A stretch of DNA of 64,000 nt. It comes from an uncultured Bacteroides sp. (GTDB lineage Bacteria > Bacteroidota > Bacteroidia > Bacteroidales > Bacteroidaceae). The position numbers and the translations under genes were made by a program. The notes below the pieces were generated by a model. That model was not told where the DNA came from. It searched no databases and saw nothing but the letters and a program-made list of their open reading frames with translations. The stretch spans positions 1 to 64,000 of the forward strand of contig CANSEY010000022.1 in the NCBI GenBank assembly GCA_947646015.1, given 5' to 3'. Below are positions 1 through 64,000 of the stretch, piece after piece. The first letter of the stretch is position 1, and the number at the start of each line of letters is the position of its first letter.

Positions 1-766
1 TGACAGACTGCCATTCATAAACAATGTAATTATAGCAGCCAAGCTGCATCATAAGGTAGGCAAACAAACGTGTATTATTAACTTTCAGAACCCCGTCAAG
101 TTTACAGTTGAAAAAATCGGTAAGTATTCTTGCATTTATAGTGGTAGTAAAAACATGAGCTTCATTGATACAGTCAGTAAGCAGACTGATTTCCTTTTGG
201 GTAAGTACGGATTTAAAAGGATTACTTTTACCTACAATCTTAACTGGTTTATTTTCCGTACTCTCTTCTTTTTCTTTTGGCAAGGTCTGTTCTTGTGCTT
301 GGATGGCAACTGTATCTATATAGTATTCGCTTTCCTGTTCTTGAAGATGGTTCAAATACTTAGAAAGTACGACAAAATTAATAATGATGGAAAAGTAAGG
401 AAGATGTTCATCATAACAGAATGGCTCACGTAAATATGCATCCATATCGAAATCAGAACACCGGAAACTAATATACTTTCTTTTTTCATCAGAGTTCAAA
501 TCCTCAAAGAAACTGCTTTCCCACAAAAAATCGGGAATATCCATATCCAATACAATGTTACGCACGACACGGTATTTTTGTTGGATGGCTACAATATTTT
601 CAGTCACACGGAAAATTTCTTGCCGCAAATAATCCTTTAGCTGGGCTTGCGTCAAATATTCACGTTTTAAAAATAGTGCATCTACTTTAGTTTTATAGTC
701 ATGAGCTATACAACTATCTAATATCTTCTGTATTTCTCTGAAATTGGTTTCTATATGATTTTCCAT
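1..766 (-). CDS. Unknown protein, C-terminus cut off by the window edge
   Basis: Translating the minus strand from the ATG at 764-766 gives 255 uninterrupted codons running off position 1. The protein begins MENHIETNFREIQKIL and is predicted soluble, with no signal peptide or membrane segment. It has a charged, Glu/Lys-rich linker near residues 155-170 (QEQTLPKEKEES) and then a compact part rich in Asn, Leu and Cys (LTDCINEAHVFTTTINARIL, DFFNCKLDGVLKVNNTRLFA). I do not recognise the family with confidence; it resembles Bacteroides-specific conserved hypothetical proteins. A TATATTTG box lies on the minus strand at 795-802, at the right distance for a promoter. The neighbouring gene is a tRNA, a common integration point, but no integrase is visible. 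That the frame is coding is fairly sure; the function is unknown. Confidence 0.75.
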   Translation of the reverse strand, partial: MENHIETNFREIQKILDSCIAHDYKTKVDALFLKREYLTQAQLKDYLRQEIFRVTENIVAIQQKYRVVRNIVLDMDIPDFLWESSFFEDLNSDEKRKYISFRCSDFDMDAYLREPFCYDEHLPYFSIIINFVVLSKYLNHLQEQESEYYIDTVAIQAQEQTLPKEKEESTENKPVKIVGKSNPFKSVLTQKEISLLTDCINEAHVFTTTINARILTDFFNCKLDGVLKVNNTRLFAYLMMQLGCYNYIVYEWQSV

Positions 767-794
767 AATCGTGTGCCTTTAAACGTTCTTACTA

Positions 795-802
795 CAAATA
801 TA
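795..802 (-). promoter_or_regulatory. Probable -7 element for the left-edge gene
   Basis: The minus strand reads TATATTTG, matching the Bacteroides -7 consensus TAnnTTTG, 28 nt before the start codon at 766. I see no TTTG at the usual -33 distance. Confidence 0.4.
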
Positions 803-965
803 AGGTAAGAATCTCACTTTTCCCGAAAACATCGGCAATAATAAGGAAGAAAAGACAAGGTAATAGTTAAGAAATTATAAAGATACAGGGAGAAAAATTA
901 TAAAAGTACACCTTTTCTTTGTATTCGTCATTCAGTACACATTTAGTACGCCCTATAAAAGCAGA

Positions 966-997
966 AAACCCTGATAATCAGGTGATTATCAGGGTTT
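966..997 (-). terminator. Hairpin terminator of tRNA-Leu
   Basis: AAACCCTGATAATCA and its reverse complement flank a two-base centre. The hairpin starts six bases after the tRNA 3' end on the minus strand and is followed by a T-rich stretch. Confidence 0.75.
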
Positions 998-1002
998 ATT
1001 CG

Positions 1003-1086
1003 TACCCAGACCCGGGGTCGAACCGGGATGGAAGTGAATCCACTGGTGTTTGAGACCAGCGCGTCTACCGATTCCGCCATCTGGGC
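1003..1086 (-). tRNA. tRNA-Leu (anticodon CAA)
   Basis: The minus strand folds as an 84-nt class II tRNA. The acceptor GCCCAGA pairs with TCTGGGT (G-T first pair, as in E. coli leucine tRNAs), followed by discriminator A at 1003. The anticodon stem is CTGGT/ACCAG with loop CTCAAAC, so the anticodon CAA lies at 1050-1052 and reads UUG. A long variable arm (TGGATTCACTTCCA) and the T arm CCCGG-TTCGACC-CCGGG complete the fold. CCA is not encoded after the discriminator base. A promoter sits just upstream and a hairpin terminator just downstream, so it looks like a single-gene transcript. Confidence 0.95.
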
Positions 1087-1105
1087 ATTGGTTTCAAATG
1101 CGGTG

Positions 1106-1136
1106 CAAAGATACGGCTTTTTTTTGAACTTGCAAG
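1106..1136 (-). promoter_or_regulatory. Promoter of tRNA-Leu
   Basis: On the minus strand TATCTTTG (1106-1113) matches the Bacteroides -7 box, with CTTG (1133-1136) one base off the -33 TTTG and 19 nt between them. The predicted start is about 13 nt before the tRNA 5' end. Confidence 0.6.
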
Positions 1137-1242
1137 AGTTTTATAAAAAAAAGGAGAAAAAAAGAATAAAAGATCGCATAAACACTTCTATTTTCAGAGA
1201 ATAAACCGTATTTTAGCAGAAACATTTAAAACAGTCAATATC

Positions 1243-2325
1243 ATGACAAGCAAAGATAATTATTGTGTCATTATGGGCGGAGGTATCGGCAGTCGTTTCT
1301 GGCCGTTTAGCCGCAAGACAATGCCTAAACAGTTTCTGGATTTCTTTGGAACAGGTCGTTCACTGTTGCAACAGACTTTCGACCGATTCAACAAAATTAT
1401 TCCTACGGAGAACATACTTATCGTAACCAATGCGATATACGCAGACTTGGTAAAAGAACAACTTCCGGAATTAGATCCAAAACAAATCTTGCTGGAACCG
1501 GCAAGAAGAAATACGGCTCCGTGCATTGCATGGGCATCATATCATATACGTGCTTTAAATCCAAATGCCAACATCGTAGTTGCCCCTTCCGATCATCTGA
1601 TCTTAAAAGAGGGAGAATTTTTAGCCGCTATAGAGAAAGGACTGGACTTTGTATCAAAATCTGATAAACTTCTCACTTTAGGTATAAAGCCCAATCGTCC
1701 AGAAACCGGATACGGATATATCCAAATAGCAGAGCAGGAAGGAGACAACTTCTACAAAGTAAAGACATTTACTGAAAAACCGGAACTGGAACTTGCTAAG
1801 GTTTTTGTTGAAAGTGGAGAGTTCTATTGGAATTCAGGCCTCTTCATGTGGAATGTCAATACAATCATTAAAGCAGGAGAAACTCTTCTACCGGAATTAG
1901 CATCTAAACTGGCTCCCGGAAGAGAGATTTATGGTACACCTGAAGAAAAAGACTTTATCGAAGAAAACTTCCCGGCATGCCCTAACGTTTCGATAGACTT
2001 CGGAATTATGGAAAAGGCTGATAATGTATATGTCTCTTTAGGAGACTTCGGATGGTCAGACCTTGGAACCTGGGGATCATTATATGATTTATCACCTAAA
2101 GACGAACAAAGAAATGTAACTCTAAAATGCGACTCATTGATTTACAACAGCAATGACAATATCGTTGTATTACCCAAAGGTAAACTTGCAGTGATAGAAG
2201 GTCTGGAAGGGTTCTTGGTTGCCGAATCAGATAATGTATTACTGATCTGCAAAAAGGACGAAGAACATGCCATACGCAAGTATGTGAATGACGCACAAAT
2301 GAAATTAGGAGAAGATTATATTTAG
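1243..2325 (+). CDS. manC: Mannose-1-phosphate guanylyltransferase
   Basis: A 360-residue cytoplasmic nucleotidyltransferase that makes GDP-mannose from mannose-1-phosphate and GTP, feeding GDP-mannose and GDP-fucose into capsule, glycoprotein and lipopolysaccharide glycans. Residues 12-24 carry the family signature GGGIGSRFWPFSR followed by MPKQF, the nucleotide- and metal-binding loop. APSDHLI, RPETGYGYIQ, FTEKP and NSGLFMW are further family blocks. The length fits the single-domain GMP form without the C-terminal phosphomannose isomerase domain found in longer homologues. The ATG at 1243 fits the family N-terminus. It stands alone, ending in a tandem-repeat stretch and then a terminator shared with the convergent HIT gene. 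The assignment is firm; the symbol follows the E. coli manC/cpsB family. Confidence 0.93.
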   Translation: MTSKDNYCVIMGGGIGSRFWPFSRKTMPKQFLDFFGTGRSLLQQTFDRFNKIIPTENILIVTNAIYADLVKEQLPELDPKQILLEPARRNTAPCIAWASYHIRALNPNANIVVAPSDHLILKEGEFLAAIEKGLDFVSKSDKLLTLGIKPNRPETGYGYIQIAEQEGDNFYKVKTFTEKPELELAKVFVESGEFYWNSGLFMWNVNTIIKAGETLLPELASKLAPGREIYGTPEEKDFIEENFPACPNVSIDFGIMEKADNVYVSLGDFGWSDLGTWGSLYDLSPKDEQRNVTLKCDSLIYNSNDNIVVLPKGKLAVIEGLEGFLVAESDNVLLICKKDEEHAIRKYVNDAQMKLGEDYI

Positions 2326-2333
2326 TACTGTAC

Positions 2334-2430
2334 GAAGTTAATTTCCTAAGTATAGGAAGTTAACTTATTACAGCTAAGAAGTTAACTTCCTATAATTACG
2401 AAGTTAACTTTATAAGTGCCACGAAGTTAA
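2334..2430. repeat. 22-bp tandem repeat with GAAGTTAA(CTTC) palindromes
   Basis: GAAGTTAA starts at 2334, 2356, 2378, 2400 and 2423, i.e. every 22-23 bp, directly after the manC stop. The fullest copy, GAAGTTAACTTC, is a 12-bp palindrome. The bases between the copies are less conserved. Confidence 0.8.
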
Positions 2431-2436
2431 TAAGAA

Positions 2437-2468
2437 AAAGGGGCTGAACGTTGCCGTTCAGCCCCTTT
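2437..2468. terminator. Bidirectional terminator between manC and HIT gene
   Basis: AAAGGGGCTGAACG pairs perfectly with CGTTCAGCCCCTTT around a TTGC loop. A-rich flanks on both sides give a U-tract in either direction, serving manC (+) and the HIT gene (-). Confidence 0.85.
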
Positions 2469-2493
2469 ACTATTATTTAATGAAGGAAGAATT

Positions 2494-2898
2494 TTATTTG
2501 GCTGTTTCGTAAGCAGAACTAATAGCTTTGGCAATAGAAACAAACTCGTCGTCTGCCAGTTTCAATTTTGGATTAGAGAAAAGCATATCCGATTCTTTTT
2601 GAATAGGAATCAAATGAATATGAGCATGTGGAACCTCAAGTCCGATCACTGCTTCACCCACTTTTTTACAAGGAAAAGCTTTTTCAATAGCACGGGCTAT
2701 TTTTTTGGCAAAAACGTGCATTGCAGCCAGATCTTCATCACTCAAATCAAAGATATAATCAACTTCCTGTTTAGGAACAACCAAAGTATGTCCCTTCACC
2801 AACGGATTGATATCAAGGAAAGCAAAAAACTTTTCGTTTTCAGCTACCTTATAGCATGGAATTTCACCCGCTATGATTCTACTGAATATTGTTGCCAT
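2494..2898 (-). CDS. HIT (histidine triad) family nucleotide hydrolase
   Basis: A 134-residue cytoplasmic protein of the HIT superfamily, which hydrolyses purine nucleoside phosphoramidates and related AMP conjugates. It starts MATIFSRIIAGEIPCYK, the usual Hint-type opening. It contains FLDINPLVKGHTLVVPK and ends with the active-site triad HAHIHLIPI, where the middle histidine is the expected nucleophile. The length is normal. It is transcribed leftward just downstream of greA, 50 nt away, with a hairpin in the gap that probably ends most greA transcripts. The physiological substrate cannot be read from the sequence. Family assignment is firm. Confidence 0.92.
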   Translation of the reverse strand: MATIFSRIIAGEIPCYKVAENEKFFAFLDINPLVKGHTLVVPKQEVDYIFDLSDEDLAAMHVFAKKIARAIEKAFPCKKVGEAVIGLEVPHAHIHLIPIQKESDMLFSNPKLKLADDEFVSIAKAISSAYETAK

Positions 2899-2916
2899 AA
2901 TCCTAATATATAAAAT

Positions 2917-2944
2917 AGGGCAAGCCCGAATATGGACCTGCCCT
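2917..2944 (-). terminator. Hairpin between greA and HIT gene
   Basis: On the minus strand AGGGCA ... TGCCCT flank a 16-nt loop, followed by ATTTTATATATT. It lies five bases after the greA stop and may terminate or attenuate before the HIT gene. Confidence 0.45.
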
Positions 2945-2948
2945 CATG

Positions 2949-3413
2949 TTAAAACGAAATGTTTACTACTTCAAGACTGATTTTACCCTGTGGAACTTGG
3001 ATCTCAGCAACATCACCTACCTTTTTGCCAAGTAATCCCTGAGCAATCGGTGTGCTAACGGAAATCTTTCCTTCTTTCAGATTTGCCTCGCTTTCTGAAA
3101 CGATGGTATAAGTCATTTTCATACCATTCTTGGTATTCTTCAATTCTACTTTATTCAGAATCTGTACTGAATCTGTTTTCAGTTTCGATTCATCAATAAT
3201 CTTAGCATCTGCTATAACAGCTTTGAGTTTGTTGATTTTCATTTCAAGCATACCCTGAGCTTCTTTCGCAGCATCGTATTCGGCGTTCTCCGATAAATCA
3301 CCTTTATCGCGCGCCTCAGCTATAGCCGCAGAAATTTTGGGGCGTTCCACTGTTTCCAGTTCTTTAAGTTCCGCCATCAATTTCTTGTAACCTTCTTCTG
3401 ACATATAAGCCAT
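2949..3413 (-). CDS. greA: Transcription elongation factor GreA
   Basis: A 154-residue factor that enters the RNA polymerase secondary channel and triggers cleavage of backtracked transcripts. The N-terminal coiled coil (about residues 1-75) carries the family signature DKGDLSENAEYDAAKEAQ, including the acidic tip residues. The C-terminal FKBP-like domain contains ISVSTPIAQGLLGKKVGDVA and ends SLEVVNISF. Length and domain order are those of standard GreA. A strong AGGAGG ribosome site precedes the ATG. The leader carries a terminator-like hairpin at 3448-3484 just after a candidate promoter, so attenuation is possible. Assignment is firm. Confidence 0.95.
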   Translation of the reverse strand: MAYMSEEGYKKLMAELKELETVERPKISAAIAEARDKGDLSENAEYDAAKEAQGMLEMKINKLKAVIADAKIIDESKLKTDSVQILNKVELKNTKNGMKMTYTIVSESEANLKEGKISVSTPIAQGLLGKKVGDVAEIQVPQGKISLEVVNISF

Positions 3414-3447
3414 GATGTTTTCCTCCTTTTATTTTTAACGGTCATAT

Positions 3448-3484
3448 AAAACAAAAAAGAATTCCAACATGAGTCATGCTGGAA
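3448..3484 (-). terminator. Terminator-like hairpin in the greA upstream region
   Basis: On the minus strand TTCCAGCATGA pairs with TCATGTTGGAA (one G-T pair) and is followed by TTCTTTTTTG. It could end the upstream thioredoxin-fold gene. A TATCTTTG box at 3508-3515 would instead place it inside a greA leader. Confidence 0.6.
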
Positions 3485-3507
3485 CCCTCTTTTCAATTAT
3501 TTCTTCG

Positions 3508-3515
3508 CAAAGATA
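3508..3515 (-). promoter_or_regulatory. Candidate -7 element for greA
   Basis: TATCTTTG on the minus strand matches the -7 consensus. The nearest TTTG (3540-3543) is 24 nt away, longer than ideal. Transcription from here would read through the hairpin at 3448-3484 before greA. Confidence 0.4.
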
Positions 3516-3593
3516 ACCTTTTAAATGACATGTGTCAAGCAAAAAGCAATGCTATGTAACATATTTAAACGAAATCTTCTAATTTATAACAAC

Positions 3594-4745
3594 TTAAAGC
3601 ATAGACTTGATAGTACCTTCCAGATCTTTCACCGTCTCCCCACGGGCCCTCAGTTCATTGTTTCGGTTGATCAGGAAGAAAGCCGGCAGGTTCTGTACGC
3701 CATACAAAGCTGCATTGGTTGAGTAAATTCCATTCTCATCGCGCACGCATACCCAAGGCAGATTATCAGCTGATGTTTTCCAAAAATGCTCGTCGGCATC
3801 CAACGAAACCTGATAAATCTCCAAACCCTGACTTGCATACTTATTGTATAAATCACGCAGCATCAAGTTATGAGGAGCTGCCACCGCACTTTGATAAACA
3901 GTAAAATCAAGCAGAACCACTTTACCTTTCAAGTCAGTCAGCTTACGGATATTACCTTTCATATCTCTCAAAGCAATATCAATCACACCGGTTTCTGCAA
4001 TTTTTTCTTCCGGTATCTCAATGGTCTTCTGTTGTGGAGTACGGGTATTCTTCATACCTTTTATCACTATATTATATAGATTCTTTGAACGCACCGCGTG
4101 CGGATAAGTATTGTTCAGACTGGTAGCCACTGCACCAAAACATTTAATATCATCCTTATTATTCAACGGATCAAAGATCATATAATTGTTTAATTTCTGA
4201 AATAGTGCAAAATAAGCAGAAGCAGTATTGGGTGCCGCAAAGATATAATTGATTTTCACATCATCTTTATAATTTTTCAGTAGTACGGCCAAGCTGTCTT
4301 CAAAAACATCGTTACCCAATTGATGAGCCTGTGCAGCCTTTACCAACGCATCTACATCTTTTTGCAGACGAACCTGTTTCAGAGTCAGCTCTTTAATTTT
4401 TGCAGAGTTCTCCGATCCTTCCACTGTATAAGCAGTAGAGAAATCTGTATAAGGTGCTTGAATGCTAACAGTTTCTGTTGAGTCAACCGAGAAATTAATT
4501 ACTTTATCTTCAACCCGTAAACGATAAAACTCAGGAGATTCGGGACGCAATTGTTTAAAACTGAATGAACCGTCTCCTTTCAATTTTATAGAATCCAAAG
4601 GCACAATTCCTTCAAGTCCGGAAGCTTCCAGATAAAGCATTTTTCCATCTGCTCCCGAAACATCTCCCTTTACATTAAATTTAGGGTCAGAATTACAAGA
4701 ACTTAAAGCAAGAGCCACAAGAGCTACTAACGTTACTTTTTTCAT
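3594..4745 (-). CDS. DUF4369/thioredoxin-fold lipoprotein lacking CxxC
   Basis: A 383-residue predicted envelope lipoprotein. The start is set at the ATG of [17 protein letters not shown], giving a signal peptide with lipobox cysteine at residue 17; a longer frame to 4826 adds 27 residues before the signal and is not credible. Residues about 20-110 look like the DUF4369 beta domain common in Bacteroidetes, then a helical linker. From about 250 on there is a TlpA/AhpC-like thioredoxin fold ([10 protein letters not shown], then [12 protein letters not shown]). Where thiol-disulfide enzymes have WCxxC, this protein reads [11 protein letters not shown] (281-291), with no cysteine, so it is probably not a classical oxidoreductase. 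A good promoter (TTTG, 18 nt, TATATTTG) lies at 4771-4800. Role unknown. Confidence 0.8.
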
Positions 4746-4770
4746 AATATTCGTGTTATTTTTCAAGCTG

Positions 4771-4800
4771 CAAATATACTTCTTTTCAAGATTAGTCAAA
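4771..4800 (-). promoter_or_regulatory. Promoter of the thioredoxin-fold lipoprotein gene
   Basis: Minus-strand TTTG (4797-4800), an 18-nt spacer and TATATTTG (4771-4778) match the Bacteroides promoter. The start codon is 26 nt downstream. Confidence 0.65.
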
Positions 4801-4893
4801 GCATTTTGCCGCGTTCTTCGTTCCAAAATTGAAAAAAATCAAATTCCTGCTAACTTTTTATCTCATTTTCACGATATTAGTGCAATAAATGTA

Positions 4894-4901
4894 TATCTTT
4901 G
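4894..4901 (+). promoter_or_regulatory. Probable -7 element of pnp
   Basis: TATCTTTG matches TAnnTTTG and lies 40 nt before the chosen pnp start, supporting that start over the upstream in-frame ATG at 4753. No clear -33 TTTG is present. Confidence 0.5.
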
Positions 4902-4941
4902 CGGGAATTTTGAAAGAAAGATATTAGATAAAACAATTTTT

Positions 4942-7068
4942 ATGATTAACCCAATTGTTAAGACGATCGAGTTGGGAGATGGCAGAACCATCACACTCGA
5001 AACGGGAAAGCTGGCAAAACAGGCAGATGGTTCTGTGATGCTTCGCATGGGAAACACCATGTTGTTAGCTACTGTTTGTGCCGCTAAAGATGCAGTTCCC
5101 GGAACAGATTTCATGCCGCTTCAGGTAGAGTATAAAGAAAAATTCGCAGCATTCGGCCGCTTTCCTGGTGGTTTTACAAAAAGAGAAGGAAGAGCATCTG
5201 ATTATGAGATCCTTACTTGCCGTTTAGTAGACCGTGCTCTCCGTCCTTTATTCCCCGATAACTATCACGCAGAAGTTTACGTAAACATCATCCTTTTCTC
5301 AGCAGACGGTGTAGATATGCCTGATGCATTGGCCGGATTGGCTGCTTCCGCAGCACTGGCTGTTTCAGATATTCCTTTCAACGGACCAATTTCAGAAGTA
5401 CGTGTTGCGCGTATCGATGGTAAATTCGTTATCAACCCGACTTTCGATCAGCTTGAACAAGCTGATATGGATATCATGGTTGCCGCTACTTATGAAAACA
5501 TCATGATGGTAGAAGGTGAAATGAGCGAAGTGTCGGAAGCCGAACTACTGGAAGCAATGAAAGTAGCTCACGAAGCCATCAAAGTACATTGCAAAGCACA
5601 GATGGAACTGACTGAAATGGTTGGTAAGACTGTTAAACGCGAATATTGTCACGAAGAAAACGACGAAGAACTCCGTAAAGCCGTTCATGATGCCTGCTAT
5701 GATAAATCATATGCTATCGCAGCTTCCGGCAACAGAAACAAACATGAACGCCAGGATGCTTTCGATGCAATCCGCGACGAATTCAAAGCACAATTCTCGG
5801 AAGAAGAACTGGAAGAAAAAGGCGCTCTGATCGATCGTTACTATCATGACGTAGAGAAAGAAGCGATGCGCCGTTGTATTCTTGATGAAGGAAAGCGTCT
5901 GGACGGACGTAAAACAACTGAAATCCGCCCGATTTGGTGCGAAGTAGGTTACCTGCCCGGACCTCACGGATCGGCTATCTTTACTCGTGGTGAAACTCAA
6001 TCATTGACTTCAGTGACTCTGGGTACTAAACTGGATGAGAAAATCATCGACGATGTTCTCGCTCATGGAAAAGAACGCTTCTTACTACACTATAACTTTC
6101 CTCCTTTCTCTACAGGAGAGGCTAAGGCTCAACGTGGTGTAGGACGTCGTGAAATCGGACATGGTAACCTGGCTCACAGAGCATTGAAAAGAATGATTCC
6201 GGAAGACTATCCTTATGTAGTACGTGTCGTTTCAGATATCCTTGAATCAAACGGTTCTTCATCGATGGCTACCGTATGTGCCGGAACTTTGGCCCTGATG
6301 GATGCCGGTGTGAAAATTAAAAAACCTGTATCGGGTATCGCTATGGGATTGATTAAAAACGCAGGTGAAGAAAAATATGCAGTGTTGTCTGACATCCTTG
6401 GAGACGAAGACCACTTGGGCGATATGGACTTCAAAGTGACAGGTACTAAAGACGGTATCACAGCTACCCAGATGGATATTAAGGTAGATGGTCTGTCTTA
6501 CGAAATCCTGGAACGCGCCTTAAATCAGGCAAAAGAAGGACGTATGCACATACTCGGTAAAATAGAAGAAACAATCTCCGAACCACGTACTGAGCTGAAA
6601 GATCACGCTCCTCGTATCGAAACAATGACTATTCCGAAAGAATTCATCGGTGCTGTAATCGGCCCGGGCGGAAAAATCATTCAGGGAATGCAGGAAGAAA
6701 CAGGTGCAACAATCACTATCGAAGAAATCGACAACGTGGGTCGCATCGAGATCTCAGGAACTAACAAGAAATCGATTGATGACGCAATCCGCTTGATTAA
6801 AGGTATCGTTGCTGTTCCCGAAGTAGGTGAGGTATACAAAGGTAAAGTTCGCTCTATCATGCCTTACGGTGCATTTGTTGAATTCCTTCCGGGAAAAGAC
6901 GGTTTACTCCATATCTCTGAGATTGACTGGAAACGTCTTGAAACTGTAGAAGAAGCCGGTATTAAAGAGGGTGACGAGATCGAAGTGAAATTGATCGATA
7001 TTGACCCGAAGACAGGTAAATTCAAACTTTCAAGAAAAGTTTTATTGCCACGTCCGGAAAAGAAATAA
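4942..7068 (+). CDS. pnp: Polyribonucleotide nucleotidyltransferase (PNPase)
   Basis: A 708-residue 3'-5' phosphorolytic exoribonuclease that degrades mRNA and trims or tails RNA, working as a trimer in the cytoplasm. The start is set at the ATG of [17 protein letters not shown]. An in-frame upstream ATG at 4753 would add 63 non-homologous residues and lies before the likely promoter. Two RNase PH domains are visible: the first has [16 protein letters not shown], and the second has [18 protein letters not shown] and later [22 protein letters not shown] domain follows ([19 protein letters not shown]), then an S1 RNA-binding domain ([20 protein letters not shown]). The length is typical. It is a single gene closed by a terminator. 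Assignment is firm. Confidence 0.96.
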
Positions 7069-7095
7069 ATAACAATACTCTTTACTGACAGAGTG

Positions 7096-7131
7096 ATAAC
7101 CTGGCTATTATTAATAGTCAGGTTATTTTTT
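7096..7131 (+). terminator. Terminator of pnp
   Basis: ATAACCTGGCTATTA pairs with TAATAGTCAGGTTAT (one mismatch) and is followed by a run of seven T. Confidence 0.85.
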
Positions 7132-7231
7132 TATGGACAATCAGTATAAAAGTCATTCTTTCATTTTGATATTACGAAAAGTTTATGTTGCTTTGTCATA
7201 AGAAAATCCAATTAACCTTTAAAATCTATTC

Positions 7232-7792
7232 ATGCCAAGCAACAACAGCCTTCACACCATGGACCTATTCAGCCAGTTCTTTCAAGAAAACCAGAAGAAG
7301 TTTCTGTCGTTTGCTTATTCATACACCCGAAATAAAGCCGCAGCCGAAGATATTCTGATGGAAGCAATGGCCAGCCTGTGGGAGAATCGCGAAAAATGGG
7401 AAAAAGATTCCAACCTGCATGCATTGCTGCTTACTATCATCAAAAACAAATCACTCAATTATCTTGAACACGAACAAGTGCGTATGAAAGCTGAAGAGGC
7501 GATCAATACACATAAGCAACGTGAACTCGATCTCCGTATCTCCACCTTGGAAGCATGCGAACCTGCGACAATTTTCGATACTGAGATACAACGCATCGTA
7601 TATAAAACACTTGAACAGCTGCCGGAACAAAGCCGCCACATTTTCATATTAAGCCGTTACCACAATACTCCCAATAAGAAGATAGCCGAACAACTCGGCA
7701 TTTCTATCAAAAGTGTAGAATTTCATATCACCAAAGCATTGAAACTGTTGCGTCTCGAACTCAAAGATTATCTTATATCCCTACTTTTTTAA
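7232..7792 (+). CDS. ECF-type RNA polymerase sigma factor
   Basis: A 186-residue extracytoplasmic-function sigma factor of the Bacteroidetes expansion group. Region 2 spans roughly residues 20-80 (FLSFAYSYTRNKAAAEDILM, then ASLWENRE). Region 4 near the C-terminus carries LPEQSRHIFILSRYHNTPN and the helix-turn-helix KKIAEQLGISIKSVEFHITKALKLLR. ATG at 7232 is the longest start; the ATG at 7259 (MDLFSQFF) also suits the family. A FecR-type anti-sigma gene and an STN-containing SusC receptor follow, the standard gene order of trans-envelope signalling systems. It probably drives the downstream susC/susD genes when the receptor senses its ligand. Class assignment is firm, the regulon is inferred. 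Confidence 0.92.
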   Translation: MPSNNSLHTMDLFSQFFQENQKKFLSFAYSYTRNKAAAEDILMEAMASLWENREKWEKDSNLHALLLTIIKNKSLNYLEHEQVRMKAEEAINTHKQRELDLRISTLEACEPATIFDTEIQRIVYKTLEQLPEQSRHIFILSRYHNTPNKKIAEQLGISIKSVEFHITKALKLLRLELKDYLISLLF

Positions 7793-7892
7793 AAAAAACT
7801 TCATTTTCTTTTAGGGTTGTTCCAGGGTATCCTGTTATATATACAGAAGGAGGAAATAAAGCCTCTGACAATACATAAACTAAAAACATTTT

Positions 7893-8825
7893 ATGGAACA
7901 GGAACTGCTATACAAGTATTTTAAAGGAACCACTTCTGAAGAAGAAGAAAGGCTGATTCTGGATTGGGTGGATGCCTCCCCCGAGAATCGGAAAGCATTT
8001 CAAAAAGAACGCATGCTATATGACATAGCCTTATTCACAGACGAAAAACAGATGAACCGGAAAGATAGAAAAGCCCGGATCATCCCTATGCTGAGGTGGA
8101 GTGCACGTATTGCCGCCGTAGTCATTGTAGCCATCAGTTTCGGATTCTTGTTTAAGAACTATCAGTATGAAAAATCAGCCTGCCAACAAACCATAACAGT
8201 ACCTGCCGGACAACGTGCACAAATCACACTGGCGGATGGAACCAAAGTATGGTTGAACTCCAAATCGACCTTAACCTATGCATCCAACTTCGGTCGTAAA
8301 GAAAGAAATGTAGAGCTGGATGGAGAAGCCTATTTTGAAGTAGCCAAGAATAAAAAAATACCATTCTTCGTCAATACGGAGATTAATCGGGTGAAAGTGG
8401 TAGGAACCCATTTCAATGTCTGCGCCTACAAAGGCAGCAACGAATTTGAAACCACTTTAATTGAGGGAATTGTCGACATCTATCCGATAGGGAGTGATCA
8501 GGTAATTACCCGGTTGACAAAAGACGAATTTTTCGGATCGTACAATGGAAAATATAAAAAGACCACTTTGCCTTCGTACGAATATCTGAGATGGAAAGAG
8601 GGATTATACTGTTTTGATGATGCACCCTTTAACAGCCTGCTCAACAAACTGGAAAAATATTATAATGTGAACATCAGCGTGAGAAACCTGAACATACTCA
8701 ACTACCGTTGTACCGGTAAGTTTAAAGAACAGGATGGCATAGAACATATCCTGAAAGTTATTCAGAAAGATCATAAGTTCACCTATAGTATCAACGAAGA
8801 GAAAGACAGCATCATCATTGAATAG
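7893..8825 (+). CDS. FecR-family anti-sigma factor
   Basis: A 310-residue single-pass inner-membrane regulator. Residues 1-60 form a short cytoplasmic segment (starting MEQELLYKYFKGTTSEEEER) expected to hold the sigma factor. One membrane helix lies near residues 71-88 (ARIAAVVIVAISFGFLF). The periplasmic FecR domain follows (VPAGQRAQITLADGTKVWLN, LDGEAYFEVAKNKKIPFFV, VVGTHFNV), and then a DUF4974-like C-terminal region (YEYLRWKEGLYCFDDAPFNS ... YNVNISV). Domain order and length are typical. It sits 100 nt after the sigma gene and before the SusC receptor whose STN domain would contact its periplasmic part. Family assignment is firm. Confidence 0.92.
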   Translation: MEQELLYKYFKGTTSEEEERLILDWVDASPENRKAFQKERMLYDIALFTDEKQMNRKDRKARIIPMLRWSARIAAVVIVAISFGFLFKNYQYEKSACQQTITVPAGQRAQITLADGTKVWLNSKSTLTYASNFGRKERNVELDGEAYFEVAKNKKIPFFVNTEINRVKVVGTHFNVCAYKGSNEFETTLIEGIVDIYPIGSDQVITRLTKDEFFGSYNGKYKKTTLPSYEYLRWKEGLYCFDDAPFNSLLNKLEKYYNVNISVRNLNILNYRCTGKFKEQDGIEHILKVIQKDHKFTYSINEEKDSIIIE

Positions 8826-8928
8826 AAATAAGGAAAGAGCTCAATATAAACCTTAAATTAGTACGAACCATTAAAAACCAGATACGCATGAAAAAATAGA
8901 AAAGAAAGTCCATTATTCTCAAAAAAGA

Positions 8929-8960
8929 GAATCGGAAAGTACCCCCATACTTTCCGATTC
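8929..8960. other. Strong hairpin in the susC leader
   Basis: GAATCGGAAAGT pairs perfectly with ACTTTCCGATTC around ACCCCCAT. It lies between the fecR stop and the susC start. No U-tract follows, so it may be an mRNA processing or stability structure rather than a terminator. Confidence 0.6.
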
Positions 8961-9015
8961 GAAACAGTCAAAAATCGACCTTAATCAATTTATTAACTTA
9001 ACACGTTACAAAGAT

Positions 9016-12000
9016 ATGAGAAAAATTTCTTTGCCGAGGCATTTATGCCCAAAAAATTTTGTTTCAAAACAAATATTGTTAGCCATGAAGATCACTTTAT
9101 TCCTTCTCTTTTTCGTAGCATTCCAAGCTTACAGTGAGAATGGATACTCTCAAAGCACTAAAATAAGCATACCGCGTTCTAGTCTGAAAGTAAGCGAATT
9201 ACTATCAAAAATAGAATCTCAGACAGAGTACCTGTTCGTCTACAATAAAAAAAACGTAGACACCAGACGCTGGGTGAACGTGCAAGCCGATAACAAAGCT
9301 GTATCCGAAGTTCTCGACCAAGCATTCAAAGGTACCAACATTAAATATGTGATGGAAGGTAACAACATTGTTCTGACCAGAAACAATGATAATGCCATAA
9401 CTGCACAACAGGACAGAGTAACCGTAAAAGGAGTTGTTACTGATCAGAATGGTGACCCCATCATAGGTGCCAATGTACTCGAGAAAGGTACTACCAATGG
9501 CTGTATCACCGATATGGAGGGCAATTTCACCCTCAATGTACCCAGTAACGCCACTCTTGCAATCACCTATATCGGTTATCAGCCACAAAATATCCAGGTG
9601 AACGGACGGCAGAGTTTCAACGTTAAAATGCAAGAGGAAGCCATGGCACTGGAACAGGTAGTGGTAACCGCTATGGGTATCAAGAAGAAAGAAGCTTCCT
9701 TGACTTACTCAACCCAACAAGTGGGCGGTGACGAATTGACCCGTGCCAAAGATCCGAATATGATTAATGCCCTTGCCGGTAAAACAGCAGGTGTACAAAT
9801 CACTAAAAGTTCATCCGGGCTGGGTGGTTCGGCCAAAGTTTCCATTCGCGGTAGCCGTTCGATCAGTGGAAACAACCAGCCTCTGTATGTTATCGACGGT
9901 GTACCGATGCTGAACAGTAGCAATGAACAAGCTTCCACAGCTATTGGTGGTACAGCCGACGCAGGTAACCGTGATGGCGGTGACGGTATCTCAAACTTAA
10001 ACCCGGACGATATTGAAAGTATGAGTATCCTGAAAGGAGCCTCTGCAGCAGCTCTCTATGGCTCACAGGCTGCCAACGGTGTGATCTTAATTACCACAAA
10101 GAAAGGCAAAGCCGGTATTCAAAAAATCACTTTCTCTTCTAATCTGACTGTAGACCACGCCATTTGTTTGCCCGAATTTCAGAACAATTACGCCATGGAC
10201 CCTGAAGCCAAAAACAGTTGGGGAAAGAATCAAACACTGAAAGATTATAATAACGCCGATAATTTCTTTCAGAATGGTGTAACAGCCATCAACTCCGTAT
10301 CTTTTATGAACGGCAGCGAAAAGATGCAAACTTACTTCTCTTATGCCAATACTACAGCCAAAGGTATCGTTGAGAAAAATAAGATGCAAAAACACAACCT
10401 CAACTTCCGCGAAACGGCTAACTTCTTTAATGATTACCTGAAGCTGGATGCCAACGTGAACCTGATGACACAAACTATCAAAAACCGTCCCACCTCCGGT
10501 GGCTATTATATGAATCCGTTGGTAGGTCTCTACGGTTTCCCGAGAGGTGAAGATTTATCCGAATACAAGAATAATTTCGAAGTCTTCGATCCTGCCCGTA
10601 ATATGAACGTACAGAATTGGTATACTTCTTATCAGGACATGGAACAAAATCCCTACTGGATTACCAACCGCATCAACAGTAATGATAAACGCACACGTGC
10701 GATCGCTTCACTAACAGCCAACGTAAAAATTACCGACTGGCTGAATATCCAGGCACGCGGTACAGCCGACTACACACACGACCAGTATCAACAGCGCATG
10801 TATGCCTCTACCGCTCCTGCCTTAGCGGGGCAAAACGGACGTTACATCGACCTGAATCATACTGAAACATTGTATTACGGCGACGTCATGGCTATGGTAA
10901 ACAAAAAATGGAATGACTTTTCATTGAACGGAGCCATCGGCGGCAGTATCAACAGTACAAACGTAAACTCCCTGAGACTGGATTCTAAAACAGCTTCCCT
11001 GTACTATCCGAATGTATTTACGGTAGCCAACATTAAAATGACACAGGCTGCCTACATCGACGAACAAATGAATCAGAAGCGAGTGTTGCAGTCTTTGTTC
11101 GGAACCGCTCAATTGGGTTGGAAAGAGAGTCTGTACCTGGATGTTACCGCACGTAACGATTGGTCGTCGACACTGGCCTATACCAAGCACAGCAGTTTCT
11201 TCTATCCCTCGGTAGGTCTGTCATGGGTACTGAACAATACAGTGAAACTTCCCGAATGGATTTCTTTCGGTAAGATCAGAGGTTCTTGGTCTAAAGTTGG
11301 CAATGACCTTCCATTGTTCATCAGCAACACGATCCCTGGCAGCAATGATATCATCGGAGCAGGTGGTGCCATCGTGACTTACTCCAAAGCCCCCTTCAAC
11401 GATCTGAAACCGGAAATGAGTACTTCTTATGAAATAGGTACCGAATGGAGATTCTTCAATTACCGGCTCGATTTCGATATTACTTATTACCGCACCAATA
11501 CCAAAAATCAGTTATTCACATTGCCTTCATCGGCAGGTGCCGACTATAAATACTACATGGTAAATGCCGGTAATATACAAAACGAAGGTGTTGAAATCAC
11601 TCTTGGAGCTACTCCGGTAATGAACGATGCTTTCCGTTGGAAAACCCAATTCAACTTCTCCACCAACAAAAACAAGATTATCAAGCTTCATCCGGATCTC
11701 AAGACATTCGTTTATGGTGACGAAAGCTTCTCTTCTTCTTACTCCATGCGTCTGGTAGAAGGAGGTTCATTCGGTGACATTTACGGTAAAGCATTCGAAC
11801 GTGACGAAAATGGCAGAGTGGCATTTACTACAGATAAAGACGGAGACAAGATCCCGAACGTTATCGGTGGCGGCAATACAGAAAAAGTAGGCAACTGTAA
11901 TCCGGACTTTATGTTAGGATGGAGCAATACATTCACTTACAAAGGTTTCTCACTCTACTTCTTGATCGACGGACGTTTTGGCGGCGATGTACTCTCACAG

Positions 12001-12405
12001 ACTCAGGCCGAACTCGACCAAAGAGGTGTCAGCCTGAACAGCGGTAAAGCCCGAGATGCAGGATATATCAATATTGACGGAACACAAGTGAAGCCGAGAA
12101 AATTCTACACCGCAGTCAGTGGACGTGACGGATGTACGGAGTACTATATGTACGACGCTACCAATATTCGCCTCCGCGAACTCTCTTTGGGCTACTCACT
12201 CCCTCAAAGCTGGTTGGCTAAAGCCGGCGGTGCATTTAAAGATGTCCAGTTGTCATTTGTAGCCCGCAACCTGTTCTTCATCTCAAAGAAAGCTCCGTTC
12301 GATCCGGATGCCGTTCTTTCGACAGGTAACGATAATCAGGGTATTGACGTATTCGGCATGCCGACTACCCGTAGCTTAGGTTTCAATATTAAGTTCACAT
12401 TCTAA
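9016..12405 (+). CDS. SusC-type TonB-dependent receptor with STN domain
   Basis: A 1129-residue outer-membrane transporter. After an extended N-terminus with a hydrophobic export segment (about residues 24-42) comes an STN signalling domain (about 50-125: SLKVSELLSKIESQTEYLFV, VLDQAFKGTNIKY, NNIVLTR). A carboxypeptidase-regulatory-like domain follows (VKGVVTDQNGDPIIGANVLE), then a TonB box-like EQVVVTAMGIKKKE and the plug (GKTAGVQI, SIRGSRSISGNNQPLYVIDG). The barrel runs to a C-terminal aromatic residue (SLGFNIKFTF). The STN domain ties it to the upstream FecR and ECF sigma genes. SusD follows after 12 nt. No glycoside hydrolase or protease adjoins, so the imported substrate cannot be inferred. 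Family assignment is firm. Confidence 0.94.
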   Translation: MRKISLPRHLCPKNFVSKQILLAMKITLFLLFFVAFQAYSENGYSQSTKISIPRSSLKVSELLSKIESQTEYLFVYNKKNVDTRRWVNVQADNKAVSEVLDQAFKGTNIKYVMEGNNIVLTRNNDNAITAQQDRVTVKGVVTDQNGDPIIGANVLEKGTTNGCITDMEGNFTLNVPSNATLAITYIGYQPQNIQVNGRQSFNVKMQEEAMALEQVVVTAMGIKKKEASLTYSTQQVGGDELTRAKDPNMINALAGKTAGVQITKSSSGLGGSAKVSIRGSRSISGNNQPLYVIDGVPMLNSSNEQASTAIGGTADAGNRDGGDGISNLNPDDIESMSILKGASAAALYGSQAANGVILITTKKGKAGIQKITFSSNLTVDHAICLPEFQNNYAMDPEAKNSWGKNQTLKDYNNADNFFQNGVTAINSVSFMNGSEKMQTYFSYANTTAKGIVEKNKMQKHNLNFRETANFFNDYLKLDANVNLMTQTIKNRPTSGGYYMNPLVGLYGFPRGEDLSEYKNNFEVFDPARNMNVQNWYTSYQDMEQNPYWITNRINSNDKRTRAIASLTANVKITDWLNIQARGTADYTHDQYQQRMYASTAPALAGQNGRYIDLNHTETLYYGDVMAMVNKKWNDFSLNGAIGGSINSTNVNSLRLDSKTASLYYPNVFTVANIKMTQAAYIDEQMNQKRVLQSLFGTAQLGWKESLYLDVTARNDWSSTLAYTKHSSFFYPSVGLSWVLNNTVKLPEWISFGKIRGSWSKVGNDLPLFISNTIPGSNDIIGAGGAIVTYSKAPFNDLKPEMSTSYEIGTEWRFFNYRLDFDITYYRTNTKNQLFTLPSSAGADYKYYMVNAGNIQNEGVEITLGATPVMNDAFRWKTQFNFSTNKNKIIKLHPDLKTFVYGDESFSSSYSMRLVEGGSFGDIYGKAFERDENGRVAFTTDKDGDKIPNVIGGGNTEKVGNCNPDFMLGWSNTFTYKGFSLYFLIDGRFGGDVLSQTQAELDQRGVSLNSGKARDAGYINIDGTQVKPRKFYTAVSGRDGCTEYYMYDATNIRLRELSLGYSLPQSWLAKAGGAFKDVQLSFVARNLFFISKKAPFDPDAVLSTGNDNQGIDVFGMPTTRSLGFNIKFTF

Positions 12406-12417
12406 AAGAGATTCATC

Positions 12418-14034
12418 ATGAAAAACAATATCAAATATATAGCAGGCATACTCTTAGGAGGATTGATCGGATTTTCAGCTTGTACTGATTCTTTTGAGTC
12501 GTTCAACACCAACGAAGCAGGATTCGATAATGATAGTAAAAAACAGGATTTCAATTATTATGGCATCCCTTTGGGAATCATTCAGCAAGGAATCTACTTC
12601 AACTACGACTGGGGAAGCGGCAAGAACTGGCCTTTTCAGACCATGCAAAACCTGGGGGCAGATCTATTCTCGGGATATGTGCATGACTTCAATCCCTTCA
12701 ACGAAGGAAAGAACAACAGCACTTACTACATGATGGACGGCTGGAACGGTTCTACATGGGATAACACCTATGGATACATTATGCCGGAAGTACAGAAATC
12801 AGAGACTATTAATGAAAAAGACAATATAGGATTCTTCGGTATTACCAAGATACTGAAAGTGGAATTAATGCACCGCTTATCCGACCTGTATGGACCGATC
12901 GTCTATACTCAGTTCGGATCAAAAACGGGTTCTACACCCGATACGCAACAAGAAGCATACAAAGCTTTCTTCAATGACCTGGATACAGGTATTGCCAAGA
13001 TACGTGAATATCAGAAAGCCAATCCGGACATTGAGAGTTTTGCAAAATTCGATATCCTGATGCCGCAGGGAAAACGCACATTCAGCGAATGGATACGGTT
13101 CGCAAATTCTCTCCGTCTGCGCCTGGCTGTCCGTATTGCCATGGCAGACTCTAAGCTGGCTGTGGCAGAAGCCCAAAAAGCACTTACGGATGAAGAAGGA
13201 TTGCTGGAAGGCAATGATGAAGTCGTAGCCGTTTCTACTTCATCAGGTTATACTAATCCTTTCGGAGAAATCAATAAAGCATGGGGCGAAGTGTTTATGA
13301 ACGCCAACATGGAGTCTCTATTAGTGGGTTACGAAGATCCCCGCATGGAAAAGTATTTTGATAAAGCAACCGGCTCTGATGCAACAAGCCTTATCGACTA
13401 TAAAGGTACTTACAAAGGTATCCGCCAAGGAACAGGCTTTAGTCATAAAAACTACAACGGACATTCAAAAAGTACCATTACCCAACAGACAGACGCCGTA
13501 CTGATGACTCCTGCCGAAGTATGGTTCCTGCGTGCCGAAGCAGCTCTGCGAGGCTGGAGCAGCGAATCGGTGAAGGATTGCTATGAAAAAGGCGTAAAAG
13601 CATCATTTGCACAATGGGGTGCTGCCGGTGCCGAAGCATATCTGGAGAGTGGCAGAAAGCCATCCGACTATGTAGACGCTTTCAAAGCAGCCAATAATGT
13701 GAAAGCGGTCAACACACTGACCCCCAAATGGGACGATGCCGCCGGCAATGAAGACAAGCTGGGACGCATCATTACACAGAAATGGCTTGCCATGTTCCCT
13801 GAAGGAGGAGAAGCTTGGGCAGAACAACGTCGTACAGGCTATCCGAGACTGTTCCCGGTATTGGTCAACCAAAGTGAAGGTACGGTAGATACCAACCTCG
13901 GACCACGTCGACTGAACTTCTTCGTAGGTATCAAAACGACCAATCCCGAGCAATATACCCAATTGGTAAATGCATTGGGCGGAATCGACAACTGCGGCAC
14001 TCGCCTGTGGTGGGACACCGGAAGAAATTTCTGA
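12418..14034 (+). CDS. SusD/RagB-family nutrient-binding lipoprotein
   Basis: A 538-residue outer-membrane lipoprotein that caps the SusC pore and binds the ligand. The signal peptide ends in a lipobox, LLGGLIGFSAC (Cys22). The body shows the helical repeats of the SusD fold (AYKAFFNDLDTGIAKIREYQ, FANSLRLRLAVRIAMADSKL, PAEVWFLRAEAALRGW, ITQKWLAMFPEGGEAWAEQR). The pattern fits the SusD-like group found beside STN-type SusC receptors rather than the classical starch SusD. It overlaps no gene and is followed by a terminator, so the ECF-FecR-SusC-SusD unit ends here. Ligand unknown. Family assignment is firm. Confidence 0.92.
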   Translation: MKNNIKYIAGILLGGLIGFSACTDSFESFNTNEAGFDNDSKKQDFNYYGIPLGIIQQGIYFNYDWGSGKNWPFQTMQNLGADLFSGYVHDFNPFNEGKNNSTYYMMDGWNGSTWDNTYGYIMPEVQKSETINEKDNIGFFGITKILKVELMHRLSDLYGPIVYTQFGSKTGSTPDTQQEAYKAFFNDLDTGIAKIREYQKANPDIESFAKFDILMPQGKRTFSEWIRFANSLRLRLAVRIAMADSKLAVAEAQKALTDEEGLLEGNDEVVAVSTSSGYTNPFGEINKAWGEVFMNANMESLLVGYEDPRMEKYFDKATGSDATSLIDYKGTYKGIRQGTGFSHKNYNGHSKSTITQQTDAVLMTPAEVWFLRAEAALRGWSSESVKDCYEKGVKASFAQWGAAGAEAYLESGRKPSDYVDAFKAANNVKAVNTLTPKWDDAAGNEDKLGRIITQKWLAMFPEGGEAWAEQRRTGYPRLFPVLVNQSEGTVDTNLGPRRLNFFVGIKTTNPEQYTQLVNALGGIDNCGTRLWWDTGRNF

Positions 14035-14104
14035 CACACAAAGGTATAAATTTTAATTAGTGGGTTTTCTTCGTATTAGTTGCGGGGAAAAGATTGGGAA
14101 GGGG

Positions 14105-14137
14105 CAAAGTCGAGGGGGACTTTGTCTCCTTTTTTAT
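14105..14137 (+). terminator. Terminator after SusD
   Basis: CAAAGTC pairs with GACTTTG around GAGGGG and is followed by TCTCC and seven T. Confidence 0.75.
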
Positions 14138-14225
14138 TAAAAACAGAATCAAAATAGCAAAGAATGAAGAATCCAGATCATGACCTATAACAGATTAACA
14201 ATAAGCATATTACTCGCCACAAGAC

Positions 14226-14384
14226 GTTTCAAAAGACGTTCGTCTGATGCAACAAAGATAAGATGCTTTTTTTACTTGTGCAAATCTTTTCGCATCGTTT
14301 TAATTATCAGTCATTTATCTATTCCCTTTGCATTTTGTACAGAGAGCAAGAATCCTGTTTCAAAAGACGAACGTCTTTTGAAAC
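14226..14384. promoter_or_regulatory. Invertible promoter segment 1 (Mpi-type inverted repeats)
   Basis: Perfect 20-bp inverted repeats GTTTCAAAAGACGTTCGTCT at 14226-14245 and (inverted) 14365-14384 enclose 119 bp. Each contains AGACGTTCGT, which fits the ARACGTWCGT core of B. fragilis Mpi-inverted promoters. The right repeat is part of a 28-bp near-palindrome (14357-14384). The enclosed segment holds a full promoter on the minus strand, pointing away from the fimbrillin gene at 14536. Inversion would put its -7 box at about 14350-14357 and transcription would start near 14364, 170 nt before the gene. A second, homologous segment precedes the next fimbrillin gene. Confidence 0.88.
14253..14284 (-). 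promoter_or_regulatory. Promoter inside invertible segment 1, OFF orientation
   Basis: On the minus strand TTTG (14281-14284), a 20-nt spacer and TATCTTTG (14253-14260) match the Bacteroides consensus exactly. It fires leftward, toward the SusD terminator, in this assembly. Confidence 0.85.
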
Positions 14385-14466
14385 ACCACCTGTGTATTCA
14401 AGACAGTTATATCTGATTGGAATACACAAACTTACGCATAATAAAAGTTGTATCAAACAGTCTTTA

Positions 14467-14494
14467 CCGACTTATACCCTTATGTATAAGTCGG
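14467..14494 (+). other. Hairpin in the leader of fimbrillin gene 1
   Basis: CCGACTTATAC pairs perfectly with GTATAAGTCGG around CCTTAT, between the right inverted repeat and the start codon. It has no U-tract, so it is probably a 5'UTR structure. Confidence 0.6.
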
Positions 14495-14535
14495 GCAAGA
14501 GATTTTGATCTGATTATTCATTAAATAAATTTAGA

Positions 14536-16155
14536 ATGAACAAACTTTTGATTATGCGGACACACCTCCTATGGATCGGAGTAATGACGGCATCCAGCCT
14601 TTGGTTGAGCGGATGCACGCAAGAAGAAAAGTATCCATTTTTTCCGGAAAAAGGTTATGATTCCGGTACTGTAATCCCTATTAAAATCAGTATGGCTGAA
14701 AATGGAGAGTACGATTCCTATACTCCGGAAAACGACATGCCTCCTCGTTACAATGCTCCTCTGATTGCCGAATGGGCAGGAGTACAAACTCTAAGCCGTA
14801 CCCGTACAAAAGAATCTCCGGAATATAATGGCCCCAGAATCGCATCTATGGAACTGACAGAAAATACTCCTTCCACCCTAACTACCCGTGCAAACACTCT
14901 GTCTACAGGTGTTTACTTTCGTCTGATCGTGTTCCGAAAGTCAGGGAATAACTATGTGTTCCAATCGGCTGCAGACTATACCTCAAATGGTGCTTCTTCA
15001 CCTGTACTGAAGAAAGGAAAATTACTCACACGCTCAGGAACGATCCGGGTCATCGGATACTCATTCAATACAACTGCGGCATTGGGGGATATCCCCGCAT
15101 CATATACATATAATACCACCAAGATAGATATCCCCAACATGAATAATGACTTTATGACTTATGATTCAGGAGACATAGCCAATGTGAACAGTCTTAATTA
15201 CAATCTTCCGGTAACATTCAAACAGAAACTGTGTAAACTGACAATAAGCATTAGTGTAACCGGCTTCACAAGTAATGCCATCAGCGGGTGTACAGGGGTA
15301 TACGTAAAGCAGGGAGGTAATTCAACCTCGTGGGTAATTGGCAGTTCGGCAGTGGCTGCTAATACCAGCAACACAGCTTCATTCAACCCAAACACTAACC
15401 AGACTACTACGATACACATGGTTCCTTTCGCAAGTTCCCGGACAATAACAGTACACTTCAACAAGCTGACAGTAGGAAATCTAATTGCTAATAATGCGGA
15501 TAATATCGATATTGCTTCAACTCAGAGTGTCCAATTGAAAGAGGGAATGAGCTATACAATGAAAATCCAGTTTAAGAGAAGCCCCGGAATAAATGTTCCG
15601 GCAGGTAGCATCAATCTGAGCAATCCGAAAAAAGCATGTACCAATGATGATAAGCAAAAGTTATCAAAATTGGTATTTGCCGACGGCAATTTAAAAAGTA
15701 CCGGTGCAAGCAACAATTATGTATGGGCAACCAACAAAGAATATGGCTACTATTACCAATGGAAAAAAGACTATAATGGAAACAACATCGATCCATGTGC
15801 CAGACTAAATCCCACAACTTATGGTAGTGGTTGGCGGCTACCTACACGCAATGAATTAGAAAGATTGGGAAGATGCAATAATGTAAAAAAGGTCTCTAAT
15901 GGAGTGAATGGTTTGTGGTTCCTAAATGCCACAACCGGTATTTTTTTACCGTTAGGTGGCTGGCGTAATAATAACTCGGGAACAACGGCAGAAGACTGGC
16001 CTGGAACGTTTGGTCAATATTTTACAGATGAATCAATTAATACTAATGATTGTTATAGATTGGATATATCTCCCGGTGAAGGTAAAACCGACGTCAATAG
16101 CACACCAAAGAAAATGGCATACACAACTCGTTGTGTCAAAGGACCTAAACTATAA
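14536..16155 (+). CDS. Fimbrillin-family lipoprotein 1
   Basis: A 539-residue predicted surface lipoprotein. The signal peptide ends in a lipobox, SLWLSGC (Cys27); a second ATG at codon 7 is an alternative start. Residues about 95-360 resemble the Bacteroidetes fimbrillin (Mfa-like) fold, with a conserved block GVYFRLIVFRKSGNNYVFQS and KQKLCKLTISISV. The C-terminal ~130 residues contain YGSGWRLPTRNELERLGR and LPLGGWRNN, resembling FISUMP-type (Fibrobacter succinogenes major paralogous) domains. It is a close paralogue of the product at 16874-18478. Expression is probably switched by the invertible promoter upstream, OFF in this assembly. Two hairpin terminators follow. Whether it is a pilus subunit, tip adhesin or anchored surface protein cannot be decided here. 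Confidence 0.85.
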   Translation: MNKLLIMRTHLLWIGVMTASSLWLSGCTQEEKYPFFPEKGYDSGTVIPIKISMAENGEYDSYTPENDMPPRYNAPLIAEWAGVQTLSRTRTKESPEYNGPRIASMELTENTPSTLTTRANTLSTGVYFRLIVFRKSGNNYVFQSAADYTSNGASSPVLKKGKLLTRSGTIRVIGYSFNTTAALGDIPASYTYNTTKIDIPNMNNDFMTYDSGDIANVNSLNYNLPVTFKQKLCKLTISISVTGFTSNAISGCTGVYVKQGGNSTSWVIGSSAVAANTSNTASFNPNTNQTTTIHMVPFASSRTITVHFNKLTVGNLIANNADNIDIASTQSVQLKEGMSYTMKIQFKRSPGINVPAGSINLSNPKKACTNDDKQKLSKLVFADGNLKSTGASNNYVWATNKEYGYYYQWKKDYNGNNIDPCARLNPTTYGSGWRLPTRNELERLGRCNNVKKVSNGVNGLWFLNATTGIFLPLGGWRNNNSGTTAEDWPGTFGQYFTDESINTNDCYRLDISPGEGKTDVNSTPKKMAYTTRCVKGPKL

Positions 16156-16192
16156 TATTTCCCCTTAAATATAAAGAAGAGTAAAAAAACAA

Positions 16193-16231
16193 AGACAGAA
16201 ACAGTGCTGATAATCCACTGTCTAATTTTTT
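16193..16231 (+). terminator. First terminator after fimbrillin 1
   Basis: CAGTG/CACTG, or alternatively AGACAG/CTGTCT, form a hairpin followed by AATTTTTTT. Confidence 0.7.
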
Positions 16232-16259
16232 TGGAGATATTCCGTAAATTACAAAACAC

Positions 16260-16296
16260 AAGGCAACTAATTCATTTCGAATCAGTTGCCTTATTT
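16260..16296 (+). terminator. Second terminator after fimbrillin 1
   Basis: AAGGCAACTAATTC pairs with GAATCAGTTGCCTT (one mismatch) followed by ATTTATATTTT. With the preceding hairpin it insulates the second fimbrillin locus from the first. Confidence 0.75.
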
Positions 16297-16567
16297 ATAT
16301 TTTAATCATTCCTCCCAAAAATTCAGAACGCCTCAATCGAAGGAAAAGTCTAAGACAAATCACCTACTATTAGATAGTCAGCACAATTCGTCAGGAATCT
16401 ATTATGAACCAGCTTTGCAAGCATTGCCATACCCTGGATACACCAAGTATTTCGATATTAGCAACCCTACATACTCTGATAGTAACCGTCCAAAAAGCAA
16501 GTATAAAGCTCAAACAAAAGAAATGTTCACTTCTCTAATAATAAATATCTTATGTTATAAGAATCAT
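16297..16567. other. Non-coding stretch before invertible segment 2
   Basis: I see no convincing gene, repeat or promoter here. One open frame (16286-16594) has no ribosome site and runs into the inverted repeat. Confidence 0.5.
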
Positions 16568-16726
16568 GTTTCAAAGGACGTACGTCTGATGTAACAAAGA
16601 TAAGACGCTTTTTTTATCTGTGCAAATCTTTTTGCATTGCTTTAATTATCAGAAGTTTATCGGCTCCCCTTGCATCCAGTGCGGAGGGTAAAAATAGTGT
16701 TTCAAAAAACGTACGTCTTTTGAAAC
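16568..16726. promoter_or_regulatory. Invertible promoter segment 2 (Mpi-type inverted repeats)
   Basis: GTTTCAAAGGACGTACGTCT (16568-16587) and its inverted partner at 16707-16726 match at 18 of 20 bases. Both contain ARACGTWCGT (AGACGTACGT and AAACGTACGT). Span (159 bp), interior sequence and distance to the gene closely match segment 1. The enclosed promoter points left, away from the fimbrillin gene at 16874. Inversion would put its -7 box at about 16692-16699. Confidence 0.87.
16595..16626 (-). promoter_or_regulatory. Promoter inside invertible segment 2, OFF orientation
   Basis: Minus-strand TTTG (16623-16626), a 20-nt spacer and TATCTTTG (16595-16602), the same geometry as segment 1. 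Confidence 0.85.
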
Positions 16727-16802
16727 ACAACAGGCGTTCTATCTGTCTAATTTACACAAACTTACTGCAAAATAAAAGCTGTATTCACAGCCTGCCATAG
16801 CC

Positions 16803-16829
16803 GGCCTGCCCATTCTTAATGGGAAGGCC
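16803..16829 (+). other. Hairpin in the leader of fimbrillin gene 2
   Basis: GGCC-TG-CCCATT pairs with AATGGG-AA-GGCC between the right inverted repeat and the start codon. It occupies the position of the leader hairpin of gene 1 but differs in sequence. Confidence 0.55.
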
Positions 16830-16873
16830 TTGCTGAGTATGATCTATTTTATTCATTTTTAAACATTTGAGTT

Positions 16874-18478
16874 ATGAATACGAAGACAAAACTTCTGTAT
16901 GTAGGCTTTCGTGCGTTAAACACATGCTGTCTGTACGCGGCTTTTTTAATGATAACATCGTGTGGCGACAATGTTGTGAACCCCGACAGCCCGGAACCGG
17001 ACGGGGAGGATATGATTCCTGTTACGGTCAGCCGGGTTGAGGATGGCAATTATATGGAAAGCCATGTTGATACTCCCGACACAACCGGGGGAAGAACGCT
17101 TGTAGACGAATGGGTGCCGGTGAAAGAGCCACCCGCCAGCAGGGCCATACCCGCTGCCGTGCCTTACGAGGGGCCTTCAGCGGTACGGATGACGCTCCGC
17201 GAAGAGCCACAGGTCACTACCCGTGCCGCTACATTGGGCAACGGCATTTATTTCCGGTTGATCGCTTTCCGTAAAGTAGGCAGCAATTACGTATTCCAGT
17301 CGGCTGCGGATTTTACGACAAACGGGGCTTCCGCTCCCACACTCAGGCAAGGAAATCTGCTCACCAGAGCAGGAACTGTCCGTGTGATCGGATACTCGTT
17401 CAATAGTACGGCAGGGATGGGAACGATCCCTTCATCCTATACTTATAACAGTACTTCCGTCACTATCCCGAATATGAACAGTGACTTTATGGTCTATGAC
17501 TCGGGGGACATAGCGAATGTGAGCACAATCAGCCACAACCTGTCGGTTAGTTTCACGCAAAAACTCTGCAAGCTGACGGTTAAACTCTCCTTGTCGCAGT
17601 TTGGGAGCAACACGTTTACCAACTGTACGGGGGTATACATTTCTCAGGGCGGCAATGCGTCTGCCTGGACGATAGGTCCCTCTACAAATAATGTAAGTGC
17701 CAATACCGGAAATACACCTACATTCAATATAGCCAATAATTCTACTGCCACTGTGCGGTTAGTTCCTTTTTCGGGTTCCCGGACGATCACGGTGCATATC
17801 GGTACGCTGACTCTCAGTAATTACTTCAATGCAAATAACCGGAATATCATCTCGAGTCAAAATGTCCAGTTGCTACCGGGAAAGAGTTATACCATTACGC
17901 TGAAGTTTGAATTGGGGATACAATTGGCGGCAAGTAACATTAACCTGACACAAAACGGATGCACAACGAATGATAAGAATGATTTGGCAAAGCTGAGATG
18001 GGCCACGGGAAATTTGAAGAGTACGGGAAGCACGAATTATATATGGGCACCTTCGCAGACAGAAATTGGGTATTACTACGCTTTCAATAAACTTTATAAT
18101 GGAAGCACCGGAGATCCGTGTTCTAAATTGAATACTGCATATTACGGTACAGGCTGGCGGACACCTTCTAAAAATGAACTGGAAAAACTGTCACGATGTA
18201 CAGATAAAGTGTTTACGAATAATGGTATGTGGTTTATGAATAAAAGCCTGGGGGTATTTTTAAAAGCTGGAGGAGTGCGACAGGAAAGTGGATCAGGCAC
18301 AAATGGAGCGACATATACAGATCATGGGTGTTACTGGACCTCGACAATAGGGACTAGTAAAAATGCTTATAATATGGAATTTTGGAACACAGAGGCACAT
18401 GTAAATAATACATCTTCTTGGTTTGGTCTCCAAACTAATGGTTTACTTATCCGTTGCGTAAAAGGTACCAAACAATAA
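16874..18478 (+). CDS. Fimbrillin-family lipoprotein 2
   Basis: A 534-residue paralogue of fimbrillin 1. The signal peptide ends LMITSC (Cys30), giving a lipoprotein. A Pro/Glu-rich linker (DNVVNPDSPEPDGED) and a fimbrillin-like fold follow, with GIYFRLIAFRKVGSNYVFQS and TQKLCKLTVKLSL matching the first protein closely. The C-terminal part has YGTGWRTPSKNELEKLSR and ends LLIRCVKGTKQ, parallel to RCVKGPKL in the first. Gene, leader and invertible promoter are all duplicated, pointing to a tandem duplication followed by divergence. An HU-like/Ig-like protein gene follows after 25 nt and is probably co-transcribed. The promoter is OFF in this assembly. Surface role inferred. Confidence 0.85.
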   Translation: MNTKTKLLYVGFRALNTCCLYAAFLMITSCGDNVVNPDSPEPDGEDMIPVTVSRVEDGNYMESHVDTPDTTGGRTLVDEWVPVKEPPASRAIPAAVPYEGPSAVRMTLREEPQVTTRAATLGNGIYFRLIAFRKVGSNYVFQSAADFTTNGASAPTLRQGNLLTRAGTVRVIGYSFNSTAGMGTIPSSYTYNSTSVTIPNMNSDFMVYDSGDIANVSTISHNLSVSFTQKLCKLTVKLSLSQFGSNTFTNCTGVYISQGGNASAWTIGPSTNNVSANTGNTPTFNIANNSTATVRLVPFSGSRTITVHIGTLTLSNYFNANNRNIISSQNVQLLPGKSYTITLKFELGIQLAASNINLTQNGCTTNDKNDLAKLRWATGNLKSTGSTNYIWAPSQTEIGYYYAFNKLYNGSTGDPCSKLNTAYYGTGWRTPSKNELEKLSRCTDKVFTNNGMWFMNKSLGVFLKAGGVRQESGSGTNGATYTDHGCYWTSTIGTSKNAYNMEFWNTEAHVNNTSSWFGLQTNGLLIRCVKGTKQ

Positions 18479-18503
18479 TATTCACTTTTAAACTTAACAA
18501 ATC

Positions 18504-19262
18504 ATGAAAACCGAACTCAAAGGCTGGCTTGCGGACAATACCGTGACCACCGACAACAAAGAAGACAAAATCCTGGTATTGGAAAGCGCCGGAAACCTGA
18601 CACTATCCGATGTACTGGATGAAATGAAGAAAGAAGATACCGGCTTGCGGGCAGAGACTTTAAAGCATGCCGTCGATCTTTTTCAGCGTACAGTATCGGA
18701 ATTGGTACTGAACGGATACTCTGTCAATACGGGGTTATTCCGTGCTGTTCCCCAGTTTCGCGGTGTAATAGACGGTGGAGTATGGAATCCTGAGAGAAAT
18801 TCTATCTATGTTTCCTTCAATCAGGATAAGGATTTACGTGAAGCTATCGCACGGACCGGCGTAAAAATCCTAGGAGCCAAAGGCGATTCAGCCTATTTTA
18901 TCGGTGGTGAAGACGCCGCCACCCGTGCTACGGACGGTAGTGCAACTGCAGGACGTAACTATCGCTTACAAGGCAAGAACATCAAAGTAGCAGGTACAGA
19001 TCCTGCTGTAGGTATCGTCTTGATTGATGAAAAAGGCACGGAAACGAAGCTACCGATGGATATGATAGCAGTAAACAACCCTTCGGAAGTATTGGTGCTA
19101 CTTCCTGCCGACTTGAAAGACGGAATATACAAACTGCGACTGACCACACAATATACCAGTGGCAACCGGCAACTGAAGACACCACATGTCATCAGCCAAA
19201 CCATCGTAATAGGCAATACAACCGAGGGCGACGGAGATATTGTGGATGACCCGACAGCATAA
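18504..19262 (+). CDS. HU-like DNA-binding domain plus Ig-like C-terminal domain (DUF4469-type)
   Basis: A 252-residue protein without signal peptide. The N-terminal ~120 residues resemble an IHF/HU-like fold found in Bacteroidetes (LTLSDVLDEMKKEDTGLRAE, NGYSVNTGLFRAVPQFRGVI). The C-terminal part from about 150 (YRLQGKNIKVAGTDPAVGIV ... DGIYKLRLTTQYTSG) looks like the beta-sandwich of DUF4469. It ends GDGDIVDDPTA, a tail shared with the separate HU-like protein at 45804-46265. The gene starts 25 nt after fimbrillin 2 and ends before a large nested hairpin. If co-transcribed it would be phase-variable together with the surface protein. Whether it binds DNA is not known; family similarity is moderately sure. 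Confidence 0.8.
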   Translation: MKTELKGWLADNTVTTDNKEDKILVLESAGNLTLSDVLDEMKKEDTGLRAETLKHAVDLFQRTVSELVLNGYSVNTGLFRAVPQFRGVIDGGVWNPERNSIYVSFNQDKDLREAIARTGVKILGAKGDSAYFIGGEDAATRATDGSATAGRNYRLQGKNIKVAGTDPAVGIVLIDEKGTETKLPMDMIAVNNPSEVLVLLPADLKDGIYKLRLTTQYTSGNRQLKTPHVISQTIVIGNTTEGDGDIVDDPTA

Positions 19263-19268
19263 ATCATA

Positions 19269-19351
19269 CCGCATCGCTTCCCTTATGCAGGGGTGCATCG
19301 ATATCTTGTGCAGTTCTGCACAAGGTGCCGGTGCACCCCTGCACAATGCGG
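19269..19351. other. Large nested hairpin between convergent genes
   Basis: Three stems nest: CCGCAT/ATGCGG (19269-19274/19346-19351), TGCAGGGGTGCA/TGCACCCCTGCA (19286-19297/19332-19343) and CTTGTGCAG/CTGCACAAG (19305-19313/19316-19324). There is no U-tract. It separates the HU-like gene (+) from buk (-) and may be a 3' stability structure or a terminator. Confidence 0.7.
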
Positions 19352-19372
19352 AAATGCAACCAAGCTCTAAAA

Positions 19373-20488
19373 TTACTGATAAACCTGTACCGGAAGTTCT
19401 CCCCTTAAAGCCCCCAAAGCATTCAATGCCAAAGCCTCCATCTCATCTTCTCCCGGATACACGAAAACGGGAGCAAGGAAAGAGATACGTTCCCTTAAAC
19501 GGGAAATTACATAATCGGAATAGGCAATGCCTCCGGTCAGCAGAATGGCGTCTACCTTTCCACATAAAACAGTAGAGGCAGCACCGATACTTTTGGCCAC
19601 ATTGTAGATCATGGCATCGAGCACCAACCGGGCATGGTCATCACCTGCCTCAATGGACTGAATAATGGCAGGAATATCAGTAGTTCCCAAATGGGCGGTA
19701 AGCCCGGCACGACCCGAAATTCGTTTCTTCAATTCATCTTTGGTGAATTTCCCGCTGAAACAAAGGTCTATCAGTTGTCCGGCGGGAAGAGTTCCGGCTC
19801 TTTCGGGTGAGAAAGGCCCTTCGCCATCCAATGCATTATTGGCATCGACTGCACGCCCATGACGATGGACTGCAACAGAAATACCTCCTCCCAAATGGCA
19901 GACGATCAAATCAAGATCTTCATAACGAGTGCCATGTTCGGCAGCATAACGACGGGCAATAGCTTTCTGATTCAGTGCATGCCAGATAGTGATACGCGGC
20001 ATCAAAGGCGAACCGGTAATACGGGCAACCTCTTCCAGTTCGTCCACCACACCCGGATCTGCAATAAACGCCCGGCATCCGGGTAAAGCTGCGGCCAATT
20101 CATCGGCTATCAAACCTCCCAGATTGCAGGCATGTGTACGCATAGCGTGAAGGGTATCCCGCTTCATGGCTTCGTTAACCTCATAAACTCCACCGGGAAT
20201 AGGCTTCACCAAGCCTCCGCGTCCAATGACAGCATCGAACCGGAAAGGAATATCGTTTACCTCCAACTCTCGGAGAACAAGCGATTTACGAAATTCGAAC
20301 TGATCGATCACCCGGGGGAAGGCAGACAACTCTTCCACCGTATGGCGGATGTTGCGTACCAACAAAGGAGTTTCATTTTCATAAACAGCGATCTTTGTTG
20401 AAGTGGAACCGGGATTGATAACAAGGAGCCTTTCCCCCCGTCCATTCTTCACAGAAGACGGAGTAGAGTTTATATTCAGTTTATCCAT
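19373..20488 (-). CDS. buk: Butyrate kinase
   Basis: A 371-residue acetate/butyrate-kinase-fold enzyme converting acyl phosphate and ADP to acid and ATP in the cytoplasm. The N-terminus after a short extension reads LLVINPGSTSTKIAVYENE, the phosphate-binding signature. Other family blocks are VIGRGGLVKPIPGGVYEVNE, ARITGSPLMPRITIWHALNQ, YEDLDLIVCHLGGGISVAVH and DAILLTGGIAYSDYV. The first ~20 residues (MDKLNINSTPSSVKNG) extend beyond the usual N-terminus, but the ATG fits the 22-nt gap to ptb. It is the second gene of a ptb-buk pair, which makes ATP from butyryl-, isobutyryl- or related acyl-CoA. The real acyl substrate is not determined. Assignment firm. Confidence 0.92.
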   Translation of the reverse strand: MDKLNINSTPSSVKNGRGERLLVINPGSTSTKIAVYENETPLLVRNIRHTVEELSAFPRVIDQFEFRKSLVLRELEVNDIPFRFDAVIGRGGLVKPIPGGVYEVNEAMKRDTLHAMRTHACNLGGLIADELAAALPGCRAFIADPGVVDELEEVARITGSPLMPRITIWHALNQKAIARRYAAEHGTRYEDLDLIVCHLGGGISVAVHRHGRAVDANNALDGEGPFSPERAGTLPAGQLIDLCFSGKFTKDELKKRISGRAGLTAHLGTTDIPAIIQSIEAGDDHARLVLDAMIYNVAKSIGAASTVLCGKVDAILLTGGIAYSDYVISRLRERISFLAPVFVYPGEDEMEALALNALGALRGELPVQVYQ

Positions 20489-20510
20489 ATTCTTAGTTTA
20501 ATTATGATCA

Positions 20511-21452
20511 TCATTCGGAGCATCTTCCTCTCTCTGCCGACCGGGTAGAAGCTGTCAGACACGCCATCGCAATACTATAATACTTGGAAAGTCCGGAATC
20601 ACTGCGTGACGGTAACACCACCGGGCAAATGGGGCCTTGCAGCAATCCTGCCATATCGGCTTTGGCAAACAACGAAACAGATTTATAGAAAGCATTGCCC
20701 GACTCGATATTGGGGAATATCAATACATCGGCCTGTCCGTTGATGGGCGATACAATTCCTTTAATATCCCCGCTGGCCTGCTCGCAAGAGGTGCGTACAT
20801 CCAACGGACCATCGATAATCACATTACCAAACTCTCCGGCTTCGGCCAACTCCACAATATTAACATAATCGAGCGAATGGGGAAACTTGGCACTTACCTT
20901 CTCCGTACAATGGATCAAAGAGATACGGGGTTGTTCTATCCCAAACCGCCGGCAAGTACAGATGGCATACCATATCATCTCAATGCGTTGTTGCAAAGTG
21001 GGACGAGGAATAACAGCGGCATCTGAGAAGAACAATAATTTATCATATGTCGGAATCTGCATTACGGCCAAATGAGTCAGAATCTTCCCCTTAGGCAGCA
21101 AGCCTTTCTCCTTGTCGAGAATGGCATGAAGCAAATTGTCAGTATTGATAATACCTTTCATCAGAATATCGGCTCCCCCTTCCCGAACAATACGAACAGC
21201 TTCACGCGCTGCCTCATCGGGATCTTCAATGTGGAGGGTCTTCACATATTCCGGGTACTTCTGCAGACTGGGATACTTTTGCAGGATGGCCGAGTCACCA
21301 ATCATCAGGAATTCCGCAATCTCTTCGTCGAGTGCACGGGCAATGGCATATTCTGTATTCGGATCGTTGGCACAGACAACGGCAATCCGTTTCCGTCGGT
21401 TTAAGGTTTTGAGATGGGCTGTCAGTTGGTCAAAGTTTCTAATAGGTTCCAT
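20511..21452 (-). CDS. ptb: Phosphate butyryltransferase (phosphate acyltransferase)
   Basis: A 313-residue phosphate acetyl/butyryltransferase-family enzyme that converts acyl-CoA and phosphate to acyl phosphate and CoA. It starts MEPIRNFDQLTAHLKTLNRR. Family blocks include KRIAVVCANDPNTEYAIARA, GADILMKGIINTDNLLHAIL, LTHLAVMQIPTYDKLLFFSD and the C-terminal PNIESGNAFYKSVSLFAKAD. It lies directly upstream of buk and in the same direction, so the two form an operon. The length is normal. The pair could serve branched-chain or butyrate fermentation; substrate range cannot be read here. Assignment firm. Confidence 0.9.
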   Translation of the reverse strand: MEPIRNFDQLTAHLKTLNRRKRIAVVCANDPNTEYAIARALDEEIAEFLMIGDSAILQKYPSLQKYPEYVKTLHIEDPDEAAREAVRIVREGGADILMKGIINTDNLLHAILDKEKGLLPKGKILTHLAVMQIPTYDKLLFFSDAAVIPRPTLQQRIEMIWYAICTCRRFGIEQPRISLIHCTEKVSAKFPHSLDYVNIVELAEAGEFGNVIIDGPLDVRTSCEQASGDIKGIVSPINGQADVLIFPNIESGNAFYKSVSLFAKADMAGLLQGPICPVVLPSRSDSGLSKYYSIAMACLTASTRSAERGRCSE

Positions 21453-21593
21453 AACGTTAGATTTTTAGCAAATATCAGAAAAAGGATCGAGAAGTACATC
21501 ATGGAATACTGAAAAAATAGACAAACCGAGTAACATTTTGATATAATACAACGCTTTCATTTCTACGGATGCAGGTAATTTCGTTTTTTAATG

Positions 21594-21601
21594 TAAATTT
21601 G
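21594..21601 (+). promoter_or_regulatory. Probable -7 element of the GH16 gene
   Basis: TAAATTTG matches TAnnTTTG and is 33 nt before the start codon. No clear -33 element is visible. Confidence 0.4.
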
Positions 21602-21634
21602 TGTCCTGTTAAACTCCTATAATCAAACAGAACC

Positions 21635-22429
21635 ATGAAAACAAAAACATTTCTCGCTCTTTTCTGCCTGTTGTGTATCAGTTCAGGCTTTTCATCGTGC
21701 CAACGTCATTCATCCGACCAGTGGAAATTGGTTTGGGAAGATCATTTCGACCAGAAAACAGGCTTTGATCCACAGGTCTGGAGTAAAATACCACGTGGCA
21801 AATCAGACTGGAATAACTATATGACCGACTTCGATTCCTGTTTCGACATGCGTGACGGCAATATGGTGCTGCGAGGCATCATCAATTACAGCCAGCCCAA
21901 TGATACAGCACCCTATCTGACCGGAGGAATCTACACCAAAGGGAAAAAAGCATTCAGCAACGGACGCCTCGAAATACGCGCCAAACTGAACGGTGCACGT
22001 GGTGAGTGGCCAGCCATCTGGATGCTCCCGATAGATGCTCCCTGGCCGATGGGTGGAGAAATCGATATCATGGAACGTCTGAATCACGATACAATCGCTT
22101 ATCAGACTATACATACCAATTATACGCACAATCTGGGTATCAAAGACAATCCGTTATCACACTCCGTAGGTGCGATCAATCCCGACGACTACAATGTATA
22201 TTCAGTAGAAATGTATCCGGACAGCATTGCATTCTATATCAATGACACACATACTTTCACCTATCCCCGCATCGAAACAGACAAAGAAGGGCAGTTTCCT
22301 TTCGACCAGCCTTTCTATCTACTGATCGACATGCAGTTGGGTGGCTCGTGGGTAGGGGCTGTAGACCCGAAAGAACTTCCGGTGGAGATGTATGTAGATT
22401 GGGTAAGATTCTATCAGAAAGAGAAATAG
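21635..22429 (+). CDS. GH16-family beta-glucanase lipoprotein
   Basis: A 264-residue secreted lipoprotein. The signal peptide ends SSGFSSC (Cys22). The catalytic domain has KLVWEDHFDQ at its start, GRLEIRAKLNGARGEWPAIW, and the GH16 catalytic motif GEIDIME, with E142 the expected nucleophile, D144 the helper and E147 the acid/base. It ends VEMYVDWVRFYQKEK as is usual. Size and motif fit laminarinase/lichenase-like enzymes acting on beta-1,3 or mixed-linkage glucans, but exact specificity is not determined. No susC/susD gene adjoins, so it stands outside a PUL. Family assignment is firm. Confidence 0.92.
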   Translation: MKTKTFLALFCLLCISSGFSSCQRHSSDQWKLVWEDHFDQKTGFDPQVWSKIPRGKSDWNNYMTDFDSCFDMRDGNMVLRGIINYSQPNDTAPYLTGGIYTKGKKAFSNGRLEIRAKLNGARGEWPAIWMLPIDAPWPMGGEIDIMERLNHDTIAYQTIHTNYTHNLGIKDNPLSHSVGAINPDDYNVYSVEMYPDSIAFYINDTHTFTYPRIETDKEGQFPFDQPFYLLIDMQLGGSWVGAVDPKELPVEMYVDWVRFYQKEK

Positions 22430-22493
22430 AACCTTTTTACCCTACAAGCGTTAAAGACAAATCAGATATCAGCTTATTAAATCACTTTATTAA

Positions 22494-23408
22494 ATGAACT
22501 TACAATTTCCCCCATTTCTGCACGAAGGCGATAAAGTAGCCATCGTATCGCCTTCAAGCAAAATAGACAGTATATTCCTGAAAGGTGCCAAGACGCGTCT
22601 CAGCTCCTGGGGACTTACTCCTGTCATGGGAGATCATGTCCGAAGTTCATGGGGCTCGTATGCCGGTGCCACCCATCAGCGCCTCAAAGATTTTCAGGCA
22701 GCCATGGACGATGAAGAAATTAAGGCCATCTTGTGCAGCCGTGGTGGTTACGGAGCGGTTCACTTGCTGGATAAGCTGGACTTCACACGCTTTCGTAACC
22801 ACCCGAAATGGCTGATCGGGTTCAGTGACATCACTGCGCTCCACAACTTATTTCAATACAATGGTTTTGCCTCACTCCATGCTCCCATGGCACGCCATCT
22901 CGCTGTAACAGGAGAGGAGGATCCATGTTCATTATATCTCCGCGACATTCTTTTCGGTAAACTGCCCGGATATAAATGCCACCGCCATAAGTTGAATCAT
23001 CTGGGACAGGCCAAAGGCATCCTGCGAGGCGGCAACATGGCTGTGTTCCACGGTCTCCGCGGAACACCATACGATATTCCTCCCGAAGGTACGATCCTCT
23101 TCATCGAGGATGTGGGCGAACGTCCTTATGCCATCGAACGCATGATGTATAACCTGAAATTGGGAGGCGTACTTGAAAAGTTATCCGGACTTATCATCGG
23201 ACAATTTACCGAATACAAAGAAGACTATTCACTGAAAAAGGACCTTTACAGCACACTGGATGCCTTGGTGAAGGAGTATGACTTCCCCATATGTTATGAC
23301 TTTCCGGTGGGACATGTGACAGAGAACCTACCACTAATCAACGGTGCGGAAGTGGAGTTCGTATCCGGAAAGAAAGGAGTGGAATTGTTAATAAACCCTC
23401 CTATCTGA
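22494..23408 (+). CDS. ldcA: LD-carboxypeptidase (peptidase S66)
   Basis: A 304-residue serine peptidase of the S66 family, which removes the terminal D-alanine from murein tetrapeptides during peptidoglycan recycling. It starts MNLQFPPFLHEGDKVAIVSP, typical of the family. The nucleophile region reads SRGGYGAVHLLDKLDF and GFSDITALHNL. The partner catalytic residues are expected around FIEDVGERPYAIERMMYNL and DFPVGHVTENLPL (His). No signal peptide, so it acts in the cytoplasm. It lies 64 nt after GH16 and 56 nt before the M28 gene, probably one transcript with the latter. Family assignment is firm; the symbol follows E. coli ldcA. Confidence 0.88.
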   Translation: MNLQFPPFLHEGDKVAIVSPSSKIDSIFLKGAKTRLSSWGLTPVMGDHVRSSWGSYAGATHQRLKDFQAAMDDEEIKAILCSRGGYGAVHLLDKLDFTRFRNHPKWLIGFSDITALHNLFQYNGFASLHAPMARHLAVTGEEDPCSLYLRDILFGKLPGYKCHRHKLNHLGQAKGILRGGNMAVFHGLRGTPYDIPPEGTILFIEDVGERPYAIERMMYNLKLGGVLEKLSGLIIGQFTEYKEDYSLKKDLYSTLDALVKEYDFPICYDFPVGHVTENLPLINGAEVEFVSGKKGVELLINPPI

Positions 23409-23464
23409 CTCACCCTACAGTGAAAATCATTAATTTTGAGGCTTTAAACTCCAAAAGCATAATT

Positions 23465-24469
23465 ATGAAAAGAAACTCTATGTTCATACTGTCAGCTTTC
23501 ATCCTGTTTTCTGCTTTCTCCTGCGGAACAAACGGCAGCAAGACCACTTCGACCGACATCACCGAGAAAAAGGTAATTGTCCAAGTGCCCCAATTTGACG
23601 CAGACAGTGCTTACAAGTACATACAGGCGCAAGTCGACTTCGGACCGCGCACACCAAATTCTAAAGGTCATGTTGCCTGTGGAGACTACCTGGCCGCCAA
23701 ACTGGCCGAACATGGAGCCAAAGTGATCAGCCAAAACGCTGAATTACCCGCATACGACGGTACACTGCTGAAAGCACGCAACATCATAGGATCTTTTAAG
23801 CCCGAAAGCAAAAAACGCATCGCACTCTTTGCGCATTGGGATACCCGTCCATGGGCCGACAATGATCCGAATGAAAAGAATCATCACACACCGATACTGG
23901 GCGCCAATGATGGAGCAAGCGGAGTGGGTGTATTACTCGAAATTGCCCGCCAGATCAATCAACAGCAACCGGAACTGGGAATCGACATCATCTTTCTGGA
24001 TGCGGAAGATTACGGAGCACCTCAGTTTTATACAGGCGAACATCGGGAAGACCAGTGGTGTCTCGGCGCACAATATTGGGCACGAACCCCGCACGTAGAT
24101 GGCTATAATGCCCGCTTCGGAATTTTACTCGATATGGTGGGCGGCAAAGATGCTACTTTCTTTAAAGAAGTATATTCCGAGAAATATGCCAAAGGTATCA
24201 ACAAGAAGGTATGGAAAAAGGCTAACGACGCCGGATACGGACGTTACTTTATTAACGAAGTAGGCGGTCAGATCACTGACGATCATCTGTTTATCAATCG
24301 CCTGGCAGGTATCCCGACTATCGACATCATTCCAAACGACGAAAATTGTGAACTGTCCAGCTTCGGACCGACCTGGCACACCGTGAATGACAATATGGAT
24401 GCCATTGACCGCTCTACACTCAAAGCTGTGGGACAAACGGTACTGGAAGTTATTTATAACGAGAAATAA
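23465..24469 (+). CDS. M28-family glutaminyl-peptide cyclotransferase-like lipoprotein
   Basis: A 334-residue envelope lipoprotein. The start is placed at the ATG of MKRNSMFILSAFILFSAFSC, giving a lipobox cysteine at residue 20; an in-frame ATG at 23420 adds 15 residues before the signal. The M28 zinc-binding blocks are present: LFAHWDTRPWADNDP, GANDGASGVGVLLEIAR, FLDAEDYG and DDHLFINRLAGIPTIDII, then SFGPTWHTVNDN. WDTRPWAD and the overall pattern match the metal-dependent glutaminyl cyclases of Bacteroidetes and animals, which form pyroglutamate at N-terminal Gln. In Bacteroidetes many exported proteins begin with Gln after signal cleavage, so they are plausible substrates. Aminopeptidase activity is the alternative. 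Confidence 0.87.
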   Translation: MKRNSMFILSAFILFSAFSCGTNGSKTTSTDITEKKVIVQVPQFDADSAYKYIQAQVDFGPRTPNSKGHVACGDYLAAKLAEHGAKVISQNAELPAYDGTLLKARNIIGSFKPESKKRIALFAHWDTRPWADNDPNEKNHHTPILGANDGASGVGVLLEIARQINQQQPELGIDIIFLDAEDYGAPQFYTGEHREDQWCLGAQYWARTPHVDGYNARFGILLDMVGGKDATFFKEVYSEKYAKGINKKVWKKANDAGYGRYFINEVGGQITDDHLFINRLAGIPTIDIIPNDENCELSSFGPTWHTVNDNMDAIDRSTLKAVGQTVLEVIYNEK

Positions 24470-24478
24470 TTATTTATC

Positions 24479-24907
24479 ATGTCAATCAACGAATTACAAG
24501 ACGAAGTCGTTGCTGAATTCAGCGACTTTGATGACTGGATGGATCGCTACCAGTTACTTATCGACTTAGGAAACGAGCAGGAACCGCTCGACGAGAAATA
24601 TAAAACGGAACAGAATCTGATTGAAGGTTGCCAAAGCCGTGTATGGCTTCAGGCAGACGAAGTAGACGGGAAAATTATCTTTAAAGCAGAAAGCGATGCA
24701 CTGATCGTGAAAGGCATCATAGCACTGTTGATTAAAGTCGTATCGGGACATACACCCGACGAGATTCTTAATTCGGAACTCTACTTTATCGACAAAATCG
24801 GTCTGAAGGACCACCTATCCCCCACTCGTAGCAACGGATTGTTGTCGATGGTGAAACAAATGCGGATGTATGCACTCGCATTCAAAGCCAAAGAGGCCAA
24901 AGGCTAA
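24479..24907 (+). CDS. sufE: SufE-family sulfur acceptor
   Basis: A 142-residue cytoplasmic protein that accepts persulfide sulfur from the cysteine desulfurase SufS during Fe-S cluster assembly. The active cysteine is C51 in LIEGCQSRVWLQAD, the family signature. Later blocks such as GIIALLIKVVSGHTPDEIL and LSPTRSNGLLSMVKQMRMYA match SufE throughout. It starts 9 nt after the M28 stop and is probably co-transcribed. No sufS or sufBCD lies in the window. An inverted-repeat element follows. Assignment firm. Confidence 0.93.
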   Translation: MSINELQDEVVAEFSDFDDWMDRYQLLIDLGNEQEPLDEKYKTEQNLIEGCQSRVWLQADEVDGKIIFKAESDALIVKGIIALLIKVVSGHTPDEILNSELYFIDKIGLKDHLSPTRSNGLLSMVKQMRMYALAFKAKEAKG

Positions 24908-24938
24908 ATCTCCAAATAAGGATGTGTCAGGACTCGTA

Positions 24939-25034
24939 TTCACCACAGATCACACCGATTTACACAGATAGATATTACTGGTTATCAGCAGATTAAAATC
25001 ATCCTGTGTTAATATCTGCGTAATCTGTGGTGAA
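24939..25034. repeat. TTCACCACAGA inverted-repeat element, copy 1
   Basis: TTCACCACAGAT at the left and ATCTGTGGTGAA at the right enclose about 70 bp with partly pairing arms. It lies between convergent sufE and the HTH gene. One of five copies in this window (see 41582, 51131, 53716, 59419). Confidence 0.85.
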
Positions 25035-25262
25035 TTATGACGTACCTCCATCTTCTTCATCCACCTGATACTCCAGAATATCCCCCGGCTGGCAATCTAG
25101 CACTCTACAGATCGCCTCAAGGGTAGAGAAACGAATCGCTTTGGCCTTTCCCGTTTTCAGGATAGAAAGGTTGGCAGGCGTAATGTCAATCTTCTCTGCC
25201 AACTCCCCCAAAGATATTTTTCTTCGGGCCATCATTATGTCAAGGTTTACTATTATAGCCAT
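25035..25262 (-). CDS. Small HTH (Cro/CI, YozG-like) regulator
   Basis: A 75-residue XRE-type DNA-binding protein. It is almost entirely a helix-turn-helix domain: MARRKISLGELAEKIDITPA, then NLSILKTGKAKAIRFSTLEA and ICRVLDCQPGDILEYQ. This matches the YozG group usually encoded beside DUF2975 membrane proteins, as here (28 nt downstream of DUF2975). The pair probably forms a regulatory unit in which the membrane protein modulates the repressor, but this is an inference from recurring gene order. Its stop codon abuts the inverted-repeat element. Targets are unknown; the ATCGAT-like cluster upstream of this operon is a candidate. Confidence 0.88.
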   Translation of the reverse strand: MAIIVNLDIMMARRKISLGELAEKIDITPANLSILKTGKAKAIRFSTLEAICRVLDCQPGDILEYQVDEEDGGTS

Positions 25263-25290
25263 AATTCTATTAATTTTTCAATATTCGGAT

Positions 25291-25929
25291 TCAGATAGTA
25301 AGATCTTGTTCTTCTTTCATCTTCAACCCGATGGCGAATACCTCGCCTACAATTAGTGAAACCAGTCCCAGAATGACCAGCATCACAGAATCTATGCTTG
25401 TCTCCATAGAATATCCGGACAACGAGAAGACTGAAGACAACTCATAATCATTCATCAGGGCCGGCACTGCCTCACTAATAAAGTTCAGCAACAAGGCGAC
25501 TCCCAACCATCGCAACCGACGGACATTCTTCCAATTAAAAATATCCGATTTATTGATAGCTACAATCAGCTGAATAAAAAGCACTGTTGACGCAATGATG
25601 GCAAAAACAGCCAGAAGCCCGGAAATCACCTGGGCAACCATCATCCAGGTACTCCTGTCGACTTTTACATTCGTAACCATCTGTGTATAGGCAACGGGGA
25701 CATAAGAGCCGGTCTTTTCATTATAAACAGAATCTTTAAAGGACGAAAAATCCTTGGGCATCAGTGTGGCAATCCGAAAGTTGATAGCCTGCTCTACACT
25801 TTGATTACCGGAATGACTTATCTTCATCCCTTCGGAAAAGCCATGACCGAAATCACGCCCCATATTAAACACCGAATAACAGAATACCAGAAAAACCAGT
25901 AAACATAGTATGTTCAATCTTCTTTTCAT
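25291..25929 (-). CDS. DUF2975 membrane protein
   Basis: A 212-residue integral membrane protein. Helices are visible near residues 6-22 (ILCLLVFLVFCYSVF), about 97-120 (MMVAQVISGLLAVFAIIAST), 140-158 and 180-205. The loop after the first helix (about 25-90) is soluble and probably periplasmic. The arrangement matches DUF2975 proteins, which are paired with YozG-type HTH regulators. It lies between CPBP (35 nt) and the HTH gene (28 nt), all leftward. Function unknown; likely a sensor or partner of the regulator. Confidence 0.83.
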   Translation of the reverse strand: MKRRLNILCLLVFLVFCYSVFNMGRDFGHGFSEGMKISHSGNQSVEQAINFRIATLMPKDFSSFKDSVYNEKTGSYVPVAYTQMVTNVKVDRSTWMMVAQVISGLLAVFAIIASTVLFIQLIVAINKSDIFNWKNVRRLRWLGVALLLNFISEAVPALMNDYELSSVFSLSGYSMETSIDSVMLVILGLVSLIVGEVFAIGLKMKEEQDLTI

Positions 25930-25964
25930 ATTATGACTTATTATTCAATCTTTATCGTTTATTT

Positions 25965-26753
25965 TCATTCATCTTTCCGCCACGTTCCCGGAACCGTAAC
26001 CTGCTTTATCCGAAGAAAACAGCCTACGAACACCATAGCCGCCACTGCTATCAATAGATAATAGGGAGTCGTACCCGTCACATCCCTGATTGTATCTGCA
26101 TCGGGATAGGTCAGACTCAGCATGACAGAAATACTGTTGTTCACAATGTGTATCAGGATACAAGGAATCAGACTTCGTGTCCGATAATAAACCCATGCCA
26201 GCAAAAGGCCTCCAAAGAAGGCTGCAACTATCTGAGCCGGATTCAAATGAAATACTCCGAAAAGCAGTGCCGAAAGGAAGATGGCTTTCCGGGGAGAATA
26301 GCGTTCAAGCAATGCCTTAGTGGCACCACCACGGAACAGAAGTTCCTCAAGAATCGGCCCCAACAAAGTAATGGCCACAATACCTAACCAACCGGACTGG
26401 AGAGCGTCGAACTGCTGTTCCAGAATATCAGGTACCCAAGATAAGACGGCAGTCAACATATCCATCAGGACAGTCATCGACAAGCCTATCAGAAACGTTA
26501 TGATCAGAAATGGAAATGAAATGAATGACCAACTTGTCTTGTCTTTGGGTATATAGTGTGCTTTCCATAAATAAAAAAACATCACTGCCATGGAAAGCAG
26601 CATCGAAGGAGCCAATGTCAACTCCGAAACCCGGGTGGCATCTACGCTCCCACCATTCATACGGGCAATGATAGTAAAAGGAATACCGATCAGCCCACCG
26701 CAAATAAGCTGGATTCCCAGATAAATCAGAATTAATTTGATCGCCGTTTTCAT
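25965..26753 (-). CDS. CPBP-family intramembrane metalloprotease
   Basis: A 262-residue multi-pass membrane protein of the CAAX-protease/bacteriocin-processing (CPBP, ABI) family. The catalytic blocks are GPILEELLFRGGATKALL (EExxxR), LLFGVFHLNPAQ (FxxxH) and HIVNNSISVML (HxxxN/B). About seven membrane helices. In other bacteria family members process prenylated proteins, process or confer immunity to small peptides, or act in regulated signalling. Here a possible 42-aa membrane peptide gene lies 38 nt upstream on the same strand, and a regulator pair lies downstream. This makes a peptide-linked role conceivable but unproven. Family assignment is firm. Confidence 0.88.
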   Translation of the reverse strand: MKTAIKLILIYLGIQLICGGLIGIPFTIIARMNGGSVDATRVSELTLAPSMLLSMAVMFFYLWKAHYIPKDKTSWSFISFPFLIITFLIGLSMTVLMDMLTAVLSWVPDILEQQFDALQSGWLGIVAITLLGPILEELLFRGGATKALLERYSPRKAIFLSALLFGVFHLNPAQIVAAFFGGLLLAWVYYRTRSLIPCILIHIVNNSISVMLSLTYPDADTIRDVTGTTPYYLLIAVAAMVFVGCFLRIKQVTVPGTWRKDE

Positions 26754-26777
26754 TCAGTCTTTTGTTTTAAATATGTA

Positions 26778-26785
26778 CAAAGATA
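26778..26785 (-). promoter_or_regulatory. Possible internal -7 element before CPBP gene
   Basis: TATCTTTG on the minus strand, 25 nt before the CPBP start. No -33 partner is evident. Confidence 0.35.
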
Positions 26786-26791
26786 ACGGTT

Positions 26792-26920
26792 TTAATTGAC
26801 TACCGCTTCGGTAGAAGAGCTATTTGTATGGTGACCATGCAAAACTGAACTACATACAAACAAAGCTAACATGGAGATGGATACTACCAACATCGTAATG
26901 CTCATCAATGACTTTCTCAT
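26792..26920 (-). CDS. Possible 42-residue membrane peptide
   Basis: An ATG at 26918-26920 opens 42 codons on the minus strand. The product is Met-Arg-Lys, one long hydrophobic segment (residues about 5-28, including MLVVSISMLALFVCSSVL), then HGHHTNSSSTEAVVN. That is the shape of a signal-anchored or secreted small peptide. It is 38 nt upstream of, and co-directional with, the CPBP protease gene. The ribosome site is weak (AAGTAAG). No homologue is recognised. It may be a genuine small gene or a chance frame; the Lys/Arg-hydrophobic-polar order and operon position favour a real one. Confidence 0.45.
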   Translation of the reverse strand: MRKSLMSITMLVVSISMLALFVCSSVLHGHHTNSSSTEAVVN

Positions 26921-26960
26921 AAAACTTACTTTGAAGATTCGTTATGTTATTCAATAATAA

Positions 26961-27067
26961 TTTATCGTTTTTCGATATGCAAAGATTCATATTAATTTTC
27001 ACCTAAACAAGTAATTCGATAATTATTTATCGATAAACAATAAATATAGAATGTTTTTCGATATTTG
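26961..27067. promoter_or_regulatory. Cluster of TATCG/CGATA inverted motifs
   Basis: TATCGTTTTTCGATA (26963-26977), TCGATAATTATTTATCGA (27016-27033) and the half site TTTTTCGATATTTG (27054-27067) lie upstream of the small-peptide/CPBP/DUF2975/HTH cluster. The recurring TATCGA arms look like binding sites for a dimeric regulator. Confidence 0.45.
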
Positions 27068-27653
27068 TAGAGGATAAACGCTGATATAAAGAAGCCTCAA
27101 AGAACCAGCGTCAGGGAGAGTATATCCATTTGATAGCGTATTACACCTTTAGACGTCACTCTGACACTATTCATCCTAATCTACTGACACACACTAAAAC
27201 ACAAATCATCAAACAGGAAGAAGAAAATGCATACAAGACGCATATAACATGCAATAAGATGCAGCATCGACCGAAGATTTCCAATAAATATGCATGATAT
27301 CTTTAGAAGAGAGGTCACATACCATTAAAAGAAAGACATCATTGGGTTAAAACAAAAGCTTCATTAGTTCAAAACTTCACCTGCATGAAGCCGGAAGAGA
27401 GACAAAAGAGGACATTTGCATGCCTGCAATCATTTTTCAGCACGCATAGAATGATCAGGGAGAGAATAACGATTTGCACCTTAAAACAGAATATTCTGCA
27501 AATTAAAGAACACAGAACAGGCTCAAAACAGAACAAGAGACATGTATTATCCGCAATCAGGATGACTATCTGAAAAGCCGAATTCACAAAATAAGCTCCT
27601 ATTTAAGAGCCGGAAGATAACGGGCCGAATATAACTCACTCAGTGGCAAACAA
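27068..27653. other. Intergenic stretch without recognised gene
   Basis: About 590 bp, A-rich, between the TATCGA cluster and the ribF terminator. The short open frames on both strands (about 60-70 codons) show no protein character. I see nothing supportable here. Confidence 0.5.
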
Positions 27654-27687
27654 AAAATACAAAATGTCAATTGACATTTTGTATTTT
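27654..27687 (-). terminator. Perfect palindromic terminator overlapping the ribF stop
   Basis: AAAATACAAAATGTCAA and its exact reverse complement form a 34-bp palindrome. The ribF stop codon (27667-27669) lies inside the stem, so termination structure and last codons overlap. Confidence 0.75.
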
Positions 27688-28608
27688 CCCCAAAAGCGCT
27701 TCCACATCGGCTGCATCCTGATGAAGCTGCGCTATCAATCCTTCAATCCCATCGAACTTCAGCTCCGGACGGAGATATTTTACAAAAGAGAGCCGGATAA
27801 ATTTATCGTAAATATCGGAATGAAAATGGAGGATATTCACTTCTATCGAACGTTCGGGACCATTCCCTATCGTGGGACGAGTACCGATATTGAGCATACC
27901 ATTATAAGTATGCCCGTCGAACGTGACATGAACTGCATAGACACCATCGGCAGGAACCAACTTATCAGGATCGTCTACACTGAGATTGGCCGTAGGGAAT
28001 CCGATTTTCCTTCCTACCTGATAACCGCTCACCACCGTACCATCCAGAAAATAGTCGTAACCCAGACAACGTGCAGCCCGATCTACTTCGCCCTGATGCA
28101 ACATCTTACGAATGACAGAAGAGCTTATATGGAGATCATCACACACACAGGCACGAGCACGAATCACCTCTATTCCCATTTCAGAGCCATAACGGCAATA
28201 ATCCTCAAAGCCTTCACTACGATTGTGTCCGAAGCGGTGGTCATATCCGATGACAAGTGTCTGCACCCGATAACGGTCTCTCAGGATATCGGACATAAAT
28301 TCATGGGCAGTCAGATGTGATACTTCACGTGTAAAATCAAGCATAAAGCAATAATCCACGCCCGTTTCTTCAAGCAGCGCCAGTTTCTCTTCCGAAGTGG
28401 TCAATAACTCCGGACGATAGTCTGCATTCATCACCTTACGAGGATGAATGGGAAAAGTAATCAGTGCAGAACGCAATCCACGAGCCGCAGCCAACTCTCT
28501 GACTTGTTCTATCAGAAAGCGATGCCCCATATGTACTCCATCGAAGAAACCGATGGTGGCAACACATGGTTCGGGTAGAACTCCCGGTATATTACGGATT
28601 ATCTGCAT
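27667..28608 (-). CDS. ribF: Bifunctional riboflavin kinase/FAD synthetase
   Basis: A 313-residue enzyme that makes FMN from riboflavin and FAD from FMN. The start is set at MQIIRNIPGVLPEPC (ATG 28606-28608); the frame continues 18 codons upstream but without family similarity. The N-terminal FAD-synthetase domain has ATIGFFDGVHMGHRFLIEQV, LVIGYDHRFGHNRSEG and a SSSVIRKML segment. The C-terminal kinase domain has GRKIGFPTANLSVDDPDKLV, GVYAVHV and NIGTRPTIGNGPERSIEVNI. Length and order are standard. It begins 20 nt after the HAD gene. Assignment firm. Confidence 0.94.
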   Translation of the reverse strand: MQIIRNIPGVLPEPCVATIGFFDGVHMGHRFLIEQVRELAAARGLRSALITFPIHPRKVMNADYRPELLTTSEEKLALLEETGVDYCFMLDFTREVSHLTAHEFMSDILRDRYRVQTLVIGYDHRFGHNRSEGFEDYCRYGSEMGIEVIRARACVCDDLHISSSVIRKMLHQGEVDRAARCLGYDYFLDGTVVSGYQVGRKIGFPTANLSVDDPDKLVPADGVYAVHVTFDGHTYNGMLNIGTRPTIGNGPERSIEVNILHFHSDIYDKFIRLSFVKYLRPELKFDGIEGLIAQLHQDAADVEALLGKIQNVN

Positions 28609-28627
28609 GCTGTTTCTCCTATTTATT

Positions 28628-29251
28628 TTAATTCTCGGCAAAAAGCGGCCTCCAGTCTTCACCGGGTTTCACTGTATAGGTAGAGATGCCCAATGCCTGG
28701 GCGCCCTGGCAGTTGGCTTCGGAGTCATCTATGAAAAAAGTTTCGCGCGGATCGAGGTTTGCATCATCAAGCACTCCCCGGAAAATCTCTTCAGCGGGCT
28801 TTACCATTTTCATTTCATACGAGAGGTACATCTTTTCAAAATAGTCTTCTACACGGAAACCCCGATACGGAAACGCATGCTCACATGCCCACTTCCAATG
28901 TATCTCGTTGGTATTGCTCAGCAGATAGACCACATATTTCTCGCGGAGTTTCAATAACATATCAAGCTTAAAACGTGGAATATCCACCAAGAAACTATTC
29001 CAAGCAGCATCAATTTGCTCATCCGTCACCTCCTGAGTTATCTGCCCGCGGATACTATCACGAAACTGGGCTGACGAGATCAACCCTTTCTCATGTTGCA
29101 TAAAGATTCCCTGCTGAGAATACATGCCTAACAATTCGTCCACCTTCTCTAATCCCAACTTCCGGAAGTTTTCTATACAACGCTGACGGTCGAGATTAAT
29201 CAATACACCACCAAAATCAAAAATAAGGTTTTTAATTCCTTTTCTTTTCAT
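28628..29251 (-). CDS. HAD-superfamily phosphatase (YihX-like)
   Basis: A 207-residue cytoplasmic haloacid-dehalogenase-type hydrolase. Motif I is LIFDFGGVLINLD, with the nucleophile Asp followed by Phe-Gly-Gly as in the YihX/epoxide-hydrolase-N-like subgroup. Motif II is VYLLSNTNEIHW, motif III a lysine in KMVKPAEEIF, and motif IV FFIDDSEANCQGA. The alpha-helical cap follows motif I (ENFRKLGLEKVDELLGMYSQ). Homologues dephosphorylate sugar phosphates such as glucose-1-phosphate; the substrate here is not known. It lies between the Ca2+-ATPase and ribF, all leftward, and may be co-transcribed with ribF (20 nt). Confidence 0.88.
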   Translation of the reverse strand: MKRKGIKNLIFDFGGVLINLDRQRCIENFRKLGLEKVDELLGMYSQQGIFMQHEKGLISSAQFRDSIRGQITQEVTDEQIDAAWNSFLVDIPRFKLDMLLKLREKYVVYLLSNTNEIHWKWACEHAFPYRGFRVEDYFEKMYLSYEMKMVKPAEEIFRGVLDDANLDPRETFFIDDSEANCQGAQALGISTYTVKPGEDWRPLFAEN

Positions 29252-29368
29252 CTCTATTCTGTTTTTGAAAGCTTATACACGACAGAGCACGCAAAGGAAA
29301 CGGAGTTTTTATATCCTGTTCATAAAAGACACTTTCTTTGCGTCCACTGTGATAAATAGCTTTCATTT

Positions 29369-32053
29369 TCATTTCTGAGTTAAACGTTTGACCAAGCGAA
29401 TCAATTCTCCAATCCACAAGACGAGAGAAGAAGAACCGATGATGATAAGCCATGTTTGCCAGTCGAGCGGTTCTGTACGGAATACAGCTCCACCGAACTG
29501 CACTATAAGAAACTGCCCACCCAGGATGGCCAGTACAATCAATTCCATTCCGTACGACTTCGTAAGACCCTTGAATGCTGAATCGGTAGTGCCAAACACA
29601 CGGGCGTTGAACAGATTCCAAAACTGAAGCATTACAAAGAAGGTGAAAAAAATGGTCAACCGCTGTACCGTCATTCCACCGTCGGCATTTGTAAAGTAGT
29701 ATATCATCGCCATCAGTACTACCAGAAAGAGTGTACCGACACCGAATATATTATGTTGCATCGCTTTACTAATAATAAAATCAGTACTGCGACGCGGTTT
29801 ATCGTTCATAACACTCTCACTTGGCGGAATAGAAGCCAAAGCTAAAGCGGCAAATGTATCCATGATGAGATTTACCCATAACATTTGGGTCACAGTCAAC
29901 GGTAGTTCTGTTCCCACAATAGAACCGAGCAATACGATGAGAAGTGCCACAAAGTTAATGGTCAGCTGAAATACGATGAAACGCTGGATATTCTTATAAA
30001 GTGACCGCCCCCACATCACAGCAGTCCCGATACTATTGAAAGAGTCGTCCAGCAAAGTGATGTCACTGGCCTCTTTGGCAACTGAAGTTCCGGTACCCAT
30101 CGAAAGCCCTACCTGTGCATGATTGAGCGCCGGCGCATCGTTCGTTCCGTCTCCGGTCACAGCCACAACGGCTCCTTTCTGCTGCAGCAATTGTACCAGA
30201 CGCTGTTTGTCGGTAGGACGGGCACGCGACATAATTTTCAGGTCCATCACTCTATCCAATGCTTCTTCATCACTCAATTCGGCAAAAGCAACTCCGGTAA
30301 TGCGATTGCGTTCCGTATCTTCCGGTTTCCACAGCCCGATCTGACGCGCAATCTCAGTTGCGGTGCCCGGAGTATCCCCGGTCACAATCTTGATACCGAT
30401 ACCTGCCGACTGGCATTTAGCTACTGCCGCAGGCACATCGGGACGTATAGGATCGGAAATAGCAACGACTCCAAGGAAATTAAGGTTATTTTCTGAAACA
30501 AGTGCCACACAGTCATCCGGTTCGTTATCTTCCACCAAACGGAATGCAAAACCAAGTGTACGCATAGCCATATTCTGATAACCCAGTAATTGTGCTTCGA
30601 CAGTCGAACGATATTCCACACTATCCACACGACGGCCATCGAGAATCACCTCCTTACATTTGCCAAGCACGATTTCGGGCGCACCTTTTATATATAATAC
30701 CTTTTTGCCTATCAACGGCGACTTCACCAAAGTAGCCATAAACTTACGTTCAGTCGAGAACGTCAATTGGTCGAGCACCCGTGCTCCTTCTCTGAGTTCA
30801 AGATAGTTACGTTTCTGGCTATTCAGCCACAGCAGCAAGGCAACTTCCGTAGGATTACCTACTCCTTTCGGCTTCTCACCCTCTCCCGTTTCTTCAAGAA
30901 AAGCAGTGGAGTTAGCACTAATCCCTTCCGCAATCAGTCTGCTGATATCGTCATCTGCCAGTTTCCCACCATCTTTCAAACCATAGAAATTGGGCTCGTG
31001 CACCTGCATCAGATTTTGTGTCAACGTACCGGTCTTGTCTGTACAAATCACGGTAATCGCCCCCATTGTTTCGCAAGCGTGCATCTTACGTACCAAATTG
31101 TTAGTAGCAAGCATACGGCGCATATTCAGTGCCAGGCTGAGTGTCACACTCATAGGCAATCCCTCGGGAACGGCAACCACGATCAGGGTAACCGCCATCA
31201 TGAAATATTTCAATGTACGCTCCAACACCGGCAACCAGTCATGCCAACCGTTCAGAGCCCCAAAATCGAAATACAGTACAACGTCTTTTATAAAGAAAAT
31301 AAGGAAAGCAAGTCCGGCTACGGTAAAACCGATCTTACCGATCAGGTTGGCCAATTTGGTCAGCTGGATATTCAATGGTGTAGGCTCCGTAGTTTGTTCC
31401 GTACTCTGACGTGCCACTTTCCCAATCTCCGTAGCATCTCCCACACGAAGTACCTTCATCGATCCATGACCATCGACCACAGTTGTACCGCGCATCACCA
31501 GATTGGAAGCATACGTAGCTTCTTCATCAAAATCGGCTTCGATTATTGTTTTATTAATCACCGGTTCCCCGGTCAGGTTCGATTCGTTCACCTGCAAAGA
31601 AATAGCTTCTATCAGTTCGCCATCTGCGGGAATCTCTTCACCGGTCTCCAATACCACAATGTCACCTACTACCACATCTTTACGCGGAATCTCCTGAATA
31701 CGCCCGTTACGAATCACCTTTACTAAAGTCTCTTCAGTAACGGCATTCAGTAAATCGAATTTCTTATTGGCATCGTATTCGAAATAGAAACCGATACCGG
31801 TTGCCAACAGGATAGCGGCTATAATACCGATCGTTTCGGCATACTCATTCTCGATAACGGAAATGATAAGAGAGAATACAGCTGCAATAAGCAGCACACG
31901 TACAACAGGATCTTCAAATTTTTCCAAATAAAGCTTCAGGAGCGAAGGACGCTTAGGAGGCGTTAGTAGGTTGGCACCATATTTCTCCCGGCTTTGGAGA
32001 ACTTCTTGATCAGTCAGGCCCAAATGAAAATAATCGTCGTTCTTTGCAGTCAT
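29369..32053 (-). CDS. Calcium-translocating P-type ATPase (PMCA-type)
   Basis: An 894-residue P2-type cation pump. The N-terminal cation-ATPase segment (QEVLQSREKYGANLLTPPKR) is followed by the actuator domain (SNLTGEPVINKTI). Helix 4 carries the ion-binding motif VPEGLPMSVTLSLALNM. The phosphorylation site is ICTDKTGTLTQNLMQV. The hinge is VTGDGTNDAPALNHAQVGLS. The C-terminal six-helix bundle includes LWVNLIMDTFAALALAS. These features match PMCA/SERCA-type calcium exporters, although Mn2+ transport cannot be excluded. A minus-strand TACTTTTG at 32083-32090 may be the promoter. Length is normal. Family assignment is firm. Confidence 0.92.
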   Translation of the reverse strand: MTAKNDDYFHLGLTDQEVLQSREKYGANLLTPPKRPSLLKLYLEKFEDPVVRVLLIAAVFSLIISVIENEYAETIGIIAAILLATGIGFYFEYDANKKFDLLNAVTEETLVKVIRNGRIQEIPRKDVVVGDIVVLETGEEIPADGELIEAISLQVNESNLTGEPVINKTIIEADFDEEATYASNLVMRGTTVVDGHGSMKVLRVGDATEIGKVARQSTEQTTEPTPLNIQLTKLANLIGKIGFTVAGLAFLIFFIKDVVLYFDFGALNGWHDWLPVLERTLKYFMMAVTLIVVAVPEGLPMSVTLSLALNMRRMLATNNLVRKMHACETMGAITVICTDKTGTLTQNLMQVHEPNFYGLKDGGKLADDDISRLIAEGISANSTAFLEETGEGEKPKGVGNPTEVALLLWLNSQKRNYLELREGARVLDQLTFSTERKFMATLVKSPLIGKKVLYIKGAPEIVLGKCKEVILDGRRVDSVEYRSTVEAQLLGYQNMAMRTLGFAFRLVEDNEPDDCVALVSENNLNFLGVVAISDPIRPDVPAAVAKCQSAGIGIKIVTGDTPGTATEIARQIGLWKPEDTERNRITGVAFAELSDEEALDRVMDLKIMSRARPTDKQRLVQLLQQKGAVVAVTGDGTNDAPALNHAQVGLSMGTGTSVAKEASDITLLDDSFNSIGTAVMWGRSLYKNIQRFIVFQLTINFVALLIVLLGSIVGTELPLTVTQMLWVNLIMDTFAALALASIPPSESVMNDKPRRSTDFIISKAMQHNIFGVGTLFLVVLMAMIYYFTNADGGMTVQRLTIFFTFFVMLQFWNLFNARVFGTTDSAFKGLTKSYGMELIVLAILGGQFLIVQFGGAVFRTEPLDWQTWLIIIGSSSLVLWIGELIRLVKRLTQK

Positions 32054-32082
32054 GCAGATACATACATTAAATTAGAAGTTGC

Positions 32083-32090
32083 AAAAGTAC
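32083..32090 (-). promoter_or_regulatory. Probable -7 element of the Ca2+-ATPase gene
   Basis: TACTTTTG on the minus strand, 30 nt upstream of the start codon. No clear -33 element. Confidence 0.4.
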
Positions 32091-32116
32091 AACATAAATC
32101 CGGTATAAGATGTTTC

Positions 32117-33790
32117 TTAAATCTTTTTTAAGGATTCCAGTTTTCCCAACAGTACTTTTGACGAAATGGGCTTCGTCAGGAAATCGGTAAAGCCGCTATG
32201 CATGATTTTCTGGCGGTCTTCTTCATACGCAAAAGCAGTAAGAGCAATGATAGGCACTGTAGCCGACATCTGCCGGATAGCCTCCGTAGCCTCGTAGCCA
32301 TTCACCTCGGGCATACGGATATCCATCAAGATAATGTCCGGTTGGAATTTCAGGAAAAGAGAAATGGCCTCTTCACCATTGTGAGCCCAATGTAATTCGT
32401 AACGTGAAGCAAGGATAGCTTCGCAAAGACGATAATTGTCTTCCATATCTTCGGCCACCAGTATGCTCAGTTTTTTATCACTTCCCGCATCGATAACCGG
32501 AACCCGTACTGCAGAAGGCAATTCTTCCTGCTCTTTCTCAATGATGACTTTGGGTTTAATATCGGAATGTTCGGGCAATGTAAACCAAAAGGTACTTCCT
32601 TTGCCTACCTCAGATTCGGCTCCGATTTCCCCACCCAGCTTATTTACAATCGTCTTACAGATAGAGAGTCCGAGTCCGTTACCGTTTTTATCACTTTGCA
32701 AACGCACAAAACGATCGAAAACACCCTCCAATTTATCCGCCGAAATACCCGAACCGGTATCGCTAACATAAAACCGAAGTCCATTCTCGGAAGACTGATA
32801 TCCGATACGGATACTGCCCTCTGTGGTAAATTTGATTGCATTAGATACAAAATTGGACACAACCTGAGCAATTCGGTTACGATCCGTATGAACCATACAC
32901 GAGGGCAACCCGGGTTCTGTTATAATCTGTACAGGCGAGTTAGAGCCTATCTTCATACGGAACAATTGTTCCAAATCATTCAGTAACAAGTTGATATCGA
33001 CATCAGAATAAACAAACTCCAATGTACCGGCCTCAATCTTCGACAAATCAAGAATATCATTAACCAGCTGTAATAGCAATTCGCTGTTCGTATGGAGTAT
33101 CTCCAGGTATTTTTGCTTTTCTTCTTCTGTATTGGCCGCTGCCAGCAGTTCGGAAAAGCCGACGATGGCATTCAGTGGCGTACGGATTTCATGACTCATA
33201 TTGGCTAGAAAAGCGGACTTGGAACGATCTGCATTTTCCGCTTTTTCCTTCGCTTCAGCCAACGCCTCTTCCGTTTGTTTAATCGAAGTAATGTCATGCA
33301 CCGTCAGCACCATACGCTCTTCACTATCCAGAGTCATAAATACTCCCGAGATCATTACGTCGCACTTTACAAATTCATGCTCGTCTATGGCAATATTCAG
33401 TGATGATTGCAAATCAGTAAATTCTTTCTTCTGGCGGAAAGCGTTTCCTATTGCTCCCCTCACCGGACATTCCTGGCAAAAAGCATGGGTTCCGCATCCC
33501 CCTTTGGCAGACAAGGCATTCCGGCATTGCAACAGATCACCTACACGCTTCTCCTTACCGTCCGGACTGAGATGAGTCAAATCATAATAATTAGTTTTCA
33601 GGACTTTGAAATCAGAATCGATTACCAAAACATACGCATGAATATGTGTCAGAATCGCATCAAACAGACAATTTACATTCTCCAGTTTCCGGTCCGATGC
33701 AGATTGCATTAACTTACCTTGTCTCTTTTCCCACAGAATAGCTCCTAAAAAAGCCACACATACCAGTGATAATACAATCTGCCACATCAT
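32117..33790 (-). CDS. Hybrid sensor histidine kinase/response regulator
   Basis: A 557-residue membrane-anchored hybrid kinase. One N-terminal helix (residues about 3-20) is followed by a PAS-like domain (about 40-170) holding four cysteines, C89, C99, C105 and C108 (QCRNALSAKGGCGTHAFCQE). The kinase core has the H-box AFLANMSHEIRTPLNAIVGF with phospho-acceptor H200, and ATP-binding boxes DTGSGIS and NGNGLGLSICKTIVNKLGG. A C-terminal receiver (from about 441) has the acceptor D490 in DIILMDIRMPEVNG and the conserved FLTKPI. It has no output domain, so it probably signals through a phosphotransfer partner elsewhere. The spaced cysteines may bind metal or sense redox state, as an inference. 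Confidence 0.92.
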   Translation of the reverse strand: MMWQIVLSLVCVAFLGAILWEKRQGKLMQSASDRKLENVNCLFDAILTHIHAYVLVIDSDFKVLKTNYYDLTHLSPDGKEKRVGDLLQCRNALSAKGGCGTHAFCQECPVRGAIGNAFRQKKEFTDLQSSLNIAIDEHEFVKCDVMISGVFMTLDSEERMVLTVHDITSIKQTEEALAEAKEKAENADRSKSAFLANMSHEIRTPLNAIVGFSELLAAANTEEEKQKYLEILHTNSELLLQLVNDILDLSKIEAGTLEFVYSDVDINLLLNDLEQLFRMKIGSNSPVQIITEPGLPSCMVHTDRNRIAQVVSNFVSNAIKFTTEGSIRIGYQSSENGLRFYVSDTGSGISADKLEGVFDRFVRLQSDKNGNGLGLSICKTIVNKLGGEIGAESEVGKGSTFWFTLPEHSDIKPKVIIEKEQEELPSAVRVPVIDAGSDKKLSILVAEDMEDNYRLCEAILASRYELHWAHNGEEAISLFLKFQPDIILMDIRMPEVNGYEATEAIRQMSATVPIIALTAFAYEEDRQKIMHSGFTDFLTKPISSKVLLGKLESLKKI

Positions 33791-33892
33791 AGTTTATAAT
33801 TCCTTGATTAATGTTTTGTTGCTACAGACAAAGGTAGTGCTTTATTAATGAAAAAAGAAAAAATAAATGAACAATACGTCCGATACTTTTGT

Positions 33893-33900
33893 TATATTTG
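33893..33900 (+). promoter_or_regulatory. Probable -7 element of the rubredoxin gene
   Basis: TATATTTG, 25 nt before the rubredoxin ATG. A second candidate, TACTTTTG, lies at 33884-33891. No clear -33. Confidence 0.45.
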
Positions 33901-33925
33901 CATAAACTTAAAAAAAAGAGACGAC

Positions 33926-34087
33926 ATGAAGTACATTTGCACCGTTTGTGATTTCATTTACGATCCGGAGATAGGTGATCCGGAAGGCGGAATCGAACCC
34001 GGAACACAGTTTGAAGATATTCCTGATGATTGGGTATGCCCTCTGTGTGGAGTTGGAAAAGAAGATTTCGAACCGTATAATGACTAA
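33926..34087 (+). CDS. Rubredoxin
   Basis: A 53-residue one-iron electron carrier. Start set at [15 protein letters not shown] (ATG 33926), which gives the canonical rubredoxin length. A longer frame from 33848 lacks family similarity and overlaps the promoter boxes. Two CxxC knuckles, YICTVCDF and WVCPLCGVG, bind iron. The body [20 protein letters not shown] is characteristic. In anaerobes rubredoxin passes electrons to rubrerythrin or other peroxide- and superoxide-reducing enzymes; none is encoded nearby. It is monocistronic, with its own promoter and terminator. Assignment firm. Confidence 0.95.
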
Positions 34088-34097
34088 ACGATTCATT

Positions 34098-34165
34098 AAC
34101 GATGAACGATAAGCGATGAGCACTCTCAATTACACGCTTTATCGTTCATCGTTCATCACTTTTTT
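34098..34165 (+). terminator. Terminator of rubredoxin gene
   Basis: AACGATGAACGATAAGCG pairs with CGCTTTATCGTTCATCGTT (one bulged base) and is followed by CATCACTTTTTT. The T-run overlaps the stop codon of the convergent Na/Pi gene. Confidence 0.8.
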
Positions 34166-35862
34166 CAAGACGCTTTCTTTTCTTTTACGTCACTGCTCGC
34201 TTCTACTACATTTACTACATAGTCACCGAGTTTTTCACATTCGGCGATAATATCCATGTAATAAACTCCCATCTGATAATCATATTCTTTATTATTCACA
34301 TCCAGGATATTCTGATTCTTCAGTTGGTTACGATAGTTATTAATTTCATTCTCAATATTGAATGACTTATTAACATCGATACTCTGATGTTCGGGTTTCT
34401 CGACCACGACAATCATTTGCGACAGAGCATCATTGGTCAGTTTCATCATGAAATGAATGTGCTCATATTGCTTCTCTGTGAAATCCTGATTGGTCTGACG
34501 CTTCCGGCTGATGGTACGTGCCAGGTTATAGCAACTGTCACCAATACTTTCAATCTCGGTTACCTCACGAAGCATGGCACGTATCTGAAGCTTACTTTCT
34601 GAGCTCAAACGCCCTTCAGATACCTGATTCAAGTAATTGGCAATCTCCAATTCCATATTATCACTGATATTCTCGTATTTCTCAATCCGGCTGAAAAGTT
34701 TATTGAAGTCATCATCCTTTTCAGTATGCAACAGATCTTGTACCATACCAAACATACGATGAATACGCTCGGAAAACAGATGAATCTCCTTACGGGCCTG
34801 AAGTATGGATAATTCGGCCGTAGAAAGCATACCTCCGGTAATAAAGCGCAAGCGTGGCTCTTCATCTTCTTCCTTGGGACGAATAATGGCACACACGGTA
34901 CGCTCAATCAGTTTCACTCCCCAAATCAGCAGACAGACGTTACATATATTAAAAATAGAGTGGAAAGCGGACAACTTATAAGAAATAGCCACCTCTGCAC
35001 TTCCCGGATGGAAGAAGGTATCGACCACCCAATTGACGAATACCATAAAAGGATGGAAAATAATCAGCACCCAGATCACACCAAAAACATTGAAAACAAA
35101 GTGAGCCAAAGCAGCACGTTTTGCTTGTGAATTAGCAGTCAGGGCAGCCAGGTTGGCTGTAATAGTAGTTCCGATATTCTCACCCAAGACCAATGCGGCA
35201 CCCAATTCCAGGCTGATCCATCCGTTGGCACACATAATTAAAGTAATAGCCATCGTCGCGGCGGAAGCCTGTACGATCATAGTGAGAATAGTACCGATAA
35301 ATAAAAAGAGCAGAACCGAGAAAAATCCCATATCTGTATAGTTCTGTACAAAAGCCAGCATTTCCGGGTTGGCATTCAGGTCGGGGGCATTTGCTTTGAG
35401 GTACGAAAGCCCCATAAAGAGGAAAGAAAAACCAAAGATAAATTCACCGATAGACTTACGGTTACTTTTACCCGAAAAAATAAGAGGAAGGGCAATGGCT
35501 AAAAGAGGAAGGGCAAAAGCAGCCATGTCGACTTTAAACCCAAAAATAGAAATGATCCATGCGGTGACTGTCGTACCGATATTAGCACCCATTATCACAC
35601 TAATGGATTCGGCCAATGTCAGCAGACCGGCATTTACAAAACTGACCACCATCACCGTCGTTGCCGAAGAAGATTGGATAAGGGCGGTGATCAACACACC
35701 TGTTAAAACTCCCGTTACCCGGTTTGTAGTCATTGCTGTCAGAATTCCTCGCAATCTGTCACCTGCGACTTTCTGTAAGCCCTCGCTCATGATCTTCATT
35801 CCATAAAGAAAAAGTCCTAACGAGCCAATGAGCTTTAAAAAATCATAAAAAGAATATTCCAT
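34165..35862 (-). CDS. Na+/phosphate cotransporter with PhoU-like domain
   Basis: A 565-residue inner-membrane protein. It has two inverted Na/Pi cotransport repeats with the signatures TALIQSSSATTVMVVSFVNA and MIVQASAATMAITLIMCANG, and about eight to nine helices in the first ~325 residues (LFLYGMKIMSEGLQK near the start). The C-terminal ~200 residues are soluble and helical, like PhoU (EIANYLNQVSEGRLSSESKL, IESIGDSCYNLARTISRKRQ, CEKLGDYVVNVVEA). Homologues couple phosphate uptake or efflux to sodium. It stands between convergent rubredoxin and the divergent nucleoside kinase gene. Family assignment is firm; direction and exact substrate are not shown. Confidence 0.9.
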   Translation of the reverse strand: MEYSFYDFLKLIGSLGLFLYGMKIMSEGLQKVAGDRLRGILTAMTTNRVTGVLTGVLITALIQSSSATTVMVVSFVNAGLLTLAESISVIMGANIGTTVTAWIISIFGFKVDMAAFALPLLAIALPLIFSGKSNRKSIGEFIFGFSFLFMGLSYLKANAPDLNANPEMLAFVQNYTDMGFFSVLLFLFIGTILTMIVQASAATMAITLIMCANGWISLELGAALVLGENIGTTITANLAALTANSQAKRAALAHFVFNVFGVIWVLIIFHPFMVFVNWVVDTFFHPGSAEVAISYKLSAFHSIFNICNVCLLIWGVKLIERTVCAIIRPKEEDEEPRLRFITGGMLSTAELSILQARKEIHLFSERIHRMFGMVQDLLHTEKDDDFNKLFSRIEKYENISDNMELEIANYLNQVSEGRLSSESKLQIRAMLREVTEIESIGDSCYNLARTISRKRQTNQDFTEKQYEHIHFMMKLTNDALSQMIVVVEKPEHQSIDVNKSFNIENEINNYRNQLKNQNILDVNNKEYDYQMGVYYMDIIAECEKLGDYVVNVVEASSDVKEKKAS

Positions 35863-35883
35863 CTATAATTATTTTAGTGGTTG

Positions 35884-35915
35884 TTTGTCTTCTTAGCAAT
35901 TATGTGATATATTTA
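35884..35915 (+). promoter_or_regulatory. Probable promoter of the nucleoside kinase gene
   Basis: TTTG (35884-35887), a 20-nt spacer and TATATTTA (35908-35915, one base off TAnnTTTG), 30 nt before the start codon. Confidence 0.55.
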
Positions 35916-35945
35916 TCCGTACTATTCACCCCAAAATGACGTGAA

Positions 35946-37619
35946 ATGAAACAGATGTTACAAATATATTGCAAAAATAATAATATTTCTAAAGAATTCC
36001 CTATTGGGAGCTCACTTTTGGATATTTATTACGGCTTTAATCTTAATTTTCCTTATCAGGTAGTCAGTGCTAAAGTAAATAATCGCTCTGAAGGACTCAA
36101 TTTTCGTGTATATAACAATAAAGATGTAGAGTTTCTGGATGTAAGAGATTCTTCGGGAATGCGTACGTATGTGCGTTCTCTCTGCTTTGTGCTCTACAAA
36201 GCTGTCAGCGAACTCTTTCCGAATGGCAAACTTTTTGTGGAGCACCCGGTATCCAAAGGATACTTCTGCAATTTGCGGATCGGGCGCCCCGTCACACTTG
36301 AAGACGTGTCACAAATAAAGAAACGTATGCAGGAAATTATAGCGGAAGACATTACCTATCACCGCATTGAGTGTCATACAACTGAAGCCGTACGTGTATT
36401 CAGTGAACGGGGCATGAATGACAAGGTAAAATTACTCGAATCTTCCGGTTCTATCTATACCTATTATTATACTTTGGGAGGTACTGCCGACTATTATTAC
36501 GGTAATCTGCTCCCAAGTACAGGATTTATCCACTTATTCGACCTCGTTAAATACTACGACGGACTGTTGCTGCGTATTCCTAACAAAGAAAACCCATCTG
36601 TACTGGAAGATGTGGTAAAACAGGAGAAAATGCTCGATGTTTTCAAAGAGCACCTACGATGGAACTACATCATGGGATTGAACAATGTGGGAGATTTCAA
36701 TATTGCTTGTGAAGAGGGACATGCCACGGACCTGATCAATGTGGCAGAAGCTCTGCAAGAGAAGAAAATAGCACAAATAGCCGATAGCATTTTCCACCGC
36801 GGAGAAAACGGGACTCGTGTAAAACTGGTGTTGATTTCTGGACCGTCATCATCCGGGAAAACGACTTTTAGTAAGCGACTCTCCATCCAGTTAATGACCA
36901 ACGGCCTGAAACCATATCCCATCTCACTGGACAATTATTTTGTAGACCGTGAAGACACTCCATTGGATGAAAACGGCAATTATGACTATGAATCCCTTTA
37001 TGCCCTCGACCTGGAGTTATTCAATACACAACTACAGGCTTTGTTGCGTGGCGAGGAAGTAGAACTGCCCCGCTATAACTTTATGTTGGGAAAAAAAGAA
37101 TATAAAGGTGATAAATTGCGGATCGACGAACATACGGTATTGATTCTTGAGGGAATACACGCCCTTAACCCGGAACTGACTCCGCAAATCCCGGCAGCAA
37201 ATAAGTTCAAAATATACGTCTCTGCCTTGACAACCATCTCGCTGGACGATCATAACTGGATCCCAACGACGGACAACCGACTTTTGCGCCGTATTATCCG
37301 GGACTTCAACTATCGCGGCTATTCTGCCCAAGAGACTATCTCACGCTGGCCCAGCGTACGCGCCGGAGAAGATAAATGGATTTTCCCTTATCAGGAGAAT
37401 GCCGATGTGATGTTCAACTCCGCCCTTTTATTTGAATTTGCCGTGCTCCGCTGTCATGCCGAGCCCATTCTTACCAGCGTGCCACGTAACTGTCCGGAAT
37501 ATGCTGAAGCATACCGGTTGCTGAAGTTTATCAAATATTTCACTCCTGTACAGGATAAGGAGATTCCTCCAACCTCACTTTTGAGAGAATTCCTGGGAGG
37601 AAGCAGTTTTAAATATTAG
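35946..37619 (+). CDS. Nucleoside (uridine-type) kinase with TGS/ThrRS-like N-terminus
   Basis: A 557-residue cytoplasmic protein. The first ~60 residues resemble a TGS domain (QIYCKNNNISKEFPIGSSLL) and the next ~150 the threonyl-tRNA-synthetase-like second additional domain (HRIECHTTEAVRVFSERGMN). The C-terminal half is a P-loop uridine kinase: Walker A ISGPSSSGKTTFSKRL, SLDNYFVDREDTP, LILEGIHALNP and RRIIRDFNYRGYSAQETISR. This three-part arrangement is found in uridine-kinase-like proteins of many anaerobes. It phosphorylates nucleosides in pyrimidine salvage by homology. The role of the N-terminal domains is unclear. Probable promoter at 35884-35915. Assignment firm as a family. Confidence 0.9.
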   Translation: MKQMLQIYCKNNNISKEFPIGSSLLDIYYGFNLNFPYQVVSAKVNNRSEGLNFRVYNNKDVEFLDVRDSSGMRTYVRSLCFVLYKAVSELFPNGKLFVEHPVSKGYFCNLRIGRPVTLEDVSQIKKRMQEIIAEDITYHRIECHTTEAVRVFSERGMNDKVKLLESSGSIYTYYYTLGGTADYYYGNLLPSTGFIHLFDLVKYYDGLLLRIPNKENPSVLEDVVKQEKMLDVFKEHLRWNYIMGLNNVGDFNIACEEGHATDLINVAEALQEKKIAQIADSIFHRGENGTRVKLVLISGPSSSGKTTFSKRLSIQLMTNGLKPYPISLDNYFVDREDTPLDENGNYDYESLYALDLELFNTQLQALLRGEEVELPRYNFMLGKKEYKGDKLRIDEHTVLILEGIHALNPELTPQIPAANKFKIYVSALTTISLDDHNWIPTTDNRLLRRIIRDFNYRGYSAQETISRWPSVRAGEDKWIFPYQENADVMFNSALLFEFAVLRCHAEPILTSVPRNCPEYAEAYRLLKFIKYFTPVQDKEIPPTSLLREFLGGSSFKY

Positions 37620-37826
37620 ATAGAGCCATATTCCAAATCATTATCAGACATAGACTTTACAAATACCGACTCCGGAGAGAGCCTTATTTGTAGAATCTAT
37701 GCCTGAATTATCAAATTTTATCCACCTTTCAACCAACCGGTAATGCCCGCCATTCCTCTTTGAAGAAGAATCAAAGAAGAAATGAAAAATAAGAGGGGGA
37801 AATGAGAGGTTTCTACAAAGATTTTT

Positions 37827-37834
37827 TAACTTTG
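37827..37834 (+). promoter_or_regulatory. Probable -7 element of the TPR kinase-like gene
   Basis: TAACTTTG matches TAnnTTTG and is 22 nt before the start codon. No clear -33 element. Confidence 0.45.
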
Positions 37835-37856
37835 TCACTGTTTAAAACCAAATCGC

Positions 37857-39410
37857 ATGAAAATATCGACTTTAATCCTGACCATCCTCGTTTGTTTTAG
37901 CACAATCGTCGATGCACAAGGCACACAAAACAGAGCAAATGAACTGATGAAACAAGCGCAGAGTAGTCTGGAACAAAAAGAATACACTAAGGCGCGTTAT
38001 CTTTTCATCCAGGCCTATGGCGCTTTCGCAACGCAGGAAAATTATCCGAAAGCCGTGGAATGCGGAATTCAGGGAGCAGCTCTGTACCATCGTGAAAATT
38101 ATTACAAAGAGGCATTCGACCTCTGTAGAGGAATGGATCAGCTAGTCTGGGCCGGTGAACAAAAACAGCAGAAACAATTTTACCCGCTACGTTTCCAAAT
38201 CACCAAAGAGAGACTGCAGATGTACATCGGACTAAAGAATGCGGCGCAGGCTAAAATTCAATTGGATAAGCTGGCAGAAACCGCAGGCCTGGCCAAGAAC
38301 GATTCATTAAGCGAGAACCTACTATACACACAGGCAAGTTATTACTACACATTCGGGCAAAACACTCAGGGAGACGCGTGTTTTCAGAAATTAATCAACC
38401 AATATAAAGCCCAAAAGAATTACGATAAGGTCAACGAATGCTATAAAAAACTGATTGCCATCGGACGTAAATCTAACAATGCCTCACTGGTGGCCCGCAC
38501 TTACGAGAACTTCATCGTCTGGACCGATTCAGTAAAAGCAATGACGGCACAAGACGAACTGAACGTACTGAAACGCAAGTATGACGAAAGCCAGCAGATC
38601 ATTCAGGAGAAAGAAGACACACTTTCGGGCAAACAGTATATGATCGTCGGGCTGTGCACACTGGTAGTAATCCTGATTGCCGGTCTGATATTTGTGGCCA
38701 TCGTACTGCTTCGTTTCATTGCCGGTAACCGGAAACTGAAAAAGAGCGTACAGATAGCCAATGAACACAATGAACTGAAGACACAGTTTATCCAGAATAT
38801 TTCAGCACAGATGGAACCTACGCTGGATACACTCGCCTCTTCTGCCGCCGAGCTGTCGGACAAAGCACCTCAACAGGCACAGCAGATGCAAGGACAAGTA
38901 GCAGCCCTGAAGAAGTTCAGCAATGATATACAGGAACTTTCCACATTGGAAAACTCTCTGACTGAACCTTATGAAATGAAGGAGATCAACGTAAATACTT
39001 TCTGTGAAGCTACCATGGATAAGGTGAAAGAGTTTGTACAACCCGAAGTTTCGACCGTAGTCAATGCTGCCAAACTCCAGATCAAGACCAATCCTGAACA
39101 ACTGGAACGGATCTTGATTCACTTGCTGAAGAACGCTGCGGAATATACCGAAAGCGGAAAGATATTCCTTGATTTCAAAAAGAGAGGCGCACATACGCAC
39201 CAATTCATTATATCGGATACCGGTACGGGTATTCCCGTTGAGAAACAAGAGAACCTGTTCAAGCCCTTCACTGAAATCAAAGACCTGACAGAAGGAGACG
39301 GTTTAGGACTACCCATCTGCGCCCTGATAGCAACCAAAATGAACGGCAGCCTGACACTGGATACCAGCTATACCAAGGGGAGCAGGTTTGTGCTCGAATT
39401 ACATGCATAA
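37857..39410 (+). CDS. TPR-containing histidine-kinase-like protein lacking the H-box histidine
   Basis: A 517-residue protein with signal peptide (residues 1-20), helical TPR-like repeats in the periplasmic part (about 25-225: RANELMKQAQSSLEQKEYTK and similar) and one transmembrane helix (about 262-286). A dimerisation helix pair follows, then a HATPase domain. The ATP-binding boxes are intact: HLLKNAAEYT, ISDTGTGIPVEKQENLFKPF and GDGLGLPICALIATKMNGSL. In the dimerisation helix the usual NxSHExRTPL reads NISAQMEPTL (314-323), with alanine at the phospho-acceptor position (A317). It is therefore unlikely to autophosphorylate on the usual histidine. It may act in a heterodimer, as an ATP-dependent scaffold, or be degenerate. 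It has its own terminator. Confidence 0.85.
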   Translation: MKISTLILTILVCFSTIVDAQGTQNRANELMKQAQSSLEQKEYTKARYLFIQAYGAFATQENYPKAVECGIQGAALYHRENYYKEAFDLCRGMDQLVWAGEQKQQKQFYPLRFQITKERLQMYIGLKNAAQAKIQLDKLAETAGLAKNDSLSENLLYTQASYYYTFGQNTQGDACFQKLINQYKAQKNYDKVNECYKKLIAIGRKSNNASLVARTYENFIVWTDSVKAMTAQDELNVLKRKYDESQQIIQEKEDTLSGKQYMIVGLCTLVVILIAGLIFVAIVLLRFIAGNRKLKKSVQIANEHNELKTQFIQNISAQMEPTLDTLASSAAELSDKAPQQAQQMQGQVAALKKFSNDIQELSTLENSLTEPYEMKEINVNTFCEATMDKVKEFVQPEVSTVVNAAKLQIKTNPEQLERILIHLLKNAAEYTESGKIFLDFKKRGAHTHQFIISDTGTGIPVEKQENLFKPFTEIKDLTEGDGLGLPICALIATKMNGSLTLDTSYTKGSRFVLELHA

Positions 39411-39484
39411 TTAAATAAAAGAAGTGAATGTGCCGCAACTAAAGTGAGCACTCTAAAAAGTTACAGACTGTAATCCATAAACAT

Positions 39485-39532
39485 AAAAGAGCCATATCAT
39501 TACTCAAAAATAGAGTTTGACATGGCTCTTTT
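39485..39532 (+). terminator. Terminator after the TPR kinase-like gene
   Basis: AAAAGAGCCATATCA pairs with TGACATGGCTCTTTT (one wobble) around an 18-nt loop. A-rich and T-rich flanks make it usable in both directions, serving also the convergent phosphoesterase gene. Confidence 0.75.
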
Positions 39533-39635
39533 CATCGTTCATAAGGGCAGGCAAATTTCAAATGAGAAACTCTCCCTTTCTAAATCAGGATTTAAACACA
39601 TCCTCTCCCGCTATTTTTTTCGGGGGGAGACGTTA

Positions 39636-41462
39636 TCAGACGGTAAGCTCCAACAACACTTCTCCTTTGGTATTGAGTACTTTCACCTTAAGTATGTCCT
39701 TCTTCTTCTCAATCACCATTACCGTTGCACTTTTCATGCTATAACCGCCACCGATAATCACCGGGAAGTTATTGCCAAGGCTGCCTTTGGGATGATAGGC
39801 ATATTCATGTGTGTGCGCGTTAAGGCTGATATTGAAAGGTGCTTTCTCCAGAAGTTTACCCCAAAGCCCGGAACACAGATTCTCGTAGTCGTTTCCGTAA
39901 AGCGGAATGTGATGAATCAGAATCCGCTTAGCGGCTTTCTTAAATTCTTTGGAAGCGAGCTCACGCTTCAAAAATCCTACCTGGTCATTACGCAGCTTCG
40001 TAAAATCGTTGAGTCCGTAATATACCCAATGATCATCCGGCTTATCTTCACCGCAATCGAGCATTACGATACGGGTATCTCCCCAGTTGAAGGAGCCGTA
40101 AGTCTTATCGCCTACATAATCGAACAGGCTGTGCAGGCCTACCGAATAGGCATTCCGGATCTCGTGATTGCCGCGCATAAAGAAGACAGGTACGCGGTCA
40201 CCCTCCACGCCTTCGGTCAGTTCGCTGATAAAGGCCGTTGCCTGATCGTGATTGGCGGGGTCGTCTACACAATCGCCGTTGAACACTACAAAATCATAGT
40301 CAATCCCCTTTATCTGTTCGCACAATGCCTGAAACGTCTTCGATTGTTTATGCAGGTCGTTGAATACCACAGCCGTAAAACTGTCATCACCGGCTGCGGG
40401 CAACGTGAACTCCCTGAGTTCTGTACGGGCTGTATTGCCAAACACCTTTTTGTAGGCCTGGTAAAGCAGGATCTCCTGCGAACAGGTACGATAATAATAT
40501 TTCTGTCCGGACTGCAAACTATCGAGGCGAATCTTGTGAAGAGTATTGCCACAAACAACTTGACCATCCAGAAGGGTACGTGCGCGCTTCAGGTTGGAAG
40601 GGTCCGTGCCGTACTCCACCCAGCAATAGGCCGGCACATTGGTCTGCCACATCACCGTGATTCCACCTCCTACGGGATTCTGAAGATAGGGTTTGGTACG
40701 GCAAATCCGATTCTCGGGTACCGCCATCCGTACTTCTACCAACAAAGGACGATGATCGGACGCCAGAGGCTCATCGATCACCCGGGCCGAGTTGACAACA
40801 AAAGTAGGCGTTTCCTGTTTCAGAGCAATCAGATAGTCGAGCGTCTCCTTCGGTTCGGAAGCCGGATAAGTGGGCTGCTTCGGGTTGGAAAGTATCTGGA
40901 ATGTACTCTTCAAATCTTTGATAAAGCCGGAGTCGGCATCCGAGTTGAAGTCACCGGCAAGGAAGAAAGGTTTCCGGGTATCGGCTGCAACGGACTTCAG
41001 GATTTCGAGAGACTTCATCCGATCCTCTTCGGTCAGAGAAAGGTGCGTACACGCAAAGACATACTCCGGGAACTCGGCGACAAGCAGCGTGCGTGCCTCT
41101 TCACGTCCCGGAAGGGCGAAGGTTTGCACACGGAGCGGAGTCTCTTTCGAAAGTATACCGATACCATACTTTCCTCCGTCATAATCGATGGCAGGCGCAA
41201 AGCAGGGATGCAATTGAGTGCGTTCCGCCAGTTCCTTGAGAACATCGGTCCGGTTGCTTCGGGCAGTCATGCTGTCCAGTTCCTGGATGGCAACGATGTC
41301 CGGACGGGCGTTGTTGATCACATTGGCTACACGCTGATAATTGCATATACCGTCCATGCCATTGGCGTTACGGACGTTGTAGGTCATCAGGCGCAGCACA
41401 TCTTCAGCCTGGGCTGACAGCACAAAAAGTGCTGAAAATAAGAGCAATAATAGTTTTCTCAT
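39636..41462 (-). CDS. Exported fusion of EEP nuclease/phosphatase and calcineurin-like phosphoesterase
   Basis: A 608-residue exported protein (signal peptide about 1-19, ending SAQA). The first half (about 20-255) is an endonuclease/exonuclease/phosphatase domain: LMTYNVRNANG, AIQELDS, KYGIGILSKE, FACTHLSLTEED, LAGDFNSDADSGF and ASDHRPLLVEV. After a FN3-like segment similar to the N-terminus of purple acid phosphatases (VGGGITVMWQTN) comes a metallophosphoesterase domain with FNDLHKQ, VFNGDCVDDP, FMRGNHEIR and IHHIPLYG ... NAHTHEYAYHP. All metal-binding blocks of both catalytic units look present. Two phosphoesterases in one chain suggest extracellular or periplasmic breakdown of phosphodiesters then monoesters, but substrates are unknown. 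Confidence 0.87.
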   Translation of the reverse strand: MRKLLLLLFSALFVLSAQAEDVLRLMTYNVRNANGMDGICNYQRVANVINNARPDIVAIQELDSMTARSNRTDVLKELAERTQLHPCFAPAIDYDGGKYGIGILSKETPLRVQTFALPGREEARTLLVAEFPEYVFACTHLSLTEEDRMKSLEILKSVAADTRKPFFLAGDFNSDADSGFIKDLKSTFQILSNPKQPTYPASEPKETLDYLIALKQETPTFVVNSARVIDEPLASDHRPLLVEVRMAVPENRICRTKPYLQNPVGGGITVMWQTNVPAYCWVEYGTDPSNLKRARTLLDGQVVCGNTLHKIRLDSLQSGQKYYYRTCSQEILLYQAYKKVFGNTARTELREFTLPAAGDDSFTAVVFNDLHKQSKTFQALCEQIKGIDYDFVVFNGDCVDDPANHDQATAFISELTEGVEGDRVPVFFMRGNHEIRNAYSVGLHSLFDYVGDKTYGSFNWGDTRIVMLDCGEDKPDDHWVYYGLNDFTKLRNDQVGFLKRELASKEFKKAAKRILIHHIPLYGNDYENLCSGLWGKLLEKAPFNISLNAHTHEYAYHPKGSLGNNFPVIIGGGYSMKSATVMVIEKKKDILKVKVLNTKGEVLLELTV

Positions 41463-41497
41463 AAGGGTTCCTCCCTAAAAGATGTCGCGGAAGCCTG

Positions 41498-41515
41498 TTT
41501 CACCACAGAGCTGCA
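41498..41515. repeat. Isolated half of the TTCACCACAGA element
   Basis: TTTCACCACAGAGCTGCA resembles the left end of the dispersed element but has no partner before the next full copy at 41582. Confidence 0.5.
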
Positions 41516-41581
41516 TAGGCAGAGAGGCACAGGAGAGGAGCTCTACGGAGCGTGACCTGCAGAACGGAGGTATGCCATAAC

Positions 41582-41675
41582 TCACCACAGAGTGACACAG
41601 AACTTCACAGGACGAACTTAATCTATTGATAGATAACAGTATCCATCTGTATACATTCGTGTAATCTGTGGTGAA
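41582..41675. repeat. TTCACCACAGA inverted-repeat element, copy 2
   Basis: TCACCACAGAGTGACACAGA at the left and GTGTAATCTGTGGTGAA at the right enclose a diverged middle. It lies between two leftward genes, in a 390-bp gap that otherwise shows no gene. Confidence 0.75.
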
Positions 41676-41852
41676 TGCGAGTTTCGACACATCCTCTTTC
41701 CACGAATCACCGCTTATCGTTTGGAGACCGTTCCGCCGGATACCGGCCTATGTCCTCTGCGGGCAGCTCCCGCTACATCTTCATTGTTATATTTTGAGTT
41801 ATTAAATCTGAATAATAGCACATATACTGTCTCTTCCTGTCGAAAAGAGGGA

Positions 41853-43439
41853 TCAGGGAAGAGGTTTTCTGTACACCAGCGTCAGCCCGTCCACCGCCCC
41901 GTACTCTGTCATCAGTTGACGGAAAGCGGCATAATCCGCCGGGCGAATCATCTGTTTCTTCAACTTCAGGCTCCGGATCACTCGCGTTTTCGCTCCTTCG
42001 GGACGGATGGAAATGGTTAATGTACCTACGGCATTGTCCATCTTCTTCTCCATCGGCCGAGTGACAGGTTCCATACCTGCAGGAGTATCTACGGTATAGG
42101 TGAAAGATTCATCCGCCAGTCCGGGCAACAAAAGGTTCGAAGTGCGCTGGCTATTGAACCGGACGTACTGGGAACCGGCCAGGCTGCCACGCTCTACGGG
42201 GAGGGTGAAGACCAGATAGTCATCTTTGGCATTTGCCGCGTCGGGTTGCAATGCATAGTCTTTTCTCAGGGTAACCGGTGGAAGATTCAGTTCAAACGGC
42301 TGCGTCAATGAAGCTACATAGGCATAATCTTTCTGCCAGGAAACGGCTGAGGGAGTTTTGCCTTTCAGTGACAGAGCCTGTTGGCTGCCTCCGGCGTCGG
42401 TCCACACAAACAGTTCGCGGATGCTGCCTACTCCCAGTGATGCCGTATTCTCGGACGGAGCACAGACCGCCCCTATCCCGGCTTTCAGTCCGGCCGCTTT
42501 CAGCAATGCGGCCATCAGATTCGCCTTCTCGGCCTCCGTGCCGTATGCCGAACGGATCACCTCTGCGGCGGGACGGATGCGATAACCGCTTTCCGCCAAC
42601 GGGAGGGACGAATAGTAAAGATTATCAATCACATAGTCACGTATCGCGGTTACTTTTTCTTTATCGTCCTTCGCTCCGGCAGTCAGTTTTCCGGCCAGCG
42701 CACGAATCCCTGCATCTCCTTCCGGTTGCCATTGTGACGTCAGAAATGACAGGGGTTTCTCCTCAGTCGTGGCAGTCAGCAGAGGCAAATCACCGCCGAT
42801 CACCGACACCTGCGGCTCACGGCTGAGGGCGGGCAGATTTTTCAGGGTCCAGCTGACTTGCTTCATCCCTTCGGATTCGGTTACGGAAGCTTTTGCCTTG
42901 TGGTTGTTAAGGGCATATTCCAGATGTTGCCCCCGGGGAACGGTGATGCTGATCTCGTACTCCTTCACCGGCGAAGAGTGCTCCAACAACCGGCAGATCT
43001 GAATCCCCGGCAAATACTCCGGTTTGGTTGTAATGGAATAGTCCAGATAGATGGTAGCTCCGAGTTCCAGCCCGGTGTGTACGACTACCATCTCGCGCAA
43101 AGCATTGAATGCCGGCGCATTGGCTGCTGCCGAGGGGAGCACTTCGACCAGAGCATTGGCGGGAGTCTTGACGATATTTCCGTCTTTCTGGCGGGTATAC
43201 GACTCGTGAATCTGCAAAGTCTGATAACGGGGATCGTACGTAATGAACGACTCCCCATACGTGCGGTTCATGGCCGTGTGAGTGTACAGCGTCAGGACTT
43301 TCGACTGACGATAAACCTGCGTACCATCAGCCTGCAGGGTCCAGCTTTCTTTGATTTTCTTAAATTCCGCTTCCCGGGCGGTGACCGGAAGAGTCAGCGC
43401 AAACAGGCAGAGGAGCAGAAGGGTATATATTTTAGTCAT
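41853..43439 (-). CDS. DUF3857/transglutaminase-like protein, catalytic residues lost
   Basis: A 528-residue exported protein (signal peptide about 1-21, ending PVTA). The N-terminal half fits DUF3857 (QVYRQSKVLTLYTH, YTRQKDGNIVKTPANALVEV, ATIYLDYSITTKPEYLPGIQ). The middle has a transglutaminase-like fold (IRDYVIDNLYYSSLPLAESG). At the position of the catalytic cysteine (usually GxCxDKAxL) it reads YGTEAEKANLMAALLKAAGL, without cysteine. The usual His and Asp blocks are also replaced (RELFVWTDAGGSQQALSL). It is thus probably not an active cysteine enzyme. It lies 17 nt after its larger paralogue, which keeps all three residues. A partner or scaffold role is possible. Confidence 0.83.
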   Translation of the reverse strand: MTKIYTLLLLCLFALTLPVTAREAEFKKIKESWTLQADGTQVYRQSKVLTLYTHTAMNRTYGESFITYDPRYQTLQIHESYTRQKDGNIVKTPANALVEVLPSAAANAPAFNALREMVVVHTGLELGATIYLDYSITTKPEYLPGIQICRLLEHSSPVKEYEISITVPRGQHLEYALNNHKAKASVTESEGMKQVSWTLKNLPALSREPQVSVIGGDLPLLTATTEEKPLSFLTSQWQPEGDAGIRALAGKLTAGAKDDKEKVTAIRDYVIDNLYYSSLPLAESGYRIRPAAEVIRSAYGTEAEKANLMAALLKAAGLKAGIGAVCAPSENTASLGVGSIRELFVWTDAGGSQQALSLKGKTPSAVSWQKDYAYVASLTQPFELNLPPVTLRKDYALQPDAANAKDDYLVFTLPVERGSLAGSQYVRFNSQRTSNLLLPGLADESFTYTVDTPAGMEPVTRPMEKKMDNAVGTLTISIRPEGAKTRVIRSLKLKKQMIRPADYAAFRQLMTEYGAVDGLTLVYRKPLP

Positions 43440-43456
43440 GTGTGACGATCATCTTT

Positions 43457-45394
43457 TTAGAGTTTAACAATCAAATAATCCGCAAAGCTTTTGTAGGCAT
43501 TCACCGCAGCACGGAATCCTTCCCAGTCGGCTGCCCGATAGATGCGCTTCTTCAAGGCGAGTTTCTGTTTCAGCACCAGTTTGTTGCCAACCTGCTGCAA
43601 CGAGCCTTCGAAGTCGGCTGCCGGAGCGGCCTTTTGTTCGCTGCGCGGCTCTCCCGCCAGACGATATCCCCGAGGCAGGGCAATCGTTTCGTCCAATTCG
43701 ACCAGACGAGAGCAAGCATCACGGAAGCCGTATTGGCGGGTTTCCAAGCCGGTATCGATGCGCAGGAACGAGAGAACGCTCGCATAGAGGTTGTTCATCA
43801 CCATCGGTTTCAACAATAATTCCCGGTCACCGACCAGCGCATAGTCCGGTATCTCGTAACGGAACGTGATGCGAATGGGGCCTGCCTGATAATCCTTCGG
43901 CGCCTTTCCGTAGTCCACTCCGAGCATACGGGCTTTGGGAGATACGTTGAGCAACTGGCTTTCCATCGTGCTTTGCCATTCGGTCTGCCAGCCCTGCGTA
44001 AAGATGCGGCGGATGCTGCTGTCCGACTGACCTTCGGCGGTGATGGTAAACGAACCTTTCAGCGTGCCCTTTGCATCGATTTTGTTATCGGCAGTGATGC
44101 GGACATAATGATTCTCGGGAGCCGAAACCGGAGTCAGGCACAAGTCGGAACCTCCCGGAATGCCGGGCAGATAGTTCTGCTGCTGCTCGGCACTGCTCCA
44201 CAACTCGCGGCAGAAAGGAACCCAGGTAGGATCGAGGGGCATATACGTCCCATTCGCCAGCTTCACCACTGCCACACAGTGGTTAAAGTGATCGGCAGGG
44301 ATGCTTTCGATGCGGCTTCCCGCCATCGTCATGGCCGGATAGGCCTCAAATCCCGCCATACGCAGGAAAGAGATCAGCGTGCCGGCAATGTCCTTACATA
44401 CTCCGCAGCGGTCGGTGTAGTTCATCTTCGTGTTATGGAGCGTAAAGCCCTCGCCTTCGCCCATGGTGATGCCTGCATAACGGATATTATCGGCTACCCA
44501 ATGGGTCAATATGGCGATTCTCTCCATTTCGGTCTTTTTTCCCTTTATCAGTTCGTCCACTTTCTTCTGAGCCTCGGGCAGTGCGGCAAAACTGCCGTAT
44601 GCCTCGTTCAAGTCGTGAAACCAGAGCGACTTATCCTCCCATTTCGGGGTAGACGACATCATCAGCTTCGGGGCTTCGTCAAAAAGATCCACCATATTGG
44701 GCTCTTTCCGGAAAGGAAGCACTTCGTCCACGGCAAACGTATATACCTTTCGCCCGTCCTCATAACGCATTGACGAGGTACAGGCACCGTTATAGAACTG
44801 GAACTGAAGCTCTTTTTCCATCGGCATACTGACAACGTATATCTTGCGGCGGGTGGGTTCATTCACCCAAAAAGGAACAATGTCGTAGAACTGCCCACGC
44901 ATGGGCGGAATGAAACGCGCGTCATCATCTTCAGCTCCTGCCAGCAGAGCATAAGTAAAGCCTTTCTTACTGATTTCGTAGGAAACGACATCTCCCGGCT
45001 CCAGGCGTCCGAGTTCGAGCATGATCTGACGGGCTCCCCAATAAATAGCCCTTGCCGGAGCGGCATAATCACAGGTCTTGGTCACGTCCACCTGCATGGT
45101 TCCGCCGTTGGCACGCTGCACGGTGACTTGCTTGAAACGGGCAAAGGCCGTCAGCGGATCATAATCATACTTGATCACATGGTTATTCACTGCCCCTTTG
45201 GGAGTCTGTACTTTAAACGATTTGTACACGGCAAAACTTCCGGAGCCGTTTGGCTGCACGGTTACCGAGGTACTGTCCAGCAGGGTCACGCAGTCAGCTT
45301 CGCTCCATGCATTCTGCCCGGCGGCCGGGAGACACATTAAGATTGAAAAAGTACAGCATGAAGATGCCCGGAGGACATTTTTTAATTTACGCAT
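43457..45394 (-). CDS. DUF3857/transglutaminase-like protein with intact triad
   Basis: A 645-residue exported protein (signal peptide about 1-26, ending PAAG). Residues about 30-240 fit DUF3857 (KSFKVQTPKGAVNNHVIKYD, LELGRLEPGDVVSYEISKKG). The transglutaminase core has the catalytic cysteine in YTDRCGVCKDIAGTLISFLR, the histidine in PADHFNHCVAVVKLANGTYM and the aspartate in PLDPTWVPF. The C-terminal third is beta-rich. Transglutaminase-fold proteins of this kind can be peptidases, amidases or crosslinkers; activity is not known. The adjacent downstream gene encodes a degenerate paralogue. A TACTTTTG at 45450-45457 may be the promoter of the pair. Family assignment is firm. Confidence 0.86.
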   Translation of the reverse strand: MRKLKNVLRASSCCTFSILMCLPAAGQNAWSEADCVTLLDSTSVTVQPNGSGSFAVYKSFKVQTPKGAVNNHVIKYDYDPLTAFARFKQVTVQRANGGTMQVDVTKTCDYAAPARAIYWGARQIMLELGRLEPGDVVSYEISKKGFTYALLAGAEDDDARFIPPMRGQFYDIVPFWVNEPTRRKIYVVSMPMEKELQFQFYNGACTSSMRYEDGRKVYTFAVDEVLPFRKEPNMVDLFDEAPKLMMSSTPKWEDKSLWFHDLNEAYGSFAALPEAQKKVDELIKGKKTEMERIAILTHWVADNIRYAGITMGEGEGFTLHNTKMNYTDRCGVCKDIAGTLISFLRMAGFEAYPAMTMAGSRIESIPADHFNHCVAVVKLANGTYMPLDPTWVPFCRELWSSAEQQQNYLPGIPGGSDLCLTPVSAPENHYVRITADNKIDAKGTLKGSFTITAEGQSDSSIRRIFTQGWQTEWQSTMESQLLNVSPKARMLGVDYGKAPKDYQAGPIRITFRYEIPDYALVGDRELLLKPMVMNNLYASVLSFLRIDTGLETRQYGFRDACSRLVELDETIALPRGYRLAGEPRSEQKAAPAADFEGSLQQVGNKLVLKQKLALKKRIYRAADWEGFRAAVNAYKSFADYLIVKL

Positions 45395-45449
45395 AGTTTA
45401 TGAATTGAATATTTGTGAATGGTTTTATCGTTTTTCTGTCTGTAACGGA

Positions 45450-45457
45450 CAAAAGTA
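45450..45457 (-). promoter_or_regulatory. Probable -7 element of the DUF3857 pair
   Basis: TACTTTTG on the minus strand, 56 nt upstream of the start codon. No -33 TTTG at the usual distance. Confidence 0.35.
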
Positions 45458-45632
45458 GTGTATCGATGCATAAAAAACAAGAATTATCAGAAGAAGTAGA
45501 GAGAGAAAGAAAGAGAAAATATCCGGCAAAAAAACGAAGCTCATATATTGTATAAATATAGCACCAAGACAGCCAAACAGAAAGAATAAAGATATATTAC
45601 CAATCCGCCAAAGCAAGCGTTTAGCCCCTTTT

Positions 45633-45706
45633 AAATCATCGCTTAAGCGATGATTTTTCAAGATTTAAATCTTCCCCCGCCAAGACTTAAGTCTCGAGAT
45701 GGAGGC
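45633..45706. repeat. 74-bp triple-palindrome box, copy A
   Basis: Three palindromes in a row: ATCATCGCTTAAGCGATGAT, AAGATTTAAATCTT and AGACTTAAGTCT, then CGAGATGGAGGC. It matches the copy at 63001-63074 at 73 of 74 bases in the same orientation. A CCGCT/AGCGG hairpin follows about 42 bp to the right in both places. Surrounding DNA (45395-45803) holds no convincing gene. Confidence 0.88.
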
Positions 45707-45747
45707 CTTTTTGAGAGATTTTTCAGAGAAAGCCTATTTGTAATAAA

Positions 45748-45772
45748 AAAAGCCGCTGTTCCCAGCGGCTTA
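45748..45772 (-). terminator. Terminator of the HU-like gene
   Basis: On the minus strand AGCCGCTG pairs with CAGCGGCT around GGAA and is followed by TTTTTT, 32 nt after the HU-like stop codon. Confidence 0.8.
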
Positions 45773-45803
45773 TCTAAAGTTATAAATAAATATTTTATAC
45801 TGA

Positions 45804-46265
45804 CTATGCAGTAGGATCATCCACGATTTCACCGCTTGGATCCTTCTCTTTAATCACATCATTTGTATTTGTTAATGAGACGCTTCGGGTTAACGCACAA
45901 CGACTCAGCACTAAGTCAGTCTCTTCCTTAGCAGAAAAGCGTAGATTGATAGCCTTTATTTGTGACGCTTTCGCCTCATCAAGCGTTTTCACGCCGGTGC
46001 TGCTCGCAGTCAGATTAAAAGTACCCAAATGCGGAATATCAACGCTTTGCCCGTCTTTCAGATAATTGATGACAGCCGCTCCCAATTTCGAGAGTACTCC
46101 CAGACATATAGCCTCTTTTATTCCGGTGATCTGACTCAGATAATTGACAAACGTATCCTGATCCAGCACTCCTCTGTTTTTTAAAACACAATAATACAGT
46201 TTTTCAGAATCTTTATCTCTCAGATCACTGTTTCGCAACGCCAAGTTATAATACAATCCACTCAT
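45804..46265 (-). CDS. HU-like DNA-binding protein
   Basis: A 153-residue protein of the Bacteroidales HU-like group, without signal peptide. Residues about 25-125 fit the HU/IHF-like fold: VLDQDTFVNYLSQITGIKEA, LSKLGAAVINYLKDGQSVDI, PHLGTFNLTASSTGV. The C-terminal tail DPSGEIVDDPTA is nearly the same as the tail (GDGDIVDDPTA) of the HU/Ig protein at 18504-19262, far away in the window. The gene stands alone, with a -7-like TACCTTTG at 46316-46323 and a strong terminator. Proteins of this group often have 'HU family' annotation, but their DNA targets are unknown. Family assignment fairly sure. Confidence 0.85.
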   Translation of the reverse strand: MSGLYYNLALRNSDLRDKDSEKLYYCVLKNRGVLDQDTFVNYLSQITGIKEAICLGVLSKLGAAVINYLKDGQSVDIPHLGTFNLTASSTGVKTLDEAKASQIKAINLRFSAKEETDLVLSRCALTRSVSLTNTNDVIKEKDPSGEIVDDPTA

Positions 46266-46315
46266 GTTTTTATAGGATTAGTAAAGGTTAGTATTAGAAA
46301 ATTATTTAATTCTCC

Positions 46316-46323
46316 CAAAGGTA
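46316..46323 (-). promoter_or_regulatory. Probable -7 element of the HU-like gene
   Basis: TACCTTTG on the minus strand, 50 nt upstream of the start codon. No clear -33. Confidence 0.4.
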
Positions 46324-46383
46324 TGCCCTTAAAATTTTAAAAACAACTCTTTCTTCTCTTTTTTTCAAAAAACAACAAAAAAA

Positions 46384-46826
46384 AGATTGCCCGGATTCAC
46401 ATCCAAACAATCTTTGTCAATTAGAAAAATTCATTAATATTATCTTATTATAAAAGAGATCTGCCACCCCGATTCACATCTAAGTGACATCATAATGCTA
46501 TGAAAAAAAAAAAGTTAAGTTATCTCCGTATAATGTCTTATCAGAATCAGTAACATTCTTATTTCGTAAACGGCAAATATCCGTTTCAATGACTAAATTC
46601 CGCCTAAGACAGTAAACGATTCAGATTTTCAACAAAAGTATCTTATTAAAATCAGAAAAACAATCCTTTCCTGATTTTATTTAAAAAAATCGATAAAAAA
46701 AAAGATTGCCCGGATTCACATCCGGGCAACCCCATATTAACAAAATTTAAAATAAATCGACCGGATCACTATCCGGACATAATAAAAACTTAATATGTAT
46801 TACCTGGATTCACATCTTAGTAATAC
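46384..46826 (-). repeat. Array of GTGA-loop hairpins downstream of pepP
   Basis: Four hairpins share the minus-strand tip GAT-GTGA-ATC with different outer stems: 46384-46413, 46462-46489, 46705-46730 and 46797-46826. A fifth at 46759-46778 has CCGGAT-AGTG-ATCCGG. The one at 46705-46730 has a perfect 10-bp stem and nine T after it on the minus strand, and the one at 46384-46413 is followed by eight T, so at least these two are terminator-like. The remaining DNA of the 580-bp gap shows no gene. Confidence 0.85.
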
Positions 46827-46848
46827 TTCAACTAATGAAAAAAAAAAA

Positions 46849-48222
46849 CTATCTTAACGCTTCCACCTCGTCCGGTGTCAGCGGAATCTTCTTTCCTAAA
46901 CGGCGGGCGCCTGTCTCGGTTATCAGATAATCCTCCTCATTGCGGATGCCTCCGAAGTCTTTGTAAGTCTCCACTTTATCGTAATTGATAAAGTCGGTGA
47001 ACTTCTTCTGGCCCTTCCAGAGATCTATCAGTTCGGGAATAAAGTAGATGCCCGGCTCCACGGTATGTACAAAACCCGGCTCCAACGGAATGGCCAGACG
47101 CTGCGACTTACGGCCGAACTGCGTGCTCTTGGGCTGTCCGTTATAGCCCACCCAGAGTTCACCCAGATTCTCCATGTCATGCACGTCGAGCCCCATCATG
47201 TGTCCCAGCCCGTGAGGATAGAACAAAGCATGTGCACCCTCGCGCACAGCGTCTTCGGCATTTCCCTTCATCAGCCCGAGTCCTTTCAAACCTTCGACCA
47301 TCACACGTGCCGACAAGTCGTATACATCCATATAAGGAATACCCGGACGAAGTGCTTTCACCGACTCCAAGTGCATGGCGTTCTGTATCTCGTAAACCTC
47401 GCGCTGGCGCCGGGTAAACTTTTTATCGGCAGGAACGGTAGACGACATATCGCCTGCATAACCCATCTCCGTTTCTGCGCCCGCATCGATCAGGAACAGA
47501 TCGCCCGGCTTGACGATATTGCCATGATAATGGTTGTGGAGCGTCTGTCCGTTCACCGTAGCGATGGTAGCAAACGAAAGGTCACCCCCTGCGGCATGCG
47601 CCACGGCTTCCATGGCTGCCGATACTTCCCACTCGCGCATCCCGGGACGCAGGATCTTCATGGCCGTAATGTGCATATCCGCCGTAATGTCGCAGGCCTT
47701 CTCGATTTCGACAATCTCCTCGGCCGACTTGTAGTTACGCTGCGCGATCACCGCACGGATAAACGGCACCGAACCCTCCTGACGCGCGGGAGGCACTCCC
47801 AGCCAGTCCATCAACTTCAGTTTATGCTCTGCACGGTAGGGCGGCAGGTAATGGATGGCCTGTCCCTTCTGTACCGCCTTGTGCAGATAGCTCACAATGT
47901 CGGCCGAAGGCATGGTGATGTCCACTCCCACCCGCTCACTCTTTTCCTTCAGTGTGGGCTGAGTCCCCATCCATACGATATGATCGATGGTCAGTTCATC
48001 ACCGAATATAATTTCCTTATCTTCATCAATGTCGATTATAGCCGAAAGCCCGGCAAACGAAAGGCCGAAGTAGTAGAGAAAGGTAGAATCCTGACGATAG
48101 CGGAACGTATTGTCCTCGTAGTTCAATCCACACTCGTCGTTTCCCAGAAACAACAGTACTCCGGAGCCTAATGTTTTTTTCAGCAGGGCTCTGCGCTGCG
48201 TATATGTCTCTTTGCTGAACAT
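46849..48222 (-). CDS. pepP: Xaa-Pro aminopeptidase (aminopeptidase P)
   Basis: A 457-residue cytoplasmic M24 metallopeptidase that removes the residue before an N-terminal Xaa-Pro bond. The start is set at MFSKETYTQRRALLKKTLGS (ATG 48220-48222). The frame runs 27 codons further up, but those codons lie upstream of or over the promoter. The N-terminal domain is followed by the pita-bread catalytic domain with metal ligands in LFLIDAGAETEMGYAGDMSS, LFYPHGLGHMMGLDVHDMEN, FVHTVEPGIYF and GGIRNEEDYLIT. A good promoter lies at 48249-48279. Several hairpins follow the gene. Assignment firm; the symbol follows E. coli pepP. Confidence 0.92.
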   Translation of the reverse strand: MFSKETYTQRRALLKKTLGSGVLLFLGNDECGLNYEDNTFRYRQDSTFLYYFGLSFAGLSAIIDIDEDKEIIFGDELTIDHIVWMGTQPTLKEKSERVGVDITMPSADIVSYLHKAVQKGQAIHYLPPYRAEHKLKLMDWLGVPPARQEGSVPFIRAVIAQRNYKSAEEIVEIEKACDITADMHITAMKILRPGMREWEVSAAMEAVAHAAGGDLSFATIATVNGQTLHNHYHGNIVKPGDLFLIDAGAETEMGYAGDMSSTVPADKKFTRRQREVYEIQNAMHLESVKALRPGIPYMDVYDLSARVMVEGLKGLGLMKGNAEDAVREGAHALFYPHGLGHMMGLDVHDMENLGELWVGYNGQPKSTQFGRKSQRLAIPLEPGFVHTVEPGIYFIPELIDLWKGQKKFTDFINYDKVETYKDFGGIRNEEDYLITETGARRLGKKIPLTPDEVEALR

Positions 48223-48248
48223 AATGGTATATATTAAAGTTATGATGG

Positions 48249-48279
48249 CAAAGATAGGAACAAAGGATGAATTGACAAA
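48249..48279 (-). promoter_or_regulatory. Promoter of pepP
   Basis: Minus-strand TTTG (48276-48279), a 19-nt spacer and TATCTTTG (48249-48256), 27 nt before the chosen start codon. Confidence 0.7.
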
Positions 48280-48444
48280 GGAGATAAAGCAAATAAGATT
48301 CACAGCAGAGCAATAACCGTCCTGCCATGGAAGAGGCCGGGAATATCTTTCCGGAACACCCCCTCCATGTCTTCCCCGCTCCCTCCGGTTTTTCCTTTAA
48401 CTCCTTTTATCGGATAAATCATTTCGCTATATCGAACAATTCAT

Positions 48445-48452
48445 TACTTTTG
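48445..48452 (+). promoter_or_regulatory. Probable -7 element of rpoN
   Basis: TACTTTTG matches TAnnTTTG, 35 nt upstream of the start codon. The -33 region has TTTC rather than TTTG. Confidence 0.45.
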
Positions 48453-48486
48453 TAGCGAGAAACAAAAACTGTAAAGCATTAAACGT

Positions 48487-49965
48487 ATGGCACAAGGTTC
48501 CCGTCAGATACAATCGCAGGCGCAGCAGCAGATACAAACGCTCTCACCGCAGCAGATTCTGGTAGTGAAACTACTGGAGCTACCGGCTGTGGAACTGGAA
48601 GACCGTGTACATGCCGAACTGCTGGAGAATCCCGCCCTTGAAGAAGGCAAAGAAGAAAGCACCTCCGACGAGACCACCCCTGCCGAAACCTCCGAAGGAG
48701 AGACGGAAGGCGATACGGACTATGACTCGCTGAGCGACTATCTGACCGAAGACGACATCCCCGACTATAAACTTCAGGAAAACAACCGCTCCAAAGGCGA
48801 GCAGGCAGAAGAGATTCCGTTTTCGGACGCGACGTCATTCTACGAAATCCTGAGAGAACAGCTCGGCGAACGCAACCTGACCGAACATCAGCGCGAACTG
48901 GCGGAATACCTGATCGGTTCGCTGGACGATGACGGCCTGCTCCGCAAATCCCTCGAAAGCATCGGTGACGAACTGGCCATCTACGCCGGTATCAACGCTA
49001 CGGAAGAGGAACTGGAGGAAGCCCTGAGAATCGTACAAGATTTCGACCCTCCCGGACTGGGCGCACGCAGCCTGCAGGAATGCCTGCTGATACAGATCCG
49101 CCGTAAAAAACAGTCCCACTGCACAGATCCTCTGCTGGAGACGGAAGAAGAAATCATCAGTGAATGTTACGAAGAGTTCACCCGCAAGCATTGGGAAAAG
49201 ATCATCAAAAAGCTGGGACTGGACGAAGAACACTTCTATAAGGCACTTGAAGAGATCACCAAGCTCAACCCCCGTCCGGGCGCATCGCTGGGTGAAGCCA
49301 TCGGACGGAACCTGCAACAGATCGTCCCCGATTTCATAGTAGACACCTACGATGACGGAACCATCAACATCAGCCTCAACAACCGCAATCTGCCGGAGCT
49401 GCGCATGAGCCGCGACTTCACGGAGATGGTCGAGGAACATACGAAGAACAAGGCCAACCAATCAAAAGAATCGAAAGAGGCCATGATGTTCCTCAAGCAG
49501 AAGATGGACGCCGCACAAGGCTTCATCGACGCCGTGAAGCAACGCCAGAATACATTGATGACCACCATGCAGGCCATCATCGACCTGCAACGCCCCTTCT
49601 TCCTCGAAGGCGACGAGTCATTGCTCCGCCCGATGATCCTGAAGGACGTGGCGGAACGCACCGGGCTGGACATCTCGACCATCTCACGCGTCAGCAACAG
49701 CAAATACGTGCAAACGAATTACGGCATTTATCCCCTGAAGTTCTTCTTCAGCGACGGATACACCACCGAAGACGGTGAAGAGATGTCGGTACGCGAGATA
49801 CGGAAGATCCTGAAAGAATGCATCGACAGCGAGGACAAAAAGAAACCGCTGACCGATGACGAACTGGCCGAAATACTGAAAGAGAAAGGATATCCCATCG
49901 CACGCCGCACGGTGGCCAAGTACCGCCAGCAACTCAACATTCCGGTGGCAAGACTGAGAAAATAA
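48487..49965 (+). CDS. rpoN: RNA polymerase sigma-54 factor
   Basis: A 492-residue sigma-54, which needs AAA+ activators to open promoters. The Gln/Leu-rich activator-interacting region I is at the N-terminus (SRQIQSQAQQQIQTLSPQQI, then LELPAVELEDRVHAELLENP). An acidic region II follows (about residues 50-110). The core-binding region includes ELAEYLIGSLDDDGLL and DFDPPGLGARSLQECL. The DNA-binding part has KDVAERTGLDISTISRVSNS, and the RpoN box ARRTVAKYRQQL is near the C-terminus. Length and order are standard. It heads a rightward group with PAP2, gcvH, purE and ispG. No sigma-54 activator lies in the window. Assignment firm. Confidence 0.95.
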   Translation: MAQGSRQIQSQAQQQIQTLSPQQILVVKLLELPAVELEDRVHAELLENPALEEGKEESTSDETTPAETSEGETEGDTDYDSLSDYLTEDDIPDYKLQENNRSKGEQAEEIPFSDATSFYEILREQLGERNLTEHQRELAEYLIGSLDDDGLLRKSLESIGDELAIYAGINATEEELEEALRIVQDFDPPGLGARSLQECLLIQIRRKKQSHCTDPLLETEEEIISECYEEFTRKHWEKIIKKLGLDEEHFYKALEEITKLNPRPGASLGEAIGRNLQQIVPDFIVDTYDDGTINISLNNRNLPELRMSRDFTEMVEEHTKNKANQSKESKEAMMFLKQKMDAAQGFIDAVKQRQNTLMTTMQAIIDLQRPFFLEGDESLLRPMILKDVAERTGLDISTISRVSNSKYVQTNYGIYPLKFFFSDGYTTEDGEEMSVREIRKILKECIDSEDKKKPLTDDELAEILKEKGYPIARRTVAKYRQQLNIPVARLRK

Positions 49966-49992
49966 AAAAGCATAATAAAAGAAACAAACAAA

Positions 49993-50673
49993 ATGGCTGA
50001 AGAAGAGAAGATAGAGCAACATATCATAGCTGACAGGACACTGATCCGTACGGCCAGAATCATTTCGGGAATACTGACTCCATTCTCTATCCCCTTCCTG
50101 GCTTTTCTGGTATTGTTCCTGTTCTCTTACCTACGCATCATGCCGTTGCAGTACAAACTCATCGTATTGGGAATTGTCTACTGCTTCACCATCCTGATGC
50201 CTACCATGACCATCTTCCTGTTCCGCAAAGTGAATGGCTTTGCCCGCCAGGACCTGAGCGACCGTAAGAAACGCTATGTACCGATCCTGCTTACCATCAT
50301 CTCGTACGTATTCTGCCTGATGATGATGCACAAACTGAACATTCCCTGGTACATGACGGGCATTATACTGTCATCACTGGTGGTGCTGGTCATCTGCATC
50401 ATTGTCAATCTGAAGTGGAAACTGAGCGAACACATGGCAGGTATGGGCGGCATCGTGGGCGGACTGGTTTCGTTCAGCGCGCTGTTCAGTTATAATCCGG
50501 TGTGGTGGCTATGCCTCTTCATCCTCGTGGCGGGGATATTGGGTTCGGCACGCATCATCCTGCAACATCACACCCTCGGCGAAGTACTTGCCGGCTTTAC
50601 CGTCGGTTTCGTCTGCTCACTGCTGGTGCTCCATCCGCTCAGCAATGTTTTGTTCCGTATATTTTTATTTTAA
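49993..50673 (+). CDS. PAP2-family membrane phosphatase
   Basis: A 226-residue multi-pass membrane protein. Five to six helices are visible, beginning about residue 28 (ILTPFSIPFLAFLVLFLFSY). The part of the PAP2 active site that can be recognised is GSARIILQHHTLGEVLAGFT near residue 190, corresponding to the SRxxxxxHxxxD block with the conserved His; the final Asp position is Glu. The first KxxxxxxRP block is not obvious, so catalysis is uncertain. Homologues dephosphorylate undecaprenyl pyrophosphate or phosphatidic acids. It starts 27 nt after rpoN and ends 30 nt before gcvH, suggesting co-transcription. Confidence 0.78.
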   Translation: MAEEEKIEQHIIADRTLIRTARIISGILTPFSIPFLAFLVLFLFSYLRIMPLQYKLIVLGIVYCFTILMPTMTIFLFRKVNGFARQDLSDRKKRYVPILLTIISYVFCLMMMHKLNIPWYMTGIILSSLVVLVICIIVNLKWKLSEHMAGMGGIVGGLVSFSALFSYNPVWWLCLFILVAGILGSARIILQHHTLGEVLAGFTVGFVCSLLVLHPLSNVLFRIFLF

Positions 50674-50703
50674 ACATAGTATCAATCCTAAAAACTAATC
50701 ATT

Positions 50704-51084
50704 ATGAACTTCCCACAGAATGTAAAGTACACTAACGAACACGAATGGATCCGCCTCGAAGGCGATGTAGCTTATGTAGGTATCACCGACTACGCTCAGG
50801 AGCAACTGGGCGACATCGTATTTGTCGATATTCCTACTGAAGGCGAAACACTGGAAGCGGGAGAAGTGTTCGGTACGATCGAAGTAGTTAAAACAATCTC
50901 TGACCTCTTCCTGCCCGTAGCCGGTGAAGTGGTAGAACAAAACCCGGCACTGGAAGAGAATCCGGAATTAGTGAATAAAGATCCGTATGGCGAAGGCTGG
51001 CTCATCAAAATGAAACCTGCCAATGCAGCAGACCTTGACAACTTGCTGGATGCCGAAGGATACAAAGCAGTGGTAAATGCATAA
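50704..51084 (+). CDS. gcvH: Glycine cleavage system H protein
   Basis: A 126-residue lipoyl carrier of the glycine cleavage system, shuttling the aminomethyl group between the P, T and L proteins. It has the opening YTNEHEWIRLEGDVAYVGIT and GDIVFVDIPTEGE. The lipoyl lysine K63 lies in FGTIEVVKTISDLFLPVAGE. Length is normal. The genes for P, T and L proteins are not in the window. It follows the PAP2 gene by 30 nt and is followed by an inverted-repeat element. Assignment firm. Confidence 0.95.
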   Translation: MNFPQNVKYTNEHEWIRLEGDVAYVGITDYAQEQLGDIVFVDIPTEGETLEAGEVFGTIEVVKTISDLFLPVAGEVVEQNPALEENPELVNKDPYGEGWLIKMKPANAADLDNLLDAEGYKAVVNA

Positions 51085-51130
51085 AGGCTTTCCCGATTCA
51101 TTCATTACCACTTGCTTAGTCTTGAATGGT

Positions 51131-51226
51131 CTCACCACAGATTACACAGATTCTCACAGAACTTTTAATCTTATTATCGATAAAGTAAATCATTAATCTA
51201 TGAGAATCTGTGTAATCTGTGGTGAA
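51131..51226. repeat. TTCACCACAGA inverted-repeat element, copy 3
   Basis: The arms at 51134-51156 and 51201-51223 pair perfectly over 23 bp (ACCACAGATTACACAGAT... with its complement) around a 44-bp A/T-rich loop. It is the best-preserved copy, between gcvH and purE. Confidence 0.9.
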
Positions 51227-51275
51227 GTTGATTCATTCCATCTCGTTATCAATCAATCTCAAAAGTAGAATAAAT

Positions 51276-51782
51276 ATGACTCCAATCGTAAGCATTATCA
51301 TGGGTAGCACTTCCGACCTTCCTGTCATGGAAAAGGCCGCACAGTTGCTCAACGATCTCCATGTACCGTTCGAAATGAACGCCCTCTCGGCTCACCGCAC
51401 TCCCGAAGCTGTGGAAGAGTTTGCCAAGAATGCCCGCTCACGCGGCATTAAAGTAATTATCGCTGCTGCCGGTATGGCTGCCCATCTGCCGGGCGTGATT
51501 GCCGCATCGACCCCGCTTCCGGTCATCGGTGTACCCATCAAATCGTCTCTTGACGGAATGGACGCCCTTCTGGCGATCGTACAGATGCCTCCGGGGATTC
51601 CTGTAGCGACTGTGGGTATCAATGGCGCACTGAACGCCGCCATCCTTGCCGTACAAATGCTTTCATTGGAAGATAAAGAACTCGAAACAAAATTCATAGC
51701 CTATAAAGAAGGACTGAAAAAGAAAATCGTAAAGGCTAACGAAGAACTGAAAGAAATTAAGTACGAGTTTAAAACAAACTAA
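51276..51782 (+). CDS. purE: N5-carboxyaminoimidazole ribonucleotide mutase
   Basis: A 168-residue enzyme of purine synthesis converting N5-CAIR to CAIR. The start is set at MTPIVSIIMGSTSDLPVMEK (ATG 51276). The frame extends upstream to 51219, but that part overlaps the right arm of the repeat element. Family blocks are GSTSDLP, NALSAHRTPEAVEEF, IAAAGMAAHLPGVIAASTPL, GVPIKSSLDGMDALLAIVQM and GVPV-like GIPVATVGI. Length is that of class I PurE. ispG follows after 4 nt, so the two are co-transcribed. Assignment firm. Confidence 0.95.
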   Translation: MTPIVSIIMGSTSDLPVMEKAAQLLNDLHVPFEMNALSAHRTPEAVEEFAKNARSRGIKVIIAAAGMAAHLPGVIAASTPLPVIGVPIKSSLDGMDALLAIVQMPPGIPVATVGINGALNAAILAVQMLSLEDKELETKFIAYKEGLKKKIVKANEELKEIKYEFKTN

Positions 51783-51786
51783 AAAG

Positions 51787-53667
51787 ATGGATTTATTCAA
51801 CTACTCCCGACGGGAAACTTCGGAAGTGAATATTGGGGCCGTTCCGTTGGGCGGCCCCAATCCTATCCGTATCCAGTCGATGACAAATACCCCCACACAA
51901 GACACCGAGGCTTGTGTGGCCCAGGCAAAGCGCATTGTAGATGCTGGCGGAGAATATGTCCGTCTCACTACACAGGGGGTGAAAGAGGCCGAAAACCTGA
52001 TGAACATCAATATCGGCCTGCGCAGTACCGGCTATATGGTTCCGCTTGTGGCCGATGTACACTTCAGCCCGAAAGTAGCCGATGTAGCGGCACAATATGC
52101 CGAGAAAGTGCGCATCAATCCCGGCAACTACGTAGATCCCGGACGCACTTTCAAACAACTGGAATATACCGACGAGGAATATGCCGCCGAACTGCAAAAG
52201 ATACGTGACCGCTTCGTCCCCTTCCTGAATATCTGTAAAGAGAATCATACAGCCGTCCGTATCGGGGTGAACCACGGCTCACTGTCCGATCGCATCATGT
52301 CACGCTACGGTGACACGCCGGAAGGTATGGTAGAGTCGTGCATGGAATTCCTGCGCATCTGCGTAGACGAGAAGTTTACGGATGTCGTCATCTCAATCAA
52401 AGCATCCAACACGGTGGTAATGGTAAAGACCGTACGCCTGTTGGTATCAGTGATGGAACAGGAAGGCATGTCATTCCCTCTCCACTTAGGTGTTACGGAA
52501 GCCGGCGACGGAGAAGACGGACGTATCAAATCGGCTTTGGGCATCGGCGCATTGTTGGCTGACGGGCTGGGCGACACGATCCGTGTCTCGCTGAGTGAAG
52601 AACCGGAAGCCGAGATTCCCGTGGCACGCAAGTTGGTGGACTATATTACAAGTCGCCGGAACCATCCGTACATTCCCGGCATGGAAGCTCCGGATTTCAA
52701 CTACCTTTCTCCGGTACGCCGTAAAACACGGCCGGTACGCAATATCGGCGGAGACCATCTGCCCGTGGTACTTGCCGACCGCATGGACGGACGTATGGAG
52801 ACCCATCCGCAATTTACACCGGATTACATTTATGCCGGACGTGCTTTGCCCGAACAGACAGAACCCGGAGTTCAATACATCCTCGATGCCGACGTATGGA
52901 AAGGAGAACCTGACACATGGCCTGCCTTCAATTATGCACAATTGGAGTTAATGGAAACATGCGTAGCCGAACTGAAATTCCTCTTTACCCCTTACATGGC
53001 GCTTACCCGGGAAGTTGTCGCATGCCTGAAGCAACACCCCGAAGCAGTCGTTGTCTCACAAAGTAACCACCCGAACCGTGTAGGCGAACATCGTGCCCTG
53101 GCACATCAACTGACGGTGGAGGGATTACAGAATCCGGTTATCTTCTTCCAACACTATGCCGAAGATACAGCTGAAGACTTGCAGGTCAAAGCCGGTGCGG
53201 ATATGGGAGCCTTGATCTTTGACGGATTGTGTGACGGAATTTATCTCTTCAACCAAGGCAAACTGAGCCATGCAGTGATTGATGCCACTGCTTTCGGAAT
53301 TCTGCAGGCAGGACGTATCCGCACCAGCAAGACTGAATATATTTCTTGCCCGGGATGCGGACGAACACTGTTCAACCTGCAAAGTACGATTGCCCGCGTC
53401 AAAGAAGCCACCTCGCACTTGAAGGGGCTCAAGATAGGCATCATGGGATGCATTGTCAACGGACCGGGCGAAATGGCAGACGCCGACTACGGTTATGTAG
53501 GAGCCGGACGTGGCAAAATCAGTCTTTATAAACAGAAGGAATGCATTGAAAAGAATATTCCGGAAGAAGAAGCCGTAGAAAAGCTGATAGAACTGATTAA
53601 AGCAAACGGGGACTATGAAGAGAAGACTTCTTCCCTGTCCTCTCCCAAAGAAAAGGAAGACAAATAG
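51787..53667 (+). CDS. ispG: 4-hydroxy-3-methylbut-2-enyl diphosphate synthase (long form)
   Basis: A 626-residue [4Fe-4S] enzyme of the MEP isoprenoid pathway, converting MEcPP to HMBPP. The N-terminal TIM barrel has IGAVPLGGPNPIRIQSMTNT, VRLTTQGVKEAENL, PLVADVHFSPKVA and KVRINPGNYVDPGR. The cluster-binding C-terminal domain has YISCPGCGRTLFNL and LKIGIMGCIVNGPGEMADAD. Between them is an inserted domain of about 230 residues, as in the long form of Bacteroidetes, Chlamydiae and plants. The last ~15 residues are charged and Ser/Lys-rich. It starts 4 nt after purE. Assignment firm. Confidence 0.94.
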   Translation: MDLFNYSRRETSEVNIGAVPLGGPNPIRIQSMTNTPTQDTEACVAQAKRIVDAGGEYVRLTTQGVKEAENLMNINIGLRSTGYMVPLVADVHFSPKVADVAAQYAEKVRINPGNYVDPGRTFKQLEYTDEEYAAELQKIRDRFVPFLNICKENHTAVRIGVNHGSLSDRIMSRYGDTPEGMVESCMEFLRICVDEKFTDVVISIKASNTVVMVKTVRLLVSVMEQEGMSFPLHLGVTEAGDGEDGRIKSALGIGALLADGLGDTIRVSLSEEPEAEIPVARKLVDYITSRRNHPYIPGMEAPDFNYLSPVRRKTRPVRNIGGDHLPVVLADRMDGRMETHPQFTPDYIYAGRALPEQTEPGVQYILDADVWKGEPDTWPAFNYAQLELMETCVAELKFLFTPYMALTREVVACLKQHPEAVVVSQSNHPNRVGEHRALAHQLTVEGLQNPVIFFQHYAEDTAEDLQVKAGADMGALIFDGLCDGIYLFNQGKLSHAVIDATAFGILQAGRIRTSKTEYISCPGCGRTLFNLQSTIARVKEATSHLKGLKIGIMGCIVNGPGEMADADYGYVGAGRGKISLYKQKECIEKNIPEEEAVEKLIELIKANGDYEEKTSSLSSPKEKEDK

Positions 53668-53715
53668 TTCTTGTGGACGATGGATAACCGTTACCTCAAA
53701 GAGAGTATATCATAG

Positions 53716-53810
53716 TTCACCACAGATCGCACAGATTTACACAAAACGATTTTTAATCTACTGACAATCAATAATATTTATCTGTGCAAATCCGTGTAAT
53801 CTGTGGTGAA
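53716..53810. repeat. TTCACCACAGA inverted-repeat element, copy 4
   Basis: TTCACCACAGATCGCACAGA at the left and GTGTAATCTGTGGTGAA at the right. It lies between convergent ispG and the esterase gene, where it may act as a terminator. Confidence 0.85.
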
Positions 53811-53859
53811 TACGAATTTTGACTTCCTCTTTAAATAGTATACTTAACTATAAAGTTCT

Positions 53860-54633
53860 TTATCTCTTACGCTGAGCAAAGATCCACTCCATGAATCCGG
53901 GATAGTTGAAAGCCGGATTCCAGCTTCCATGATTGCAACCGGGAAACTCAATATATTCCACTTCCGCTCCCAAGTTCTTCAACGCTCTATAAGCCTCACG
54001 CGAGCCTTCTACAGGCACTACATTGTCGGCATCACCGTGAAAAATACGGAAACGAACATTTGCTGCATCGGCCAGACGCACCGGATTCACGGTCCCGCAG
54101 ATAGGAACGGCAGCAGCAAACGTATCGGGAAAACGGACAGCAAGATCGTACGTCGCCATGCCTCCCATAGAAAGACCGACCACATAGATACGGTTACGAT
54201 CCACCTGAGGCAAATCAAGATAGGTATCCAACAACTCTTTTACTGCACGCAGTACAGGAGTGATCTCTTGTCCTACCGGCATCTCCGAAGGAATAAAGGA
54301 AGAGGGACGGGAGGTATACGCCCAATAGTCTTTTTCGGGACATTGAGGTACAAGGACAAATGCCGGATACTTCTCCCGGTTCACCGGATTGAGAAACATC
54401 TGACCACCATGTGTCAACTGCTTCTCGTTATCACTCCCCCGCTCACCGGCACCGTGCAGAAAGAGTACCAAAGGATATTGCAGTCCCGTCTTTTCCACCT
54501 CCGGACGAAGTAGACGGTAATTGAGAGAATCACCCCGGGAAGAGATAAAAACTTTCTTTTGATACATCTCTTGCGAACGGGCACCCACGCCCAAAAGAAA
54601 GAGACTGATAAAGAAAAGGACAAACTGTTTCAT
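53860..54633 (-). CDS. Exported alpha/beta-hydrolase esterase of the PUL
   Basis: A 257-residue exported hydrolase (signal peptide about 1-20, ending GARS). The fold is alpha/beta: LVLFLHGAGERGSDNEKQLT forms the oxyanion region, and GLSMGG carries the nucleophile S155. The acid is probably D203 in FHGDADNVVP, with the base H235 in PGCNHGSWNP. It resembles CE1/phospholipase-carboxylesterase-like enzymes of polysaccharide loci. It is the last gene of the leftward PUL, 12 nt after GH43, so it may strip acyl or aryl esters from the glycan. Substrate not known. Family assignment fairly firm. Confidence 0.87.
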   Translation of the reverse strand: MKQFVLFFISLFLLGVGARSQEMYQKKVFISSRGDSLNYRLLRPEVEKTGLQYPLVLFLHGAGERGSDNEKQLTHGGQMFLNPVNREKYPAFVLVPQCPEKDYWAYTSRPSSFIPSEMPVGQEITPVLRAVKELLDTYLDLPQVDRNRIYVVGLSMGGMATYDLAVRFPDTFAAAVPICGTVNPVRLADAANVRFRIFHGDADNVVPVEGSREAYRALKNLGAEVEYIEFPGCNHGSWNPAFNYPGFMEWIFAQRKR

Positions 54634-54645
54634 GGCTATTCGGTA

Positions 54646-56367
54646 TTATTCTACATATTTAGTTTCGGAAGGTAAAGATACACCATTTTCGTTAAAGGCT
54701 TCCACAGCAAAATAATAATCCTGATCGATAGTCAGCGATTTCATCTCCAACTCATTGCCACCGTACACCATCCACGAACTGTATAACTTATCAGGGGCGA
54801 TCCCCCACAGGACGTTGTATCCCTGAGCCCCTTTCACCGGCTCCCAGCGAACAGTAACATCACGACGGTCGGTGTGCCGATCCAGAGCCAGCTTTTGAGG
54901 TGGCCGGGGAGCCTTGCCGAACCCAAGTCCGAATACACGCAGTTCAGAAATAGCCAGATTCGGAGTAGGTACGTCTATATTCTTATAGCGGATATAGCGT
55001 GCGGTAGTCGGGACTTCAAGTTCTACATAGTCATTCGGCGTATCCTTATAGCTGCTCCGGCGATCGACCAGTATATTCCAGGTCTCCCCGTCGGAAGAGC
55101 CCTCAATCACATAGCGGTGACGCAATCCGGGAATCCGACCGTATAGATTACTCCGATAGTCGTGATAATTCACCTGTACGGCACAGACACGGGCAGGTTT
55201 CTCCAGGTCGATCAGTACCCACTGACGTTCATCATTTGCTTCCGCCAGCCAGAAAGACTTGGTTCTTTCATCCGTCAATGCATCCGGTCCGAACTCACCT
55301 TTCGCAGTAGATGCCGTCACCGGTTTGCGATAAGAAAGGAGCATCCATCCACGGAACTGCCCCTTCTTGCCGGGTACGGCCGGAGCATAGCGGGGATAAT
55401 CACCGAAGCGGGTGTCCACGTACATAATACCGTCTTTATCGAATCCGGCAGGAAACATGCAGAGCCGGCGTTCCCAGTTGACGTTGATGGAAAGAGCCAT
55501 CGAAGCAAAATGCCAATACTCTCCGCCGGGCCCCTGAACCGTACTGCCGTGTCCGGCTCCGTTCATATATCCCCCCGGTTTGTATGACACGGGATTGTGC
55601 TTCTGATAGGTGTAAGGCCCCATCGGATGATCGGCTACATAAACACCGTCGGCATAGACATTGAATTCGGTACCGGGAGCACCATACTGCATATAATACT
55701 TCCCGTTGTGCTTGGTCAGCCACGGGCCTTCGATATACCCTCCTAAAACGGTATCGCTATGATTCTCACCGAAACGTTCCCAGCCGTGGCGCGGCATGTC
55801 GAGATTGAAAAGCTCCTTCACTTCTCCTTTCGGAAGGAACCGGTGATTCTTATCCAGTTCCATACCCCGGATGGGATAAACATTGGACGAACCCCAGAAC
55901 ATATAGGCTTTGCCATCGTCGTCGATAAAAAGATCGGGGTCCTGCAGATTATGAAGGATGGCGGGTGTAGCTTTCCATTCGCCGCTCTTCGGATTGTCGG
56001 AATAGAGAATACTCATAGAACCCGAAGGATCACCGGTGACATAAAGCACTGAGTCTTTATAGTTATGCGCGGCCGGAGCGTTGCTCCCCTGCGGATACCA
56101 GTCTTTGGGAGCGATAAAATCCCAGTCCAGCAGATCTTTAGAGTGCCAGTATCCATTGGAACGGGTGACGAACATATAATACTCTCCACGGAACCTGACC
56201 ACTGCCGGATCGGCACCCGAGCGGTAGGAAATGTCCTTGTCGGAGTTATAGATCATATAGGTATAATCTATGTTCAGCGGGTTGCAATAAGTATCTTGCC
56301 GCATGTCTTGCGCAAGGGCAAGGGTGGGAGACCCCAAAGCGAGTAAAAGAAGGAATAGTTGTTTCAT
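54646..56367 (-). CDS. GH43-family glycosidase with F5/8C and FN3 domains
   Basis: A 573-residue exported enzyme (signal peptide 1-19, ending ALAQ). The five-blade propeller begins YRSGADPAVVRFRGEYYMF, with D53 the expected base. NLQDPDLFIDDDG holds the pKa-tuning Asp, and GGYIEGPWLTKHNGKYYM the acid E213. A discoidin-like F5/8C domain spans about 345-475 (GEFGPDALTDERTKSFWLAE, VEGSSDGETWNIL-like), and an FN3 domain follows (DVTVRWEPVKGAQGYNVLWG). GH43 enzymes act mostly on arabinans, xylans or galactans. The specificity of this subgroup is not readable and sits oddly with a beta-1,2-glucan PUL. Co-transcribed with GH144 and the esterase. Confidence 0.87.
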   Translation of the reverse strand: MKQLFLLLLALGSPTLALAQDMRQDTYCNPLNIDYTYMIYNSDKDISYRSGADPAVVRFRGEYYMFVTRSNGYWHSKDLLDWDFIAPKDWYPQGSNAPAAHNYKDSVLYVTGDPSGSMSILYSDNPKSGEWKATPAILHNLQDPDLFIDDDGKAYMFWGSSNVYPIRGMELDKNHRFLPKGEVKELFNLDMPRHGWERFGENHSDTVLGGYIEGPWLTKHNGKYYMQYGAPGTEFNVYADGVYVADHPMGPYTYQKHNPVSYKPGGYMNGAGHGSTVQGPGGEYWHFASMALSINVNWERRLCMFPAGFDKDGIMYVDTRFGDYPRYAPAVPGKKGQFRGWMLLSYRKPVTASTAKGEFGPDALTDERTKSFWLAEANDERQWVLIDLEKPARVCAVQVNYHDYRSNLYGRIPGLRHRYVIEGSSDGETWNILVDRRSSYKDTPNDYVELEVPTTARYIRYKNIDVPTPNLAISELRVFGLGFGKAPRPPQKLALDRHTDRRDVTVRWEPVKGAQGYNVLWGIAPDKLYSSWMVYGGNELEMKSLTIDQDYYFAVEAFNENGVSLPSETKYVE

Positions 56368-56388
56368 GGTTGTAATCTATGGTATATC

Positions 56389-57681
56389 TTATTCTTCTGA
56401 GCCGAACCCCAGTCTCTTCAATCCTCTCTGTACATCGGGATGACTCATGAAGAGTTTCCATATCAAGCCTGAGCGATAGTTTTCAATCATCACAATAATC
56501 GGTCCCTGATCGATGGCGAGATAAGAGGAAGCAAACCAGTTTTCTGTCAGGTTGAAGGCATCCTTAAAGCCATATTCTCCCCACAGGCGGTCGCCCAATT
56601 CTTCGTAGAAATAACGCATAGCCTCCAGAGAATGTTCCGGAGTATAAGGAATGGAAGAGATGGCTGCGGTCGGGGTAATCACTCCCAAGTCGTTCTGCGG
56701 GCAATGTGCCGAGTAACCCTGATGATTGTCGCTCGCTGTCAGTCCCCAGCATTTGCGGCCGTATCCTTTATACTTCTTCGGATTATCGATGCAATAAGCA
56801 CGGTTGATCAGGGTATGTGCTTTCATCTGCTCACCGTAGTCGGCATAACTGTCTTTGAGTCTGCGCGGATCGAGTCCGAGGTAGGAATAATGTGTAAAGA
56901 AGAGAGGGCCGCCAAAGTCGGTGCCCAGGGGCAAGCGGATGCCGTAATATTCTTTTCCGTTCTTGAATGTAATGGAGTTGGCCCACCCCTTATGATACAC
57001 CGATTCACGAATCGGATAAGTAGGCGAAGAAGCCGCCAGAATATAAGTGATATGGCACTCGTTCTGCCCTTTCAGCTGATGGTTCATCGCCCATCCGTTA
57101 TTGGGTGACCAATGCCAATAAAGCACATCTTCACCTCCACGGGTGAACCAGTCCCACTCTGCCTGATGCCACAGGGTATTGATCAGCCCTCGTATCCGAT
57201 TCTCTGTCGGATTATCGTGAGTGAAGTACTGGTGTGCCGCTAGCAGTCCTTCGAACATAAAGGCAGATTCCACCAAATCAGCTCCATCGTCTTTCCTGCT
57301 GAAAGGAATGGTCTTTCCGGTAGCCCCGTCCATCCAATGTGCCCAGATGCCATGATAGCTATCGGCTTTATTGAGGAACTCCACTATTTTGAGCAGCCGC
57401 TCAGCGCCTTGCTCACGGGTGATGAACCCACGTTCCACACCGACTATAATTGCCATTACCCCAAAGCCCGAACCACCGATGGTAGCTATCTCAAGGCGGT
57501 CATTGCTGCGCTCACGGGCCAGACCGGACTCGGGATGGGCAAAATCCCAAAAGTAACGGAAAGTTTGTTTCTGGACAAGAGTCATCAACTCATCATCGGT
57601 CAGTCTCGGCTGTTTGCCTGTAGCGGTGGCTTGCAACGTACAAGCACAGATCATAAGAAGAAATAAAAGGGTATGTTTCAT
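56389..57681 (-). CDS. GH144-type (glucoamylase-family, PF10091-like) exported enzyme
   Basis: A 430-residue exported protein (signal peptide about 1-21; the Cys at about 13-15 could give a lipoprotein, but the lipobox is poor). It shows the (alpha/alpha)6-barrel blocks of the PF10091 'glycoamylase' family: TFRYFWDFAHPESGLARERS, TIGGSGFGVMAIIVGVERGF, GIWAHWMDG, DLVESAFMFEGLLAA, WHWSPNNGWAMNH, CWGLTASDNHQGYSAHCPQN and GEYGFKDAFNLTENWFA. Characterised members are GH144 endo-beta-1,2-glucanases. It lies between SusD and GH43. The name glucoamylase in databases is misleading. Specificity is inferred from the family and from the GH3 gene upstream. Confidence 0.85.
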   Translation of the reverse strand: MKHTLLFLLMICACTLQATATGKQPRLTDDELMTLVQKQTFRYFWDFAHPESGLARERSNDRLEIATIGGSGFGVMAIIVGVERGFITREQGAERLLKIVEFLNKADSYHGIWAHWMDGATGKTIPFSRKDDGADLVESAFMFEGLLAAHQYFTHDNPTENRIRGLINTLWHQAEWDWFTRGGEDVLYWHWSPNNGWAMNHQLKGQNECHITYILAASSPTYPIRESVYHKGWANSITFKNGKEYYGIRLPLGTDFGGPLFFTHYSYLGLDPRRLKDSYADYGEQMKAHTLINRAYCIDNPKKYKGYGRKCWGLTASDNHQGYSAHCPQNDLGVITPTAAISSIPYTPEHSLEAMRYFYEELGDRLWGEYGFKDAFNLTENWFASSYLAIDQGPIIVMIENYRSGLIWKLFMSHPDVQRGLKRLGFGSEE

Positions 57682-57713
57682 TGTTGTTGTTAATTCAAGA
57701 TTTTATCCCCCGA

Positions 57714-57758
57714 GAGGGCGTGTCGAGACTCATATTTGGTGAATAATGACACGCCCTC
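57714..57758. other. Inverted repeat between SusD and GH144 genes
   Basis: GAGGGCGTGTC and GACACGCCCTC pair perfectly over 11 bp with a 23-nt loop, in the 234-bp gap between SusD and GH144. It may cause partial termination or protect 3' ends. The rest of the gap shows no gene. Confidence 0.6.
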
Positions 57759-57915
57759 AGGTGGCTGCACGGCAGAGACACGGAGATTCCATCGTGCAGT
57801 GGGGATAGCGGCTTCCGTTGCCGCAAAGGGCAATCGGAAAGACGCTGTGTGTAATCATGGAATTGATATTATTGGAATGATTCTATTTTAATGAACTGGT
57901 TATACATGTTTCATA

Positions 57916-59403
57916 TCAGTTTTTGAGGACTCCCTGCGAGATATCCACCTGCTTCTGCGGGATGAAGAACGTTGCATGTTTTGCTATCGAGAAGTTTGTC
58001 TTCCCGTGTGCCTTCATCATCTTCTCCGCATAGCCCGGCACCACCTTGTCCGCACGGATCAGGTCGAAGAAGCGGTGTCCCTCCAAAGCCAGTTCGATGC
58101 GGCGTTCGTTCCAGATGATCTCGCGGAGCTTCTCTTTACCGGTTTCCGTAATCTCGGGCAATCCCACTGTCATATCCGCCGGATGCACCGTTCTGCGGGC
58201 ACGGGCGCGCACCATTTCCAGCTTGTCGAGTGCTTCCCGGCTTTCGCCCAGTTCATTGCAGGCCTCGGCATACATCAGCAGTACATCGGCATAACGCAGG
58301 AAGATCAGGTGACAATTCTGTTTGGCAAACGAGTTCTCGTTCCAGTAACCGGTAGGCCAGATGGTCTTTTTGTTGGCACGGGGCGGCACTTCTTTCTTGA
58401 AATGAATCTCGCCCTTTCCCTCCAATGTCTCTCCATCGTAGAAAATGGTTGCCGTGCGTCGGGGATCTCCCGCTTCATAGGCTTGGTCGAGAGCTTCGGA
58501 AGGAGAGAACATCCCCCAGCCCATCTCACCGCGAATGCCCTGCCATTTCACATACTCCGACTCGAGGTTGCGTTCGGTCGATTCGCCCCAGAGGTATTGG
58601 TCGGCAAGCATCACTTCGTCCGAATAGTAAGAGTTCGGATTGAACAGGTCGCGATAATCCCGGTGCAGGCTATACTCGCCGCGGGCAATCACCTGACCGG
58701 TGTATTTCTTCACGTTGGCATAGTCCTGACGGAAGAGATATACCTTGGCCAGCAATCCTTCGGCTGTTCCCTTGGTGGCGCGTCCCGACTCTTTCGCACC
58801 CCACTCCTGACGGGTAGGCAGATGCTCGGCTGCATAGGTCAGGTCTTCAATGATCTGTTGATAGACAGCCTCTTCGGTTGCACGGGGCTGATTGTATTCG
58901 CCGGGCTGCAACACCTTGGTCACCAGAGGCACCCCGCCGAAGGCGCGTACGAGATTGAAGTAGAAGAATCCCCGGAAAAAACGGGCCTGGGCGACGCACT
59001 TCACCCGGAGCTCTTCGTTCTTCACCGCACCCAGATTGTCCAGAGCCACATTGCATGAAGCGATAGCTTTATAATTGCCTTCCCACCAGCCGTTGATCTC
59101 GGAGGTAGAGGCGTCGTAAGTAAAGTCGTTGAACTGGTTCAGACGTGCCACACTGCCGTCCGCCAGTTCGCTGCCTGTATCGGAGTTATCACCGGGTAGC
59201 TCGGTGATGGCAAACCATGAGAATCCGATGATGTCCCACGCCCGGAGTTGGGTATAGATGGCGTTAATACTCATCAACGCGCCTTCTTCTTCGCCGAAGA
59301 AGACATCTTCGGTCAGCTTTCCCTGCGAATCTACATCGAGGAAATCGGCACAGGAAGAAAGGGTCAGTGCCGAAGCCAGTAATATTGAATATATCTTTTT
59401 CAT
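57916..59403 (-). CDS. SusD/RagB-family glycan-binding lipoprotein
   Basis: A 495-residue outer-membrane lipoprotein. The start is set at MKKIYSILLASALTLSSC (ATG 59401-59403), giving a lipobox cysteine at residue 18; a frame extending 11 codons upstream runs into the repeat element. N-terminal ADFLDVDSQGKLTEDVFFG and EEGALMSINAIYTQLRAWD are typical of SusD, as are CVAQARFFRGFFYFNLVRAF, LRYADVLLMYAEACNELGES and IIWNERRIELALEGHRFFDL. It follows SusC on the same strand, with an inverted-repeat element between. It caps the SusC pore and binds the PUL glycan. Family firm, ligand inferred. Confidence 0.93.
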   Translation of the reverse strand: MKKIYSILLASALTLSSCADFLDVDSQGKLTEDVFFGEEEGALMSINAIYTQLRAWDIIGFSWFAITELPGDNSDTGSELADGSVARLNQFNDFTYDASTSEINGWWEGNYKAIASCNVALDNLGAVKNEELRVKCVAQARFFRGFFYFNLVRAFGGVPLVTKVLQPGEYNQPRATEEAVYQQIIEDLTYAAEHLPTRQEWGAKESGRATKGTAEGLLAKVYLFRQDYANVKKYTGQVIARGEYSLHRDYRDLFNPNSYYSDEVMLADQYLWGESTERNLESEYVKWQGIRGEMGWGMFSPSEALDQAYEAGDPRRTATIFYDGETLEGKGEIHFKKEVPPRANKKTIWPTGYWNENSFAKQNCHLIFLRYADVLLMYAEACNELGESREALDKLEMVRARARRTVHPADMTVGLPEITETGKEKLREIIWNERRIELALEGHRFFDLIRADKVVPGYAEKMMKAHGKTNFSIAKHATFFIPQKQVDISQGVLKN

Positions 59404-59418
59404 TGTAATGGTTTTGGG

Positions 59419-59515
59419 TTCACCACAGAGTAACACAGGGTCTCACAGAGTTTAATCTCATAGAATGTTTAAAAGGAAATCATCTCTGTGAGACTCTGTG
59501 TTACTCTGTGGTAAA
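59419..59515. repeat. TTCACCACAGA inverted-repeat element, copy 5, between susC and susD
   Basis: The arms 59422-59450 and 59484-59512 pair at 28 of 29 bases around a 33-bp loop. It fills the susC-susD gap of the PUL, so the mRNA would carry a 29-bp hairpin between the two genes. Confidence 0.9.
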
Positions 59516-59542
59516 TCGTATTCATGTCTATATCATTTAATA

Positions 59543-62539
59543 TTAGAAAGTTACGTTCAGGCCGAAGCGGCAGGTAGCTGTCACCGGATAGATCTGACGG
59601 TCGATGCCGCCCAGCACTTCGGGTGTGAAGCCGTTATAGCCGGTGAAATAGGCCAGGTTGTTGCCGGAGAAGTAGACTCTCAGATTCTGCACGGATACCT
59701 TCTGCATCCATGATTTCGGGAAAGTATATCCCAGTTCCACCGTTTGCAGTTTCACGTACGAACCGCTCTCTACGTAGCGGCTCGACACCTGATAGTTATT
59801 GCCTTCCAGAGTCATTCGCGGTGTCATGGTATTCGGATTTTCGGGTGTCCAGCGGTCGAGGAAGGAGCGGTCCCAATTGTCCGAACCGGAGAAACGTTCC
59901 ACCTGCTTGGCATTGAATATCTTGTTTCCGAAGTTGCCTTGGAAGTCGATAGAGAGGTCGAATCCTTTCCAGGAAGCACTGATGCCCAGACCGCCGATGA
60001 ACTTGGGAGTGGGACTGCCCAGATCCTTGCGGTCGTTGGCCGTGATGTATCCGTCACCGTCTACATCTTCGTATATCAGGTCGCCGGGACCTACGTTGTT
60101 CTGATACTGTTGTCCGGCATTTCCGGTGGCAGCGGCGGCACGCTCGTTGTAGTCTTTGATCTGTGCCTCGTTCTGGAAGATGCCGATCACGTTGTAACCA
60201 TAGAAATATTTAATCGGCTTTCCTTCTTCGGTCATCTGTACGGATTTCCCGGCGCCGATATCACCGCTGGCGATGCGTTTGCCGCCCAGGCTGATGACTT
60301 CGTTTTTGATCGTCGTTCCGGTCAGGCGTATGCCGTACCGGAAGTCCTTCAGCGAATCTTCCCATTTCACGGTAAAGTCCACACCGCTGTTGCGCACCGC
60401 CCCCACGTTTGTTTCTACCGGGGTGAGGCCTACGGAAGCCGGTACATCCACCGTCACCAGCATGTCTTTCGTGTCCCTGCGATAATAGTCTAGTTCAAGT
60501 GAAAAGCGGTTGTTCAGCAGTCCGAGGTCGAAGCCGAGGTCCATCTGCTCCGAACGTTCCCAATGGACGCTCCGGTTGGAGAGTGACGTGATGGTTCCGC
60601 CGGGATAGAACACGCCGCCAAACACGGCATCATAGGACGGAGAGATATTGGCGAGCGCCCGGTATTTGTCGTTACCTATCTTATCATTACCGATCTGTCC
60701 CCAGCTTCCTCTGAGCTTCAGGTTGCTCAGCCACTGCACGCGGTCTTTCAGGAACGCTTCTTCGGAGACTCTCCATCCGGCAGCTACTGAGGGGAAGTAG
60801 CCCCAACGATTGTCAGGACCGAACTTGGATGAACCGTCGGCACGGACCGAGACAGTCAGCAGATAGCGGTCCATCAACGCATAGTTGGCACGGAAGAGGT
60901 AAGACATCATTGTTTCATGGTATCCGTTGTTGACCACCGACTTGGAGCCTGCCGAAGCCTGGTCGAGATACCAGTAGTTTTCGTTATCGGAGAAGAAATC
61001 GCGTCCGGTGCCTTCCAGCAACTCGTAAACACGCTTCTGCGCCGTGATACCTCCCAAGAGGTTGAGCCGGTTCTTATCATTGATCTTCCAGTCATAAGTC
61101 AGCAGGTTCTCCCACAACCAGGTAAAGTCGCGGTCCCAGGTTTTGGAGAGGCTGTTGGTTTCGTTCTTCTGTGTTTCCGAAACGTAGTATTTCGGCACGA
61201 AGTTGCGGCGGCGTCCGTTGATGTAGTCGATGCCGAGGCTGGTTTTAAAGTCAAGCCCGTTCAGGATATTCCAGTTCAGGAAGGCGCTGCCCACGATACG
61301 TTCTTTCCAGTCGTCATTGTTTGTATAATGGAGTGTGGCGACGGGATTGGCAGAAGAGGCGCTTTCGGAATCCATAAAACTCCCGTCTTCATTGTAGGGA
61401 CGCTTCACGGGACTGATGGTATAGGCAGCTTTCACCACCGCGCTGTTTTCGTTCTTCTTATGACTGAAAGAGGCCGACAGATTGTGCCCGAGGGTCAGCC
61501 GTTTGCTGATCTTGTAGCTATTGTTGGCACGCAGGGTGAAGCGGTTGTAGGTGTTTCCGGTGATGATGCCGTCCTGCTGGTAATATCCAGCGCTGAGGTT
61601 GTAGCGCACCTTCTCCGATCCGCCGCTGACGCTGAGCTGATAGTCGCGTACGGAAGCCACACGGAAGATTTCGTCGAACCAGTTGGTTCCTTTGCCCAGT
61701 GAAGCAGGATCGTCAAACTTGGGTTTTCCGCCTGTGTTGACCAGTGCTTCGTTCAGCAGTGTCGCGTATTCGGTGGCATTGGCCATCTCGAAGCTGCTGT
61801 TGTTGAACTGGAATCCTTCGCTGGCGGTGAAGTTCACCACCGCTTTTCCTTCCGTTCCCTGCTTGGTAGTGACGATAATCACACCGTTGGCACCGCGCGA
61901 ACCGTACATGGCGGTCGCTGATGCATCTTTCAGCACCTCCATCGACTCGATGTCGTGTGTGCTCAGGAAAGAGATGTCGTCCATAAACATTCCGTCCACC
62001 ACATAAAGGGGATTGCTGTTATTCGTTGTGCCGATACCACGGATACGTACTTCGGGCGAGCTTCCGGGAGCACCGTTAGCCGAGATATACACACCGGAGA
62101 CACGTCCCTGAAGGGCATTCGCCACGTTGGGAGTGGCAACTTTCGTGAGATCCTTGCTCTTCACCGCACCTACCGAACCGGTCAGGTCGGACTTACGTTG
62201 TATACCATAACCGATCACGACAACTTCGTCTATCAATTGGTTATCTTCTTCAAGAGAGATATCCAGCTTCGAGGAGGCAGTCACCTTGACCTCCTGCGTT
62301 TTCATGCCGATATAACTGAAAACAAGAGTGGCGCCCGAAGGAACATTCGGAATAGAATAGTTGCCGTTAAAGTCCGTAATGGTTCCGGACGATTGACCTT
62401 TCAGCAGGATACTGGCGCCAATGATAGGCTCCCCTGTCTTTTTCTCGGTAACAACACCCGAGATGGTCAGACTGCCCTGCGCAAAAGAAAGCATGGAGAG
62501 CAGCAACATCATACATAGGGTAAACAGATTTTTTTTCAT
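59543..62539 (-). CDS. SusC-type TonB-dependent receptor of the PUL
   Basis: A 998-residue outer-membrane importer. The signal peptide (1-20, ending SFAQ) is followed by a carboxypeptidase-regulatory-like domain (LTISGVVTEKKTGEPIIGAS, FSYIGMKTQEV), the TonB-box region IDEVVVIGYGIQRKSDLTGS, the plug (VANALQGRVSGVYISANGAP, VRIRGIGTTNNSNPLYVVDG, SATAMYGSRGANGVIIVTTK) and the barrel ending CRFGLNVTF. There is no STN domain, in contrast to the other SusC in this window, so it is not tied to an ECF sigma/anti-sigma pair. It begins the susC-susD-GH144-GH43-esterase unit, with a strong promoter at 62568-62599. Family assignment is firm. Confidence 0.95.
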   Translation of the reverse strand: MKKNLFTLCMMLLLSMLSFAQGSLTISGVVTEKKTGEPIIGASILLKGQSSGTITDFNGNYSIPNVPSGATLVFSYIGMKTQEVKVTASSKLDISLEEDNQLIDEVVVIGYGIQRKSDLTGSVGAVKSKDLTKVATPNVANALQGRVSGVYISANGAPGSSPEVRIRGIGTTNNSNPLYVVDGMFMDDISFLSTHDIESMEVLKDASATAMYGSRGANGVIIVTTKQGTEGKAVVNFTASEGFQFNNSSFEMANATEYATLLNEALVNTGGKPKFDDPASLGKGTNWFDEIFRVASVRDYQLSVSGGSEKVRYNLSAGYYQQDGIITGNTYNRFTLRANNSYKISKRLTLGHNLSASFSHKKNENSAVVKAAYTISPVKRPYNEDGSFMDSESASSANPVATLHYTNNDDWKERIVGSAFLNWNILNGLDFKTSLGIDYINGRRRNFVPKYYVSETQKNETNSLSKTWDRDFTWLWENLLTYDWKINDKNRLNLLGGITAQKRVYELLEGTGRDFFSDNENYWYLDQASAGSKSVVNNGYHETMMSYLFRANYALMDRYLLTVSVRADGSSKFGPDNRWGYFPSVAAGWRVSEEAFLKDRVQWLSNLKLRGSWGQIGNDKIGNDKYRALANISPSYDAVFGGVFYPGGTITSLSNRSVHWERSEQMDLGFDLGLLNNRFSLELDYYRRDTKDMLVTVDVPASVGLTPVETNVGAVRNSGVDFTVKWEDSLKDFRYGIRLTGTTIKNEVISLGGKRIASGDIGAGKSVQMTEEGKPIKYFYGYNVIGIFQNEAQIKDYNERAAAATGNAGQQYQNNVGPGDLIYEDVDGDGYITANDRKDLGSPTPKFIGGLGISASWKGFDLSIDFQGNFGNKIFNAKQVERFSGSDNWDRSFLDRWTPENPNTMTPRMTLEGNNYQVSSRYVESGSYVKLQTVELGYTFPKSWMQKVSVQNLRVYFSGNNLAYFTGYNGFTPEVLGGIDRQIYPVTATCRFGLNVTF

Positions 62540-62567
62540 CGTTTGGTACTGATTTAAAATTCTGCTG

Positions 62568-62599
62568 CAAACTTAGACGGTAAATTGATGTAAGTCAAA
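62568..62599 (-). promoter_or_regulatory. Promoter of the PUL susC gene
   Basis: Minus-strand TTTG (62596-62599), a 20-nt spacer and TAAGTTTG (62568-62575). The predicted transcript starts about 22 nt before the start codon. Confidence 0.75.
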
Positions 62600-62605
62600 A
62601 AAAGG

Positions 62606-62622
62606 GGTACTACAAGAGTACC
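62606..62622. promoter_or_regulatory. Possible operator upstream of the PUL promoter
   Basis: GGTACT-ACAAG-AGTACC is a 6-bp inverted repeat ending 7 bp before the -33 element, where an activator or repressor could bind. Confidence 0.4.
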
Positions 62623-63000
62623 GTGCAGAAAAAAATAAGATTTCCGCACTACTTCATCCCTACTGCAAAGGAATATAATTAATTAATATTCAATAAAATA
62701 AAAAATAGATTCTGAAAGGAGACCGGAATATGACTACTTCATCTGTTCTACTCCTTTCCGTCGATGAAATATTTGCTTTAAAGACTCCGGAGAGGAAAAA
62801 AGACTTTTTAGATTCTGCACTCCGGGATGAAAATATCAGAACCGGTTGGTGCATGAACAGGACTTTTTCCAAAAGGAAAAAGGAGAAGAAAAAAAGCTAA
62901 GGACATAAGGTAATTTTGTACAAATAAAGAAATAGGATTACGCCTTATTTAATGTTCGAACTAATTACTAAAAGTCACATCAGGGTATTTACCCCCTATA
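62623..63000. other. Intergenic stretch upstream of the PUL promoter
   Basis: A/T-rich DNA of about 380 bp without a recognised gene, terminator or repeat. It leads into the triple-palindrome box at 63001. Confidence 0.5.
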
Positions 63001-63074
63001 AAATCATCGCTTAAGCGATGATTTTTCAAGATTTAAATCTTTCCCCGCCAAGACTTAAGTCTCGAGATGGAGGC
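63001..63074. repeat. 74-bp triple-palindrome box, copy B
   Basis: Same sequence and orientation as the copy at 45633-45706, with one difference (T for C at the 42nd base). It lies upstream of the PUL susC gene and beyond the GH3 terminator. A CCGCT/AGCGG hairpin follows about 44 bp to the right, as at copy A. Confidence 0.88.
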
Positions 63075-63116
63075 GTCTAAAGGGCAATTTTTGAAGTTTT
63101 GGCTTTTGTATAAAAA

Positions 63117-63141
63117 GAAAACCGCTACAAGTAGCGGTTTT
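63117..63141 (-). terminator. Hairpin terminator between GH3 and susC
   Basis: On the minus strand AAACCGCTA pairs with TAGCGGTTT around CTTG and is followed by TCTTTTTATAC. It would end GH3 transcripts or a small RNA starting near 63235. Confidence 0.7.
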
Positions 63142-63241
63142 CCGTATAATATATAATTATTTATGATTTATCATCAGATTCTCTTTTCTGATCATGTTTT
63201 ATCGTAACGGGGAGTACATTCGGATTGATTCTATGGTTCTA

Positions 63242-63249
63242 CAAAGATA
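63242..63249 (-). promoter_or_regulatory. Orphan -7-like element in the GH3-susC gap
   Basis: TATCTTTG on the minus strand after the GH3 stop. No -33 TTTG at a proper distance. If active it would produce a ~120-nt RNA ending at the hairpin at 63117-63141. Confidence 0.3.
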
Positions 63250-63285
63250 GGACAATAAATCAAAAATACAATCTTATTTTCTTTA

Positions 63286-64000
63286 TTATTCTCCCTTCAG
63301 AAGAAATCGTGCCTTTTTTACATCCCGGCTGTTTCCGCCAATCATTACATCGAAATCACCCGGTTCGCAGACAAACTGCAAATCGTAATTATAGAACTTC
63401 AACAATTCCGGCGTGATGCTGAAGCTTACTTTACGAGACTCTCCGGCCTTGAGGAAAATCTTCTCAAAACCTTTCAGTTCTTTCACCGGACGGGTGACGC
63501 TGCCCACCAGGTCGCGGATGTAAAGCTGAACCACCTCCGCTCCGTCACGGCTGCCGGTATTGGTGACGGTAACAGTCGCCGTCAGTTCGCCATCAGCACT
63601 CATCTCCGTGCTGCTCAGGTGAATATCACTGTAGGCAAAAGTCGTATAAGATAATCCGTAGCCAAACGGATAGAGCGGCTCGTTGCTCACGTCGAGGTAA
63701 TTGCTGCGGAACTTTTCAAACCAACGTCCCTCTTGCAACGGACGCCCGGTGTTTTTATGATTGTAGAACAATGGAATCTGGCCTACATTTTGCGGAAAAG
63801 TAGCGGTCAGTTTTCCACTGGGATTGACATCGCCGAAAAGCACATCGCTGATGGCATAAGCGGCTTCACTCCCTCCGAACCATACGTTGAGGATGGCAGG
63901 CACGTGTTCTTCTTCCCAGGTGAGCACCAGCGGGCGACCGGTAAAAAGCACAAGCACAACGGGCTTTCCGGTTTTGAGTAATTCCTGCAACAGCGCTCTC
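63286..64000 (-). CDS. GH3-family beta-glucosidase, N-terminus beyond the window
   Basis: The last 237 codons of a GH3 enzyme; the frame is still open at 64000 (RALLQELLKTGKPVVLVLFT). The visible part is the C-terminal half of the alpha/beta sandwich domain (FGGSEAAYAISDVLFGDVNP, SGKLTATFPQNVGQIPLFYN) and the fibronectin-like domain typical of BglX-like enzymes (EPLYPFGYGLSYTTFAYSDI, VTVTNTGSRDGAEVVQLYIR, PVKELKGFEKIFLKAGESRK, FDVMIGGNSRDVKKARFLL). The catalytic Asp lies outside the window. It is leftward like the susC/susD genes but separated by a terminator. With GH144 it fits a pathway in which an endo-glucanase cuts and GH3 releases glucose from beta-1,2-gluco-oligosaccharides, but this remains an inference. 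Confidence 0.92.
   Translation of the reverse strand, partial: RALLQELLKTGKPVVLVLFTGRPLVLTWEEEHVPAILNVWFGGSEAAYAISDVLFGDVNPSGKLTATFPQNVGQIPLFYNHKNTGRPLQEGRWFEKFRSNYLDVSNEPLYPFGYGLSYTTFAYSDIHLSSTEMSADGELTATVTVTNTGSRDGAEVVQLYIRDLVGSVTRPVKELKGFEKIFLKAGESRKVSFSITPELLKFYNYDLQFVCEPGDFDVMIGGNSRDVKKARFLLKGE

Follow-up and report, generated by a model that had tools for sequence, protein, structure and literature searches.

The window analysed here is a 64,000-nucleotide stretch of DNA from an uncultured Bacteroides sp. (assembly GCA_947646015.1, contig CANSEY010000022.1). Within it a susD-like gene (12418-14034) is followed by two paralogous genes for predicted surface lipoproteins, each preceded by a putative invertible promoter (inverton) and a leader, and the coordinates of these features are collected in Table 1. 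The first inverton is bounded by perfect inverted repeats of 20 bp, complementary at 20 of 20 positions, with 119 bp between them, and the core ARACGTWCGT that marks Mpi-type sites is present in both arms. When the arms are extended to 30-mers they match at 26 of 30 positions, and the right one forms a palindrome of 14 + 2 + 14 bases. The core, for which the consensus of the initial annotation was used, occurs five times in the window, two of these occurrences being the arms of the first locus, against an expectation of 0.41, and 0 of 100 dinucleotide shuffles reach five. Similarly, a search for 16-bp perfect inverted repeats allowing loops of up to 500 bp gives 20 overlapping 16-mers in the window, five from the first-locus pair and the remaining 15 from four other places, while no such repeat was found in 20 Markov-1 sequences of window length. 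The initial annotation had described 20-bp repeats with the core in both arms, enclosing 119 bp and a full Bacteroides promoter directed away from the gene, and the sequence confirms exactly both the repeats and the minus-strand promoter.

Table 1. Features of the two lipoprotein loci in the window
Feature	Position	Strand	Remarks
Left arm, first inverton, GTTTCAAAAGACGTTCGTCT	14226-14245	+	Mpi-type site, core AGACGTTCGT; 30-bp site 14225-14254
Bacteroides-type promoter TTTG-N20-TATCTTTG, TTTGCACAAGTAAAAAAAGCATCTTATCTTTG	14284 down to 14253	-	Spacer 20; aimed away from the gene at 14536 (OFF)
Right arm, first inverton, AGACGAACGTCTTTTGAAAC	14365-14384	-	Within palindromic 30-bp site 14356-14385
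Conserved leader, first gene	14386-14535	+	Element ACAAACTTACGCATAATAAAAG at 14426-14447; 11-bp-stem hairpin 14467-14494
Predicted surface lipoprotein, 539 aa	14536-16155	+	Lipobox LSGC then TQEE; candidate fimbrillin-like fold about 93-348; Lcl_C/FISUMP-like C-terminal domain
Second inverton	16567-16727	.	Arms 16567-16596 and 16698-16727; both arms centred on a palindromic TA; absent from the initial annotation
Promoter of second inverton, TTTG-N20-TATCTTTG	16595-16626	-	OFF too
Leader, second gene	16728-16873	+	Element ACAAACTTACTGCAAAATAAAAG at 16756-16778; possible hairpin at chance level
Paralogous predicted lipoprotein, 534 aa	16874-18478	+	48% identical to the 539-aa protein

By searching with the 159-bp inverton we found seven full-length homologues in the window's own assembly (G000) and 18 more in three relatives, five in G017, four in G018 and nine in G023, making 25 in four genomes of the B. 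fragilis group. We take G017, from the primer matches described below, to be probably strain NCTC 9343. The first inverton of the window is 100% identical to its G017 copy and 79-86% alike in the other members, and the region around it is 99.3% identical to G017 over 19,001 bp. Upstream of each of 24 family genes lie two 30-bp arms that agree with each other at 24 to 27 of 30 positions. A scan of genome_contigs returned two loci, in B. fragilis S82 and Q1F2, which lie on the same contigs as G018 and G023 and are both OFF, and the phage and plasmid collections yielded no relative of the 159-bp inverton. Consensus promoter matches number eight in the window against 1.54 expected, so that a single match is weak by itself; a homologous promoter is present in each of 24 invertons examined. 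Another consensus match, at 14457-14427 on the minus strand in the first leader, overlaps the complement of the leader element and also faces away from the gene. On these two grounds it was rejected as a candidate; its homologue is present in 13 of 24 loci. Three loci (L057, L068 and L070) have a second consensus match within the inverton.

Of the 25 family invertons, 24 have their promoter directed away from the gene and one has it directed toward the gene. This sole ON sibling (G000:C2:384775-384933, seen in L041 and L080) is one of the seven in the window's own assembly, but it ends 39 bp from the end of its contig, where an assembly error is likelier, and thus provides good but imperfect evidence of inversion. 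Contig G018:C13 also stops 91 bp past an inverton, and contigs may tend to break at switches of this family; for G018:C13:158760, the start of whose gene lies past the contig end, the OFF state was taken from the direction of the leader element. The initial annotation regarded the first locus as captured OFF in this assembly, which is borne out by the sole consensus promoter inside the repeats, facing away from the gene, and by the one sibling in the opposite state. It had also suggested comparing strains for the inverted form of this locus; the comparison did not reveal it, the first locus being OFF in all four genomes that carry the family. No stretch of viral_contigs, a poor place to look, showed the ON form of any family member.

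A leader lies between each inverton of the window and its gene. The leader element ACAAACTTAC-N(1-2)-CANAATAAAAG is present at every inverton of three of the genomes (7 of 7, 5 of 5 and 4 of 4) and at 8 of 9 in the fourth, and these genomes contain it at no other place. Leader alignments comprised 12 of 13 and 10 of 11 leaders. The first leader folds much better than its shuffles (z -5.8), and all 110 cells of its aligned hairpin are paired; two pairs are changed on both sides, a result reached by 118 of 500 shuffles, while the covariation score exceeds that of 500 of 500 shuffles, which ignore relatedness. The candidate hairpin of the second leader was set aside because its covariation is no better than that of shuffles (239 of 500). 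In the region 14000-17000, Rfam gave only one sub-threshold match to an animal microRNA, outside the leaders.

The 539-aa protein has a lipoprotein signal with acidic residues behind the cysteine (LSGC-TQEE), a loose fit to the surface-export signal described in the accessible part of PMC12632263, and the lipoproteins would be displayed on the cell surface. The initial annotation had called it a fimbrillin, a label that stands in part: residues 93-348 of a low-confidence structure model resemble solved fimbrial proteins of the Bacteroidales, but no fimbrillin family model passed in Pfam (E 0.001) or NCBIfam (E 0.1), only Lcl_C and FISUMP match, both below cut-off, and the top VIA match is the C-terminal domain of Legionella Lcl. 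Alignment A1 had no sequence relatives in the PDB at E up to 1. Twenty-four of the 25 invertons precede a full-length member of this one protein family, the gene of the other starting beyond the contig end. An internal TAA interrupts one of these 24 genes, and a single family fragment lies at a contig edge of G018. The protein alignment includes 22 of the 24 full-length genes, omitting the gene with the internal stop and a near-copy of the window's second gene. Full-length members occur in only 4 of 158 genomes of the genus, five others giving weak C-terminal matches (E 1.5e-4 to 9.9e-4), and a profile search at E up to 1e-10 likewise found the family in 4 of 157 genus genomes, besides one C-terminal match in G017. 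The first protein contains no copy of the Bacteroides O-glycosylation motif D(S/T)(A/I/L/M/T/V), as given in the portion of PMC3949742 available to us, and the second contains one. The gene behind the second lipoprotein (18504-19262) encodes an HU-like DNA-binding domain and DUF4469.

The sites that bound the first inverton closely resemble those of capsule promoters. G017 contains seven exact-core pairs 178-205 bp apart, six before UpxY-like genes and one before an SLBB/Poly_export protein. A NusG domain is confirmed for one UpxY-type gene (L148), and the other five we presume to be such genes from their first residues and an UpxZ-like gene behind. A seventh UpxY-type promoter was not found in six further G017 stretches with core matches. 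The palindromic right site of the window is identical at 30 of 30 positions to one arm of the UpxY-type promoter L151 and at 28 of 30 to one arm of the G017 PSA promoter, while the best background match among 1876 stretches is 20 of 30. The six UpxY-type promoters have 12 arms, of which eleven match this site at 23-30 of 30 positions and the twelfth at 20 of 30. This indicates that, judged by sequence, the window's site is of the type found at most capsule-type promoters. Both arms of the seventh pair, L147, match at 17-18 of 30, that is, at background level. L147 (G017:C1:1442470-1442671) has Mpi-like cores with palindromic TA centres and differs from the other capsule-type sites outside the core; it lies between divergent genes, one of them encoding the SLBB/Poly_export protein, which leaves its promoter directed at either of the two. 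In G017 the ON orientation is found at two of the six UpxY-type promoters versus none of the five lipoprotein-family invertons. The PSA primers listed in the accessible text of PMC10939037 fall at the G017 pair of L096, a pair that L148 also contains, and both mpi primers from that source match within the G017 resolvase L090, an intact mpi gene. Its product passes the NCBIfam model NF009949, 'master DNA invertase Mpi family', with 318.5 bits against a cut-off of 272.

An mpi gene 97-100% identical to the query is present in the three relatives G017, G018 and G023. The search of the window's own assembly yielded no intact mpi. The best match there is a frameshifted serine recombinase of the Mpi family, 52% identical (G000:C51:12398-12826, L031/L111), the only one of four resolvase pieces scanned to pass the Mpi model cut-off. 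The G017 mpi gene as query gave no match in this assembly, and the neighbourhood of mpi in G017 matches only contig C40, at 69-80% in long pieces. Since the assembly is 74.7% complete, this absence proves little and is most simply a gap in the assembly, the alternative being a loss of mpi. The whole assembly has 41 PF00589 and five PF00239 matches, none of them on C22, the window's contig, which is consistent with an enzyme that acts at a distance. Copies of a dispersed repeat, each about 95 bp long, lie at 51132-51226, 53710-53812 and 59417-59512; the repeat recurs at other places in the assembly, and in the G017 stretch that holds mpi it is found beside that gene or elsewhere.

These results make it very probable that the first locus is an ON/OFF phase-variation switch in which Mpi inverts the promoter of the lipoprotein gene. 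The initial annotation had proposed such an Mpi-type switch, and the site identities with L151 and the PSA promoter support it. In the proposed mechanism Mpi, encoded elsewhere on the chromosome, would bind both 30-bp sites, cut at their centres and invert the segment between them. In the assembled orientation transcription from the promoter would run to the left, in the direction of the end of the susD-like gene, leaving the lipoprotein gene silent; after inversion the promoter, which would then map to 14326-14357 on the plus strand, would transcribe a leader of about 170 nt and then the gene. Both the inversion at this locus, with the phase-variable expression that would follow from it, and the silence of the gene in the OFF orientation are what we infer from this arrangement, and the assignment to Mpi likewise comes from sequence likeness. 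With two such units in the window and at least seven in the assembly, each before a paralogous predicted surface lipoprotein, a population could display a changing set of surface lipoproteins.

Of the competing explanations, the one that survives best, although improbable, is a former switch now stuck OFF, whose sites have been kept by descent while inversion was lost or the strain came to lack Mpi. It would account for 24 of 25 family members being OFF and for the missing intact mpi in this assembly, but it agrees poorly with the ON sibling in the same assembly, with the complete identity of the inverton to its G017 copy against 79-86% in other members, and with the mpi gene retained in three relatives. 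A strong OFF bias is also compatible with a live switch; for example, BT1927 expression occurs in about 1 of every 1,000 wild-type cells according to the available part of PMC12548429. Slightly less probable still is that inversion occurs through another recombinase, either a tyrosine recombinase of the Tsr type or a different serine recombinase. The 41 PF00589 and five PF00239 matches offer candidates, and B. fragilis has the further global invertases Tsr0667 and Tsr19 (PMC4747536, in part); however, none is encoded on C22, and the site is that of capsule-type promoters, which the accessible portions of PMC4747536 and PMC5903667 assign to Mpi. That the repeats are instead a regulator site or a hairpin terminator or insulator, with the promoter making a leftward antisense transcript, is highly improbable: the palindromic right arm and a promoter reading toward the 3' end of the susD-like gene would suit it, but the ON sibling is best explained by inversion and both arms match sites of capsule-type invertible promoters.

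How one invertase could serve such closely spaced switches may be related to the centres of their sites. Thirteen of the 25 invertons have the central dinucleotides TT/AA, and the other 12 have TA/TA. Neighbours separated by less than 5 kb carry unlike centres (TT versus TA) in 12 of 13 adjacent pairs, the single exception being G023:C1:4564318/4566745. Several of these 13 pairs are orthologous, so that 12 of 13 overstates the support for alternation; a rough guess made without a tree is 6 of 7 independent pairs. The two classes also differ in their cores. Both arms have an exact core in 11 of the 12 TA members; among the 13 TT members this holds for two, the first locus of the window and the copy of it in G017, and in the other 11 one arm deviates from ARACGTWCGT. 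Serine recombinases require matching central overlaps, as is established for other members of this group, and differing centres could therefore stop neighbouring switches from recombining with each other. We tentatively speculate, while considering it rather unlikely, that the centre bases insulate tandem Mpi switches and that the leader adds a second control step after the promoter has turned ON. If insulation is real, Mpi could flip each promoter alone, and the gene between two switches would be neither deleted nor inverted; because the centre is without polarity in the TA class, some other feature would then be needed there to choose inversion over deletion. Such an arrangement would explain how one global invertase can act on close and nearly identical switches while the genes that separate them stay in place, and it would make a general question on serine invertases testable.

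This switch belongs to a kind that is already known, for the Mpi regulon is a familiar way in which B. fragilis varies its surface. Mpi is described as a serine invertase that acts globally, on at least 13 target regions (PMC4747536 and PMC5903667, in the parts available), and the initial annotation's premise that it inverts both capsule and other promoters agrees with the count of 13 regions, seven of them for polysaccharides, given in the former. By eye we identified 12 pairs in G017 (six UpxY-type, one SLBB/Poly_export and five of the lipoprotein family) versus these 13. The accessible text of PMC3090145 mentions 16 fin promoters besides those of the polysaccharide loci. Our literature search found no paper that names the lipoprotein inverton family, although it did not reach the two original papers on Mpi regions and fin promoters, and the portions of PMC3949742, PMC4319957 and PMC8698959 that were available hold nothing bearing on it. 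The five G017 family invertons are very likely among the non-capsule Mpi or fin regions of NCTC 9343, and most likely the first locus already appears in the tables of those two papers. Those regions were reportedly described by Coyne in 2003 and by Cerdeno-Tarraga in 2005.

Comparison with the seven Mpi-controlled capsular polysaccharide promoters of B. fragilis reveals the same kind of 30-bp site, the same core and the same inner TTTG/TAnnTTTG promoter. The lipoprotein family differs from them in its core spacing, 131-133 bp versus 178-205 bp, and in the gene downstream, which encodes a lipoprotein rather than UpxY. None of the seven stretches (L094-L100) that surround the capsule-type pairs of G017 contains its leader element, and in all 25 family members it is the arm through which the promoter exits that is less perfect, versus 4 of 6 UpxY-type promoters. 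Similar arrangements have been reported elsewhere. In a defined gut community, genes for 'fimbrillin family protein' are among those enriched next to certain inverton groups (PMC11892184, accessible part), and in B. thetaiotaomicron the BT1927 S-layer lipoproteins are likewise surface lipoproteins behind invertible promoters that are mostly OFF (PMC12548429, in part), a likeness in arrangement. The present analysis thus places the two lipoprotein genes of the window in the best-studied DNA-inversion regulon of a gut commensal, in which one type of site is common to the promoters of capsules and of surface proteins.
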